This document shows positions 1 to 42,193 of a DNA stretch of 42,193 bases, piece after piece. The position numbers and the translations under genes are program-made. Source of the stretch: a virus. Under the pieces are notes generated by a model, which had not been told where the DNA came from, made no database searches, and worked only from the letters and a program-made list of their open reading frames with translations. The first letter of the stretch is position 1. The number at the start of each line of letters is the position of its first letter. Where the stretch lies: positions 1 to 42,193 of the IMG/VR virus record IMGVR_UViG_3300017963_000414. One strand, given 5' to 3'.

Positions 1-633
1 GGTGGACTCGCGCCGCAGGCCGAAACGCTGGGGCAGGACAAGCTGATTGCCGAGGCATCAAACGCGCAGCTTCGCGACATGGCTGGCCAGGTGGTCGACC
101 TCTCGAAAGACGTATTCCGGTCGTTGGCCTACTACGAATGGCACGACCCGATTAGGCGGCGGAAGCTGCGTAAGGCCGTCCCGGGAACAAACATCTCCAT
201 CGTCGTCCCGTGGGACCGTTCTTCTCGGCTCGGTTCGTTCGGTATCTATGACCTGGATATCGACGTGTCCTCATTCCAGGACGACTCTCCGGCCACGAAG
301 CTACAGAAGCTCCGGCTGATCCTCGCCGAGTTTGTGGTGCCCTTCATGCCGGCAATCGAGATGTCGGGCGGCCAACTCGATATCCAAGAACTTTTCGCCC
401 TGATCGCGAAGTACGCCGATTTCGAGGAACTGAACCGGCTGATTATCTGGGTCGACCAGGTGATGAGTGGCGGCGAGAAGCCCGGGATGCCGGCCAACAC
501 GACCCGGACCTATGAGCGGGTCAACCGGCCGGGAGCCACGGACGGCGGCAAGAGCCAAATCCTCCAGCAAGCCCTCCTCGGTGGACGGCCCCAGGAGAGT
601 GAAGTCGCGGCCCTGGGGCGGCAAACCGGGTGA
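1..633 (+). CDS. Phage portal protein, C-terminal part (partial)
   Basis: The reading frame is already open at base 1 and stops at TGA 631-633, so this is the last ~210 residues of a longer protein. The visible start is rich in Gln/Asp/Ala with a long amphipathic helix, followed by 'LAYYEWHDP'. That arrangement (helix, then an aromatic 'Y-W-D/HDP' stretch) is what I know from C-termini of portal proteins of short-tailed phages. The portal is the dodecameric ring at one capsid vertex through which DNA passes. Position supports this: scaffold and capsid genes follow within 2 kb. The Met at 79 is internal and not the start. The end is hydrophilic (residues 'GGKSQILQQ' onward) and probably disordered. 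The call rests on pattern plus gene order; a fused portal/connector or another head protein is possible. Confidence 0.62.
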   Translation, partial: GGLAPQAETLGQDKLIAEASNAQLRDMAGQVVDLSKDVFRSLAYYEWHDPIRRRKLRKAVPGTNISIVVPWDRSSRLGSFGIYDLDIDVSSFQDDSPATKLQKLRLILAEFVVPFMPAIEMSGGQLDIQELFALIAKYADFEELNRLIIWVDQVMSGGEKPGMPANTTRTYERVNRPGATDGGKSQILQQALLGGRPQESEVAALGRQTG

Positions 634-708
634 AACTAGTTCTTGCAGGTGGGGCAGCGATAACTTTTGCCCGTTCCTTGTTAGGGTGGAGATTGCCAAG
701 GGAGAGAT

Positions 709-1083
709 ATGCCGACGTATTGCTACAGTGAGAGAGGCGGAGACGGAACGGTCTACGAGTATGTCTTTCCGATGGGGGAAACCCCGCGGGAGATTGAGCT
801 TAGAGAAGGCCGTCGTCTCAAGATCCTGGAACGTGACTACCGGGCTGAGTTGGTCGGGGCCGTGATTTCGGTCCGCGGCGGCAGCGTTCGTCCGTCAAAG
901 GCATGGCCGCGGGTGTGTTACGCCTCCGGTGTGAACGCCAGTCAAGCCGGCGAGCTTCGGAAGCATCTCCGCGATCGCGGCTGCCCTACGGAAGTCACGG
1001 CTGACGGAGATCCCGTTTACACGTCCGCAGCGCACGAGCGGAAGGCCCTGAAGGTGCGCGGGATGTACAACAAGAGAGGCTAA
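709..1083 (+). CDS. Small conserved-looking phage protein (FmdB-like N-terminus without zinc cysteines)
   Basis: This 124-residue protein has a clear ribosome site (AAGGGAGAGAT) just before ATG 709. It begins MPTYCY and continues with 'EYVFPMGE.P..I'. That resembles the start of FmdB-type zinc-ribbon proteins (MPxYxY), but the two CxxC pairs of that family are missing; only isolated cysteines (residues 5, 72 and 93) are present. The C-terminal half contains 'RKHLRDRGCPTEV' and 'YTSAAHERKALKVRG', charged and probably helical. Genes of this type often sit between portal and scaffold in phage genomes, so a head-assembly accessory role is an inference from position only. Function unknown. Confidence 0.6.
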   Translation: MPTYCYSERGGDGTVYEYVFPMGETPREIELREGRRLKILERDYRAELVGAVISVRGGSVRPSKAWPRVCYASGVNASQAGELRKHLRDRGCPTEVTADGDPVYTSAAHERKALKVRGMYNKRG

Positions 1084-1087
1084 CGAA

Positions 1088-1303
1088 ATGACGCATGTAA
1101 ATTGCGTTACGCCGGATGGGATTAGGTTCTATTCGGAAGCCTGCCCTGATAGGTGTGTCATGGAAATCTTGTTTGGTTTCGCGTTGTATCTCAAGGAAGG
1201 CATGGTTGGTGTGCGCCAGGGAATCACGGATCGTTTCGGTGCTTTCCAGTGGCTTTCCGGAACCGATATTACGCAAATTGACCATTTTGCAGTCGAGAAC
1301 TAG
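1088..1303 (+). CDS. Small hypothetical protein
   Basis: This is a 71-residue frame starting four bases after the stop of the previous gene and ending nine bases before the next start. It is therefore packed into the head operon as a real gene would be. There is no strong ribosome site directly upstream ('GAGAGGCTAACGAA'), which suggests reinitiation after the preceding gene. The protein has two nearby cysteines in 'EACPDRC', a hydrophobic stretch 'EILFGFALYL' and no other recognisable motif. No function can be assigned. A shadow frame in the same strand (1116-1388) overlaps the scaffold gene and is less plausible. Confidence 0.5.
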   Translation: MTHVNCVTPDGIRFYSEACPDRCVMEILFGFALYLKEGMVGVRQGITDRFGAFQWLSGTDITQIDHFAVEN

Positions 1304-1312
1304 GAGAGAGAT

Positions 1313-2326
1313 ATGCCAAGCGAAGAACTGGCCCGCGAGATCGAAGAGGCGGCCGAGCAGGTTGCGGCTGAGCACGAAGAGGAACTGAAGGAACTGCGCG
1401 ATGAGCAGGGTGACGAGCAGGGCGGCGAGACTGATACCAAGACCGGCGACACACAAGAAGACCAGGTGTCGGACGATACCGGCGAGGAAGATTCAGGAGA
1501 GAGCGGTATCACTTCTGAATCCGAGCCGGACGACGGGGATGTCGACGACATACAGGATGGTGAAGCGGACGGCGAGAGCGAGGAGCAGGGCAGCGAGCAA
1601 TTGGAGCCAAGCCCTGTCCCGAACTTTAGCGACGAAGTTCTATCTCGTGCAATCAATGTTGGGTTATCGCTTGGTAAGGCGCTGTCATTCCCCGACGAGG
1701 CGGCCCTGGATCGGGTCGTGTCGACGGCAGAGCAGGCTATTGCGCAAGCTGACAGCAAGGAAGCCAAACAGGATGATGTTGACCCATTTGCTGCGCTGAA
1801 GCTTGACCCGGAGCGGTATGAGCCCGAAGTGGTCGAGATGTTCGACAAGATGCGCGAGGTACTTCAGGGCCAGCAGCAGCAAATCGAGGGCTTTAAGCAA
1901 CAGCAAGAGCAAATCGCGCAGTCGAGCCAGATGGCGGCTGCGCGGGAAGTCGAGCAGTGGTTTGACAAGCAGGTCGAATCCCTCGGCGAGGATTTCGTCG
2001 ATACCCTCGGCACTGGCGGACATAATTCGCTAGACCGGGGAAGTCCGCAGTTCGTAAAACGCGAACAGATTGCGGAACACATGAGCGTTCTCCTGGCCGG
2101 CTATCAGGCCCAGGGGCAACAAGCGCCGCCGCGTGAAGAATTGTTTGAGACGGCGGCAAGGTCCGTTCTGGCGGACAAATATCAAGAGTTGCACGAGAAA
2201 CGTCTGGCTGGCGATCTGGCGAGACGCAAGGGGGCACACCTCCAGCGCGTGAATCGCTCGAAAGCCAAGCCGAAACAGTCCGTCGAAGAAGAGACGGCCG
2301 CGATGCTCGACGAGCGATTCGGCTGA
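1313..2326 (+). CDS. Scaffold-like acidic protein
   Basis: The protein has 337 residues and begins after a good ribosome site (GGAGAGAGAT) at ATG 1313. The first ~100 residues are extremely acidic (Glu/Asp/Gly/Ser/Gln) and surely disordered. They are followed by a moderately ordered middle and a Gln-rich coiled coil ('QGQQQQIEGFKQQQEQIAQ'). The C-terminus is basic ('RRKGAHLQRVNRSKAKPKQS'). A disordered acidic start, coiled coil and basic C-terminal helix directly before the capsid gene is the classic pattern of phage scaffolding proteins. These bind the coat protein through a basic C-terminal helix and leave before DNA packaging. No protease domain is visible. Assignment is by composition and position. 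Confidence 0.7.
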   Translation: MPSEELAREIEEAAEQVAAEHEEELKELRDEQGDEQGGETDTKTGDTQEDQVSDDTGEEDSGESGITSESEPDDGDVDDIQDGEADGESEEQGSEQLEPSPVPNFSDEVLSRAINVGLSLGKALSFPDEAALDRVVSTAEQAIAQADSKEAKQDDVDPFAALKLDPERYEPEVVEMFDKMREVLQGQQQQIEGFKQQQEQIAQSSQMAAAREVEQWFDKQVESLGEDFVDTLGTGGHNSLDRGSPQFVKREQIAEHMSVLLAGYQAQGQQAPPREELFETAARSVLADKYQELHEKRLAGDLARRKGAHLQRVNRSKAKPKQSVEEETAAMLDERFG

Positions 2327-2356
2327 CGCTCTTCGCAGTAAACTAAGGGGCAGAAA

Positions 2357-3391
2357 ATGGGGATTCCGTATTCGGATATCGACGATGCGGTTCTCTTGAC
2401 GCAAGAGAACCTCATCAAAAAGGGCGCTTTCGTGGACATGCAGACGGATCTGCAAGACCACGTTGCGGTTCGGGAGTTGTGGAAAAAGCATGTCAAGACG
2501 TTTGATGGTGGTGACGACTGGCGTTGGGACGCGCAGATGGATCACAACCATAGTGCGCGGGCTGTCCAGTTGTTCGAGACGGACGGCTCTTCGCTCACGG
2601 ACACGATGAAGCAGGGGACCGTTCCCCCGCGTCACGTCAATGCACACTATATCTACGACCAGCGAGAGAAGGCGTTCCAGCGTGGCGGACACGCGATCGT
2701 TAATTTGATCAAAACCCGCTACGTCGGGATGATGGTTTCGTTTTACGAGAAGTTGGAAGAGTTCCTATGGGGTAAGCCGGACGACTCGACGGACGAGCGG
2801 ACGCCGTATGGACTGGAATACTGGATCGTTCGGAATGCGACCGAGGGCTTCAACGCTGAGAACCCGAGTGGCTTTTCGGATGGCCGTGGCAACATCGACT
2901 CGACCACCTATACCCGCTGGGCGAACTGGTCGAACGACTACACTGCGATTGCGAAAGAGGACCTTATTCGCTCCATGCGAAGGGGGCATCGCAAGACGCG
3001 CTTCCGCTCTCCGGTGTCGCACGCCGTGCCGAATTTGTCCAACATGGGCAACGGCATTTACACGAATGACGACGTGCTCGGGATCATGGAGGAATTGCTG
3101 GAAAAGCAGAACATGAACCTCGGGAACGATCTGGCTAGTAAGGACGGCCGGGTGACGTTCAAGTCGACGCCGGTAACTTACGCACCGTATCTGGACAGCG
3201 ATACCGGCGATCCGGTTTACATGCTGGATTGGAAGACGTTGGCGATTGGCGTGATGGCCGGATGGCAGAATCAACTGACGAAGCCGTATATGGTCTCGAA
3301 TAAGCACTTGGTTCGCCGAGTCGACCTGGACGCCACGTTGCAAATGGTCTGCACCGACCTTCGGAAGCAGGCGGTCTTCTACAAGGCGTAG
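2357..3391 (+). CDS. Major capsid protein
   Basis: The protein has 344 residues and starts after the ribosome site AAGGGGCAG at ATG 2357. It is uniform in composition, with no signal peptide or membrane segment. It has Trp/Tyr-rich central segments ('TYTRWANWSNDYTAI', 'YGLEYWIVRN') and ends with 'VDLDATLQMVCTDLRKQAVFYKA'. This resembles the coat family often annotated 'major capsid protein 13-like' in phages with an HK97-type fold; I recognise the style but cannot align it here. It sits directly after the scaffold-like gene, as coat genes do. It forms the icosahedral shell in the virion. The family name is less sure than the coat role. Confidence 0.75.
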   Translation: MGIPYSDIDDAVLLTQENLIKKGAFVDMQTDLQDHVAVRELWKKHVKTFDGGDDWRWDAQMDHNHSARAVQLFETDGSSLTDTMKQGTVPPRHVNAHYIYDQREKAFQRGGHAIVNLIKTRYVGMMVSFYEKLEEFLWGKPDDSTDERTPYGLEYWIVRNATEGFNAENPSGFSDGRGNIDSTTYTRWANWSNDYTAIAKEDLIRSMRRGHRKTRFRSPVSHAVPNLSNMGNGIYTNDDVLGIMEELLEKQNMNLGNDLASKDGRVTFKSTPVTYAPYLDSDTGDPVYMLDWKTLAIGVMAGWQNQLTKPYMVSNKHLVRRVDLDATLQMVCTDLRKQAVFYKA

Positions 3392-3443
3392 TTTGACGGT
3401 CTGTGCGTTTTAAGTTTGCGAATTCAACCCATGAGGTAAAGTG

Positions 3444-4250
3444 ATGGTTTCTCACGCGATTAACGGCCACGAAAAGCAGAGTCCTACGTTCTCTGCTTGG
3501 GTGTGGTTTGGTGGTTCGACCGCTCTGGAAGAGGGTCAGGCCGTTTGTTATAACTACGACTACGGAACGGCGTCGGCTAAAGACGGTCGACGGTTCAACC
3601 GTGTCGAGCTTCCGAGTACGACTAACGCGCAGTATTTCGCTGGCGTGGCGGCTCGCAAGTACGCCGCCGTGACTGGCGGTCAACTCATCGAAATCTACCT
3701 ACCGGGTAGCGTGTGCAATATCTACGCGAAGGCGAGTTGCACGCTCGGCACGGGGCTCCTGACGTTCGACGTGACCACTTCGTATCAGGGCTACTTCCGG
3801 TACGAAGGTCTGGACGGCGAGGGTTCTGCGCAGCCCATGCAGACGGTCGATCGTTCGACAGACGCCGGGCTGGTTTACGCGAAGCTCCAGGTGGGTCCTC
3901 CGTCCGGTGGCGTTGAAGTCGTCCAACTGGTCGACAACACGGCGTTCGTGATGATGGTCGGTGGTACGTCGCTCCTGATCGGTGCGGCCTGTTCGACCGC
4001 CTCGCCGGCTGAGGAGATCGTGGACGGCACGATCGAGGGTCTTCGTAAGAAGGTCGAGATTATCACCACGGCTGTGACGAGTAACGAGGCTCGTATCGAT
4101 ATCGAGAACGACGACGGCAACGAGCCGGCGGACGGCACTCAAGACCTGGATGGCCTTGAACTTGGCGGCGTGGGCGACCAGTGCGTCTTGGAATGGGTTG
4201 CCGGTAGTTGGAACATTCGCGGTGCGAATGGAGTGGTTCTGGTTTCGTAG
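3444..4250 (+). CDS. Probable head decoration or other minor virion protein
   Basis: The protein has 268 residues. ATG 3444 is preferred over GTG 3441 because GAGG lies seven bases before it. It is beta-rich (many Gly, Val, Thr, Tyr). The middle contains 'IEGLRKKVEIITTAVTSNEARIDIEND', a short helix. The last ~35 residues ('LDGLELGGVGDQCVLEW..G.W') look like the compact beta module found at the end of many phage head-fibre and decoration proteins. Location right after the capsid gene and before a terminator-like hairpin and a tRNA fits a decoration or head-fibre role. No enzymatic motif is seen. The role is inferred from position and beta-rich character. Confidence 0.5.
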   Translation: MVSHAINGHEKQSPTFSAWVWFGGSTALEEGQAVCYNYDYGTASAKDGRRFNRVELPSTTNAQYFAGVAARKYAAVTGGQLIEIYLPGSVCNIYAKASCTLGTGLLTFDVTTSYQGYFRYEGLDGEGSAQPMQTVDRSTDAGLVYAKLQVGPPSGGVEVVQLVDNTAFVMMVGGTSLLIGAACSTASPAEEIVDGTIEGLRKKVEIITTAVTSNEARIDIENDDGNEPADGTQDLDGLELGGVGDQCVLEWVAGSWNIRGANGVVLVS

Positions 4251-4269
4251 GTGGGGCAGGATCGGGGTC

Positions 4270-4306
4270 GGGCCCTCCGGGTTTTCTCTCTTCGCCCGGA
4301 GGGCCC
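4270..4306 (+). terminator. 12-bp GC-rich hairpin, terminator-like or processing site before the tRNA
   Basis: GGGCCCTCCGGG (4270-4281) and CCCGGAGGGCCC (4295-4306) are perfect reverse complements around a pyrimidine-rich 13-base loop. No U-run follows, so it is not a textbook rho-independent terminator. It lies seven bases before a tRNA and could shield the mRNA 3' end or guide RNA processing. Confidence 0.6.
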
Positions 4307-4312
4307 TGGTGG

Positions 4313-4385
4313 TCCCCTGTAGCTCAACAGGCAGAGCAAGTGGTTTGTAACTACTAGGTTTGAGGTTCGAGTCCTCGCGGGGGAT
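4313..4385 (+). tRNA. tRNA-Thr (anticodon UGU)
   Basis: A complete cloverleaf folds by eye. The acceptor stem is 4313-4319 with 4378-4384 (one G-U). The D stem is GCTC/GAGC (4322-4325 with 4334-4337). The anticodon stem is AGTGG/CTACT (4339-4343 with 4351-4355), around the loop TTTGTAA with anticodon TGT at 4346-4348. The variable loop has five bases. The T stem is TGAGG/CCTCG, with loop TTCGAGT at 4366-4372. Discriminator base 4385 is T and CCA is not encoded. It sits in the sense direction inside the late operon. The acceptor end (GGGGGA, 4379-4384) lies four bases before the GTG start of the next gene, where it could also serve as ribosome site. It would read ACA threonine codons (and perhaps other ACN). 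Confidence 0.9.
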
Positions 4386-4388
4386 TTT

Positions 4389-5174
4389 GTGGCAGAGTCG
4401 GGTTTAAGTGTTGGCTGGACGGAACTGAAGCAGCGTACTGGCTTCTTCCTTGGGTATGGTCGAACGATCGGTGACTGGACAAGCGATCAGGCTACTGAAG
4501 TCGAAGATATCGTGCAGTCCGGCGTTCGGCGCGTCTATTTCCCGGTGAGCAGCGATCCAAGGGTGCTCGGGTATGAGTGGTCATGGGTGCGGCCGTCTAC
4601 GACACTGACTCTCGCGGATGATGATTACGATTACGATCTGCCGGACGATTTTCATCGCCTGATCGGCAAGATGAACTTCGCAGCGGATACGCACTATGCT
4701 CCAGTCAAGAGCGTCAGCCTTGACGACCTACTGGAGATGCGGTCCATCTACGATCGTACTGGGCCGCCGCAGTACGTGGCGGTTCGCCGAAAGGCGGAGG
4801 ATCGGACGGCGGGGCAACGGTGGGAGGCGCTGTTCTGGCCTGAGCCGGATAGCGATTACGTGCTGTCCTACAAGTACGAGGCGTACTCCGGTGCGCTGTC
4901 TGATTCGTACCCGTATGCCCTCGGCGGGATGGCGATCAGTGAGTTGCTGATTGAGAGTTGCCTGGCCGTCGCTGAGCAGCAAATGAATGACGAGGCGTCC
5001 ATTCATACGGCGATGTACGAGCGGATGTTATTGAACGCAATCATGGACGACCGAAAACGTGGCGCAGCCTCATTTGGGCACATGGGCCACCGTGAATTCG
5101 ATGGGGATGGGCGCGTGAGGCACGGCGATACGGGCGGGACGTATCCAATCACGTACAAAGAGGAAACGATTTAG
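4389..5174 (+). CDS. Head-to-tail adaptor (short-tailed phage connector) protein
   Basis: The protein has 261 residues from GTG 4389. The only purine-rich site upstream is the tRNA acceptor end itself. The N-terminal 50 residues ('WTELKQRTGFFLGYG', 'QATEVEDIVQSGVRRVYFP') are helical and match the start of podovirus adaptor proteins of the P22 gp4 / T7 gp11 type. These dock under the portal and close the head. A central beta part ('DDDYDYDLPDDFHRLIGKM', 'FWPEPDSDYVLSYKYEAY') and a C-terminal helical part ('AISELLIESCLAVAEQQMND') follow the same plan. A later GTG at 4407 would trim six residues but has no better ribosome site. Good match of architecture; no alignment was run. Confidence 0.65.
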   Translation: MAESGLSVGWTELKQRTGFFLGYGRTIGDWTSDQATEVEDIVQSGVRRVYFPVSSDPRVLGYEWSWVRPSTTLTLADDDYDYDLPDDFHRLIGKMNFAADTHYAPVKSVSLDDLLEMRSIYDRTGPPQYVAVRRKAEDRTAGQRWEALFWPEPDSDYVLSYKYEAYSGALSDSYPYALGGMAISELLIESCLAVAEQQMNDEASIHTAMYERMLLNAIMDDRKRGAASFGHMGHREFDGDGRVRHGDTGGTYPITYKEETI

Positions 5175-5479
5175 TGGCTAAAAAAAAGAAGAAATACAGC
5201 GAGCAGACAATCAATGCTGCGACGATCATGCGCAGGACGCCAGAGGAACAGAAACGTATCGAGGATCGTGTGCGGGTCAATCAAGAGATGTCGCAGTCGA
5301 TGAGGGCCATTAGGAAAGCTCGTAAATCGAGTCAGAAGCCGAAACCGTTGACCCCGGCACAGAAGCGAAGCAAGGCGGCAGAATCGCGTCGTGGACGACT
5401 AATGCCGAAAACCGGCCTGGATAAGCTGACTGAAGCATTGACGCAATCAAAAAAACCGAAGAAGAAAAAGAGGCGATAA
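5174..5479 (+). CDS. Small, very basic protein (probable DNA-binding or internal virion protein)
   Basis: This is a 101-residue protein. GTG 5174 shares one base with the TAG stop of the adaptor gene, and the stop overlaps the next ATG (TAATG). It is dominated by Lys and Arg, with a KKKKK run at residues 3-7 and a KKPKKKKRR end. No fold is recognisable. The charge suggests it contacts DNA or the acidic interior of the capsid. This is an inference from composition only. Confidence 0.6.
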   Translation: MAKKKKKYSEQTINAATIMRRTPEEQKRIEDRVRVNQEMSQSMRAIRKARKSSQKPKPLTPAQKRSKAAESRRGRLMPKTGLDKLTEALTQSKKPKKKKRR

Positions 5480-5790
5480 TGGCAGCGGGCACGAAGACGT
5501 TGACGGGCGGCGGCGGCAGTGAGCAGTTAGTTGCAGCCGACGCAAATCGCGACCATATCCTGATTCAGGTTCAGAGCAACCATGACGTATACCTCGGGTT
5601 CGGCGAGGATGCCGCGGACGCGACCGGCATTGGACTGCTGGAACCTGGGGCTTGGGTGAAGGTGAAGGGCCCGAAGGCCCGCGGGGCGATCAACGCTATC
5701 TCGTCCGGCAACGCAGTTGTCGGGTACGAGACAATGGAAGAGATTGAGTGTGGTCCGGGCCAGTTTGCAGGTCCGTGGCCTACGTCGTAA
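5479..5790 (+). CDS. Small beta-rich virion-associated protein
   Basis: This 103-residue protein begins in a TAATG overlap with the previous gene. Its pattern is 'EQLVAADANRDHILIQVQSNHDVYLGFGEDA' followed by 'GAWVKVKGPKARGAINAISSGNAVVGYETME'. That is a two-sheet beta arrangement like the small head or tail decoration proteins that phages carry near adaptor genes, where host-interaction 'surface' domains read 'x-N-(D/V)-V-Y-L-G'. No catalytic residues are seen. Probably a structural protein; its exact place in the virion is unknown. Confidence 0.55.
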   Translation: MAAGTKTLTGGGGSEQLVAADANRDHILIQVQSNHDVYLGFGEDAADATGIGLLEPGAWVKVKGPKARGAINAISSGNAVVGYETMEEIECGPGQFAGPWPTS

Positions 5791-5794
5791 CGGC

Positions 5795-5863
5795 ATGGAG
5801 GGGCGCAAGGGGCAGCGTGGTAGCTGGATGTTCTTTGGTTTCCGTTTAAGGGGCAGTGAGTAA
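5795..5863 (+). CDS. Possible 22-residue leader or coupling peptide
   Basis: A short frame (MEGRKGQRGSWMFFGFRLRGSE) begins four bases after the previous stop. Its TAA (5861-5863) overlaps the ATG of the fibre gene as TAATG. It has no clear ribosome site. It may only carry ribosomes into the fibre gene, or be chance. The ribosome site of the fibre gene (AAGGGGCAG) lies inside it. Confidence 0.25.
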   Translation: MEGRKGQRGSWMFFGFRLRGSE

Positions 5864-7917
5864 TGATTGATCGTGTTTGTAGTCTGCTGCGTATGAATCC
5901 TCCGATTGTTGATAATCGTGGGATGTTGTTTAGTTCTGGAGCTACTGTTCCTACGGACGGGACGGACGGCTATCAGACAGGGTGTATCTTCCAGCATACG
6001 GACGGCGGTGCGGAAACGGCCCTCTATGTGAATGAGGGGTCGGTTACGAGTTGTGATTTCAACGCCGTGATTCCGCCTGGTTCAATGGAGTTATCGGATC
6101 TTGGCGACGTTGGTTCTGTTGCGTATGCGGCCGGGACACTTCTTACTGCGGACGGCGATAGCTACGAGGAAGTGGTGGCTGCCTGTACGCGAAAGGTGAT
6201 TGAGACTGGAACGTATTCGAGCACTGCAAGTAACGGCGTCACTTTACTGAGTACCAACAATCGGCCTGTTAGTTTCTTGTTCGATGATGCTGGGGCCGCG
6301 CTGGGGGCTGCTGATTATCGTGCCGCGCTGTCTCGCGTGCTGCTAACGAAAGACCAAAGCAATGCCATTACCTTGAACGCTATGCGAGCGCAGATCAAGG
6401 GGCTTGATGGCATTGACGTGTCTAGCGCGAGTTCAGTAGTTTCGCCGTTCACTGGCTACCTCGAACTGGCCGGCACTGGAGCCAGAACGCTTAACGGCCA
6501 TGTGGCTTGTGTTCGTGCCGCCCTTGAGGAAGGGGCGTCCGGTACTACGACCGTCGGGACGTATCTTGCTGGCTTTGAGGCTACGCTGAATTCGACAAGG
6601 ACGTATGGGGGCAGTGGTATTACTGCTGCGTTTTTGGCGGACATTTCCAGCGGGACTTCCAGTTGGCAGTACGGCCTTTACGTCGGCCTGAGTGGCGCTG
6701 ATGTGATTCTCGGTTCTTGTGATGCGTTCACCGGAAAGGTGGTACAAACTGGCACCTATTCTAGTTCGGCCAGTAAAGGTGTCACGCTCGCTAGCGGAAA
6801 CAATCGACCAGTCAGTTTCTTGTTTGACGATGCTGGTGCTGCGTTAGATGCTGCTGATTATCGGGCCACTCTTTCCCGTGTGTGCCTGACAATTGACCAG
6901 TCGAACGCCATCACGATCAACGCTTTGCGTGGTCAGTTGAAGGCGAACGACGGGATTGACATCTCGAATACTAGCTCAGTATCGTCGCCTATTACGGGCT
7001 ACCTTGAGCTTGCCGGTACTGGCGCGAGAACTCTTGCGGGGCATGTGGCTGGCATCCGGGCTGCTATCGAGGAGGGGGCGTCCGGCACGACAACCATTTC
7101 GGCGAGTTCGTATTATTCTGGGTTTGAGGCAACCTTGAATTCAACACGGACGTACACCGAGACCGGCGAGATGGCGGCCTTTATGGCAAATATCTCTGGC
7201 GGTACGACTAAGTGGCCGAAGGCATTTTGGGCTGACGCGGCTGGTTGTACGACCGGCATCTACGTTGGCAAGCATGCTAATACGGCCGGTAGCGGTATTT
7301 CACTTGGTGGAGCTACGGCTGCGAATCGTTTCCATAGTGACGATGGCGGTTCGGCTCTGACTGGGAACCGGCGCGGCGTACTGTCTAGGCTGGCGGTTAT
7401 CGCCGAGCACACCGGCGCATTGTCGCTGGCAAGTATGTGCGCTCAGACGAAACTTGTCGGCGACGTTGATTTCGACGGCGACTATCTTGCGGGCATGTAT
7501 GCCTATCTGGAGATGGCCGGCGCAAATGACCTCGGACTGAATGACGCTCGACACGCGGCCTGTGCTGTCCGTGCTCGCACGGAAGTTGGCGGCGATCTGA
7601 CTATCGCTCAAGGTTACTTGGCTGGTGTGTACGCCGAGTTGAATACCACTGGCGCCTATACGGTTACGCAGACCGGCGTACTGGCGGCGTTCGTTGCTAC
7701 GGCTACCGATCAGCGCGGTGACCTTTGGGGTTCGGCATTGTATGTTGACGGGGCCGATAATGTCCTTGGATTTGCCGCGGCAGATTCCGGTTATACGAAT
7801 GGCATTAAGGCAAATGCAGTCACGCCGACTGGCAACGTGTCTCATGTAATTCGTGTGGATATCAACGGTACGCCGGGGTACATTCCGGTTTACGCCGCTG
7901 AGGGACTTGGTACGTAA
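5863..7917 (+). CDS. Repeat-containing tail fibre / virion surface protein
   Basis: The protein has 684 residues from ATG 5863, preceded by AAGGGGCAG. The N-terminus includes 'MELSDLGDVGSVAYAAGTLLTADGDSYEEV', a motif common in phage fibres. After residue ~110 come three tandem units of about 180 residues, starting near residues 111, 292 and 470. Units 1 and 2 are close copies ('NRPVSFLFDDAGAAL.AADYRA.LSRV', 'GYLELAGTGARTL.GHVA'). Unit 3 has diverged ('RRGVLSRLAVIAEHTGALSLAS'). Each unit contains alternating beta strands and the 'YLAGFEATLN' type repeat, consistent with an elongated or trimeric fibre. A rho-independent terminator follows. It is probably exposed on the virion and used for attachment; no enzyme motif is visible. 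Confidence 0.6.
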   Translation: MIDRVCSLLRMNPPIVDNRGMLFSSGATVPTDGTDGYQTGCIFQHTDGGAETALYVNEGSVTSCDFNAVIPPGSMELSDLGDVGSVAYAAGTLLTADGDSYEEVVAACTRKVIETGTYSSTASNGVTLLSTNNRPVSFLFDDAGAALGAADYRAALSRVLLTKDQSNAITLNAMRAQIKGLDGIDVSSASSVVSPFTGYLELAGTGARTLNGHVACVRAALEEGASGTTTVGTYLAGFEATLNSTRTYGGSGITAAFLADISSGTSSWQYGLYVGLSGADVILGSCDAFTGKVVQTGTYSSSASKGVTLASGNNRPVSFLFDDAGAALDAADYRATLSRVCLTIDQSNAITINALRGQLKANDGIDISNTSSVSSPITGYLELAGTGARTLAGHVAGIRAAIEEGASGTTTISASSYYSGFEATLNSTRTYTETGEMAAFMANISGGTTKWPKAFWADAAGCTTGIYVGKHANTAGSGISLGGATAANRFHSDDGGSALTGNRRGVLSRLAVIAEHTGALSLASMCAQTKLVGDVDFDGDYLAGMYAYLEMAGANDLGLNDARHAACAVRARTEVGGDLTIAQGYLAGVYAELNTTGAYTVTQTGVLAAFVATATDQRGDLWGSALYVDGADNVLGFAAADSGYTNGIKANAVTPTGNVSHVIRVDINGTPGYIPVYAAEGLGT
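6193..7810 (+). repeat. Three tandem ~540-bp repeats in the fibre gene
   Basis: Unit starts at 6193, 6736 and 7270 (periods 543 and 534 bases) encode related ~180-residue segments. Units 1 and 2 are near-copies at protein level with many synonymous changes; unit 3 is diverged and starts with a different lead-in. Confidence 0.75.
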
Positions 7918-7930
7918 TTAAGGTTCTGTA

Positions 7931-7973
7931 CCCGGTGCCTCGTGTTGAGCGCGAGGCACCGGGCCCCCTTTTT
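7931..7973 (+). terminator. Rho-independent terminator after the fibre gene
   Basis: CCCGGTGCCTCG (7931-7942) pairs perfectly with CGAGGCACCGGG (7952-7963) and is followed by CCCCC and then five T. A stable 12-bp stem plus T-tract is a standard intrinsic terminator, here in the middle of the late region. Confidence 0.85.
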
Positions 7974-7993
7974 CCTGTTTCGAGGAGAGACGT

Positions 7994-8446
7994 ATGAAGA
8001 CGACTTTCGGTTTGCTGCTGAATTCTTTGGGCGCCTGGCGTCGGCTGGTTGCATTGCGGATGAAGCCAAAGGCTGCGTATGAGGTAGCGAAGTACGCGAA
8101 AATGATCGGCGAGGAGTGCGATCTAGTGACGCAGCAGCGTGATGCGCTGATCCGTGGCCTCACAGGCACCAAGCCCGGCGAGCCGGCCAGAATCGAGGAA
8201 GGCACGGAGATGTACGCCGAGTTCCAGCGGCAGAATGCCGAGATCATGGTGACGGAGTGTGACGTGGCCCTGGCTCCGATGCGACTGGCCGAGGTTCTGG
8301 ACAGCCTGATCGAATCGGATGCGACTGCGCTCACGCCCCAGGACCTTCTCGCGCTGGATATGTTCTTCCTGCCGGAAGGCGAGATCGAGAACGACGAAGA
8401 GTTTTTACGGAATGAGGATGGCGCGCCGAAGGAAGTGATCGACTGA
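7994..8446 (+). CDS. Hypothetical phage protein, helical
   Basis: This 150-residue protein starts after a strong ribosome site (GAGGAGAGACGT). It is predicted helical throughout, with an acidic C-terminal half ending 'DMFFLPEGEIENDEEFLRNEDGAPKEVID'. The segment 'AYEVAKYAKMIGEECDLVTQQRDALI' and the later 'MYAEFQRQNAEIMVTECDV' resemble small phage proteins sitting between tail genes (the DUF1617 type comes to mind). The resemblance is loose. It is isolated between two terminators (7931-7973 and 8468-8508), so it may be made as its own transcript or need antitermination. Function unknown. Confidence 0.55.
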   Translation: MKTTFGLLLNSLGAWRRLVALRMKPKAAYEVAKYAKMIGEECDLVTQQRDALIRGLTGTKPGEPARIEEGTEMYAEFQRQNAEIMVTECDVALAPMRLAEVLDSLIESDATALTPQDLLALDMFFLPEGEIENDEEFLRNEDGAPKEVID

Positions 8447-8467
8447 CGCGCTGGCTAAGAATGACAC

Positions 8468-8508
8468 CCCGGCGGTCCAGCGTTGTGCGGGGCCGTCGGG
8501 TTTCTTTT
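8468..8508 (+). terminator. Probable rho-independent terminator
   Basis: CCCGGCGGTCC (8468-8478) pairs with GGGCCGTCGGG (8490-8500) over 11 bp with two G-U pairs, around an 11-base loop, and is followed by TTTCTTTT. This second intrinsic terminator lies just before the endonuclease gene. Confidence 0.7.
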
Positions 8509-8518
8509 GGGTAGATAT

Positions 8519-9064
8519 ATGGCAAGGAGAATTGACGAAACGCAGCCCAAGAAATGCACAATGTGCGGGGTAGTTAAGGATGCGTGTGAATTTGGCAAGG
8601 CAACGAAAAGAAAAGACGGGAGCTTCGGTCTTTTGAGTGCATGTCGTAGCTGTCGCACTAAGAAATCAAGAGAGTATTTCCTTGCTAATCCTGAAGTACG
8701 CAACAGAGCAAAAAGGAAGTATCAAAAGAAAAGGGATGCCGCCAGAAGACACGATCCCGTAGCGCGCATGAAGGCGAAGCTCTATAGGTCCATTGGGGCT
8801 GCCCGTAAAGATGGGCATACACCATGCATAGCTACAGTAGATGAATTGCTGGCTTCATTTACTGGTAAGTGTTTCGTTTGCGGAGTACCAGAAGAGGAAT
8901 GTACTCAGAAATTGAATATGGACCACGACCACGAGACGGGCGAGTTTCGTGGTTGGTTGTGCGGGAAGTGCAATAAGGCAGTCGGGCTTCTTGGTGATGG
9001 CCCTGAATTGGTGGAAAGACTCTTGGCCTACTTAAAGAAGGCGGAAGTAGTTAGCGATGGCTAA
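8519..9064 (+). CDS. HNH endonuclease, recombination endonuclease VII family
   Basis: The protein has 181 residues. ATG 8519 is chosen because the upstream alternative start (8483) lies inside the terminator hairpin. An N-terminal zinc module with CxxC pairs ('CTMCG', 'CRSC') precedes a Lys/Arg-rich linker. The C-terminal endonuclease VII domain follows: 'CFVCG', then 'LNMDHDHETGEFRGWLCGKCNKAVG', with the DHDH metal/catalytic histidines and the second zinc CxxC. Such enzymes cut branched DNA in T4. Stand-alone copies scattered in phage genomes usually act as homing endonucleases. The gene is visibly richer in A and Lys codons than its neighbours, which supports recent insertion. Its stop overlaps the next start by eight bases. 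Confidence 0.85.
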   Translation: MARRIDETQPKKCTMCGVVKDACEFGKATKRKDGSFGLLSACRSCRTKKSREYFLANPEVRNRAKRKYQKKRDAARRHDPVARMKAKLYRSIGAARKDGHTPCIATVDELLASFTGKCFVCGVPEEECTQKLNMDHDHETGEFRGWLCGKCNKAVGLLGDGPELVERLLAYLKKAEVVSDG

Positions 9065-11396
9065 AAAGCGGCGTCTCCGAATTCCGTTCCCGCTGGCCGG
9101 TTTGAACCGTCGGGCTGCCTTTAGGCAGCAAAAGCCCTATACCTCGCCGGACATGTCGAATGTCTGGCCGATCGGTACGTTTGAGGAGCGGATGCGCGGC
9201 GGCAGCCGGCCAGGGCTCATTAAGTCGCACATCACGGACCTCGGGTCGGACGTGCGGATGCTCTACCCCATGACGCTCGCGCTGGGGGACAACTTCACGG
9301 CATGGAGCGACAACTTCGCGGGCTCCTCATTGGCGGCGGCCTGGGCCCAGGCGTCGTGGGCGTCGGACACGCCGGACATCCTGCCGTCCGCAATGGCGTC
9401 AATCAGCTATGCCACGAGCGAGGGCGAAGTGGTTCGGGACGCCCTGTCGATCGACACGACCAGCGCGTACACGGTCGAGATGTTCATCGCGCCGTACAGT
9501 AACGCATTCCACGGGAAGTATCGGCTCTATCTGCGGCTCGATAATACGACGCCGGCCTACGCAACGGACGGCGTGCAAATCGAACTGACCATGACTGGCT
9601 CGGACGGCTCGTGGTCCGGGACGCTGAAGTCCTATACCGGCTCGGTCGCGACGACTACTGACTCGGATACGGGCACAATTACGACACCGGCCCCGGGGTG
9701 GCTCTCGGCGGTCGTGAGCGGCAATGACGTGGATGTGTATTGGCACGGCACGAAAATCCTTTCCGGGACGGTCGACGCCCATACGGGCGCCCGCGTCGGG
9801 TTCGGGATGGAGTGTACAGAGAGCGGCGGCATCTGTCTGGTCAACACGTTCCGGGTCCAGTATTTCTCGACCAGCACACTCAGCGGCTCACGCACGATGC
9901 TCGTGGGCTCGGCGGGCGGGAAGCTGTATTACGAGGACACCTATGGCACTATGACGGAGTTGTCCACGAATCTGACGCTCCGGAGTGACGTGGGCCTGCA
10001 ATGCGTACAGTCCGGGCAGAAATTGTATATCGCGGACTACGGGCTCCGGGTGACGGGCACGGACGGGACGGTGAGCGGCAGCGATCTGGACGCGGCAAGC
10101 GTGTCCGATTGGACGGCCCACTCCATCAGCGCGTATGACGACGTAGTGGTCGTGTCGAACGTCGGTGGTGCGACAGTGGCGGGGACATACAAAATTTCGT
10201 CGATCGCGGCCGGGGCACTCACACTGACCTCGGCCCCAGGTGACGGGACTTGTACGTACAGGGTAGAGCGCGCTCCGAAGGTCTATGACCCGAGTGCCGG
10301 AACGCTGTCGATTCTTACGGCAGAGGGTGCCCCGACATTACAGGTGCCGACCGGCTGTCCGCTGATTACCAGGTTCTTGGACCGGATTATCCTCGGTGGC
10401 GCGGACACGGCCCCACACGTCTGGTATGCGGCCCGGCAGAGTGATGAGGACGATTGGGACTATTCGCAGACCGACAGTCAGCGGGCCGTGGCCGGTACGG
10501 CTTCCGAAGCCGGGACGCCGGGCGACCCGCTGACCTCGCTGATCGCGCACAGCGACGACTACCTGATTCTGGGCTGTCGCACTGAAGTCTGGATGATGCG
10601 CGGCGACCCGGTGTACGCGCCGGACCTGGATTCGGTCAGTCACACAGTCGGGATCATCGGCCCGGAGGCTCGGTGTATCGGCCCGGCCGGAGAGTTGATC
10701 TTCCTGACTTTGGACGGCTTATACGCCTTGCCGCCCGGCGGGAATTCGGAGCCGATTCCGTTATCACGGGAAGTGCTGCCGGAGGAGTTTAAGAACCTGC
10801 AACCGGAGACGACTACCGTACTCCTGGAATTCGACACAGAGAACCATGGCGTCCATATCTTTCTGTCGCCGGATTCATCGAATGCTAGGACGCACTACTG
10901 GTTCGATTGGACGAACAAGACGTTCTGGCCCATTACACATTCGTCGAGCCACGAGCCCTTAGCGGCCTGCGCGCTCCAGGGCACGAATGTTGAAGATTCG
11001 GCGGTTATATTGGGCGGCCGCGACGGTTATCTCCGGAGGTTTTCTGGGCTCGCCGAAAACGATTGCGGGACGGCCTTTGCGTCATACGTTGAGATCGGCC
11101 CGATTCCACTGGCGGCAGATGGGACTTTCGGGACGATTCTTTCCCTGGATGGTGTGCTTGCCGCCGATAGTGCTGACGTAACGTGGTCGATTCGTCCGGC
11201 GACGACTTTCGAGGGGGCGACCTCGGCCTCGTCGGTAGCCTCGGGGACTTGGAGCGGTGGGCTTAATAGTTCGGTTCGTCGGCTAGGGCGCGGTCAGGCC
11301 GCGATCTTGAGAATCACGGGGACCTCGGGCCGGGCCTGGGCATACGAGCAGTCCACAATGGATGTGATTAACTCTGGCCGGCGGAGGGTTGCCTGA
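9057..11396 (+). CDS. Tail nozzle / stabilisation-like protein with inserted lectin-like domain
   Basis: The protein has 779 residues from ATG 9057. The first ~50 residues ('LNRRAAFRQQKPYTSPDMSNVWP', 'RGGSRPGL') match the opening of podovirus nozzle / tail-tubular-B or P22 gp10-like proteins. Residues ~82-275 form a beta-sandwich ('DNFAGSSLAAAWAQ', 'YTVEMFIAPYSN', 'WLSAVVSGNDVDVYWHGT', 'ARVGFGMEC') like concanavalin/LamG-type lectins. The rest returns to nozzle-type beta-propeller repeats ('SDDYLILGCRTEVWMMRGDP', 'GELIFLTLDGLYALPPGG'). It would form the tip of the short tail through which DNA leaves. The inserted domain may bind host sugars. Its stop overlaps the spike gene start (TGATG). The nozzle call is from pattern and from the adaptor upstream. 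Confidence 0.6.
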   Translation: MAKKRRLRIPFPLAGLNRRAAFRQQKPYTSPDMSNVWPIGTFEERMRGGSRPGLIKSHITDLGSDVRMLYPMTLALGDNFTAWSDNFAGSSLAAAWAQASWASDTPDILPSAMASISYATSEGEVVRDALSIDTTSAYTVEMFIAPYSNAFHGKYRLYLRLDNTTPAYATDGVQIELTMTGSDGSWSGTLKSYTGSVATTTDSDTGTITTPAPGWLSAVVSGNDVDVYWHGTKILSGTVDAHTGARVGFGMECTESGGICLVNTFRVQYFSTSTLSGSRTMLVGSAGGKLYYEDTYGTMTELSTNLTLRSDVGLQCVQSGQKLYIADYGLRVTGTDGTVSGSDLDAASVSDWTAHSISAYDDVVVVSNVGGATVAGTYKISSIAAGALTLTSAPGDGTCTYRVERAPKVYDPSAGTLSILTAEGAPTLQVPTGCPLITRFLDRIILGGADTAPHVWYAARQSDEDDWDYSQTDSQRAVAGTASEAGTPGDPLTSLIAHSDDYLILGCRTEVWMMRGDPVYAPDLDSVSHTVGIIGPEARCIGPAGELIFLTLDGLYALPPGGNSEPIPLSREVLPEEFKNLQPETTTVLLEFDTENHGVHIFLSPDSSNARTHYWFDWTNKTFWPITHSSSHEPLAACALQGTNVEDSAVILGGRDGYLRRFSGLAENDCGTAFASYVEIGPIPLAADGTFGTILSLDGVLAADSADVTWSIRPATTFEGATSASSVASGTWSGGLNSSVRRLGRGQAAILRITGTSGRAWAYEQSTMDVINSGRRRVA

Positions 11397-14300
11397 TGGT
11401 GCGCCGTCGCATCCCACATCCGAACGTGCCGACCGAGGTTCGCCAGGCGTTCCAGCGCGCCGCTGAGGACACGAGCATCCTGACGGATGGTGCGTCGGGC
11501 GAGGTACTTGTCGGCGCGGGCGTCGGTTCGACTCCGGCCTGGGGCACGGAGTTGACTGCCTTAACGCTGCTGACGGTCGATAACATCACGATCAACGGCG
11601 CGGCTATAACGAGCGATACCGGGGCGATCAGTTTCGGTGACGACAACCTGTCGACGACCGGGATAATCAGCGGTGTAAACGTCACGAGCGGAGCGGACCC
11701 AGGGCACACGCACACCGGTGCGAGCTTGAGCGGGATCGACATCTCTGACGATACGAATCTCGCGGTTACGGCTCCGATTATCCTGACGGACGATACACTT
11801 AGTCTTGATACGATCGACATTTCGACACACACGAACCTTGTGGTTACGGCTCCAATCGTCCTGACGGACGATACGCTTAGTCTCGATCAATCCGGTATCG
11901 ACCACGGTTCGATCGGTGGACTGACGGACGACGATCATACACAGTACCTACTCGCGGACGGCTCCCGCAATCTGACGGGCGACCTGTCCGTGGACGCCGG
12001 AATCACAATCGACGGCCGGGACATCTCCGCCGATGGTCTACTGCTAGATGAGGCATACGGCTGGGGCGACCATGGAGCAGAACCGTATCTTTGGTCAAGT
12101 GACACGGGAACAGCGTGGACCGACCTTGGCACGATGTATAGCCAGACCAAGGTTTGGTGCCTGGAATATGTCGGCAGCGGAGTCGCGTTAGCCGGGACGT
12201 ATGCTGGCGGTTACGTACTCCGGTCTACTGATTACGGGGCAACGTGGTCTAATCTCGGACAACAAGCCACGGGCGAGACTTCAGTTCGTAGTCTATGCAA
12301 CCTTGGGGGCGAGATTGTTGTAGGTGGGACAGGCTCGAACGGCCATATCGTACGGTCGACAGACTCAGGCGCGACTTGGAGCGACCTGGGGCAGCAGCAC
12401 AGTTGCTCCTGGATTTACTGTATCGCGGATTGCGGCAGTGGGATCGTGATTGCGGGCACGTCGGCCAGCGGTAAGATTCTGCGGTCCACTGACTCTGGGG
12501 CCACATGGAGCGACCTTGGTTCGCCGGACTCCGGTACATCTACTCAGGTGTACTCGATAATCTACCTTGGGAGCGGGATTGCTCTCGCCGGGACAACGAT
12601 TACTGGCAAGGTCTTTCGATCGACTGATTATGGTGCAACGTGGTCCGACCTTGGACAGCAGCATGGCGTGGCTGGTGTTCGGTGCTTCGTGTATCTCGGG
12701 AGCGGTACGGTGTTGGCTGGGACCGGCAACGGCGGGAAGCTCCTTAAATCAACGGACTGGGGTGCGACGTGGACCGACGAGGGACAGGTCGGATCGGAGA
12801 CGAAGTTTGGCTATTTTACCTACACGGGAACCGTGTTGATTGCCGGCTTCAATGACTCCGGGCGCGTCCATGTGTCGACGGACGACGGGATGACTTGGAC
12901 GAATCTTGGGCAGCAAGGTAGTGCGGCCGGTATCCTGAGCGCGGCCTACCTTGAAAATGACATCTCGGTCATTGGGACGCGCGATAACGGGAAGATTTTG
13001 CGGTCCACGGGGTACTCTACCACATCGGTGACTCCGGCGAATTGGGACGCGGCATACGATGCGATCGGAAAGGCGGCAGTCGATTCGAGTGCAACGGCCG
13101 ACTACCTGGGGGCCGCCTCGAATGATGGCGTACTACGGACGGGCACCGGGCTTACGTACACGGATGGTGGCGACTATATCACGCTCACCACGAACGATAG
13201 CGAGATCGACCACGGTTCGCTTAACGGGGTCGGGGACGACGACCACACGATCTATCTGCTGGCGGATGGAACGCGGAACCTGACCGGCAATCTGACGGTC
13301 GACGCGCTGGTCACGATCGACGGGCGCGACCTTTCGGTCGACGGCGCGAAGCTAGACACTATTGAAGCCTCGGCTGATGTGACGGACACGACGAATGTGA
13401 CGGCGGCCGGGGCCGCAATGGATGGTGGAGCACACCACGACGGGTTCTCGGATTACGTAGCGGCTGAACACCTGTCATTGCCGAACACGATCGCGAACGT
13501 ACTCACGGACCATACGCTCGCTACCCACACGGCCCTCGGATGCCAGGGTGCTATCACAACGAACACGACTTATTACATCTCCACGAGCGGCAACGATACG
13601 ACCGGAGACGGCTCGTCCGGCGACCCCTGGGCGACGATCGACAAGGCGATGAGTGAGATTTCCAGTTCGATGATTGTGGGTGCGACGGTTACGATTCAAT
13701 TGGGTGACGGCACCTATACGCTCACGGCCGGAACAGCTTCGTTCGACCATGTAATGGGCGATAACATCACAATTACTGGCGAGAACACATACGACATTAC
13801 GTTGTCTTCGATTCAGAGTTCGGCCGGTGCGGCCGGCGCGTGGTCGGTGGTTTTGAATGTGTCTGACGTGTCGAACGCGGCGGTCAATGATTACTTACTG
13901 GTGCCGTACGATGTGTCTGGCGGAACGCGACCGGAGACGCTTGCCGGGGTTTGGAAAATCACGAATGTCGATGCGGTCAACACGCGAATCACGGTCCTCA
14001 CGACACACAAGCACACGTCTGCGCCGAGTGGGGCGGTCGCCGGAACTGTCACGATCGTCAAGACGATCCTGGACTATTCCGGCTACGACGGCATGACCGT
14101 GAGTCAAGGCTATTCGATCGGCTCATTGAATAAGATGGTTCTGGTCGGTGACAGTACTGCGAGCACAACCGGCCTGGACGTTACTGAACGGGCGCATGCT
14201 GGGCTCGGATCGGCGTTCGGCGTGGTTGGCTTTGATATCGGGATCAACGTCAATCCGGACGGCAACCTGTACGGCGACTACGTAAAGGCTTGTGGTGCAG

Positions 14301-14638
14301 CGACTTACAACTTGCGGGTGTACTACGGTAGCGCGCGGGTGCCGTGGGCGGTCTTCTCGGGGTCGCCCGGTAACGGAATCGACGCCACGCAGGGTAACGT
14401 AATCGCCAAGGCTTGCGTGTGCAGCGGGAACACCGGGTACGGGATGATCTTCCGCTTATTGTCGGCCGTGGAAGCGAAGACGGCGGACACGAAAGTAACG
14501 TACAACACGGGCACCGGAATCTACGCGAGTATCGGGTCGATCGTGCAGGCCAACTCTGCGACCGTATCGAACAACGGGACGAACTTTAACCCGACCGCCA
14601 ATAGCACAGGTAACGTGGAGGCGCACATTCAGAACTGA
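11396..14638 (+). CDS. Tail spike/fibre with Asp-box beta-propeller and beta-helix-like C-terminus
   Basis: The protein has 1080 residues. Domains in order: an N-terminal fibre part with a tandem 26-residue repeat (residues ~113-165, 'TAPI(I/V)LTDDTLSLD'); a fibre module with 'DDDHTQYLLADGSRNLTG' (from ~166); and a propeller with Asp-boxes S-T-D-x-G-x-T-W. The boxes start near residues 234, 277, 321, 364, 409, 452 and 494, with a decayed eighth near 537, spaced 42-45 residues. A second copy of the fibre module begins near residue 601. From residue ~726 ('YYISTSGNDTTGDGSSGDPW') comes a region typical of right-handed beta-helix spikes. Asp-box propellers occur in sialidases and photosystem-assembly-type proteins; no sialidase arginine triad is evident. 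It probably recognises surface glycans. Confidence 0.7.
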   Translation: MVRRRIPHPNVPTEVRQAFQRAAEDTSILTDGASGEVLVGAGVGSTPAWGTELTALTLLTVDNITINGAAITSDTGAISFGDDNLSTTGIISGVNVTSGADPGHTHTGASLSGIDISDDTNLAVTAPIILTDDTLSLDTIDISTHTNLVVTAPIVLTDDTLSLDQSGIDHGSIGGLTDDDHTQYLLADGSRNLTGDLSVDAGITIDGRDISADGLLLDEAYGWGDHGAEPYLWSSDTGTAWTDLGTMYSQTKVWCLEYVGSGVALAGTYAGGYVLRSTDYGATWSNLGQQATGETSVRSLCNLGGEIVVGGTGSNGHIVRSTDSGATWSDLGQQHSCSWIYCIADCGSGIVIAGTSASGKILRSTDSGATWSDLGSPDSGTSTQVYSIIYLGSGIALAGTTITGKVFRSTDYGATWSDLGQQHGVAGVRCFVYLGSGTVLAGTGNGGKLLKSTDWGATWTDEGQVGSETKFGYFTYTGTVLIAGFNDSGRVHVSTDDGMTWTNLGQQGSAAGILSAAYLENDISVIGTRDNGKILRSTGYSTTSVTPANWDAAYDAIGKAAVDSSATADYLGAASNDGVLRTGTGLTYTDGGDYITLTTNDSEIDHGSLNGVGDDDHTIYLLADGTRNLTGNLTVDALVTIDGRDLSVDGAKLDTIEASADVTDTTNVTAAGAAMDGGAHHDGFSDYVAAEHLSLPNTIANVLTDHTLATHTALGCQGAITTNTTYYISTSGNDTTGDGSSGDPWATIDKAMSEISSSMIVGATVTIQLGDGTYTLTAGTASFDHVMGDNITITGENTYDITLSSIQSSAGAAGAWSVVLNVSDVSNAAVNDYLLVPYDVSGGTRPETLAGVWKITNVDAVNTRITVLTTHKHTSAPSGAVAGTVTIVKTILDYSGYDGMTVSQGYSIGSLNKMVLVGDSTASTTGLDVTERAHAGLGSAFGVVGFDIGINVNPDGNLYGDYVKACGAATYNLRVYYGSARVPWAVFSGSPGNGIDATQGNVIAKACVCSGNTGYGMIFRLLSAVEAKTADTKVTYNTGTGIYASIGSIVQANSATVSNNGTNFNPTANSTGNVEAHIQN
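11734..11889 (+). repeat. Two tandem 78-bp repeats within the spike gene
   Basis: The sequence starting GATCGACAT at 11734 recurs at 11812 with a 78-base period, encoding two 26-residue copies of 'DIS..TNL.VTAPI.LTDDTLSLD'. Synonymous differences show that it is an aged, protein-level repeat. Confidence 0.8.
11891..13350 (+). repeat. Duplicated fibre module flanking the Asp-box propeller
   Basis: The segment encoding 'IDHGSIGG..DDDHTQYLLADGSRNLTG' (from 11891) recurs from 13196 as 'IDHGSLNGVGDDDHTIYLLADGTRNLTG'. The seven Asp-box blades lie between the two copies. Confidence 0.8.
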
Positions 14639-15588
14639 TGGCTGGAGCATACGTCGCCAAAGTCGCTGATGAGTCGTCGCTCGACGTGCCGCCGGGCTGG
14701 GGAGATTGGTCGTTTCCTGGGCCGAATCCGCCGGGGTATACGCCAGATTACGGTATAGCCCTTACTGTACCGCAGTATGTTGTGCCCGGGACTCAAGTGA
14801 CAGGCATTACTGGGAAGCTTACTGACCATGAAGATTACGGAACAATAGAGCCTACTGGCAGCCAGGTATGGTCGGCAACTCTAAAGAGTACTGGAGCGAC
14901 CGTGCAATTAAAGGAGGAGCCTGCCGGCGGGTATGCGGATTCAGTAACGAAGGATTACTCTGACCTTGGCGACGACTTCTGGGGTAATGAGCCATCGTTT
15001 TATTTCAATATCGGCGTGGAGCATGTTGGCGATAGCGTCGTGTTGCTTGTGTCAGACGGGGATGTATTCGGAAATGCCGTCGAGACTGAAGGAGAGATTC
15101 CGATAGCGGCTGAAGTTGCCTTGTCGCCGATAAGTTCGATTGTTGTCGCGCTCGAATTGACGGGCCACTCAATCGGCAAGCCATCGAACCCAAAGTTCCG
15201 TATTAAGGTCTCACGTACACCGTCTCCAGAGCAAGTTGATTGGCCGCAATTTGGTGCCGTGAAGTATGGTGACGCCGACCCGTCTTGGTGGTCGGACGAC
15301 AGTACGTATGACGACATTAGCGAGTTCACATGCACAGCTACTTACACAACAATCACTGCAACCTGCAATTCTCCAGTAGAAGGGAAGGTGTACTGGATTA
15401 CGTTGGACGCAAATGAGGGTGGGAATGCGACGGTAAGTGTCACCTTCAGCGCAACAATTACGAGAGATGATGGAAGTAAGGAGGAGGCAGAGCAGAGCTT
15501 CACTATCGAGCCATACGGTAGTAATGAAGCGGCGTATGTGTATGTCAATGTAGACAGTCGAGATGTTAGCTTTTCCGGCTGGGGTTAA
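14638..15588 (+). CDS. Beta-rich virion protein, unknown
   Basis: The protein has 316 residues; its ATG overlaps the stop of the spike gene (TGATG). It has a Pro/Gly/Trp-rich start ('VPPGWGDWSFPGPNPPGYTPDYG'). Two or three Ig-like beta segments follow: 'YVVPGTQVTGITGKLTDHEDYG' near residue 45, and 'SVTFSATITRDDGSKEEAEQSFTIEP' near the end. No signal peptide, membrane segment or enzyme motif is visible. Codons are somewhat more A/T-ending than in the spike gene. As the last gene of the tail-surface cluster it is probably a spike accessory, chaperone or surface protein. Function cannot be assigned. Confidence 0.5.
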   Translation: MAGAYVAKVADESSLDVPPGWGDWSFPGPNPPGYTPDYGIALTVPQYVVPGTQVTGITGKLTDHEDYGTIEPTGSQVWSATLKSTGATVQLKEEPAGGYADSVTKDYSDLGDDFWGNEPSFYFNIGVEHVGDSVVLLVSDGDVFGNAVETEGEIPIAAEVALSPISSIVVALELTGHSIGKPSNPKFRIKVSRTPSPEQVDWPQFGAVKYGDADPSWWSDDSTYDDISEFTCTATYTTITATCNSPVEGKVYWITLDANEGGNATVSVTFSATITRDDGSKEEAEQSFTIEPYGSNEAAYVYVNVDSRDVSFSGWG

Positions 15589-15618
15589 AGCTGGGGCAAA
15601 TTAAATAAGGGGTAGATG

Positions 15619-16215
15619 ATGGCGATTATGGACACTGGGTTCGGCACTTCAATGACTGTCGGTCCCTGGGGGCTCGTTATGTCGAGCTTTGATCCTGGTG
15701 CAGACGCGCAGCAGCGACTCGCGGAAGAGCAATGGGAATTCGAGAAGCGAAAATATCAAAACGAACTTAAGCAGTCCAAGGCGGCGGGGGCCAGTCTCAG
15801 CAAACTCATTAACCAGTACAACCAAGGCTGGGCAGAAGCGAAGGCTGCGAACGAGGCACGTTACCAGCAGGGGCTCGGGATTATCGACCAGACCACTGGC
15901 CAGCGCGAGGCCGATATCCGGAGCGATTACGCCGGGCAGCGGTCGGACATAATGCAGCAGCTTGCCAGGACTGGTATGGGGAATACAACTATTTCTCCGA
16001 CACTCGGCCTGGGTATTGAGCGCGAAAAGCAGTCCGCACTGAACCGCCTGGCCGACAGCCTCCAAGGCACCAAGTTGGGGTGGATCGAGCGCCGCGAGGA
16101 CGAGTATCCGGAATCCGACATGATTGTCTCACTCATCAATCAGCTCGGGTCCGGTAGCGGCGGGCAAAGTGGTTCGCAAGCCTACAACGCTCTCGGGAAC
16201 ATGAGGATCGCATAA
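15619..16215 (+). CDS. Probable internal virion protein, coiled coil
   Basis: This is a 198-residue protein; ATG 15619 sits six bases after AAGGGG (15616 is an alternative). It has a hydrophobic, Gly/Met-rich first 25 residues, then a long helical, charged stretch ('EEQWEFEKRKYQNELKQSKAAG', 'QREADIRSDYAGQRSDIMQQLARTGMGNTT') and a Gly/Ser/Gln end. Small helical proteins with 'GM(G)NTT' segments precede ejection proteins in podoviruses, where they form part of the internal core or DNA-ejection complex. It overlaps the next gene by one base. The role is inferred from position. Confidence 0.5.
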   Translation: MAIMDTGFGTSMTVGPWGLVMSSFDPGADAQQRLAEEQWEFEKRKYQNELKQSKAAGASLSKLINQYNQGWAEAKAANEARYQQGLGIIDQTTGQREADIRSDYAGQRSDIMQQLARTGMGNTTISPTLGLGIEREKQSALNRLADSLQGTKLGWIERREDEYPESDMIVSLINQLGSGSGGQSGSQAYNALGNMRIA

Positions 16216-17288
16216 TGGGGATTCGAGTCAAGCACGGAGAGGGCGACATTACGGCCCTGGCGCAACTTGCCGCCTTGGCCGGCGCTACTGAGGCCAGGAC
16301 ACCGCAGGCACCGCGAGTCGATCCCCAAGGGGCCCCGCGAGGCGGCGGCGGTGGTGGCGGCGGCCGAACGCGGACTAGCCGCGGCCCAATGATGGCCGAC
16401 TATGGCCGGCTGCACTACCCGTCTGATCGCGAGCTAGCCGCCGAGGCGAAAACGCGAGAGATGGAGTATCAGCGGAAGTTGATCGAGCAGGAGGAAGCTC
16501 AAAAGCGGGCGATTCCGGTTGACTTCAAGTATACGCCAAAGCAGCGGGCTGAGATTGCAAGGCTTCAAAATGCCAAGCAGCAACTCACACAGAACAAGCG
16601 ATATTCCGAACAGGAAAAGGCGCTGCTTGCGCAGGAGATTGACACGCAAATTGATACAATCAAGCCGACTGGTATTCCCCGCGATCCAAGTGCCCCGCAG
16701 TACCCGGAAGGTCGTGGGCCCGGGGATACGTTCCAGGAGCCGGATGGCTCGTGGTACACGATCGACCAGGACGGCAATAAGAAGCTCATGTTGCGCTACG
16801 ATCAAACAAAAGAATACATTGAGCAGCAGGCTGCAAGGAGGCGAGAGGAGAAGATTCTCGATATTCGACACAAGTTGATTGCAGACAAGATTAAGACGAA
16901 AGATAAGCTCGGTATGGAGTCAGAGCGTTATCGCACACCAGAGGAAGTGGACCAAGCGATGGCGATTATTCTTGGCGAAGCACCGGAAGGTGGGGTGTAT
17001 CGCGAGGACTTGGAGTCTGAATTACGCAAGCGCATTGCCGCGAAGAAAAAGGAAGCTGTGCCGAAAAAGCCGAAGAAACGCGAGTACATTGGATGGGCCC
17101 GCAACCTCGGCGTGAAGGCAACGGAGGAAGAAAAAGGTATGCCGCGTGAAGTGCAGATTGCCCAGGCGTTTTTGCGGGAGGTTGGCCAGCGTGCTGCTGC
17201 TGGTGTCGAACCTCCGGCGCAAATGGCGGACGCTGTGAACCAGGCGACTGCGGTACTGGAGTGGTGGGACGCGAAGAATGCCGATTGA
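16215..17288 (+). CDS. Probable internal virion (ejection) protein with glycine run and coiled coils
   Basis: This 357-residue protein begins at a TAATG junction. A low-complexity segment with eight consecutive Gly (residues ~43-50) is followed by long charged helices, e.g. 'QRKLIEQEEAQKRAIPVDF' and 'RRREEKILDIRHKLIADKI'. There is a short beta motif 'PDGSWYTIDQDGNKKLMLRYD' and a Lys-rich tract near residue 280. No enzyme motif is seen. Position between a small helical protein and the 1513-residue ejection protein (11-base overlap with it) argues for an internal core protein. A tail accessory role cannot be excluded. Confidence 0.5.
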   Translation: MGIRVKHGEGDITALAQLAALAGATEARTPQAPRVDPQGAPRGGGGGGGGRTRTSRGPMMADYGRLHYPSDRELAAEAKTREMEYQRKLIEQEEAQKRAIPVDFKYTPKQRAEIARLQNAKQQLTQNKRYSEQEKALLAQEIDTQIDTIKPTGIPRDPSAPQYPEGRGPGDTFQEPDGSWYTIDQDGNKKLMLRYDQTKEYIEQQAARRREEKILDIRHKLIADKIKTKDKLGMESERYRTPEEVDQAMAIILGEAPEGGVYREDLESELRKRIAAKKKEAVPKKPKKREYIGWARNLGVKATEEEKGMPREVQIAQAFLREVGQRAAAGVEPPAQMADAVNQATAVLEWWDAKNAD

Positions 17289-20200
17289 TCGCGATGTACT
17301 GAACTTCGGCCGGCAATTCAGGGAAGGGGCGCTGGAAGTGCGCGAAAAGGGCGTCAATCAAGATGTCCTGGAGGTTGGCCGCAATCTCAGGGATTATTAT
17401 GCGCAGCAGCCGCCGAAGCGTCAGGAGTTAACGGAGGCGGAGCGCCGCCAGTCTGAGCAGATTATCGAGCGCGAGCGGCTGCTGGCGCAGGCCAGCAAAG
17501 AGCTTGGTGAGTCAAACTGGCCGGGCGTTAAGGCGTATGCAATTGAGGCTGGGGCGGATATTGTCTCGCCGATTGCCAGATTGACCGGCCACGATGAGTA
17601 TGCCGATCGGATGAATCGCTTCGCGGATGCGGTCGAGCAGGTCCAGCGAAAGCGCGAGCGTGGCGGGATCGTCCCTGACGTTATTCAGAGCGGCGTCCGC
17701 GGGGCTGGACGATCCCTCACGACAATGGGTGCCGCCGGGATGGCAGGCGGCCCCGCCGCGGCGATTCTCGCGGCCTCCGGCCAGGAGGCGAACCGGGCCA
17801 TTACTGAGGGGCGGGACGCCGGGCTGAAGGGCACCAAACTGGCCGGCTATGCAGTTAGCCAGGGCGTTATCGAGGGAGCCCCGGCCGCGGTCATGCAGAA
17901 AATGGGCCTGGGGGGCGTCGAAACCATGGTTGCAGGGAAGCAGGCCGTGGCTGGCGGGGTCCGCGAGGGACTAAAGCGGCTCGGGATGGCAATCGCCCAG
18001 GAAGTCCCGGAAGAACTCGTGACTGAGATCAGCCACGGCGTGGCCGCGAAGGTGGCCGACGTGGACCCCGAGGCCCTCACGAAAGACAGCCTCAGGCAGA
18101 TAGTCAATGAAACGACAGTTCAGACGGTGATTGCGTTGGCATTTGCCGGGTCCCCGGGGATCGTGCGGCAGATGAGTCGCGAAAAGGTGGCTCGGGTGAC
18201 TGGCGAGATCGTGGCCTACGCCAAAGAGGGGCGGGTCCCATCGCGGAAAACCTGGAAGAAATGGGGCCTGGCTCCCGAGTACGGCGAGTCTCGCAAGCAG
18301 CGGAGGGCGTTCACGGAGGAAGTAAGTAAGGCGTTTACGGCCGCTCCAGAGGCCCGAGGGGCCGAGACGGCCCAGGAGCCGGCCAAGGCCCAGGAGGCCG
18401 TGAGCGAGCCGCAGACGGACGCTGACAGGGCGGTAGCGGCCCAGGAATCGCCGGCCGTCGAGCCGCAAAAGGCATGGGAAGTATTTAAGGTGGGGAAGAC
18501 GACCGTAGTAAAGAACCCCACGATTCAGGACAGGCAAGAAATATCGGCAGAGTTCAGAGGGAAGTATCCCAGCGCCCCGAAGGGCGAGCCAAGGACGAGA
18601 AGTACGACAGACTCCGAGGGTAACGTATACCTCTGGATAGCTGATAAGACTCACGCCGAGATCGAGCCGGCAATCAGCCGGAGGTACGGCACGGCAGTCA
18701 GTCAGAACCCGCCTGTAGCCGCTGAGCCGGCCAGGGTCCTCCAGCAGAGGGCCATCGGGATCGCCGGCAACCTAACGACGGAGGCCCTGGAGTCAGGTGC
18801 TCCGCTTCCGGCGGACGGCATTCACGCGCCAGAAACGGCCGCCAAGCCAGGGGAGAGGAAGAAGTCGCCCGTAGCCTCGAAAGCACGGGCGGCGGCCGAA
18901 GACCTTGTGTCGATAGCGTCCCCGGTCGCAGCCGGTGGGCGGCGGGCCAGGCGAGCGGGGCATATCCTGCGTGGCCAGATGGCTCGTGCGGCCCAGTGGG
19001 ATGAGGCGTCTAAGCATTCGCTCGATAAGATTGAGCGGTCGTTCTACAAGATGTCACCCGATGAGCGACTTGAATTCATCGACCGCATGGAGTCTGGGAC
19101 AGAGCAGCCGGGTGAGTTGAACGCCGTCGCAAAGGTAATCCGAGGTGAGTTGGACGCGGCGCGGGAGCGTGTCCAAAAGGTCGGGAAGCTGTCGAAATTC
19201 AACGAAGACTACTTCCCTCACCTGTGGAAATCCAGCCCAGAAGCGGACACGGTGCTCGGTCAGATTTTCCGGGAGACCTATCGGAAGTCTGGCTTCCTCC
19301 GTAAGCGGGTTATCCCGACTGTAAAGGAAGGTCGTGAGGCTGGCCTTGAACTAGTGACTGACAACCCGGCTGAGTTGGCGTTCATGCGGATTCACCACAT
19401 GAACGAATATGCGGCGAAGACGGAGGCAATGGGGCTGCTGAAGCAACACGGCCTAGCTGTGTTCGTGCCGGCCAGCCTGGAGAAAGATTATCTGCCGAGT
19501 GGGTTCAGGTTTGTCGATGATCCGTCGTTTTTAGTGCAAACGTCCGGAGACGTGACAGTCACCGAAGTGTTCGACAAACTACTCGTTGATCAACTCACGT
19601 CAGTCGCAAACTCTCTGGGAGTAGCGACAAGACGGGTAACGAAGCTGGAGTCTTTCGGTGAGACCGTCACGACAAAGAAGGGGCGGCGGATCATCAAGAC
19701 GCGGACGGGGACCCCCGTAGCGACACTCGCACACGAGATCGGGCATAATATTGGCGAAATCTACGGCCTGTACGATTACATGGTCGAGAATGGCGGTAAG
19801 GCGGTGCGGCGGGAGTTGGACGCGCTGTCGTCACTCCGCGTCGAGAGATCGATACCAGAGACGGAAGGGTTCGTCGAATACTCCAAGACGCCAGAGGAGC
19901 AGGAGGCTGTTATCTTGGAGGCGTGGCTTGCAGCGCCGGAGAAAATGCGGGAAGTTGCGCCGGAGGTAACTGGGATGTGGCAAGACTTCCTGGCTGCCAA
20001 CGAGCCGCTGAGCCCGCTGCTAATGCTGGACCGCTCGCTCGTGCTTGGGACGCAGGAGCAGACGATTACACAACAGGGCGTGAGGGTATTGGGGCGGTGG
20101 GCGATGCCGAATGAGGTCGCTGGCATGATTGATAACCAGTTATCTCCTGGGTTGAGGGCCAACCCGAACGTCGCTGTTCGCACGCTGTACAACACCGCGC

Positions 20201-21819
20201 GAGCGTTCGGTAACGCAATGAATCAAGCTAGCCTGTCGCTGTCCGGGTTCCATGCACTCAATGTTATGACTGACGCGATCGCCACGCAGACTGGCGTGTC
20301 GATTCTCAAGATGCTCCGCGGTAACGTGTCGCAGGGAGCCAAAGAGTTGGTCACGGCCCCCTTTGCCGGCTTCAAGTCGCTGTGGCAGGGCGATAAGCTA
20401 ATCAAGGCGATGCGCAACGATCTTGACAAGATTAAGAACGACGAACTGGCGTACTTGATTGAAAATATCATCGGGGCAGGCGGCCGGGCCAGCATGGACC
20501 CCAGATACTACAACAGGTCGATCAAATCAATCAGGGATACGCTTTACAACTTACGGTACGGGGCCCCAATGGAAAAGGCGTCCTCTGCCGTCAAGCTCCC
20601 GGTACAGAGCATTTTCGCGACGCTAGAGGCGACGGCAGCGCCTATCATGCAGTACATGGTGCCGCGACTAAAGCTAGGAACGTTCCATTACTTGGCACGC
20701 GACGTGTACAGCAGATGGGGAACGCTTTCCGAGGAGCAAGTTGCGGAGCAACTGACGCAGGCGTGGGATTCAGTCGATAACCGCCTTGGCCAGCTAGCCT
20801 ACGACAATCTGTTTTGGAACCAGTACGTCAAAGATGTGTCCATGTTGGCCGTGCGGTCAGTAGGCTGGAACCTCGGTAGTATCCGTGAGTACGGCGGCGC
20901 AGTTACGGACATCTTTACCACTAAGGAACGGAAGGCACTCGGCGGGGAACTGATTAGCGGCAAGCAGGCTTACGTGATTGGGGCGGCAATTTCGTATGCG
21001 ACCCTCGGAGCTATATTGACCTACCTGCTTACGGGAGAGGCCCCCAGGGAGTTGCGGGATTACTTTTTCCCGCCCACCGGCAATCGGAACCCCGATGGAA
21101 GCGTTGAGCGAATTGGCCTGCCGACCTACTCTCGTGACGTGTATTCGTGGACGCATGATCCGATGCGAACAGCGCATCACAAGGTGCATCCGATGTGGGG
21201 TACTTTCCTGGATATGTGGAGCAATGAGGACTATTACGGAACGGAAATTCGGAACGCAGATGACCCGTTGATGGCCCAGCTAATTGACAGCGTGCAGCAT
21301 GTCGGCGAAGCGTATATACCGTTCAGTGTCAAGAACTATATGCGGATGCGCGAAGCGAAGGAACCGGCTGTCCAGGCGGCTGTTACGAGCGGTCTCGGAA
21401 TCACGTCTGCCCCTGCGTACATCACGAGAAGCAACGCACAGAAGTTGGCGATGCAGTGCCTCGCGAACAAAATCCCGACTGGCTCCAGGACGCGAGAGAA
21501 AGCTGAGAGAAGCAAGAGGCGCAAGGGGCTAGTTCGGCGATTTCGGGCCGACGAGGAAGTTACGCCAGAAGGACTGGAAGGGTTCGCCGGCACAGAGCGA
21601 AAAGGGATTCTGGCGGAATCGAGGCTGACACCGCTCCAGGCGTCAGTCAAGAGACTATCGCTGCGCGAATCGTTGGACGTTTTCCTGCAAGGGACAGCCG
21701 AAGAGCGCAAGCAACTTTGGCCGATCATTGCGGCAAAGCGCAATAACGCGAGAACGATAGACCAAGAGTTGGCTAAGTATTACGTTGAGGTGGCAAACCT
21801 GTTTCTTTCTGAGGAGTAG
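17278..21819 (+). CDS. Large internal virion / DNA-ejection polyvalent protein with zincin motif
   Basis: The protein has 1513 residues and is the largest gene here. The N-terminal third is helical with a Gly/Ala-rich segment near residues 140-165. A low-complexity linker lies near 350-410. Around 560-720 there is helical sequence typical of podovirus internal proteins ('GQMARAAQWDEASKHSLDKIE', 'FNEDYFPHLWK'). A metallopeptidase motif HEIGH occupies residues 819-823, with a downstream Glu near 881 ('LEAWL') as candidate third ligand. The C-terminal ~450 residues ('SLSGFHALNVMTDAI', the hydrophobic stretch 'VIGAAISYATLGAILTYLLTG', 'TRSNAQKLAMQ') resemble the LPD38 domain of large polyvalent proteins. 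It is probably injected with the DNA, where the peptidase could act on the envelope or host proteins. Confidence 0.65.
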   Translation: MPIDRDVLNFGRQFREGALEVREKGVNQDVLEVGRNLRDYYAQQPPKRQELTEAERRQSEQIIERERLLAQASKELGESNWPGVKAYAIEAGADIVSPIARLTGHDEYADRMNRFADAVEQVQRKRERGGIVPDVIQSGVRGAGRSLTTMGAAGMAGGPAAAILAASGQEANRAITEGRDAGLKGTKLAGYAVSQGVIEGAPAAVMQKMGLGGVETMVAGKQAVAGGVREGLKRLGMAIAQEVPEELVTEISHGVAAKVADVDPEALTKDSLRQIVNETTVQTVIALAFAGSPGIVRQMSREKVARVTGEIVAYAKEGRVPSRKTWKKWGLAPEYGESRKQRRAFTEEVSKAFTAAPEARGAETAQEPAKAQEAVSEPQTDADRAVAAQESPAVEPQKAWEVFKVGKTTVVKNPTIQDRQEISAEFRGKYPSAPKGEPRTRSTTDSEGNVYLWIADKTHAEIEPAISRRYGTAVSQNPPVAAEPARVLQQRAIGIAGNLTTEALESGAPLPADGIHAPETAAKPGERKKSPVASKARAAAEDLVSIASPVAAGGRRARRAGHILRGQMARAAQWDEASKHSLDKIERSFYKMSPDERLEFIDRMESGTEQPGELNAVAKVIRGELDAARERVQKVGKLSKFNEDYFPHLWKSSPEADTVLGQIFRETYRKSGFLRKRVIPTVKEGREAGLELVTDNPAELAFMRIHHMNEYAAKTEAMGLLKQHGLAVFVPASLEKDYLPSGFRFVDDPSFLVQTSGDVTVTEVFDKLLVDQLTSVANSLGVATRRVTKLESFGETVTTKKGRRIIKTRTGTPVATLAHEIGHNIGEIYGLYDYMVENGGKAVRRELDALSSLRVERSIPETEGFVEYSKTPEEQEAVILEAWLAAPEKMREVAPEVTGMWQDFLAANEPLSPLLMLDRSLVLGTQEQTITQQGVRVLGRWAMPNEVAGMIDNQLSPGLRANPNVAVRTLYNTARAFGNAMNQASLSLSGFHALNVMTDAIATQTGVSILKMLRGNVSQGAKELVTAPFAGFKSLWQGDKLIKAMRNDLDKIKNDELAYLIENIIGAGGRASMDPRYYNRSIKSIRDTLYNLRYGAPMEKASSAVKLPVQSIFATLEATAAPIMQYMVPRLKLGTFHYLARDVYSRWGTLSEEQVAEQLTQAWDSVDNRLGQLAYDNLFWNQYVKDVSMLAVRSVGWNLGSIREYGGAVTDIFTTKERKALGGELISGKQAYVIGAAISYATLGAILTYLLTGEAPRELRDYFFPPTGNRNPDGSVERIGLPTYSRDVYSWTHDPMRTAHHKVHPMWGTFLDMWSNEDYYGTEIRNADDPLMAQLIDSVQHVGEAYIPFSVKNYMRMREAKEPAVQAAVTSGLGITSAPAYITRSNAQKLAMQCLANKIPTGSRTREKAERSKRRKGLVRRFRADEEVTPEGLEGFAGTERKGILAESRLTPLQASVKRLSLRESLDVFLQGTAEERKQLWPIIAAKRNNARTIDQELAKYYVEVANLFLSEE

Positions 21820-21823
21820 CACT

Positions 21824-22249
21824 ATGAGATTGTTGCAATTGCTTTCGTTGTTGAGACGTGTGCCCGTCCGCGATCTGATTAACTTCCCAGACGACCTGAG
21901 TGACAGCGAGGACGTGCGCCGCTGGACTATGGCGGCTATCGAGACGGGCGTTGTGCTCGCCGAACGTACCGTAATCGAGATCGACGATACGATTCTTGAT
22001 TTCGCTGCCGATTTGGTTGCCAGAGATGAGGCGTGGGCGCTGATTCACGGCGTCGTCCTGGCGGTTATTGAGGGGCGATTCACGGCCGAGCAGAGCCTCC
22101 AATGTTCGCAGGAGCTTCAAGAGGTTACTGAGTGTGCATTCAACCCCATGATGATTTTCGCGATCATCCAGGCCGTCCAGGCTGGTATCAAGATCCTGAA
22201 GGCGCTGCGCGAGGCCCGTCAGCAACGTCAGATTTCATTTGCTGTGTAA
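21824..22249 (+). CDS. Small hypothetical protein after the ejection gene
   Basis: The protein has 141 residues from ATG 21824, with GAGGAG ten bases upstream; a longer frame from 21785 would run into the previous gene. The start 'MRLLQLLSLLRRVPVRDL' is short and amphipathic. The centre ('IEIDDTILDFAADLVARDEAWALIHGVVLAVIEG') and the end ('MMIFAIIQAVQAGIKILKALREARQQ') are hydrophobic helices, perhaps membrane-associating. The stop TAA is immediately followed by the strong ribosome site of the lipoprotein gene. It could belong to a lysis cassette, but nothing in it is diagnostic. Confidence 0.5.
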   Translation: MRLLQLLSLLRRVPVRDLINFPDDLSDSEDVRRWTMAAIETGVVLAERTVIEIDDTILDFAADLVARDEAWALIHGVVLAVIEGRFTAEQSLQCSQELQEVTECAFNPMMIFAIIQAVQAGIKILKALREARQQRQISFAV

Positions 22250-22259
22250 GGAGGTACCT

Positions 22260-23252
22260 GTGAGACGACTGCTCTTGATTCTGCTGTTAGCGTTGCCGGG
22301 TTGTGTGCCCATGTCGGACGGCGCATGCCCGGATGATGATTGTGATAAGTGCCCGAAGGGCGGCTGTCCGTCGCAGGAATTGCCGATCCCAGAGCCCGGC
22401 GACCCGATCGTCGATCCAGAGCCGGAGCCGTTCGATCAGCTTTACGAATACCTGAAAGCGACCTGCCGTGTACGCGGCGGAGGTTCCGGCGGGAGTGGGT
22501 GCTGTTTTGCGATTGACGACAAGTACGTCTACGTACTCACTTGCCGGCACGTCGTCGGGCGAACGAAGACATTCATTGTCGAGTTCTGGTTGGACGGCCA
22601 TATCACTGGCGAGTACAAGGCGACGGTCGTGAAGGCCCTGAAAGTTGATGCGGCGATCCTTAAGATTCCGGTGAGTGCGTTCAAGGAGGGCGAGTTACCG
22701 AACGCAATTCCTATCGGCGAGGCGTCCCCGGAAGAGGATACCGCGATTATTTCGATCGGCTGCCCAGGGCTCTCATGGCAATCGCTATGGGAGGGGCATG
22801 TCAAGGGGGGCGCGAACATGAGCCCAAAGTACAACGGCGGCCGGACAAGCTTCACGTTCGTCCCGCCGCCTAAAGGTGGCCGGTCTGGCTCCGCGATCTT
22901 CCAGGACGGCAAGATTGTCGGAATCTTGTGGGGTTCCGATGGCGGGATCGGCTACGCCGTGCGCTGCGAGGATTTTCGCAAGGGGGCCCTGAGTGCGATT
23001 GGCAGCCAGGAGGGTTCCGGTAATTTCTTTTTCAGGGCCGACTGGTGCCGATTCTGTCCGCAGATGAACGAGATTGTAGTTCAGTTGGTCCAGGAGGGGG
23101 TCGACATCCAAGTGATTGACTATGACGAGAATACGACGTTCGCCGAGATGTACGAGATCGGTGGCCTGCCGGCCTACGTGAACCGGCTGGGCGAGACGCT
23201 TTCTGGGGTACAGCCGATCGACCGGCTGCGCGAATTCTACGGGAGGGAATAG
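22260..23252 (+). CDS. Lipoprotein: trypsin-like serine protease fused to a thioredoxin domain
   Basis: The protein has 330 residues. GTG 22260 is preferred because AAGGAGG lies just upstream; the longer 22239 frame overlaps the previous gene. A lipoprotein signal 'RRLLLILLLALPGC' gives lipidated Cys15. A Cys-rich patch and a Pro/Glu linker (to ~60) follow. The protease domain carries His97 (TCRHVV), Asp130 (VDAAIL) and Ser209 (GRSGSA), a full catalytic triad in trypsin/HtrA order. Residues ~252-330 are a thioredoxin-fold domain with W-C-R-F-C at 262-266 and the cis-Pro motif 'GLPAY'. It would be membrane-anchored outside the cytoplasm. It lies between the ejection protein and the holin-like gene, so lysis, envelope processing or superinfection exclusion are possible roles. 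Confidence 0.8.
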   Translation: MRRLLLILLLALPGCVPMSDGACPDDDCDKCPKGGCPSQELPIPEPGDPIVDPEPEPFDQLYEYLKATCRVRGGGSGGSGCCFAIDDKYVYVLTCRHVVGRTKTFIVEFWLDGHITGEYKATVVKALKVDAAILKIPVSAFKEGELPNAIPIGEASPEEDTAIISIGCPGLSWQSLWEGHVKGGANMSPKYNGGRTSFTFVPPPKGGRSGSAIFQDGKIVGILWGSDGGIGYAVRCEDFRKGALSAIGSQEGSGNFFFRADWCRFCPQMNEIVVQLVQEGVDIQVIDYDENTTFAEMYEIGGLPAYVNRLGETLSGVQPIDRLREFYGRE

Positions 23253-23253
23253 G

Positions 23254-23520
23254 ATGAGATGGCTTGCGTGTGGGCCGATATGGGGAATGGCTGTGCTCTT
23301 GGCGACCGAGGGGGCCCCGGGGATTCCGCAAATCGCCCCGGAGATGCTTCAGGGCGGGGCCCTGGCGGTCCTCGGCTGGACAATATACTATGTGCTGTCG
23401 AGAGTCGGCCCGGCCCACACGAAGGCCCTGACAGAGCAGCGAGATGCCTTCCTGGAGGCTTTGGCTGCTGAGCGGAAGGAGATTCGAGAACTGCTTGCGG
23501 CGCTCAGGAGGCCAGACTGA
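23254..23520 (+). CDS. Holin-like small membrane protein
   Basis: The protein has 88 residues from ATG 23254, two bases after the lipoprotein stop, with GGAGGG upstream. It has a short hydrophobic N-terminus (residues ~1-17), one clear transmembrane helix ('GGALAVLGWTIYYVLSRV', ~34-52) and a charged C-terminal coiled coil ('EQRDAFLEALAAERKEIRELLAAL'). The size, single or double membrane helix, charged tail and place at the end of the late operon just before a terminator fit a holin or other lysis-membrane protein. No endolysin is seen next to it, so the assignment is tentative. Confidence 0.5.
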   Translation: MRWLACGPIWGMAVLLATEGAPGIPQIAPEMLQGGALAVLGWTIYYVLSRVGPAHTKALTEQRDAFLEALAAERKEIRELLAALRRPD

Positions 23521-23544
23521 GCGTATTGCGGGTGGGGCGGGACT

Positions 23545-23575
23545 GAGCCGGCCACGTCCATGGCCGGCTCTTTTT
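23545..23575 (+). terminator. Strong rho-independent terminator closing the late operon
   Basis: GAGCCGGCCA (23545-23554) and TGGCCGGCTC (23561-23570) pair perfectly around the six-base loop CGTCCA and are followed by TTTTT. It ends the rightward late transcript before the lysogeny region. Confidence 0.92.
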
Positions 23576-23580
23576 CTGCG

Positions 23581-23830
23581 CGGGTGTAACTACACCCGAA
23601 TCTGTCCCCCAGTGTCCCCTATTGTCCCCAATTGACCAAGACAACAAGAGTCGGGATTGACGTAACCTACGGCCAGTAAGTAGGATATGACACATGCCAT
23701 TTTCCCCGCAAATGACCCACTACCAGGCCGCCTAGTTTCCGGGGTGTTACCCTAAGTCCTTTCCTGGCGACGACTTGCAGGGCAACCGCCACGCCCGGCG
23801 GAAATCCAATAACACCCTCTTTACACCCGG
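23581..23830. promoter_or_regulatory. Candidate phage attachment region: phased short repeats before the integrase
   Basis: This gene-free stretch of 383 bases (23521-23903) holds two repeat families. GGGTGTWA-type sites occur five times. Two face each other in the 18-bp palindrome CGGGTGTAACTACACCCG (23581-23598). The others are at 23742-23749 (+), 23810-23817 (-) and 23821-23828 (-), the last two 11 bp apart. TGTCCCC occurs three times at exactly 10-bp spacing (23603, 23613, 23623). Short sites repeated on the helical turn next to an integrase gene are typical of arm-type integrase and excisionase sites of attP. They could instead be operators. No core match to a tRNA 3' end is recognised. 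Confidence 0.45.
23657..23686 (+). promoter_or_regulatory. Possible sigma70-type promoter for the integrase
   Basis: TTGACG (23657-23662) and TAGGAT (23681-23686) are separated by 18 bases. The match is moderate and would give a leader of about 200 bases to the integrase. It lies within the repeat region, so repressor or Int binding could control it. Confidence 0.3.
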
Positions 23831-23903
23831 AGACTTCCTAGTTATGCTAAATTAGTGTGAATTGGTTCGGAAATGTAGTATACTTCCTTGGAGGGCGGTT
23901 GAC

Positions 23904-25061
23904 ATGGTGCGCCCCGAAGTCGCTGAGTACCGAGAGTGGAAGCTAGCCCGCCCCGACTGGCCTCTGACGGTCCATCCGAGCGGCCAGTGGAGTAAAAAGG
24001 TCAGGGGGCGTGTCCACTACTTCGGCCCGCTGACCGATCCCGACCGGGCGCTGCGACTCTGGCTCCAGGAGCGCGACCACCTGCTGGCCGGGCTAATCCC
24101 GCCGACTCAGAACGGCAGCATGACGGTCGGGGAACTGGTCGCCAGGCATCTCATGGACGTAGACGACCGGATCGTCACTGGCCAGCTTTCACCCAGGACT
24201 CGCCACGACTATCAGGCCGCCAGTCAACTCCTGGAGGATACCCGGCTCGCCGGGGTGCCGATCGCGTCTCTCGGGCCAGAGCACTTCACAGCGGTCCAGA
24301 GCGCCATGGAGCGCCGGGGCTGGGGCCCATCGACGATGCGAAATCGCATCACGGCCGTCCGGACTGTCTTCCGCTGGGGTCGTGAGATGGGGCTGTACGA
24401 CCGAGAGGTTCGCTATGGCCCGAGATTCAAGGCACCTGGAATCCACGCAATCGAGTACGAGCGAGAGGAGCGCGGTGTATCTCGCTTTCTGGACCGGGAG
24501 GTAATTCTGGCGGCACTTCGGGTCGCAGAGCCCAGTATGCGGGTTGCGATCCTGCTAGGGATCAACTGCGGCTTCTATCAGAGTGATACGGTCGCCGTGA
24601 CGCTCGACCGGCTCCACCTGGACGGCGAGATTCCCTACCATGATTTCCGGCGAGTCAAGACGAAGCGCCGTCGCATGGCGGCCCTTTGGCCCGAGACTGT
24701 TACGGCGATCCTGGATTACCGAGACAACCATCGTAAGCCGGTCGACCAGACGGAGCGGCGACTTCTGCTGACCAGGCGGCGACGCGCACACAGCGGGCGG
24801 GAAGCCCTAGAGCGGGCGTGGTGTAAGCTGCTGGCAGACAAGCATCTCCCTGGTGCCGGAATCGGCTCTCTCCGCCACACCTACGCCACTGTCGTGGACC
24901 TCGTGCCCGATCAAGCCATGATCGACCTTACGATGGGGCACGCCCCAAGATCGCTTCAGAAGCGGGTCTACTCGCAACTCAATCTCAATGAACTAGGGAG
25001 GCTACAGAAAATAGCGAATACTGTACGCGAGTGGTTATTTGATGGATCGGTGCAGGATTAG
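23904..25061 (+). CDS. int: Tyrosine site-specific recombinase (phage integrase), planctomycete-type active site
   Basis: The protein has 385 residues. ATG 23904 is chosen because TTGGAGGG precedes it; a TTG 14 codons upstream lacks a site. N-terminal residues ~1-70 form a small arm-binding-type domain ('WPLTVHPSGQWSKKVRGRVHYFG'). Residues ~85-180 are the SAM-like core-binding domain, and the remainder is catalytic. Visible active-site residues are Arg324 (SLRHTYAT), His346 (MGH) and the nucleophile Tyr356 (VYSQL), plus Lys in 'RVKTKRRR'. The usual first Arg (GxR) is replaced: 'INCGFYQSD' has Tyr225 there. The His three before Arg324 is Gly. The 'LGINCGF' signature is one I associate with Planctomycetota recombinases. 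It would integrate and excise the phage. Confidence 0.85.
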   Translation: MVRPEVAEYREWKLARPDWPLTVHPSGQWSKKVRGRVHYFGPLTDPDRALRLWLQERDHLLAGLIPPTQNGSMTVGELVARHLMDVDDRIVTGQLSPRTRHDYQAASQLLEDTRLAGVPIASLGPEHFTAVQSAMERRGWGPSTMRNRITAVRTVFRWGREMGLYDREVRYGPRFKAPGIHAIEYEREERGVSRFLDREVILAALRVAEPSMRVAILLGINCGFYQSDTVAVTLDRLHLDGEIPYHDFRRVKTKRRRMAALWPETVTAILDYRDNHRKPVDQTERRLLLTRRRRAHSGREALERAWCKLLADKHLPGAGIGSLRHTYATVVDLVPDQAMIDLTMGHAPRSLQKRVYSQLNLNELGRLQKIANTVREWLFDGSVQD

Positions 25062-25063
25062 CC

Positions 25064-25092
25064 TTGACAGGATGTTTCACCCGGATTAGACT
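25064..25092 (+). promoter_or_regulatory. Consensus-like sigma70 promoter before the Cro/CI-type regulator
   Basis: TTGACA (25064-25069), a 17-base spacer and TAGACT (25087-25092) make a near-consensus promoter, starting three bases after the integrase stop. The spacer contains TTTCACCCGG, close to the TTTACACCCGG site at 23820-23830. An operator shared with the attP-like region is therefore possible. The transcript would begin near 25099, shortly before the ribosome site GGAGG of the next gene. Confidence 0.7.
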
Positions 25093-25117
25093 ACATTGAG
25101 ATACAGGAGGGCACGGA

Positions 25118-25372
25118 ATGGTGATTACGGCAGGAATCAAAATGCCTATCGACCCGAAACTAAAACGACAGATGCGGCGGGCCCTCTTTGAGGCCAATAT
25201 CTCTCAGCGTGAACTGGCAGAACGCACTGGCCTAGCCGGCAGCACTATCTCTCTCGTGCTCGGCAATAAGCCGTGCGACGTGAAGCTCTCCACGCTCGAA
25301 TCTATTGCTCGCGCTCTCGACTGCGAACTTCATATTCACTTCCGTGAGTTGCGTGAAGAGCCGCGCGACTAG
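25118..25372 (+). CDS. Cro/CI (XRE) family helix-turn-helix regulator
   Basis: This 84-residue protein lies behind a strong promoter and the ribosome site AGGAGGGCACGGA (ATG 25118; ATG 25142 is an alternative). A single XRE domain spans residues ~15-70. It has the recognition pattern 'NISQRELAERTGLAGSTISLVLGNK' followed by 'VKLSTLESIARALDCEL'. It lacks the C-terminal dimerisation/peptidase domain of CI repressors, so it is Cro-sized. It is transcribed in the same direction as the integrase and early genes, not divergently. It may be the lysogeny repressor or a Cro-like switch. Likely binding sites are the repeats near 23600-23830 or the array at 25843-25927, but which one is unknown. Confidence 0.8.
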   Translation: MVITAGIKMPIDPKLKRQMRRALFEANISQRELAERTGLAGSTISLVLGNKPCDVKLSTLESIARALDCELHIHFRELREEPRD

Positions 25373-25430
25373 CACGACCTCTTTGCGCTCTGCCCCGCTT
25401 TCCCAGTTTCGTCCTCTGCGCTAGCGGTGC

Positions 25431-25844
25431 GTGCCACCGCCTCTTATGCAATTTCTGCTTTCTGATACTGAAGCCGTCGATCTTATGCGGACGGCGATAC
25501 GGCGCACAGACGGAATGCTTCTGATCGACATCCCGGACACCAGGCTGGCCGGCGTGCGGATCGACAGGCCGCATCTGCGATTCGACCCTAAGACACGCAC
25601 GGTTCAGTACGGGCAGCAGAGTCTCCGGCTATCTAAGATTGACTTCTCTCTCTTACGTTATCTCCACGAACACAGTCAGGCGACCTTTGAGGTCGTTCAA
25701 GATGCTGTGTGGGGGAAGCCTGTGAGCGATAACGCGATTCGCAAAGCCTGTTCTCGCCTCTCTGAGCGACTTCTTGATGCGGATATTCTGTTCGCGATCA
25801 TCACGCGGCATGGCAGTATCCTTCTAGAAGAAGTCTCGGTCTGA
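25431..25844 (+). CDS. Winged-helix (OmpR-type) DNA-binding protein
   Basis: This 137-residue frame starts at GTG 25431 or ATG 25446; neither has a good ribosome site. Residues ~50-137 look like the winged helix of transcriptional regulators of the OmpR/PhoB output type. There is a beta start ('TRTVQYGQQSLRLSKIDFSLLRYLHEH'), a helix turn ('FEVVQDAVWGKPVSDNAIRKACSRLSERL') and a C-terminal beta hairpin ('FAIITRHGSILLEEV'). There is no receiver domain; the first ~45 residues are a short unknown segment. It lies directly upstream of the operator array, which overlaps its stop codon, so autoregulation or control of the excisionase-like gene is likely. Confidence 0.65.
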   Translation: MPPPLMQFLLSDTEAVDLMRTAIRRTDGMLLIDIPDTRLAGVRIDRPHLRFDPKTRTVQYGQQSLRLSKIDFSLLRYLHEHSQATFEVVQDAVWGKPVSDNAIRKACSRLSERLLDADILFAIITRHGSILLEEVSV

Positions 25845-25927
25845 TTTGTGACCAAAAGTCGCGATTTGTGACAGAAACCTGTCACAGTTGTGACAAGCCG
25901 GCTGGATAAGATTGAAGTGTCGACACT
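25843..25927. promoter_or_regulatory. Operator array (TTGTGAC repeats and palindromes)
   Basis: GATTTGTGAC occurs at 25843-25852 and 25863-25872, exactly 20 bp apart. A third TTGTGAC is at 25888 (22 bp on). The second copy is the left half of the 20-bp palindrome TGTGACAG-AAAC-CTGTCACA (25867-25886). A further perfect 12-bp palindrome, AGTGTCGACACT, lies at 25916-25927. The region separates the winged-helix and excisionase-like genes and is the most evident repressor-binding site in the window. Confidence 0.75.
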
Positions 25928-25956
25928 GAGCTTCAACCCTGTTTGACACGGCAATC

Positions 25957-26190
25957 ATGCGACTTTTGACCTTCAAAGAAGCTGCCAGGCAACTCTCTTG
26001 CTCGGTGCGCACCGTCAGACGCCTCGTTGAACGCGGGGATTTGGCGTGTGTAAACGTCTCGCCGTCCGGCACTCGACGACCGCGACGACGCATCCGGGAA
26101 GAGGATCTGGCAGCTTTCTCTTTTGCCCACCGAGAAGAGCCTCGCCAAGAGCGCCTTCAACGCCGGCGGCAACGAAGGGCAATCCCATGA
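25957..26190 (+). CDS. Excisionase-like helix-turn-helix protein
   Basis: This 77-residue protein starts at ATG 25957. Residues 1-52 match the MerR-type winged helix of phage excisionases and HTH_17 proteins: 'LTFKEAARQLSCSVRTVRRLVERGDL', a wing with 'RRPRRRIREEDLAAF', then a highly basic tail. Such proteins bend DNA at att sites to drive excision or act as small regulators. It lies 0.9 kb downstream of the integrase and behind the operator array, as expected for Xis. It starts the coupled early operon (ATGA overlap with the next frame). Confidence 0.65.
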   Translation: MRLLTFKEAARQLSCSVRTVRRLVERGDLACVNVSPSGTRRPRRRIREEDLAAFSFAHREEPRQERLQRRRQRRAIP

Positions 26191-26312
26191 CGGAGGATGA
26201 GATGGTCGATTGGAATCAACGACTGGAGGACGGATGGCGATTGCTGGCGGACGACTACGGCACTGAAGACAGCGACGGGTTGACAATTTGGGAACATAAG
26301 GAGCCAGAGTAA
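26187..26312 (+). CDS. Very small acidic protein
   Basis: This 41-residue frame (from ATG 26187, ATGA overlap) could also begin at ATG 26202, which has GGAGG upstream. The sequence is acidic and Trp-rich ('MVDWNQRLEDGWRLLADDYG', 'LTIWEHKEPE'). Its stop overlaps the next gene as TAATG, which supports real translation. Function unknown. Confidence 0.5.
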   Translation: MTEDEMVDWNQRLEDGWRLLADDYGTEDSDGLTIWEHKEPE

Positions 26313-27100
26313 TGGCCTACGATCTGAGTCAAATCACATCCGGGAAATGCATCCGGGCACCGCGCATCATTCTTTTGGGCGTGGAGAAGATCGGTAAATC
26401 AACCTTTGCCGCTGAAGCAAACAATCCCGTATTCCTCCCGATCGCAGGCGAAGAAGGGATTGACGAATTGGACGTGGATAAGGTTCCGGTCTGCCAGTCC
26501 GTTCAAGACATATTTGGCTGGTTGCAATTCCTGCATGAGAGCCAGCATGAATTCCAGACAGCCGTAATCGACTCCGTGAGTACGCTCGCGCTGATGATAC
26601 ATGCGGAAATCTGCGCAAAGGGTAAGGTCGCGTCGATCAATGACGTTGGCGGTGGATTCGGAAAAGGGACCGATGAGGCCGTAGGTGTCTGGCAGAAAAT
26701 CACGGCCTGGCTAGACGCACTTCGGCGCGATCTCAACATGACTTCCATTTTAGTTGGCCATGTCAAGATTCGGCGATTCGATGATCCCGAGGGTGACTCA
26801 TACGACCAGTATCAGTTGGATACGCACGAAAAGGTCTCCAACCTGCTTTTTCGTTGGGCCGACAGCATTCTCTTCTGTAACAACAAAGTGGCTGTCAGGG
26901 AGGAAAAGCTGGGCTTCCATAAAGAGAACGTCAAAAAGCGTGGGATCGAAATTAACCCCGGCTCCCGCTGGCTCTATACGCAAAAACGACCTGCGCATCC
27001 AGGCGGAGGTCGCGGAGTCTACGGCCACCTGCCGTATGAGTTGCCGCTGTCGTGGGCGGCGTTCCAGAATGCCGTCGCGGCGGCAATGTCCGCCCAATGA
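26312..27100 (+). CDS. RecA-like AAA ATPase, Sak4-type recombination protein
   Basis: The protein has 262 residues and starts in a TAATG overlap. The Walker A motif is near residue 23 ('GVEKIGKST'). The Walker B-like 'TAVIDSVSTL' lies near residue 88 and the later 'LNMTSILVGHVKI' is the sensor-type strand. The whole layout ('FLPIAGEEGIDEL', 'GYGR/GFGKGTD'-like, 'KVSNLLFRWADSILFCNN') is that of phage RecA-core single-strand annealing proteins of the Sak4 type. These pair homologous ssDNA, usually with a phage SSB. A DUF669-type SSB-like gene follows nearby, which supports the call. A DNA-repair RadA-like ATPase is the alternative. Confidence 0.75.
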   Translation: MAYDLSQITSGKCIRAPRIILLGVEKIGKSTFAAEANNPVFLPIAGEEGIDELDVDKVPVCQSVQDIFGWLQFLHESQHEFQTAVIDSVSTLALMIHAEICAKGKVASINDVGGGFGKGTDEAVGVWQKITAWLDALRRDLNMTSILVGHVKIRRFDDPEGDSYDQYQLDTHEKVSNLLFRWADSILFCNNKVAVREEKLGFHKENVKKRGIEINPGSRWLYTQKRPAHPGGGRGVYGHLPYELPLSWAAFQNAVAAAMSAQ

Positions 27101-27105
27101 AATAC

Positions 27106-27171
27106 GCGGCCCGTGTGCGAACTTTTTTCCTTGCGAACCGATAGGTCGGACTACCGGAGCACACGGGCCGC
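27106..27171 (+). other. Long intergenic hairpin (13-bp stem, 40-base loop)
   Basis: GCGGCCCGTGTGC (27106-27118) and GCACACGGGCCGC (27159-27171) are perfect reverse complements. The 40-base loop contains a T6 run and a small inner hairpin CCGA-TAGG-TCGG (27138-27149). No T-tract follows the right arm, so it is not a simple terminator. It fills the gap between the recombinase and the zinc-ribbon gene and may be a structured RNA or protein-binding element. Confidence 0.6.
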
Positions 27172-27182
27172 CCGGAAACAGC

Positions 27183-27614
27183 ATGAAGTTCAAGACTTGT
27201 AGTCGCTGTGGAAAACGAAAGCCAGTGAGTGAGTTCTACCTTCGCCATGAACGAGCGCCGGATGCAGATGGTGAACCAAAGCGACGCAACCCGTGCAAGG
27301 CGTGCAGGAATGAAAGAGCCAAACGGCGGTATGCAATCCAAACAAGTTGGGACATTGCTGAGTATAAACGCTGTCCATATTGTGGCGGTGAAGTACGGCC
27401 GATCTACCTGTCGGAGTGCCTGATTGTGCCGTGTTACGTATGTTACCTGAACGGTCTTGTTGAACCCCTGGAGAATCCAAATGCAACCACCCCCGTCCAT
27501 GCCAGTCCCGCCGTCGATGCCGGCCCCAGCGCCAATGGCGATGGAGCAACACGGAAACCTGACGGCAATCTTCGGCCAGCCGATCGACCCGAATATGATC
27601 GCGCCGCAGGATGA
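27183..27614 (+). CDS. Zinc-ribbon protein (HNH-type N-terminal module without nuclease domain)
   Basis: The protein has 143 residues from ATG 27183; upstream in-frame sequence lies in the recombinase gene and is a shadow. The N-terminus 'CSRCGKRKPVSEFYLR' ... 'CKACRNERAKRRY' is the CxxC...CxxC module that precedes HNH domains in phage endonucleases such as the one at 8519. A second ribbon follows ('CPYCGG', then 'CYVCYLNG'). No DHDH/HNH motif is present. The last ~45 residues overlap the next gene by 134 bases in another frame and look like read-through low complexity. The biological end may have been lost by a frameshift near 27480. Confidence 0.55.
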   Translation: MKFKTCSRCGKRKPVSEFYLRHERAPDADGEPKRRNPCKACRNERAKRRYAIQTSWDIAEYKRCPYCGGEVRPIYLSECLIVPCYVCYLNGLVEPLENPNATTPVHASPAVDAGPSANGDGATRKPDGNLRPADRPEYDRAAG

Positions 27615-28158
27615 TTTTTCGGCCATCCCGCCCGGCACGTATCCCGTGCTGATTGAGTCCGCCGAGATCAAACAGACCAAGAAGGGCGACGGCCACTACA
27701 TCAATCTCGCCATGGGCGTGCTGGACGGCCAGCAGAAGGGCCGGAAACTCTTTGATCGCATTATGATTCAGCACCCGAACGCCGAGTGCTTGGCGATCGG
27801 AATGAAAGCGTTCGGGGCCATCGGCCGTGCGATCGGGGCCGCTGAACTTACGGACACGTCTCAGCTATTGAATCAGGTCGTGGCTGTTCGGGTGCGTGTC
27901 ACGACAGATAAGAAGTATGGCGCGCAGAACGAAGTCCAGAAATACCTGCCCCCTGGTGAGGCGCAGCCGCAGACCGGCGATGCTGGCCTACCGCAACCGG
28001 CCCACGCACCGCCTCCGGGTCCGCCCACACAGCCCGCCGCTGTCGCGCCGCACGCCGCCGGCCCCGCTCCTGCCCCGGCAGGGCCGGCGGCCCCTGTGGC
28101 GGCTCCAGCGCAGCAACAGCCCCCGCAACAGGCCCCGTGGGAGAGAAAGGCCGCTTAA
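27481..28158 (+). CDS. DUF669-type single-stranded-DNA-binding-like protein
   Basis: The protein has 225 residues. ATG 27481 is chosen because TGGAG lies eight bases upstream; it is Pro-rich from the start. The core (~30-135) reads 'DFSAIPPGTYPVLIESAEIKQTKKGDGHYINLAMGVLDGQQKGRKLFDRIMI'. That is the DUF669 signature (OB-like beta barrel) found beside Sak4-type ATPases. The C-terminal ~80 residues are Pro/Ala/Gln low complexity ending 'APWERKAA', like the disordered tail of SSBs that recruits partners. Probably covers ssDNA during phage recombination and replication. Confidence 0.75.
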   Translation: MQPPPSMPVPPSMPAPAPMAMEQHGNLTAIFGQPIDPNMIAPQDDFSAIPPGTYPVLIESAEIKQTKKGDGHYINLAMGVLDGQQKGRKLFDRIMIQHPNAECLAIGMKAFGAIGRAIGAAELTDTSQLLNQVVAVRVRVTTDKKYGAQNEVQKYLPPGEAQPQTGDAGLPQPAHAPPPGPPTQPAAVAPHAAGPAPAPAGPAAPVAAPAQQQPPQQAPWERKAA

Positions 28159-28173
28159 GACAGATGTTGGTCA

Positions 28174-28193
28174 GGTGGCCACGGAGGGCCACC
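28174..28193 (+). terminator. Weak hairpin after the SSB-like gene
   Basis: GGTGGCC (28174-28180) pairs with GGCCACC (28187-28193) around ACGGAG. The following sequence CTTCTGCTTCC has only scattered T, so it is at best a partial terminator or an mRNA-stabilising hairpin. Confidence 0.4.
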
Positions 28194-28220
28194 CTTCTGC
28201 TTCCTTACGAAAGAGGACTA

Positions 28221-28433
28221 ATGCCATTCGGCTGGCTCGGAAACGCCCTGATTATCGCCGGCCACTGGAGGCTCGGCGCGCGATCCCGGGTAGGGTTTTT
28301 ACTCGGGATCGCCGGGGGCTGCTGCTGGATCGTTGAGGGCGTTCGGATTGTGAAACCTGACCTGATCTTTATCGAGTGCGTGCTGGCCAGTATCGCGCTC
28401 AGGAACTTCCTGAAATGGGGAAAATATGACTGA
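28221..28433 (+). CDS. Small membrane protein
   Basis: The protein has 70 residues from ATG 28221 with AAGAGGA upstream. It has two to three hydrophobic segments: 'FGWLGNALIIAG', 'GFLLGIAGGCCWIVEGV' and 'LIFIECVLASIALRNFL'. The short basic turns between them are typical of small phage inner-membrane proteins, sometimes PnuC- or YgjV-like fragments. Its end overlaps the next start by eight bases. Function unknown. Confidence 0.6.
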   Translation: MPFGWLGNALIIAGHWRLGARSRVGFLLGIAGGCCWIVEGVRIVKPDLIFIECVLASIALRNFLKWGKYD

Positions 28434-28848
28434 CGAACAAGAGCAAGCCAAAACCATAAGAACGCTGGTAGGGAAACTGCGGGACGCAAGGGACGCAGAA
28501 GCCCTGGCACGTGAGGTTCGCACCGGAATCGAGACACAGATTGCCGAGTTGGTACCGACCGACGAAGAGGGCCAGAAGACGGTCCCGGTTGGCGATGGTG
28601 TGAAGTTGACCGTGAAGCGCAGCCTGGCCTACAGGGCGGACACGGAGGAAATCGCCCGCACGCTCAATCGACTCGGGCTCCGGGACGGCAACAAGTATCA
28701 CCCGCCCATCAAAACCACCACACGGCAAGAGTTAGACGTTGCCGGCTATAAATGGTATCGCAAAGAATCGCCGGAGGTTTGGAAGGCGATCGCCGAACAC
28801 GTCGTAGTCACCCCCAGAAAAGTCGCCGTGACCCTGAAAGAGAAGTAA
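28426..28848 (+). CDS. Hypothetical early protein
   Basis: The protein has 140 residues. It has an N-terminal coiled coil ('TIRTLVGKLRDARDAEALAREVRTGIETQIAELV'), then a beta/alpha part ('GQKTVPVGDGVKLTVKRSLAYRADTEEIARTLNRLGL'). A closing segment 'WYRKESPEVWKAIAEHVVVTPRKVAVTLKEK' follows. This layout recurs in phage replication clusters near recombinases; no catalytic site is visible. ATG 28426 overlaps the previous stop, and its own stop overlaps the next ATG (TAATG). A role beside the ssDNA-handling genes is inferred from position only. Confidence 0.6.
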   Translation: MTDEQEQAKTIRTLVGKLRDARDAEALAREVRTGIETQIAELVPTDEEGQKTVPVGDGVKLTVKRSLAYRADTEEIARTLNRLGLRDGNKYHPPIKTTTRQELDVAGYKWYRKESPEVWKAIAEHVVVTPRKVAVTLKEK

Positions 28849-29030
28849 TGAACCTGAAACGATTACCGACCAAAGAGGCGCGTATGCGTGCCTACGCGGA
28901 AAGACACAGGCAGCGCAAAGGGCGGCCTGGACTCGACGTGAAGCGCGAGCCCTCTGCTTCGCGACTTCCAACCTGCGTGGGGCTACAAGCCCTGGCTGAT
29001 GTGTGGGGCGCAACCGCGAGGAGCAAATGA
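28848..29030 (+). CDS. Small basic hypothetical protein
   Basis: This is a 60-residue frame. TAATG overlap at its start and overlap with the next ATG at its end argue that it is translated. It is very basic in the first 35 residues ('RMRAYAERHRQRKGRPGL') with a hydrophobic end. There is no recognisable domain. Confidence 0.45.
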   Translation: MNLKRLPTKEARMRAYAERHRQRKGRPGLDVKREPSASRLPTCVGLQALADVWGATARSK

Positions 29031-29206
29031 TGAAAGTGTGGCTGTCTAACGTCTGGCTGAAAGATGCCGAGAAAATCATCCGTGCCTTTCCAGGCACGTC
29101 TGTGAAAGTTCCGCGGGGACCGAAGAGTCTCTGTCGGGTCGGAATCGCAAGCATCTGGGCCCCGAAAGAACTGGCAGAGAAGATCAGAAAGGAACCCGTA
29201 TCGTGA
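29030..29206 (+). CDS. Small hypothetical protein
   Basis: The protein has 58 residues from ATG 29030 (or 29027), with GAGGAG six bases upstream. 'VWLSNVWLKDAEKIIRAFPGTSVKVPRG' suggests a helix-strand pair. Its stop TGA overlaps the GTG of the following tiny membrane frame (GTGA). Function unknown. Confidence 0.5.
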   Translation: MKVWLSNVWLKDAEKIIRAFPGTSVKVPRGPKSLCRVGIASIWAPKELAEKIRKEPVS

Positions 29207-29307
29207 CCGTTGATGACCTTCTCACAACCATGGTTGCGTTTGCTGTTGTCGAGTTCGCGCTTGGCTTCGTCTGTGGCGCTTGCTATAGGAGCCTGTTCAA
29301 GCCATAA
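29203..29307 (+). CDS. 34-residue single-pass membrane peptide
   Basis: GTG 29203 overlaps the previous stop as GTGA, and the frame ends at TAA 29305-29307. The peptide has a short polar start, one hydrophobic helix ('MVAFAVVEFALGFVCGACY') and a basic end (RSLFKP), so it would sit in the inner membrane with a cytoplasmic tail. The following frame carries the same 'GFVCG' signature in its helix, suggesting a tandem pair. Confidence 0.45.
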   Translation: MTVDDLLTTMVAFAVVEFALGFVCGACYRSLFKP

Positions 29308-29417
29308 GCCCGATCATTGAAGAGGCTATCGTTGCTGCTGCCTTAATCGGTGTTGCCGGCTTTGTGTGCGGCATAGCAGTATGCCTTGTCTGTCTTAGGA
29401 GGCGATCCCGTGGGTAA
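29304..29417 (+). CDS. Second membrane micropeptide, apparently with an ATA start
   Basis: The frame is open from 29289 to TAA 29415-29417 and encodes a hydrophobic helix 'AIVAAALIGVAGFVCGIAVCLVCL' ending RRRSRG. No ATG/GTG/TTG start precedes the helix. The codon that overlaps the previous stop is ATA (ATAA at 29304-29307), where other gene pairs here have ATGA. One G-to-A change would explain this while keeping the upstream stop. The end overlaps the nuclease start. It may be translated weakly, by -1 frameshift, or not at all. Confidence 0.3.
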   Translation: MSPIIEEAIVAAALIGVAGFVCGIAVCLVCLRRRSRG

Positions 29418-30720
29418 CATCGCAGACATGCAAGCTGAGTCGCAGACCGTCAAGGCGATCTACGACCACTATAAGGCTCGGGGCGACAACGGCTACCTGA
29501 GCCGGACGGTCTCCGCCTCGCAAATCGGCCACCCGTGCGAGCGATATCTGTGGTATTGCTACCGGCAATGCTGTAGGCCGAGTTTCGACGGCCGGATGTA
29601 CCGCTTATTCGAGACTGGCCAGCGGGAGGAAGACCGGATCGTCGAGAACCTTCGCGCGATCGGTTGCGAGGTTCACGCCGTGGACCCGCAGACCGGCCGG
29701 CAATTCCTCGTGACCGACTTCGGCGGGCACCTGAAAGGTTATCTGGACGGCTGCGTCCTCGGGCTCCCCGAAGCCCCAAAAACCTGGCATGTCCTGGAGG
29801 GAAAGACGCACAGCGCCAAATCTTTTCGCGACCTGTGTAAACAGGGCGTAAAGAAATCGAAGCCGATACACTACGCACAGTGCGTGATCTACATGCACAA
29901 AACCGGCATGAAACGGGCCCTTTACTTCGCGGTGTGTAAGGATAATGACGCGATCTATGTGGAGCGGATTTATTACGGCGAAGCCGAGGCTAAAGCACTG
30001 GTAGATAAGGCGAAGAGGATTATCGAATCGCCATTTCCGCCTCCTCGGCTCTCCGGCCGCCCAGACTACTACAAATGCCGTTGGTGCGACGCGCACGCAA
30101 TTTGCCACGGCACCGGCGAGGTAGCTCTACCCGTTCCATTGCTCTCCTGTCGGCACTGTTGCCATGCTGTGCCAATCACTACGGGCGACGGCGGGCAATG
30201 GGAGTGCGAGCGATACAACGTGCAAATCGATACGGATAGCCCGTGTCGCGACCACATCACCTTGCCTGGCCTGCTACCATTCGCGGAGCCGGGTACCTAT
30301 AACGCGGACGATGCCGGCCACCAGTCGGTCGAATTCCGCAACGAAGACGGAGCGGCCTGGAAGCACGGCAGCGCCCCGGGCTGCATCACGAGCCATGCTC
30401 TTATGGGAATGCCGGCCAGCCTGACGGGGAACGAGACGATAGGCGCGGCCGGAGACCTGTTCGGCGCTCGCATCACCGGCTACATCCCAGACGACATTCT
30501 GGCTCGCTACCCCGAAGAGGACTCACGGATTGTCTGGAAAGGGAAGCCTGGCGGGTTTGTGCACGCATGGAAGGGGATTTACGGTGAGGAGTTCTCGGAA
30601 CTGAAGCCGATCGCGCGGTGCGATCTGGCTGAAGCCACCGTATGCGAGCACGAGGGCGGGCGAGTGGCGATCCTTTGGGAAGGTGGCAAGTGGGCTGAAA
30701 TTAGAGAGGGGGTTGAGTGA
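29410..30720 (+). CDS. PD-(D/E)XK exonuclease with four-cysteine (Fe-S type) cluster, RecB/Cas4-like
   Basis: The protein has 436 residues. GTG 29410 is chosen because AGGAGG lies six bases upstream. The nuclease core shows Asp113 (GYLDG), Glu130 and Lys132 (EGK), and a following Gln/Tyr helix ('HYAQCVIYM'), the standard PD-(D/E)XK order. One Cys (43, 'HPCERYLW') is far N-terminal, and three lie after the core (223, 226, 232: 'CRWCDAHAIC'). This is the AddB/Cas4 iron-sulfur pattern. The C-terminal ~190 residues are a separate Cys-containing domain of unknown role ('CRHCCHA'). It would resect DNA ends for the Sak4-type recombinase. The downstream helicase starts 48 bases later and could be its partner. 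Confidence 0.75.
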   Translation: MGNIADMQAESQTVKAIYDHYKARGDNGYLSRTVSASQIGHPCERYLWYCYRQCCRPSFDGRMYRLFETGQREEDRIVENLRAIGCEVHAVDPQTGRQFLVTDFGGHLKGYLDGCVLGLPEAPKTWHVLEGKTHSAKSFRDLCKQGVKKSKPIHYAQCVIYMHKTGMKRALYFAVCKDNDAIYVERIYYGEAEAKALVDKAKRIIESPFPPPRLSGRPDYYKCRWCDAHAICHGTGEVALPVPLLSCRHCCHAVPITTGDGGQWECERYNVQIDTDSPCRDHITLPGLLPFAEPGTYNADDAGHQSVEFRNEDGAAWKHGSAPGCITSHALMGMPASLTGNETIGAAGDLFGARITGYIPDDILARYPEEDSRIVWKGKPGGFVHAWKGIYGEEFSELKPIARCDLAEATVCEHEGGRVAILWEGGKWAEIREGVE

Positions 30721-30758
30721 TGCAGTTTACTGAGTACCAAGGGGTCATGGATAAGTAG
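30720..30758 (+). CDS. Possible 12-residue bridging frame
   Basis: ATG 30720 overlaps the nuclease stop (TGATG) and the frame MQFTEYQGVMDK stops at 30758, ten bases before the helicase ATG, which lacks its own ribosome site. It could bring ribosomes to the helicase, or be the remnant of a lost gene. Confidence 0.25.
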   Translation: MQFTEYQGVMDK

Positions 30759-30768
30759 AAGCCGCCTA

Positions 30769-32382
30769 ATGACCCCACGCCCATACCAGAACGATTGCCT
30801 CACAGCGCTGCATAATCACATCTGCATGCTGGCGACGAACCCGTGCGTCGTGATGCCGACGGGCTCCGGTAAGTCGCCATGCATTGCGTGGGCGATCCAG
30901 AAATGGAAGCAAGACGCACCGTGGTTCCGTTGCGTGATTCTCGCGCATCGAAAGGAACTAATCGAGCAGAACGCCGCGGCGCTGGAGGCAATCGCTCCCG
31001 GACTTAAGGTGGGTGCTTTCTCGGCGGCGCTAAAACGCCGAGATTGGGAGGCTTCAGTATTATACGCCTCCATTGATTCGATTTTTTGGCGGGCCGGCGA
31101 TTTTACGCCTTGGGACGTGATTATGGTAGATGAGGCACATAGGATACCGCTGAAAGGCGAAGGGAAATATCGGCGGTTCATCCATGAAAGCCGTAAGTGG
31201 AACGATCAACTCCGTGTTATCGGTTGGACCGCGACCCCCTTCCGCCTGGACGGCGGGCCCATCTGTCACCGTGACCATATCCTGAACGAGATTTGCTATG
31301 AAGTCAAGGTGACGGACCTCATCAAGCAGGGCTTCCTCTGTAACTTGCGGTCCAAGGTCGCCGAGACGCAACCAGACCTGGCGAGTGCCAAGAAGGTTGG
31401 CGGAGACTATACGATTAAGAGCCTGGCCAAAATCACAAACCGCGACCAGATCGTGACGGACGCCGTATCGGAGGCTGTGCGCCTTCTTAAGGCCGAGGGC
31501 CGTAAGGCCGTGATTTTCTTCTGCGTCGACATTGAGCACTGCCAGCGAGTGAATTTTGAGCTTCAGAAACACGGGATTCACGCGCCGATCGTAACGAGCA
31601 AGACAAAGCAGCGAGACCGCGACAAGATCGTCCGGGACTTCAAAGCACGGAAGATCAACGCCCTCTGCAACGTGAATGTTTACACGGAGGGATTCGACGC
31701 CCGACACGTCGACTGCATTGTGCTTCTGCGCCCCACGCTCTCAGCCGGGCTTTACTCACAGATGGTCGGCCGAGGGCTCCGAATCCACGAGGACAAGAAG
31801 GATTGTCTAGTGTTGGATTTCGGCGGCTGTATCGAGCAACATGGGCCGATCGACTTATTGGGTGGCGAGGCAGTTGTGATGGCGACGTGCGGCAACTGTC
31901 GCGAGTCGTTTAGCCGCGCCGTGCGTGTCTGTCCGCAGTGTGGTTGGGAGATTCCGAGGCAGGAGATCGACCGCCTGGAAGGCGAAGAGCGAGAGCGACG
32001 TTTACACGATCGGAAAGCATCCGACAGGTCGATCCTGTCAACACAGCCGCGCATCTGCCAGGTGGACGCCGTGCATGTCAACCGACACAAGAAGCTCGGC
32101 TCGCCGGATTCGATACGGGTGCAATACCGTTGTGGGCTGTCGATGTACCGGGAATGGGTCTGTTTGGATCATCCAGGATATGCTGGCCAGAAGGCGCAGC
32201 AATGGTGGGCTGAGCGATTCGGGAGGCCGAAAAGCGGCAAGGTCAGTGTTAGCGATGCGCTCGAAAATCTCTTCCTTTCACAAGGGATTATGGAACACAC
32301 AAAGACGATAACCGTTCGGAAGAACGGTAAGTTTTGGGAGATCGTTGCGTACAATCAACCCCTTCAGGATACCGCACTATGA
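30769..32382 (+). CDS. Superfamily 2 DEAH helicase with zinc ribbon
   Basis: The protein has 537 residues. Helicase motifs: Q-like 'RPYQ', motif I 'MPTGSGKS' (~res 30), II 'VDEAH', III 'GWTATP', IV-V 'VIFFCVDIEHCQRV' and 'NVNVYTEGFDARHVD', VI 'SQMVGRGLR'. After the two RecA folds comes a zinc ribbon ('CGNCRESFSRAVRVCPQCGWEIP', ~res 370-395), then a C-terminal domain that may bind DNA ('VQYRCGLSMYREWVCLDHPG'). The architecture matches phage UvsW/Res-type branch-migrating or replicative helper helicases. It sits between the RecB-like nuclease and the primase-polymerase, so it is part of the recombination-replication set. The stop overlaps the next start (ATGA). Confidence 0.85.
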   Translation: MTPRPYQNDCLTALHNHICMLATNPCVVMPTGSGKSPCIAWAIQKWKQDAPWFRCVILAHRKELIEQNAAALEAIAPGLKVGAFSAALKRRDWEASVLYASIDSIFWRAGDFTPWDVIMVDEAHRIPLKGEGKYRRFIHESRKWNDQLRVIGWTATPFRLDGGPICHRDHILNEICYEVKVTDLIKQGFLCNLRSKVAETQPDLASAKKVGGDYTIKSLAKITNRDQIVTDAVSEAVRLLKAEGRKAVIFFCVDIEHCQRVNFELQKHGIHAPIVTSKTKQRDRDKIVRDFKARKINALCNVNVYTEGFDARHVDCIVLLRPTLSAGLYSQMVGRGLRIHEDKKDCLVLDFGGCIEQHGPIDLLGGEAVVMATCGNCRESFSRAVRVCPQCGWEIPRQEIDRLEGEERERRLHDRKASDRSILSTQPRICQVDAVHVNRHKKLGSPDSIRVQYRCGLSMYREWVCLDHPGYAGQKAQQWWAERFGRPKSGKVSVSDALENLFLSQGIMEHTKTITVRKNGKFWEIVAYNQPLQDTAL

Positions 32383-32534
32383 CTATTCGTGAACTGATCG
32401 AAGAACTACAGGGATATGACGAAGATTTGCCAGTTGCTGTTGCTGGTTACGAAGGTGGTCCGGTCACACAAACATACAGCAGCCCTGAGCACTTCGCAGC
32501 AGAAACAGTGTTTATCGAATCGGAATATCAATGA
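32379..32534 (+). CDS. Small conserved-type phage protein
   Basis: The protein has 51 residues from ATG 32379 (ATGA overlap with the helicase); its stop also overlaps the next ATG. 'TIRELIEELQGYDEDLPVAVAGYEGG' is a pattern common in short phage proteins that follow helicases. These have a helix, then a beta strand 'PVAVAGYEGG'. No function is known to me for this type. Confidence 0.6.
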   Translation: MTIRELIEELQGYDEDLPVAVAGYEGGPVTQTYSSPEHFAAETVFIESEYQ

Positions 32535-34789
32535 ACCCCTTCCTTGAAGCAGCCCTGAAGTACGCCGAGTTCGGTTGGCACGTCTTTCCGTGCCGGCCAG
32601 GGCAGAAGATTCCCATCACAAAGCACGGCGTCAAAGACGCCACGCGAGATGCCAATCAGATTCGGACGTGGTGGACGGTATGGCCGAACGCGAACATGGC
32701 CGTTGCATGCGGCGCAGAGAGTGGCGTCTATGTGGTGGATGTAGATGTAACCAAAGCCGGGGACGTGAACGGCTACGAATCGCTGAAGGAATTCCCAGAA
32801 CTCCCCGCCACAGTAGTGCAAAAGACCCCGCGCGGCGGGTTCCACGCCTTCTACCGCACCGACAACCCACCGGCCAATAAGAACGGCTTCCGTCACGGGA
32901 TCGACATTCGTAGCACGGACTTCTATGTCGTAGTAGCGCCGTCCATCCACCCAAACGGTGGACAGTATGCCTGGGCCGACGGTTGCGCCCCAGGCGAGAT
33001 CGCGATCGCCGAATACCCGGACTTCATGCGCCCGCCGACCCGCCCATTACTCGTTAAGCCGGTCACACCGCTCCCGCCCCACGCCCCAACAGGCGACAGT
33101 GCCGCGAGGATGCGTGTCGCCGAGGCGTACATCCCGACGTGTGATATAGCCGTCCAAGGGCAGGCCGGGCACAACGACCTCTTCTGGGCAGCCCAATGCG
33201 CGATCAACGGAATCGGGCTCTCCGAGGCCGAAGCCTACGACGTTCTGGCCCGGCTCTACAACCCGCATTGCCAGCCGCCGTGGGACCTGAGTGTCCCGAA
33301 GGACGAGAAGGATTTCCGCCGAAAGGTAAGCCAGGCCAGAGATAATCCGCCGAACGACCTGCCGCACTTGTGGATATGGAATGACCCCATGTACGCACAT
33401 CTCCGCGAGGATGTGCCGCAAGAGGCGTATGGTTGGGCCAGAACGATGATGGCGAACCATTTCGCCAAGCAAGCTCCAACAAAGCAGCCCTGCGTAAGCA
33501 CAGTGCCGGCCTTCACATTAAGCCACCCACCGGGGCTAATTGGCGAAATATGCGAATGGATTGATACCACATCGTTAATCAAGCAGCCGCTCTTGACCTT
33601 GGCCTGCGCGCTCACGTTCGGTGGAGCTTTGTTCGGCAGGAAAATCAAAGATGAGATCGGGACACGCACTAACCTGTATTGCATGGGGATCGCCGATTCG
33701 TCCGCCGGGAAAGCCTCGGCACCCTCCCGGATTCGTAATCTCTGCACGTATTCAGGTTGCCTAGACTTACTGGGCGGGGAGTCCACGGCATCTGACTCAG
33801 CCCTGGAGGAGCGCGTAGCGAAGCATCCGGCCACTTTATTCTTATGGGATGAGATTGGATTTCTACTCCGCTCAATCAAGCGCGGACAGAATCAGTATCA
33901 CGCATCTATCGTATCGCTACTGATGCGGCTTTATTCCGCGTCTGATTCTACATTCACGGGCCGAGAATATTCCGACGAAGACAAAAAGCGGAAGATCATT
34001 CAGCCTTGCTGCTGCCTGTACGGCACGTCGACACCGATCCGATTCTTAGAGGGCATTTCCGCCGGAGAGTTGGATGACGGATGGCTTGCTAGGTGCCTGC
34101 TGTTCCGGGTCGACGACCAGATACCGCGCAAGACACGGGCGCGAGGCAAAAGTGGCGACCAGCCCCCCCGGGGACTCTGCGAGCAAGTGGCAAAATGGTA
34201 CGCCCGACAGCCACAAGCCACGGACGGGCATAGCATCAGCGAGTTCGCGCGGTTCGATCCGATTCTCACGCAAGCAACCGACCTTCCGCCAACACAGATT
34301 GTCGTGCCGCGCACTGAGGGAGCGGATCGCCTGTTTGTGGCACTGGATGATGAAGCGCACGACCCTGCGATCAAGGCTTCCAGCGTGGCTGCACTTTGGC
34401 GTAAAGCCGAGGAGAACGCACGGAAAGTGGCGCTAATCATTGCTGCTGGCGTGAACTATGACGCACCGGAAATCACTGAGCCGATTGCAGAGTATGCCTG
34501 CCGGCTCGTGCGACACTTGCTATTGCAGTTCACGAAACAAACGGCCCCGGAGATTGTGCGTAGCCAGATCGAAGTGGATAAGCAGAAGATTTGCAAAATC
34601 ATCAAAAAGCACGGCAGGAAGGGCTGCCGCCACCGGACAATTACCCAGAACACACAATACCTCAACAGGAAGAGCCGAGACGCCCTGATCGCGGACATGA
34701 TTGAGGCGGGCAGGATTGTGCGCGAGCCGGACGGCCGGACATTCCGCTACTGGACAGCAGAACACTACCCATGGATACAGAAACCGTAA
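32531..34789 (+). CDS. Bifunctional primase-polymerase / DUF3987-like helicase
   Basis: The protein has 752 residues. Residues ~5-180 are an archaeo-eukaryotic-type primase-polymerase domain. It shows 'FGWHVFPCRPGQKIP', the metal motif 'VYVVDVDVTK', 'TPRGGFHAFYR' and 'GIDIRSTDFYVVVAPS'. A helical linker follows. From ~330 there is a helicase-like ATPase resembling DUF3987 proteins, with a degenerate P-loop 'SSAGKAS' and Walker B 'LFLWDEIGF'. The C-terminus has a basic winged-helix-like part ('KIIKKHGRKGCRHRTITQN'). It would prime and unwind DNA as the phage replicase core. The P-loop lacks the usual GK(S/T), so the ATPase may be weak or of the variant GKx type. It overlaps the RusA gene by 19 bases. 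Confidence 0.8.
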   Translation: MNPFLEAALKYAEFGWHVFPCRPGQKIPITKHGVKDATRDANQIRTWWTVWPNANMAVACGAESGVYVVDVDVTKAGDVNGYESLKEFPELPATVVQKTPRGGFHAFYRTDNPPANKNGFRHGIDIRSTDFYVVVAPSIHPNGGQYAWADGCAPGEIAIAEYPDFMRPPTRPLLVKPVTPLPPHAPTGDSAARMRVAEAYIPTCDIAVQGQAGHNDLFWAAQCAINGIGLSEAEAYDVLARLYNPHCQPPWDLSVPKDEKDFRRKVSQARDNPPNDLPHLWIWNDPMYAHLREDVPQEAYGWARTMMANHFAKQAPTKQPCVSTVPAFTLSHPPGLIGEICEWIDTTSLIKQPLLTLACALTFGGALFGRKIKDEIGTRTNLYCMGIADSSAGKASAPSRIRNLCTYSGCLDLLGGESTASDSALEERVAKHPATLFLWDEIGFLLRSIKRGQNQYHASIVSLLMRLYSASDSTFTGREYSDEDKKRKIIQPCCCLYGTSTPIRFLEGISAGELDDGWLARCLLFRVDDQIPRKTRARGKSGDQPPRGLCEQVAKWYARQPQATDGHSISEFARFDPILTQATDLPPTQIVVPRTEGADRLFVALDDEAHDPAIKASSVAALWRKAEENARKVALIIAAGVNYDAPEITEPIAEYACRLVRHLLLQFTKQTAPEIVRSQIEVDKQKICKIIKKHGRKGCRHRTITQNTQYLNRKSRDALIADMIEAGRIVREPDGRTFRYWTAEHYPWIQKP

Positions 34790-35151
34790 CGATCGTACTA
34801 CCGCTCCCTGCGCGGGTACTCAGCCCGAATTGCGCGGTTGCTACGCCTGGCGGGCGATTCGCGAAGGCCGCGGCAACGAAGCGCTACCGACGGATAGCAC
34901 GCGAAGCCGTCCAGGATGAATGCCTGGTCGGCTGGGAACGAGCCTCTGTAGCCGCAACCTTCTACTGGCCGAATCAGAGGCGACGAGACACTGACAACGC
35001 CATCGCGAGCCTGAAGGCGGCCTATGACGGGCTCGTGGACGCTGGACTGCTGCCCGACGACGACTACGAACACATGCAGCGCGAGCGGCCTGTATTCGAG
35101 ATCGACCGTGACCACCCTAGGGTGGAGTTACTCGTAACGAGACTTCAGTAA
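34771..35151 (+). CDS. rusA: RusA-type Holliday junction resolvase
   Basis: The protein has 126 residues from ATG 34771, inside the end of the primase gene. RusA signature: an N-terminal beta strand 'VTIVLPLPARVLSPN', then 'RRRDTDNAIASLKAAYDGLVDAGLLPDDD', containing the catalytic Asp residues (RRDxDN, GLLPDDD). The C-terminal strand is 'PRVELLVTRLQ'. RusA cuts four-way junctions at preferred sites; in phages it resolves recombination intermediates before packaging. It closes the recombination and replication gene group. Confidence 0.88.
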   Translation: MDTETVTIVLPLPARVLSPNCAVATPGGRFAKAAATKRYRRIAREAVQDECLVGWERASVAATFYWPNQRRRDTDNAIASLKAAYDGLVDAGLLPDDDYEHMQRERPVFEIDRDHPRVELLVTRLQ

Positions 35152-35167
35152 AGGACAAAGGGACAAT

Positions 35168-35428
35168 ATGGCGAAACAAAGACGGAAGCCGGCTTCAGAA
35201 CTTGTGGCTAGCATTCATTCCAAATCATCGAAAGTATCGTGGTACGACAACCTCCCGGAAGAGGATCGGCAGTACGTCCGAGAGGTTGTACAAGCGATTA
35301 TCCGTCACCCCGGGGTTGCGTTGCAGCCGATTGCAAAGCAGTTAATCTATGACCTTCAGATTGATCGTGGCGTGAAGACGGTAATTGAAAAACTTAAGGA
35401 GCTAATTAGTGATGAAACGACCGCGTGA
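35168..35428 (+). CDS. Small DNA-binding-like hypothetical protein
   Basis: The protein has 86 residues with AAAGGGACAAT before ATG 35168. It has a basic start (KQRRKP), then helices 'LPEEDRQYVREVVQAIIRHPGVALQPIAKQLIYDL' that could form a helix-turn-helix. It overlaps the metallophosphoesterase gene by 20 bases. It may be a small regulator or DNA-binding accessory. There is no firm family assignment. Confidence 0.55.
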   Translation: MAKQRRKPASELVASIHSKSSKVSWYDNLPEEDRQYVREVVQAIIRHPGVALQPIAKQLIYDLQIDRGVKTVIEKLKELISDETTA

Positions 35429-36506
35429 CGCAGAAAAGCTACTGGATATAGCTGAAAGGTCTGACCTGGAGCTTAAGCGCAATAATGCCATCGCTGAAGC
35501 GCGAAAGTGGCGGCGCAAGTACGCGGACGCTCTCGCTGCCGCGAGGAACTTTGAAGCGCAGGTTCAGATGTTACTTGCAATCGAACCAGAACCAGTGGTT
35601 CAGAATTTTGAGCGCCAGAAACAACAGAAAGGCAAGTCGCTCGGCGTGGCTGCTGTAGTGCCGGCCACGGATTGGCACGTTGAGGAACGAATCGAACCGG
35701 ATCAAGTGAACTTCAAGAACGCTCACAACCTTACTCTCGCGGAAGAGAAGATCAAGCGCTTCTATGCCAAGATTCTGCGATTACTGGACTGGCAAAACAC
35801 CCTGGCTCCAGTGACGGAGCTTTGGCATCCACTGCTTGGCGACCTCTTTTCCGGATACATTTTAGAGGAGCTTGAGGAATCGAATGCGCTGAGCCCTACC
35901 GAGGCTTGTGTGTTCCTTCAAGAGATGCTGTGCTCCGGAATTGATCTGCTATTGCGCGAAACTAAGTTGCCGATCTTCATTCCGACGTGTGTGGGCAACC
36001 ACGGGCGCACTACTCCACGCAAGCGAATCAAGACCAGCTACAAAAACAGCTTTGAGTGGCTGCTCTATATGACACTGGCTAGGTTTTACGCCAGTAATCC
36101 CCGCGTCCATTTCGATGTCGGGAAAGGCTATCACAACACCCAGACCATCATGGGCCGCAAGGTGCGATTCCATCACGGCGACGGCCTGCGATACCAAGGT
36201 GGTGTAGGCGGAATTACGATCCCAGTAAATAAAGCGATTGCCCAGTGGAACAAAGCTGGGGAAGTCGATTTCGATATCTTCGGCCATTGGCACACTCATC
36301 TCGTGAACTATCCGACTTGGATTTCATGCGGGTCGCTGATGGGGTATAGCGAGTATTCCGTGGAGATTAAGGCCGATTTTCAGCATCCGACACAGACCTG
36401 GATCGTGATTGATCGGCGCTATGGACTGACGGCTGCCCTTCCGATTTTCGTGACTCGTTCAGGCGTGAACTACGCAGCAAAGAAATACAGGAGGAAGGCG
36501 GCATGA
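35409..36506 (+). CDS. Calcineurin-like metallophosphoesterase
   Basis: The protein has 365 residues. GTG 35409 has AAGGAG seven bases upstream; ATG 35412 is also possible. An N-terminal coiled coil (~1-65) is followed by the phosphoesterase motifs in order: 'TDWHVE' (DxH), 'LLGDLFSG' (GD), 'CVGNHGR' (GNH), 'HHGDG', and 'FGHWHTH' (GHxH). These bind the two metals. The best-known phage members are DNA-directed nucleases or phosphatases of the SbcD/Mre11 relation, but the partner SbcC-type ATPase is not present. It may act on DNA ends or nucleotides. Its stop overlaps the next ATG. Confidence 0.82.
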   Translation: MMKRPRDAEKLLDIAERSDLELKRNNAIAEARKWRRKYADALAAARNFEAQVQMLLAIEPEPVVQNFERQKQQKGKSLGVAAVVPATDWHVEERIEPDQVNFKNAHNLTLAEEKIKRFYAKILRLLDWQNTLAPVTELWHPLLGDLFSGYILEELEESNALSPTEACVFLQEMLCSGIDLLLRETKLPIFIPTCVGNHGRTTPRKRIKTSYKNSFEWLLYMTLARFYASNPRVHFDVGKGYHNTQTIMGRKVRFHHGDGLRYQGGVGGITIPVNKAIAQWNKAGEVDFDIFGHWHTHLVNYPTWISCGSLMGYSEYSVEIKADFQHPTQTWIVIDRRYGLTAALPIFVTRSGVNYAAKKYRRKAA

Positions 36507-36694
36507 AGATCGACAGATTCGACGTAAAAACAAGAAGGCGTATGGCGATTCTTACTGAGAACGAATTTCGACATGCACTTATCTTTAGCTTCGCAGAACC
36601 AGAACTATGGCTAAAGCACATTAAGGAAGGCGGAGACTACGCGGACTACTATAGCTTTTACCGTTTACACCCAGAGGAGAAAGGCACCCAATGA
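36503..36694 (+). CDS. Small hypothetical protein
   Basis: The protein has 63 residues, with strong ribosome site AGGAGGAAGG and ATGA overlap with the previous stop. It is charged with aromatic residues ('YADYYSFYRLHPEEKG'). Its stop overlaps the next ATG. Function unknown; it opens the tightly coupled nucleotide-metabolism cluster. Confidence 0.55.
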   Translation: MKIDRFDVKTRRRMAILTENEFRHALIFSFAEPELWLKHIKEGGDYADYYSFYRLHPEEKGTQ

Positions 36695-37113
36695 GAACTT
36701 TCGACACCGGAGCCACCCGTGACGACGACACGAACAAGCTGGACTATGAAGGATTCTTCTCGCCGGTGGCCATGGGGGCGTATGCCGAGTATCTGCACAA
36801 GCACCGCAAACAGGCTGATGGCAAGATGCGGGCCTCCGATAACTGGCAAAAGGGAATCGGCTTCGATGTGTACATCAAATCGGCCTTCCGGCACTTCATG
36901 GACTGGTGGATGGCGCACCGTGGATACAACGTACACGACAGGAAAGACGGCCACGAAATTTTCACGGAAGAGGCTGTCTGCGCATTGATCTTCAATGCAT
37001 TCGGCTACCTGCACGAGTTGCTTGTTAGTGGTCGGCCGCCAGAAGCCGCGCACGCCGCGGTTGAACGACCTGATACCTGTGATTGCGTTAATTGCACCAA
37101 GAAAGCCGCATAA
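36691..37113 (+). CDS. dATP/dGTP diphosphohydrolase N-terminal-type protein (DUF5664-like)
   Basis: The protein has 140 residues. The pattern 'FDTGATRDDDTNKLDYEGFFSP', 'YLHKHRKQADGK.R.SDNWQKG', 'FRHFMDWWMAHRG' and 'CALIFNAFGYLHELL' is a conserved phage family. I know it as DUF5664, or the dATP/dGTP diphosphohydrolase N-terminal domain. The conserved His/Asp/Trp residues suggest a metal site. Family naming implies hydrolysis of purine dNTPs to dNMP, but I do not know of proof for this branch. It sits with HAD nucleotidase and MazG genes, which supports a role in shaping the nucleotide pool. The C-terminus has 'CDCVNC'. Confidence 0.7.
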   Translation: MRTFDTGATRDDDTNKLDYEGFFSPVAMGAYAEYLHKHRKQADGKMRASDNWQKGIGFDVYIKSAFRHFMDWWMAHRGYNVHDRKDGHEIFTEEAVCALIFNAFGYLHELLVSGRPPEAAHAAVERPDTCDCVNCTKKAA

Positions 37114-37124
37114 GAAAGACCCCT

Positions 37125-37769
37125 ATGCTGATTACTCACATCTTTCTTGACCTGGACGACGTGTGCAACATATTCACGATGCACGCGCTGTCGCGAGTTG
37201 GCTGCAAAGTGGAGCCGAATGAACTCGAAAAGTACGATCCTAAATGGGGCTTCGATATCGTAAAGGCAGCAAATTCACTCCTCACCCCAATCACCGGGAG
37301 CGACCTCGCTTTCGAGTCTGCGGAGGCATTTTGGGACAAACTTACGGGGCCGGAGGTATGGCGAGACGCACCGGAGTCTCCGGAATTCCGGCCGCTTCTG
37401 GCATTTTGCCGGGCGGTTGCGAGGCGGAACATCTGCCTGCTTACCAGCCCCGTGCGCGATCCCGGTTGCGTGACTGGCAAAATGGAATGGATTCACAGGC
37501 ACATGCCGAAATGGATGCACCGACAATTCCTGATCGGACCTCAGAAGCATCTACTTGCCAGCGAAGTCGCGCTGTTAATCGACGACAGCGATGAGAACGT
37601 GAATGCTTTCCGTACAGCCGGAGGCTACGCCTCTCTCTTCCCGAGGCCGTGGAACTCTCGACACGAACTCTGGCGAGACCCGCTAGGTACGGTATTTTCG
37701 GACGTAACGCGCATTGTGAGGGCACATGACCGTACCGGCGCTCAACTCCGGCCACCGGCGAAAGCATGA
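37125..37769 (+). CDS. HAD-superfamily 5'(3')-deoxyribonucleotidase-like protein
   Basis: The protein has 214 residues. ATG 37125 starts just before the catalytic strand; the frame's earlier Met lies in the previous gene. HAD motif I is 'HIFLDLDDVCNIF' (DxDxV) and motif II is the Ser/Thr of 'ICLLTSP'. Motif III has Lys in 'GPQKHLLA' and motif IV is 'ALLIDDSDENVNAF'. The spacing matches phage and cytosolic 5'-deoxynucleotidases that remove phosphate from dNMP. It forms a pathway with the upstream diphosphohydrolase-like gene (dNTP to dNMP, then nucleoside). Its stop overlaps the next ATG (ATGA). Confidence 0.75.
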   Translation: MLITHIFLDLDDVCNIFTMHALSRVGCKVEPNELEKYDPKWGFDIVKAANSLLTPITGSDLAFESAEAFWDKLTGPEVWRDAPESPEFRPLLAFCRAVARRNICLLTSPVRDPGCVTGKMEWIHRHMPKWMHRQFLIGPQKHLLASEVALLIDDSDENVNAFRTAGGYASLFPRPWNSRHELWRDPLGTVFSDVTRIVRAHDRTGAQLRPPAKA

Positions 37770-38335
37770 CGGGAGCTTTCGCTTGGATCGGCCGGCTGGC
37801 CGAATGGATCGGGCAATGGATTCCCCAGGTAAAGCACCTGGAGTGTACGGACATTGCCGTGACGATTACCCGGGGCTCTGTGGTTCGCGTGCGGAGCCCC
37901 GGGTTAGTGGTCCTCTGGCCGTTCTGGACAAGCTACTACAGCCGGCCAGGGAATGTGCAGACCGCAATCCCACCGACCAAGACGCTCACTACGGCGGACG
38001 GGAAGTCCGTCGTGGCGGGCTGCATGGTCCGATACGAGTTCGCGAGAGACGTTGAGTCCGTCACCCGGGCCCTGATCGAGACCGACAGCGTTGAGGATTC
38101 GCTGGCCGATGAAGTGTGCGCCGTGCTCTGCGCCCTCGTGACCAGTAAGACCTTCGCGGAACTGATGGAAGACCGCACGGCTATCAACCGCTCGCTGACA
38201 GGCCGGATCGGAACTCAACTTGCCCAGTACGGAGTCCGCGTGCTCCGGGCACAGCTAGCCGACCTGGGACAATGTGTTAATTTGAACCATACCGGCTACC
38301 AGCCGGGGATCAATTATGGAGAGGAGGAAGAATGA
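37766..38335 (+). CDS. SPFH / Band 7 (stomatin-prohibitin-like) domain protein
   Basis: The protein has 189 residues. The first ~30 are amphipathic and hydrophobic, a likely membrane contact. The rest is a recognisable SPFH domain: 'ITRGSVVRVRSPGLVVLWPFW', 'IPPTKTLTTADGKSVVAGCMVRYEF' and 'SVEDSLADEVCAVLCALV'. Then comes 'RTAINRSLTGRIGTQLAQYGVRVLRAQLADL'. SPFH proteins form membrane-bound rings that hold proteases or lipids in place. The long C-terminal helix of cellular members is missing. A copy inside a coupled nucleotide-pool operon is unusual. It may scaffold phage or host proteins at the membrane; the role is unknown. Confidence 0.75.
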   Translation: MTGAFAWIGRLAEWIGQWIPQVKHLECTDIAVTITRGSVVRVRSPGLVVLWPFWTSYYSRPGNVQTAIPPTKTLTTADGKSVVAGCMVRYEFARDVESVTRALIETDSVEDSLADEVCAVLCALVTSKTFAELMEDRTAINRSLTGRIGTQLAQYGVRVLRAQLADLGQCVNLNHTGYQPGINYGEEEE

Positions 38336-38667
38336 CATTTTGCACATTTGATACTTACCAAACCGAAGCTCGCACTGTAGCCAATTACCCGGACAACTTG
38401 CCTGTAATTTATTCGGCACTTGCTCTCGCAGGGGAGGCCGGCGAAGTGGCCAACAAGGTAAAGAAAATCTACCGCGACGACGGCGGACTGGTGACGGACG
38501 ACCGGCGGGCCCAAATAAAGAAAGAGCTTGGGGACGTGCTTTGGTACGTGGCGGCCCTATGTTCAGACCTCGGTCTCAAGATGAGAGACGTGGCTGTGGG
38601 TAACATAAACATGCTCATTGATCGCAAGCAACGTAATGTACTACATGGCGACGGAGATGATCGTTGA
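38332..38667 (+). CDS. MazG-like nucleoside triphosphate pyrophosphohydrolase
   Basis: The protein has 111 residues. The MazG-type all-alpha fold is visible. The metal motif is 'ALAGEAGEVANKVKKIYRDD' (E-x2-E type) in the first helix pair, and 'KKELGDVLWYVAALCSDLGL' (E-x2-D) is in the second. It would cut (d)NTPs to (d)NMP and PPi; phage copies are thought to tune ppGpp or dNTP pools. ATGA overlap with the SPFH gene and TTGA overlap with the methyltransferase make it part of one transcript. Confidence 0.85.
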   Translation: MTFCTFDTYQTEARTVANYPDNLPVIYSALALAGEAGEVANKVKKIYRDDGGLVTDDRRAQIKKELGDVLWYVAALCSDLGLKMRDVAVGNINMLIDRKQRNVLHGDGDDR

Positions 38668-39425
38668 CGAACAACCGCCTAATTCACGGCGACTGCCTGG
38701 AGGTTCTGCCGACCCTCCCGCACGCCACCTGCCTGTTCGCGGACCCGCCGGACAACATCGGCCTGAAGTATACAGAGGGGAACGACAAGCTGCCCGACTG
38801 GGAATACATTAACCTATTCGAGTCTTGGTTGAGGCGGTTCATCCACTCGGCAGACATTGTGTGGGTAAGCTACAATGCACGATGGTTCGCGCAGGTTGGC
38901 GCGGTCGTCAACCGGCTACTCGACCTCTTCCGTTGGCTCCGGGTCCGGCAGTGTGTGCAGACCTTCACCTTTGGCCAGCATCAACAGAAGCAACTCGGCA
39001 ACAACTACCGGCCACTGCTTCTGCTGCACGATGAACATGCAAAGTTCTATCCCGATCAAATCCGAGTCCAGTCCTGGAGACAGAAATGTGGCGACAAACG
39101 AGCCGATCCAAGAGGACGTGTTCCGGGGGATGTATTTGATTTCCCGAGAGTGGTTGGAAACTCAAAGCAACGTCGCTCCTGGTGCCCTACGCAATTACAC
39201 GAGGGTCTTGTCGAGCGGTGTATCCGTTTTTCGACAGCCGATCTACGAGAGAACGCTGTTATTGATCCTTTCGCGGGGTCCGGAACTACTCTACGTGTAT
39301 GCAAAAGAATCAGCCGACCATGCACCCTGATCGAGAGGTGCAGCGCCTACTGTTCCGAGATAGCAAAAGAACACGCCCTAGAGATCGAGAGACCCCTAGG
39401 GCGTGCAAGGAATGCGGCTGCCTGA
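38664..39425 (+). CDS. DNA adenine/cytosine-N4 methyltransferase, beta-class type
   Basis: The protein has 253 residues from TTG 38664 (overlapping the MazG stop; GGAG eight bases upstream). The catalytic motif IV reads 'LFADPPDNIG', with Asp where DPPY usually has Tyr. It lies near the N-terminus. The SAM-binding motif 'DPFAGSGTTLRV' is near residue 205, so the order is that of beta-class (N6_N4_Mtase) enzymes. The target-recognition part lies between them. No restriction endonuclease is adjacent, so it is an orphan, likely protecting or marking phage DNA. A 10-bp inverted repeat lies in its last codons. Confidence 0.82.
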   Translation: MTNNRLIHGDCLEVLPTLPHATCLFADPPDNIGLKYTEGNDKLPDWEYINLFESWLRRFIHSADIVWVSYNARWFAQVGAVVNRLLDLFRWLRVRQCVQTFTFGQHQQKQLGNNYRPLLLLHDEHAKFYPDQIRVQSWRQKCGDKRADPRGRVPGDVFDFPRVVGNSKQRRSWCPTQLHEGLVERCIRFSTADLRENAVIDPFAGSGTTLRVCKRISRPCTLIERCSAYCSEIAKEHALEIERPLGRARNAAA

Positions 39426-39505
39426 TGGTCCGCGTCGGGCAGTTCTACGTTTGTCCTAACGCGGACTGGGCTGGGAAGTGCGGGAAGCTATTCCCCCTCC
39501 TCTAA
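39320..39505 (+). CDS. Small zinc-ribbon protein overlapping the methyltransferase end
   Basis: This 61-residue frame starts at ATG 39320 (39299 also possible). Half of it overlaps the methyltransferase in another frame. The C-terminal part 'CKECGCLMVRVGQFYVCPNADWAGKCGKLFP' is a convincing four-Cys ribbon, like topoisomerase C-terminal zinc fingers. The part before it is basic and may be incidental. Its end overlaps the minus-strand SprT-like gene by 18 bases, tail to tail. Confidence 0.5.
   Translation: MHPDREVQRLLFRDSKRTRPRDRETPRACKECGCLMVRVGQFYVCPNADWAGKCGKLFPLL
39372..39405. other. 10-bp inverted repeat at the methyltransferase 3' end
   Basis: CACGCCCTAG (39372-39381) and CTAGGGCGTG (39396-39405) are perfect reverse complements with a 14-base loop, inside two overlapping frames. 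There is no T-run, so it is not a terminator. It may be a protein site or an mRNA hairpin. Confidence 0.5.
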
Positions 39506-40063
39506 GTCCTCCGGAGACAAGGTGGAGCCACACGGGCACACCGGGAGCCCGACTTCAATCCACTTCTGCGTCGTGCGCACTGTATACCCGCAGTCCTGGC
39601 ATGACAGCTTCTTCATGCGAGTTGATTGCTTCTTTCCATCGTCCTCGGCATACGCAAGCCGGGCGTGTGGATACCGGCCGATCCCTTTGGCGATTTCCTT
39701 CAGCCCGGCTTTCAGCTCGCTACCGGCCACCGAAGTGGCCGTCTTTCCCTCAAGCCCAACGGCCCGCGCCAGGGCGCCGAAGCGCTTGCCGTGCTTTTCC
39801 TTAAATCCGACCGCACAGTGTACTAGCTCGTGAACGAGCACGGCCGACACTTCAATCGGATCGTCCAAGAGTGGCGAGATGAAAATCTCAAAACAGCCAT
39901 CCTGGCTGTGCTCGTTACTCCACGCCTCTCCGTCTAACTTTCGCGCCCCTCTGGACGGCCACGAGCACGAGACCCGGATCTTCTTGGGGATCGGCTGTCC
40001 AGCTTCGCGGAACATTGGACGAAGCGCGCTAACGCACTCCGTCAGCCATCGCTCTCTGTTCAT
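39488..40063 (-). CDS. SprT-like zinc metalloprotease
   Basis: This is a 191-residue minus-strand gene (ATG at 40063; GTG 40066 overlaps the previous stop). A zinc metalloprotease motif 'VHELVHCAVGF' (HExxH) and a downstream 'KHGKRFGAL' His match SprT/Spartan-type domains. A C-terminal zinc ribbon ('CQDCGYTVRTTQKWIEVGLPVCPCG') completes the SprT layout. Spartan homologues remove DNA-protein crosslinks; the role of phage copies is not established. It is the last gene of the leftward operon and meets the rightward operon at 39488-39505. Confidence 0.82.
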   Translation of the reverse strand: MNRERWLTECVSALRPMFREAGQPIPKKIRVSCSWPSRGARKLDGEAWSNEHSQDGCFEIFISPLLDDPIEVSAVLVHELVHCAVGFKEKHGKRFGALARAVGLEGKTATSVAGSELKAGLKEIAKGIGRYPHARLAYAEDDGKKQSTRMKKLSCQDCGYTVRTTQKWIEVGLPVCPCGSTLSPEDLEEGE

Positions 40064-40491
40064 CACTTACCTTTCTCTAATGCGTCACGTCGTCTGTTAA
40101 TCCACCGCCGGCCACACACCGACACGAGGTTCCGCTTGTTCCGCTTCGCTAGGTCGCGAAATAGCGGATGGTCGATTACGCCGAGCAGATACAAATCGTG
40201 TAATTCAATCGCAACGGACAGCAACCTCTTGCTTTCCCGCTGCGCTCTAAGCTCGTACAGCAGCGGCCCGCGGGTATGGGTTGGCAATTGAGTGTTGCCG
40301 CACATTGGACAAAGCCTGCGAAGCCTTTCCCGCCGTTCCGCGGCCCGCCTCTCCTGTTGTTGGGTATTGAAACAGCGTTTACACACTGCCGCCACTCTCT
40401 GAGCGCCACCGGGCCTAGCCGGGCCTTTGAGGGCGAAGTCCCCCAGTGGCTTAGTGTGCCCGCAACGAGTGCAGGCTTTATGCGTCACCAT
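40063..40491 (-). CDS. Zinc-module protein related to HNH N-terminal domains
   Basis: The protein has 142 residues. The N-terminus 'CTRCGHTKPLGDFALKG' with 'CKRCFNTQQQERR' is the same CxxC...CxxC module seen in the endonuclease at 8519 and the protein at 27183. It is followed by 'CPMCGN' with a single further Cys. The C-terminal half is helical and basic ('KRNKRNLVSVCGRRWINRRRDALEKGK'); there is no HNH motif. It overlaps both neighbours by a few bases. It probably binds DNA; no enzymatic function is visible. Confidence 0.6.
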   Translation of the reverse strand: MVTHKACTRCGHTKPLGDFALKGPARPGGAQRVAAVCKRCFNTQQQERRAAERRERLRRLCPMCGNTQLPTHTRGPLLYELRAQRESKRLLSVAIELHDLYLLGVIDHPLFRDLAKRNKRNLVSVCGRRWINRRRDALEKGK

Positions 40492-40705
40492 TAGCCAGTT
40501 CTCCGAAGGTTCTCAGTACAATTTCCCTGCGCTCTGCTGTTCCGTCGGCCAAGTAGAGCAGGATTCCGGCTAAGGTGTGCGCCGTCATTGGCGTGAAGTC
40601 GATGGCCTCCAGCCGCTTTTTGTAGCGGTTGTATCTCTGCGCCGCGGGATTGCCGCGCGGTCGCTTCGGCTTGCGGTCCGGGAGCGAGTTTGTTGGGATT
40701 TTCAT
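40478..40705 (-). CDS. Small basic hypothetical protein
   Basis: The protein has 75 residues. It has a basic, Pro/Arg-rich first half ('PDRKPKRPRGNPAAQRYNRYKKRLEAI') followed by a helix ('TAHTLAGILLYLADGTAERREIVLRTF'). Overlaps of 14 and 4 bases with neighbours support translation. No known family. Confidence 0.55.
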   Translation of the reverse strand: MKIPTNSLPDRKPKRPRGNPAAQRYNRYKKRLEAIDFTPMTAHTLAGILLYLADGTAERREIVLRTFGELANGDA

Positions 40706-41121
40706 GCGGCCCCCTGCTGATGTTTGCAGCGCTTGATTCTGGCGTAGTCGCCCGACGATTTGTAATAGGTGCCGTAATAGCGCAGCCCGTTGATTGCGTA
40801 CACGTCGATCGGCACGCGAACACCGCCGAAGTTATCGCGATACTCGCGACCGAAAACCACCTTGCCAAGCTTCTCGCCACTCCAGGTGGTTGCCTTTGCC
40901 TTCTTCTCGTTGATGTAGAGAAAGTATCGGTCGGGCTTGTCGCGCAGGAACTCGTACACTTCCACTGCGCTCTGTTCTTCGTTCGTCACGTCCGGCACAC
41001 TGGCCGGCTTGTCGCTGGGACGATAACTCACCCAGCCGGTACGCTTGTCTTGAATCGAATTCAGCCATTTATACAGGCGGTCGATTCGAGCGCGGATTGC
41101 CTTGTATTCTGCCTCAGTCAT
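40702..41121 (-). CDS. Hypothetical protein with charged, tyrosine-rich C-terminal half
   Basis: The protein has 139 residues. ATG 41121 is chosen because it overlaps the upstream stop (ATGA). The longer frame beyond it is Arg-rich and lies in another gene. Helical start ('TEAEYKAIRARIDRLYKWLNSIQDK'), then a mixed alpha/beta body with 'KPDRYFLYINEKKAKATTWSGEKLG' and 'YGTYYKSSGDYARIKRCKHQQ'. The body looks like a small nucleic-acid or nucleotide-binding fold, but no family is recognised. Confidence 0.55.
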   Translation of the reverse strand: MTEAEYKAIRARIDRLYKWLNSIQDKRTGWVSYRPSDKPASVPDVTNEEQSAVEVYEFLRDKPDRYFLYINEKKAKATTWSGEKLGKVVFGREYRDNFGGVRVPIDVYAINGLRYYGTYYKSSGDYARIKRCKHQQGAA

Positions 41122-41303
41122 AGCTTGCCTTTTCTCAGTGATTCGCAGGTGATAAACCCGGCGCGGTGCTCGTGCTTGAACGTGCGCTCCATTCCGCGCC
41201 GGTCTAATTCCGCTTCGGCCCGGGTGTAGTACGGCCCGCAAGGCTCCACGCCCTGCAAGCCGACCACCCACCAGCCGTCTTTGCGCTGTTCAACTCCCGA
41301 CAC
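41118..41303 (-). CDS. Small conserved-type phage protein
   Basis: The protein has 61 residues from GTG 41303, with AAAGGGAGGTGG upstream and a TAGTG overlap with the upstream gene. 'RKDGWWVVGLQGVEPCGPYYTRAEAELDRRGMER' is a compact pattern that I have seen in short phage and prophage proteins ('DGWWV.G......GPY.TR.EAE.DR.G..R'). Function unknown. Confidence 0.6.
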   Translation of the reverse strand: MSGVEQRKDGWWVVGLQGVEPCGPYYTRAEAELDRRGMERTFKHEHRAGFITCESLRKGKL

Positions 41304-41596
41304 TAGGCCGCCACCTCCCTTTTCGCTCTGCTGATCGGATCGGTTGGCAATTCGTCTTCCGTGACCGGCTGCGCTCCACTCATTGGGCCGTAGTAGAGAA
41401 GCCGCGCGACCCCATTGCCATGCCACGGAATTAGCTCAACCGTAACGCAATCCACGTCATTTTCGTCGACGTGGGCCGTGCATCGAACCGCGCCCGACCA
41501 TGAGGCGCATTGCGTCACCATGCCGGAAGCGCGCGACCCTAGCCGGGTCGCCTGAGTCTTGGCTTTGCCTTCGCAGGACCCATAGAAATGTGCCAT
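41303..41596 (-). CDS. Small conserved-type phage protein (MAHFYG family style)
   Basis: The protein has 97 residues from ATG 41596 (GGAG ten bases upstream). The start 'MAHFYGSCEGKAKTQATRLGSRASGM' followed by 'VRCTAHVDENDVDCVTVELIPW' is a beta-rich pattern seen in many phage and environmental sequences. There it precedes a Gly-rich short loop ('HGNGVARLLYYGP'). It is probably a small structural or regulatory protein. No biochemical role is known to me. Confidence 0.6.
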   Translation of the reverse strand: MAHFYGSCEGKAKTQATRLGSRASGMVTQCASWSGAVRCTAHVDENDVDCVTVELIPWHGNGVARLLYYGPMSGAQPVTEDELPTDPISRAKREVAA

Positions 41597-41690
41597 CGGT
41601 GCATTCTCCAAAGGTGTGAAACGGAAACATGGAAACAAGCGCCCCGCCCGGCTGCGACCCCCGGGTTACGCGTTTCGGGGCTTGCGGTGT

Positions 41691-41705
41691 TTAACCGCGC
41701 GTCAT
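41691..41705 (-). other. Four-codon minicistron behind a strong ribosome site
   Basis: On the minus strand CGAAAAGGGAGGTGG precedes ATG 41705, but the frame is only Met-Thr-Arg-Gly-stop. The same 15-base ribosome-site sequence recurs before GTG 41303. It may be a leader minicistron, or the start of a gene broken by mutation. Confidence 0.35.
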
Positions 41706-41772
41706 GGTGTCCACCTCCCTTTTCGTTGAGGTACGCTCTGTCTGTCGGTGCGTTACTCTCACCCCATGCCGT

Positions 41773-42193
41773 TCAACTTGCTGGCCAAGGGGCGACGTGC
41801 AACAGCCCACCGCAATAGGGGCAATGGCCGTTGCGGTCTTCGTCGACCCACACAACCCCCACGCAAGGCTCCGGCCGTTTAGGCAATTCCATGGGTGGGC
41901 GTAGCTGGTCGGGCACAATCGGCGCAGGGTAGTCTGGCTTTTCGTCGGTTGCCGGGTAGTCTTGTAACTCCGTGTGCCCCTGCCCACTACACCCATCCGG
42001 GAGCCAATGACACCCGTTGTCCGTGTCCCAATACTTCCCGCAATTATCGCAGTAGATGGTCGCCCGGGCGTTGTCGAAGATCGCAGTTCCGTCGCAGTCA
42101 GTCACGTCGAACGCGGCCGGCATTGTGTAGCCCCCGCGCACGTCACAGCCCCCGTGAATCTGCAGCATGACGTGCGCGCCGTCATCATCCGAC
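41773..42193 (-). CDS. Zinc-ribbon protein of unknown role, 5' end outside the window
   Basis: The minus-strand frame is open to the right edge (42193), so the start is outside; the Met at 42168 is probably internal, because the sequence before it ('SDDDGAHV') reads on smoothly. The visible ~139 residues have 'LQIHGGCDVRGGYTMPAAF', then a treble of Cys ('IYCDNCGKYW', 'NGCHWLPDGCSG'), a Pro-rich linker and 'CPYCGGLLHVAP'. It looks like a zinc-binding phage protein; the first part is reminiscent of antirestriction or portal-adjacent small proteins, but no family is certain. It heads the leftward operon as far as can be seen. Confidence 0.55.
   Translation of the reverse strand, partial: SDDDGAHVMLQIHGGCDVRGGYTMPAAFDVTDCDGTAIFDNARATIYCDNCGKYWDTDNGCHWLPDGCSGQGHTELQDYPATDEKPDYPAPIVPDQLRPPMELPKRPEPCVGVVWVDEDRNGHCPYCGGLLHVAPWPAS

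Follow-up and report, generated by a model that had tools for sequence, protein, structure and literature searches.

A lipoprotein-type phage protein that joins a trypsin-like protease domain to a thioredoxin-like domain

The window, the whole stretch of 42,193 nucleotides that makes up IMG/VR virus record IMGVR_UViG_3300017963_000414, encodes a protein in which a trypsin-like serine protease domain is joined to a thioredoxin-like domain, both with intact catalytic residues, behind a putative membrane anchor. The gene is part of the late gene run, and the protease half carries cysteines that go with the fusion. In our estimate there is about an even chance that the protein is a late envelope enzyme that helps to break the host envelope at lysis. 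Each of the two domains comes from a known family; as far as our searches reach, their combination, the anchor, the cysteines and the place in a peptidase/thioredoxin module are undescribed. The features of the gene are as follows.

22260..23252, + strand: fused lipoprotein-type protease-thioredoxin protein, 330 aa, GTG start (open frame)
22248..22255, + strand: Shine-Dalgarno-like aaggaggt, overlapping the stop codon of the preceding gene (read from the sequence)
22260..22304, + strand: signal segment ending in a lipobox-like L-P-G-C, residues 12-15, with Cys15 at 22302-22304
22305..22427, + strand: variable Pro/Cys-rich tether, residues 16-56 (low pLDDT; dN/dS 0.287 for residues 16-72)
22428..22994, + strand: trypsin-like protease domain, about residues 57-245 (Pfam, alignment, model, fold matches)
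22464-22466, 22503-22505 and 22542-22544, + strand: Cys69, Cys82 and Cys95, protease-domain cysteines specific to the fusion
22548-22550, 22647-22649 and 22884-22886, + strand: catalytic triad His97, Asp130 and Ser209
23022..23243, + strand: thioredoxin-like domain, about residues 255-328 (Pfam, PDB matches by sequence, alignment, model)
23046-23048 and 23055-23057, + strand: Cys263 and Cys266 of the thioredoxin site W262-C263-R-F-C266, which is accompanied by Pro304

Domains and conservation of the fusion protein

The Pfam family Trypsin_2 matched residues 78-222 over its whole profile (1-144) with 56.2 bits against a curated cut-off of 27.6 (E 8.4e-15). Thioredoxin matched residues 258-306 with E 3.3e-4 and 21.1 bits, slightly below its curated cut-off of 23.5, and exceeded that cut-off in two other fusions (G034, 32.8 bits; G037, 27.2 bits). 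Compared with PDB by sequence, the single fusion protein matched thioredoxins with a best E of 9.6e-5, and a profile of six fusions matched thioredoxins at E 1.2e-7. His97, Asp130 and Ser209 aligned with H, D and S in 21/21 unfused phage trypsins, and the WCxxC site and the cis-proline Pro304 aligned in 23/23 phage thioredoxin rows; triad, CxxC and Pro304 were all invariant in the 6/6 aligned fusions. The initial annotation had placed a lipobox Cys15, the triad and a W-C-x-x-C site in one protein of 330 residues, and the triad and thioredoxin site were found as described, with Cys15 in a lipobox-like segment.

The signal segment departs from the usual lipobox consensus in having Pro at position -2. 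Gly-Cys was present at the N-terminal anchor in three of the four lineages of the fusion (the window, L159 and L160), while in the fourth (L158, contig 3300017963_000558) a longer hydrophobic segment replaces the Gly-Cys lipobox.

An AlphaFold2 model was built on a 50-row alignment of 6 fusions, 21 phage trypsins and 23 phage thioredoxins. Its mean pLDDT was 80.0 and its pTM 0.60, with signal and tether (residues 1-24 and 31-41) below 50; a six-row model, with a pLDDT of 53.3, was set aside as too poor. Since the alignment was picked by these same families, the model counts as support and not as independent proof. The top Foldseek match to PDB was Rv3671c (3lt3, E 1.6e-12), with DegS next, and the best VIA-align match was DegP chain 3otp_F (Z 24.6 over 188 residues, rmsd 2.8). 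The serine protease proposed in the initial annotation is thus predicted to have a protease fold, and its double beta-barrel is modeled as the DegP/DegS/Rv3671c type. Matches to the protease domain took up the fold-search lists, so that the evidence for a thioredoxin fold comes from the sequence and from strands and helices that follow the expected order in the model. Whole-protein Pfam scans found no PDZ domain, and the C-terminus matched Thioredoxin instead; as a protease that lacks a PDZ domain, the fusion is no Deg protein. Among predicted viral structures in BFVD, the best match was A0A516LES5 (323 aligned columns, TM 0.45/0.48, rmsd 20.6), which could be a second two-domain protein.

Six IMG/VR contigs besides the window carry the fusion, with identities to the window down to 54%: 3300017971_000076 (100%), 3300029267_002130 (98%), 3300005613_000084 (83%), 3300017971_000072 (57%), 3300017963_000558 (55%) and 3300033148_004150 (54%). 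IMG/VR was scanned twice, by alignment of the whole protein and with the thioredoxin domain alone; both scans gave the same six contigs, and neither returned an unfused close relative of either half. Between the window and the 83% homologue, dN/dS by the Nei-Gojobori method was 0.108 overall, 0.094 for the protease and 0.040 for the thioredoxin domain, with synonymous sites near saturation (dS 1.13). These codon comparisons show purifying selection on the fusion protein. An assembly error or a pseudogene was rejected on the basis of seven records in four lineages, the lack of internal stops and the overall dN/dS.

In the records searched outside IMG/VR the fusion did not turn up. There was no tblastn match of the whole fusion protein in 50,697 phage records and none of the fusion protein in 72,556 plasmids, and no named phage relatives were found for the DNA of the region. 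PHROGs gave weak matches only (E 6.9e-4, to a family without a name), and queries with three unfused trypsins yielded either nothing or partial matches only, at 26-31% identity. No paper describing such a fusion was found among the full texts of open-licence PMC papers. The initial annotation had called the fusion unusual for a phage and had held that close homologues among plain host chromosomal genes would speak against it. All sightings of the fusion so far are in phage records. A chromosomal homologue was looked for without success in 84,980 species genomes scanned with short exact peptide patterns that can detect close relatives only, and at E 1e-8 in 387 genomes of the Cerasicoccus phylum, a search limited to a few scored candidates per genome and with no positive control among those genomes. 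Weak thioredoxin-only matches were observed in 3/5 host genomes at E 0.01. What is unusual is the fusion and not its parts, which are found repeatedly, both within this phage group and outside it, as separate secreted trypsins and as lipoprotein-type thioredoxins.

Related phages, likely hosts and gene order

The capsid protein of the window matched the NCBIfam podovirus capsid (E 1.7e-33), and a capsid profile brought at least 80 viral contigs. Among the 84,980 species genomes, the profile identified six cellular loci spread over five genomes, with capsid identities of 71% in Cerasicoccus frondis, 67% in Verrucomicrobia UBA6015, 59% in a Lentisphaerae MAG that has two copies, 44% in a Kiritimatiellae MAG and 42% in a Verrucomicrobia MAG. 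Within the 387 phylum genomes the capsid was present in just two, both already identified. Since all six loci carry the names Verrucomicrobia/Cerasicoccus, Lentisphaerae or Kiritimatiellae, they place the host side in Verrucomicrobiota and give no support to the planctomycetes, the hosts given in the initial annotation; planctomycete genomes were covered by one-pattern scans. Judged from the capsid sequences, this uncultured phage is related to viruses of Verrucomicrobiota bacteria.

The Cerasicoccus and Lentisphaerae prophage relatives that were examined held no peptidase/thioredoxin module, which marks the module as accessory. On the single Lentisphaerae contig (CAMKJU010000001.1), one prophage occurs twice (L045 and L046), and in each copy a 2846-aa protein takes the place of the 1200-1800-aa one of other phages. 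In another relative, G003 (53,099 bases), each contig end carries a part of the large late gene (positions 3-410 and 52187-53098), which gives this record the look of a circularly permuted genome that is nearly complete.

Phage lysis of Verrucomicrobiota and their kin is little described, and no account of it was found in the open-licence literature searched. Verrucomicrobiota-type bacteria were once termed peptidoglycan-less, and the title of a 2010 paper reportedly gives Cerasicoccus frondis that label. Later work detected sacculi and diaminopimelic acid in relatives of the Cerasicoccus group (PMC5303756). A proteolytic enzyme might replace a peptidoglycan hydrolase in these phages, although peptidoglycan is thus present in relatives of the likely hosts.

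The fusion is the last but one gene of the late run, which lies on the + strand with the virion genes from the capsid region on. Its neighbors are the following.

17278..21819, + strand: 1513-aa protein with no family match, the "ejection protein" of the initial annotation
21824..22249, + strand: 141-aa protein, with a homologue at the same place in G003 and G037
23254..23520, + strand: putative holin-like 88-aa protein, starting one base past the stop codon of the fusion gene
23545..23570, + strand: terminator-like stem-loop of 10 pairs, then TTTTT, which ends the late gene run
23904..25061, + strand: integrase, the next gene downstream

The gene had been placed between an ejection protein and a holin-like gene. 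The holin-like gene does follow directly, and a homologous one lies directly 3′ of the fusion in all four lineages; on the other side, the 141-aa gene intervenes, and the 1513-aa protein had no match in Pfam or PHROG that would support its naming as an ejection protein. An HExxH-like zinc protease motif, HEIGH, was read in a homologue of the 1513-aa protein. The 88-aa protein is called holin-like from its size and hydrophobic segments; it matched no holin family, and ten homologues scanned singly gave no convincing Pfam match. The fusion gene begins 10 bp after the preceding gene and ends 1 bp before the holin-like gene, and no sigma-70-like site was found on the + strand from 21000 to 23254. 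Terminator-like sites of this kind numbered 2, compared with 2.2 expected by shuffling, a count no higher than in shuffles. A tRNA-Thr (tgt) gene lies among the virion genes at 4312-4386, and matches to SprT-like (E 1.5e-4) and Band_7/SPFH (E 2.6e-13), one protein each among the 48 scanned, are noted for the region 39488-42168. No peptidoglycan hydrolase was found among the best 25 of 34 Pfam families for these 48 proteins (43 from the window and 5 from G001); the putative terminase and portal proteins had no Pfam family match either, and because the same library misses them, the missing hydrolase is weak evidence.

Separate genes for the same kinds of enzyme are present in related phages. Trypsin_2 was found in 5/12 and 12/50 related records (17/62 in total, five of the 17 being fusions); these counts are low estimates, as L010 holds a trypsin yet its record gave none in the 12-record search. 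Thioredoxin was found in 7/50 related records, two of them with fusions. In G013 and L206 the genes follow the order secreted trypsin, C92-like peptidase, C39-like peptidase, a protein without CxxC that we read as thioredoxin-fold-like, small membrane protein, lipoprotein-type thioredoxin and holin-like protein. The C92-like profile matched a cysteine peptidase in PDB at E 4.1e-4 and YiiX at 0.33, and the C39-like profile gave one weak match to a C39-like peptidase (E 0.68). The arrangement varies among relatives: G007 has the same families, with trypsin and thioredoxin flanking a different small membrane protein; G040 has the module set without the thioredoxin; in G036 a trypsin occupies the place of the thioredoxin-fold-like gene; and G032 has a papain-like gene (PF00112, E 6.1e-5) plus a trypsin. 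In Verrucomicrobiota-type phages, a late module of exported trypsin, C92-like and C39-like peptidases, a two-ended membrane protein with thioredoxin-like sequence and no CxxC, a small protein bearing the motif YSVGDYSGM and an anchored thioredoxin recurs at L140:4733-9101, L206:1704-5864, L036:2238-6228, L142:3532-6500 and L151:6245-10474. The fusion resembles a compact version of this recurrent exported-peptidase/thioredoxin module.

The holin-like gene has company of this kind in part of the relatives. A holin profile search of the 50 related records gave a homologue in seven, and the gene directly upstream was a thioredoxin or the fusion in 4/7 (G013, G034, G037 and G038) and neither in 3/7 (G010; G019, which has a 70-aa lipoprotein-like protein there; and G040). 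A thioredoxin also lies directly upstream of the holin-like gene in L206, L207 and L208; as these were found through a thioredoxin search, they were not counted as a test of this adjacency. Lipoprotein-type thioredoxins made up 11/79 phage thioredoxin matches; the lipobox pattern matched 15/79, and L261, L262, L263 and L282 were left out because the pattern fell inside the domain. Further viral contigs with lipoprotein-type thioredoxins are L209, L213, L215, L231, L232, L256, L267 and L284. Other unfused trypsins are encoded immediately ahead of the putative terminase gene and not by the holin-like gene (for example, G011, G014 and G022). This second site of secreted trypsins, directly before the putative large terminase gene, was likewise observed at L015:3663-4556, L051:2834-3841 and L072:3990-4865.

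Proposed role of the fusion protein

We propose that the fusion protein would be expressed late, exported and tethered to the membrane at its N-terminus, by a lipid on Cys15 or, in one lineage, by the hydrophobic segment. The trypsin-like domain would cut envelope proteins, in cooperation with the holin-like product of the adjacent gene. The thioredoxin domain would set the state of Cys69, Cys82 and Cys95 near the catalytic His, and folding or activation of the protease would depend on disulfide exchange; substrate disulfides may be loosened as well. A lysis role is favored by the place of the gene in the late run before the holin-like gene, together with the separate trypsins, anchored thioredoxins and papain-like peptidases found there in relatives. 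Several points weigh against it: the holin-like protein matched no holin family, 3/7 records from the holin profile search have neither a thioredoxin nor the fusion directly upstream, the Cerasicoccus and Lentisphaerae prophages are without the module, some unfused trypsins adjoin the putative terminase gene instead, and terminator-like sites are no more frequent than in shuffles.

The redox part of this proposal comes from the cysteines. In alignment A9, which took in 21/26 trypsin candidates (near copies L178, L179, L185, L193 and L195 were omitted) and 23 of about 79 thioredoxins, Cys82 and Cys95 were present in 6/6 fusions and 0/21 unfused trypsins. Cys69 was present in 6/6 fusions and in none of the nine unfused rows that reach its column, the trypsin rows being trimmed, while Cys168 was shared by 6/6 fusions and 5/21 unfused trypsins. 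Cys95 lies two residues before His97, and a motif count at its place, which admits only Ala, Cys, Ser or Gly and includes near copies, gave Cys in 6/6 distinct fused and Ala in 33/33 distinct unfused trypsin-like ORFs. The CxxC sites differ as well. Immediately before the second cysteine the fusions have Phe, Tyr or His, compared with Pro in 67, Ala in 10, Met in 1 and Tyr in 1 of 79 phage thioredoxins. Reducing thioredoxins typically have proline at this position, and His or an aromatic residue is found there in the PDI, DsbA and DsbC types. Because Cys82 and Cys95 occur only in the fused rows compared, the thioredoxin domain may control the disulfides of the protease, and the fusion-specific cysteines and the CxxC residue pattern together suggest disulfide exchange between the halves.

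In its most specific form, the proposal describes a redox-gated lysis protease: disulfides near the catalytic His would hold it latent, its own thioredoxin would activate it in cis when the holin acts, and it would belong to a set of peptidase/thioredoxin cassettes, exchangeable for one another, with which Verrucomicrobiota phages supplement or replace peptidoglycan hydrolases. We hold this version to be doubtful. A lysis module of secreted peptidases and anchored thioredoxins, in which one protease has its thioredoxin in cis, would represent a new control of lysis enzymes, and the fusion offers a directly testable set of residues.

A simpler reading without redox control, in which two enzymes share one tether, the thioredoxin serves substrates only and the extra cysteines just stabilize the protease, is possible, and we lean against it. 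In its favor, phages often carry a thioredoxin or a trypsin by itself, and several unfused trypsins are themselves rich in cysteines, at other positions. Against it, Cys82 and Cys95 were found only with the fusion in the rows compared, with Cys95 so close to the catalytic His.

The integrase gene directly downstream of the late run raises a different reading, that of a lysogenic-conversion or fitness lipoprotein: a moron by the lysis genes that serves the envelope of the lysogen, for instance as a quality-control protease. Lambda bor is a moron that adjoins lysis genes. The fold shared by the protease domain with the DegS/DegP envelope stress proteases and the accessory distribution (Trypsin_2 in 17/62 related records) fit such a role, but the fusion is on the same strand as the late genes and tightly spaced with them, no promoter-like site of its own was found on the + strand, and the 387 phylum genomes contained no fusion at E 1e-8. 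We consider this reading unlikely.

The initial annotation had offered superinfection block as one possible use, with the anchored protease cutting receptors or incoming phage proteins. A membrane anchor and an outward-facing protease would suit that task. The late-operon place of the gene favors lysis over it, and the occurrence in relatives of several different peptidases alongside a holin-like gene also speaks against it, making a block on superinfection decidedly unlikely. More improbable still is a virion or injection factor that matures or travels with the large proteins encoded upstream: the fusion does lie downstream of the 1513-aa protein, a relative of which stands upstream in some unfused phages, but each of the four lineages has either an export signal or a hydrophobic anchor, which fits poorly with assembly in the cytoplasm. 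A role in DNA damage or capsid maturation was set aside because of the export signal on the fusion.

Comparison with known systems

The late envelope enzyme proposed here has partial counterparts among known proteins. Like the HtrA/Deg proteases (DegP, DegQ and DegS), it has a trypsin-like envelope protease domain, with DegP 3otp_F the closest at Z 24.6; unlike them, it has a C-terminal thioredoxin-like domain in place of PDZ, and identity in the alignments is about 19-24%. The secreted phage trypsins (L072, L205, L206, G007 and others) share its triad, its fold family and an N-terminal signal or hydrophobic segment, whereas they are separate genes with Ala at the Cys95 place (33/33) and 21-28% identity to the window protein. 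The lipoprotein-type phage thioredoxins L140, L150, L206 and L207 share WCxxC, cis-Pro, a lipobox-like signal and a position directly upstream of the homologous holin-like gene, but they have no protease domain and usually have Pro or Ala before the second cysteine. The o-spanins are phage lipoproteins beside lysis genes, which the fusion resembles in its putative lipid anchor and holin-like neighbor; the fusion differs in being a 330-aa enzyme with two catalytic domains, and no i-spanin partner was identified for it. Two-component spanins depend on disulfides (PMC6139136).

Another parallel is Rv3671c (MarP), the best Foldseek match (3lt3), which resembles the fusion in protease fold and membrane tether. 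It is described as a membrane-tethered periplasmic serine protease with four N-terminal helices, and not a lipoprotein signal, and with no fused thioredoxin domain (PMC4992679). The same paper describes a disulfide that affects the active site, and mentions both disulfide reduction on activation and a disulfide that stabilizes the active site (PMC4992679). Rv3671c is a precedent for a tethered envelope protease in which a disulfide bears on the active site.
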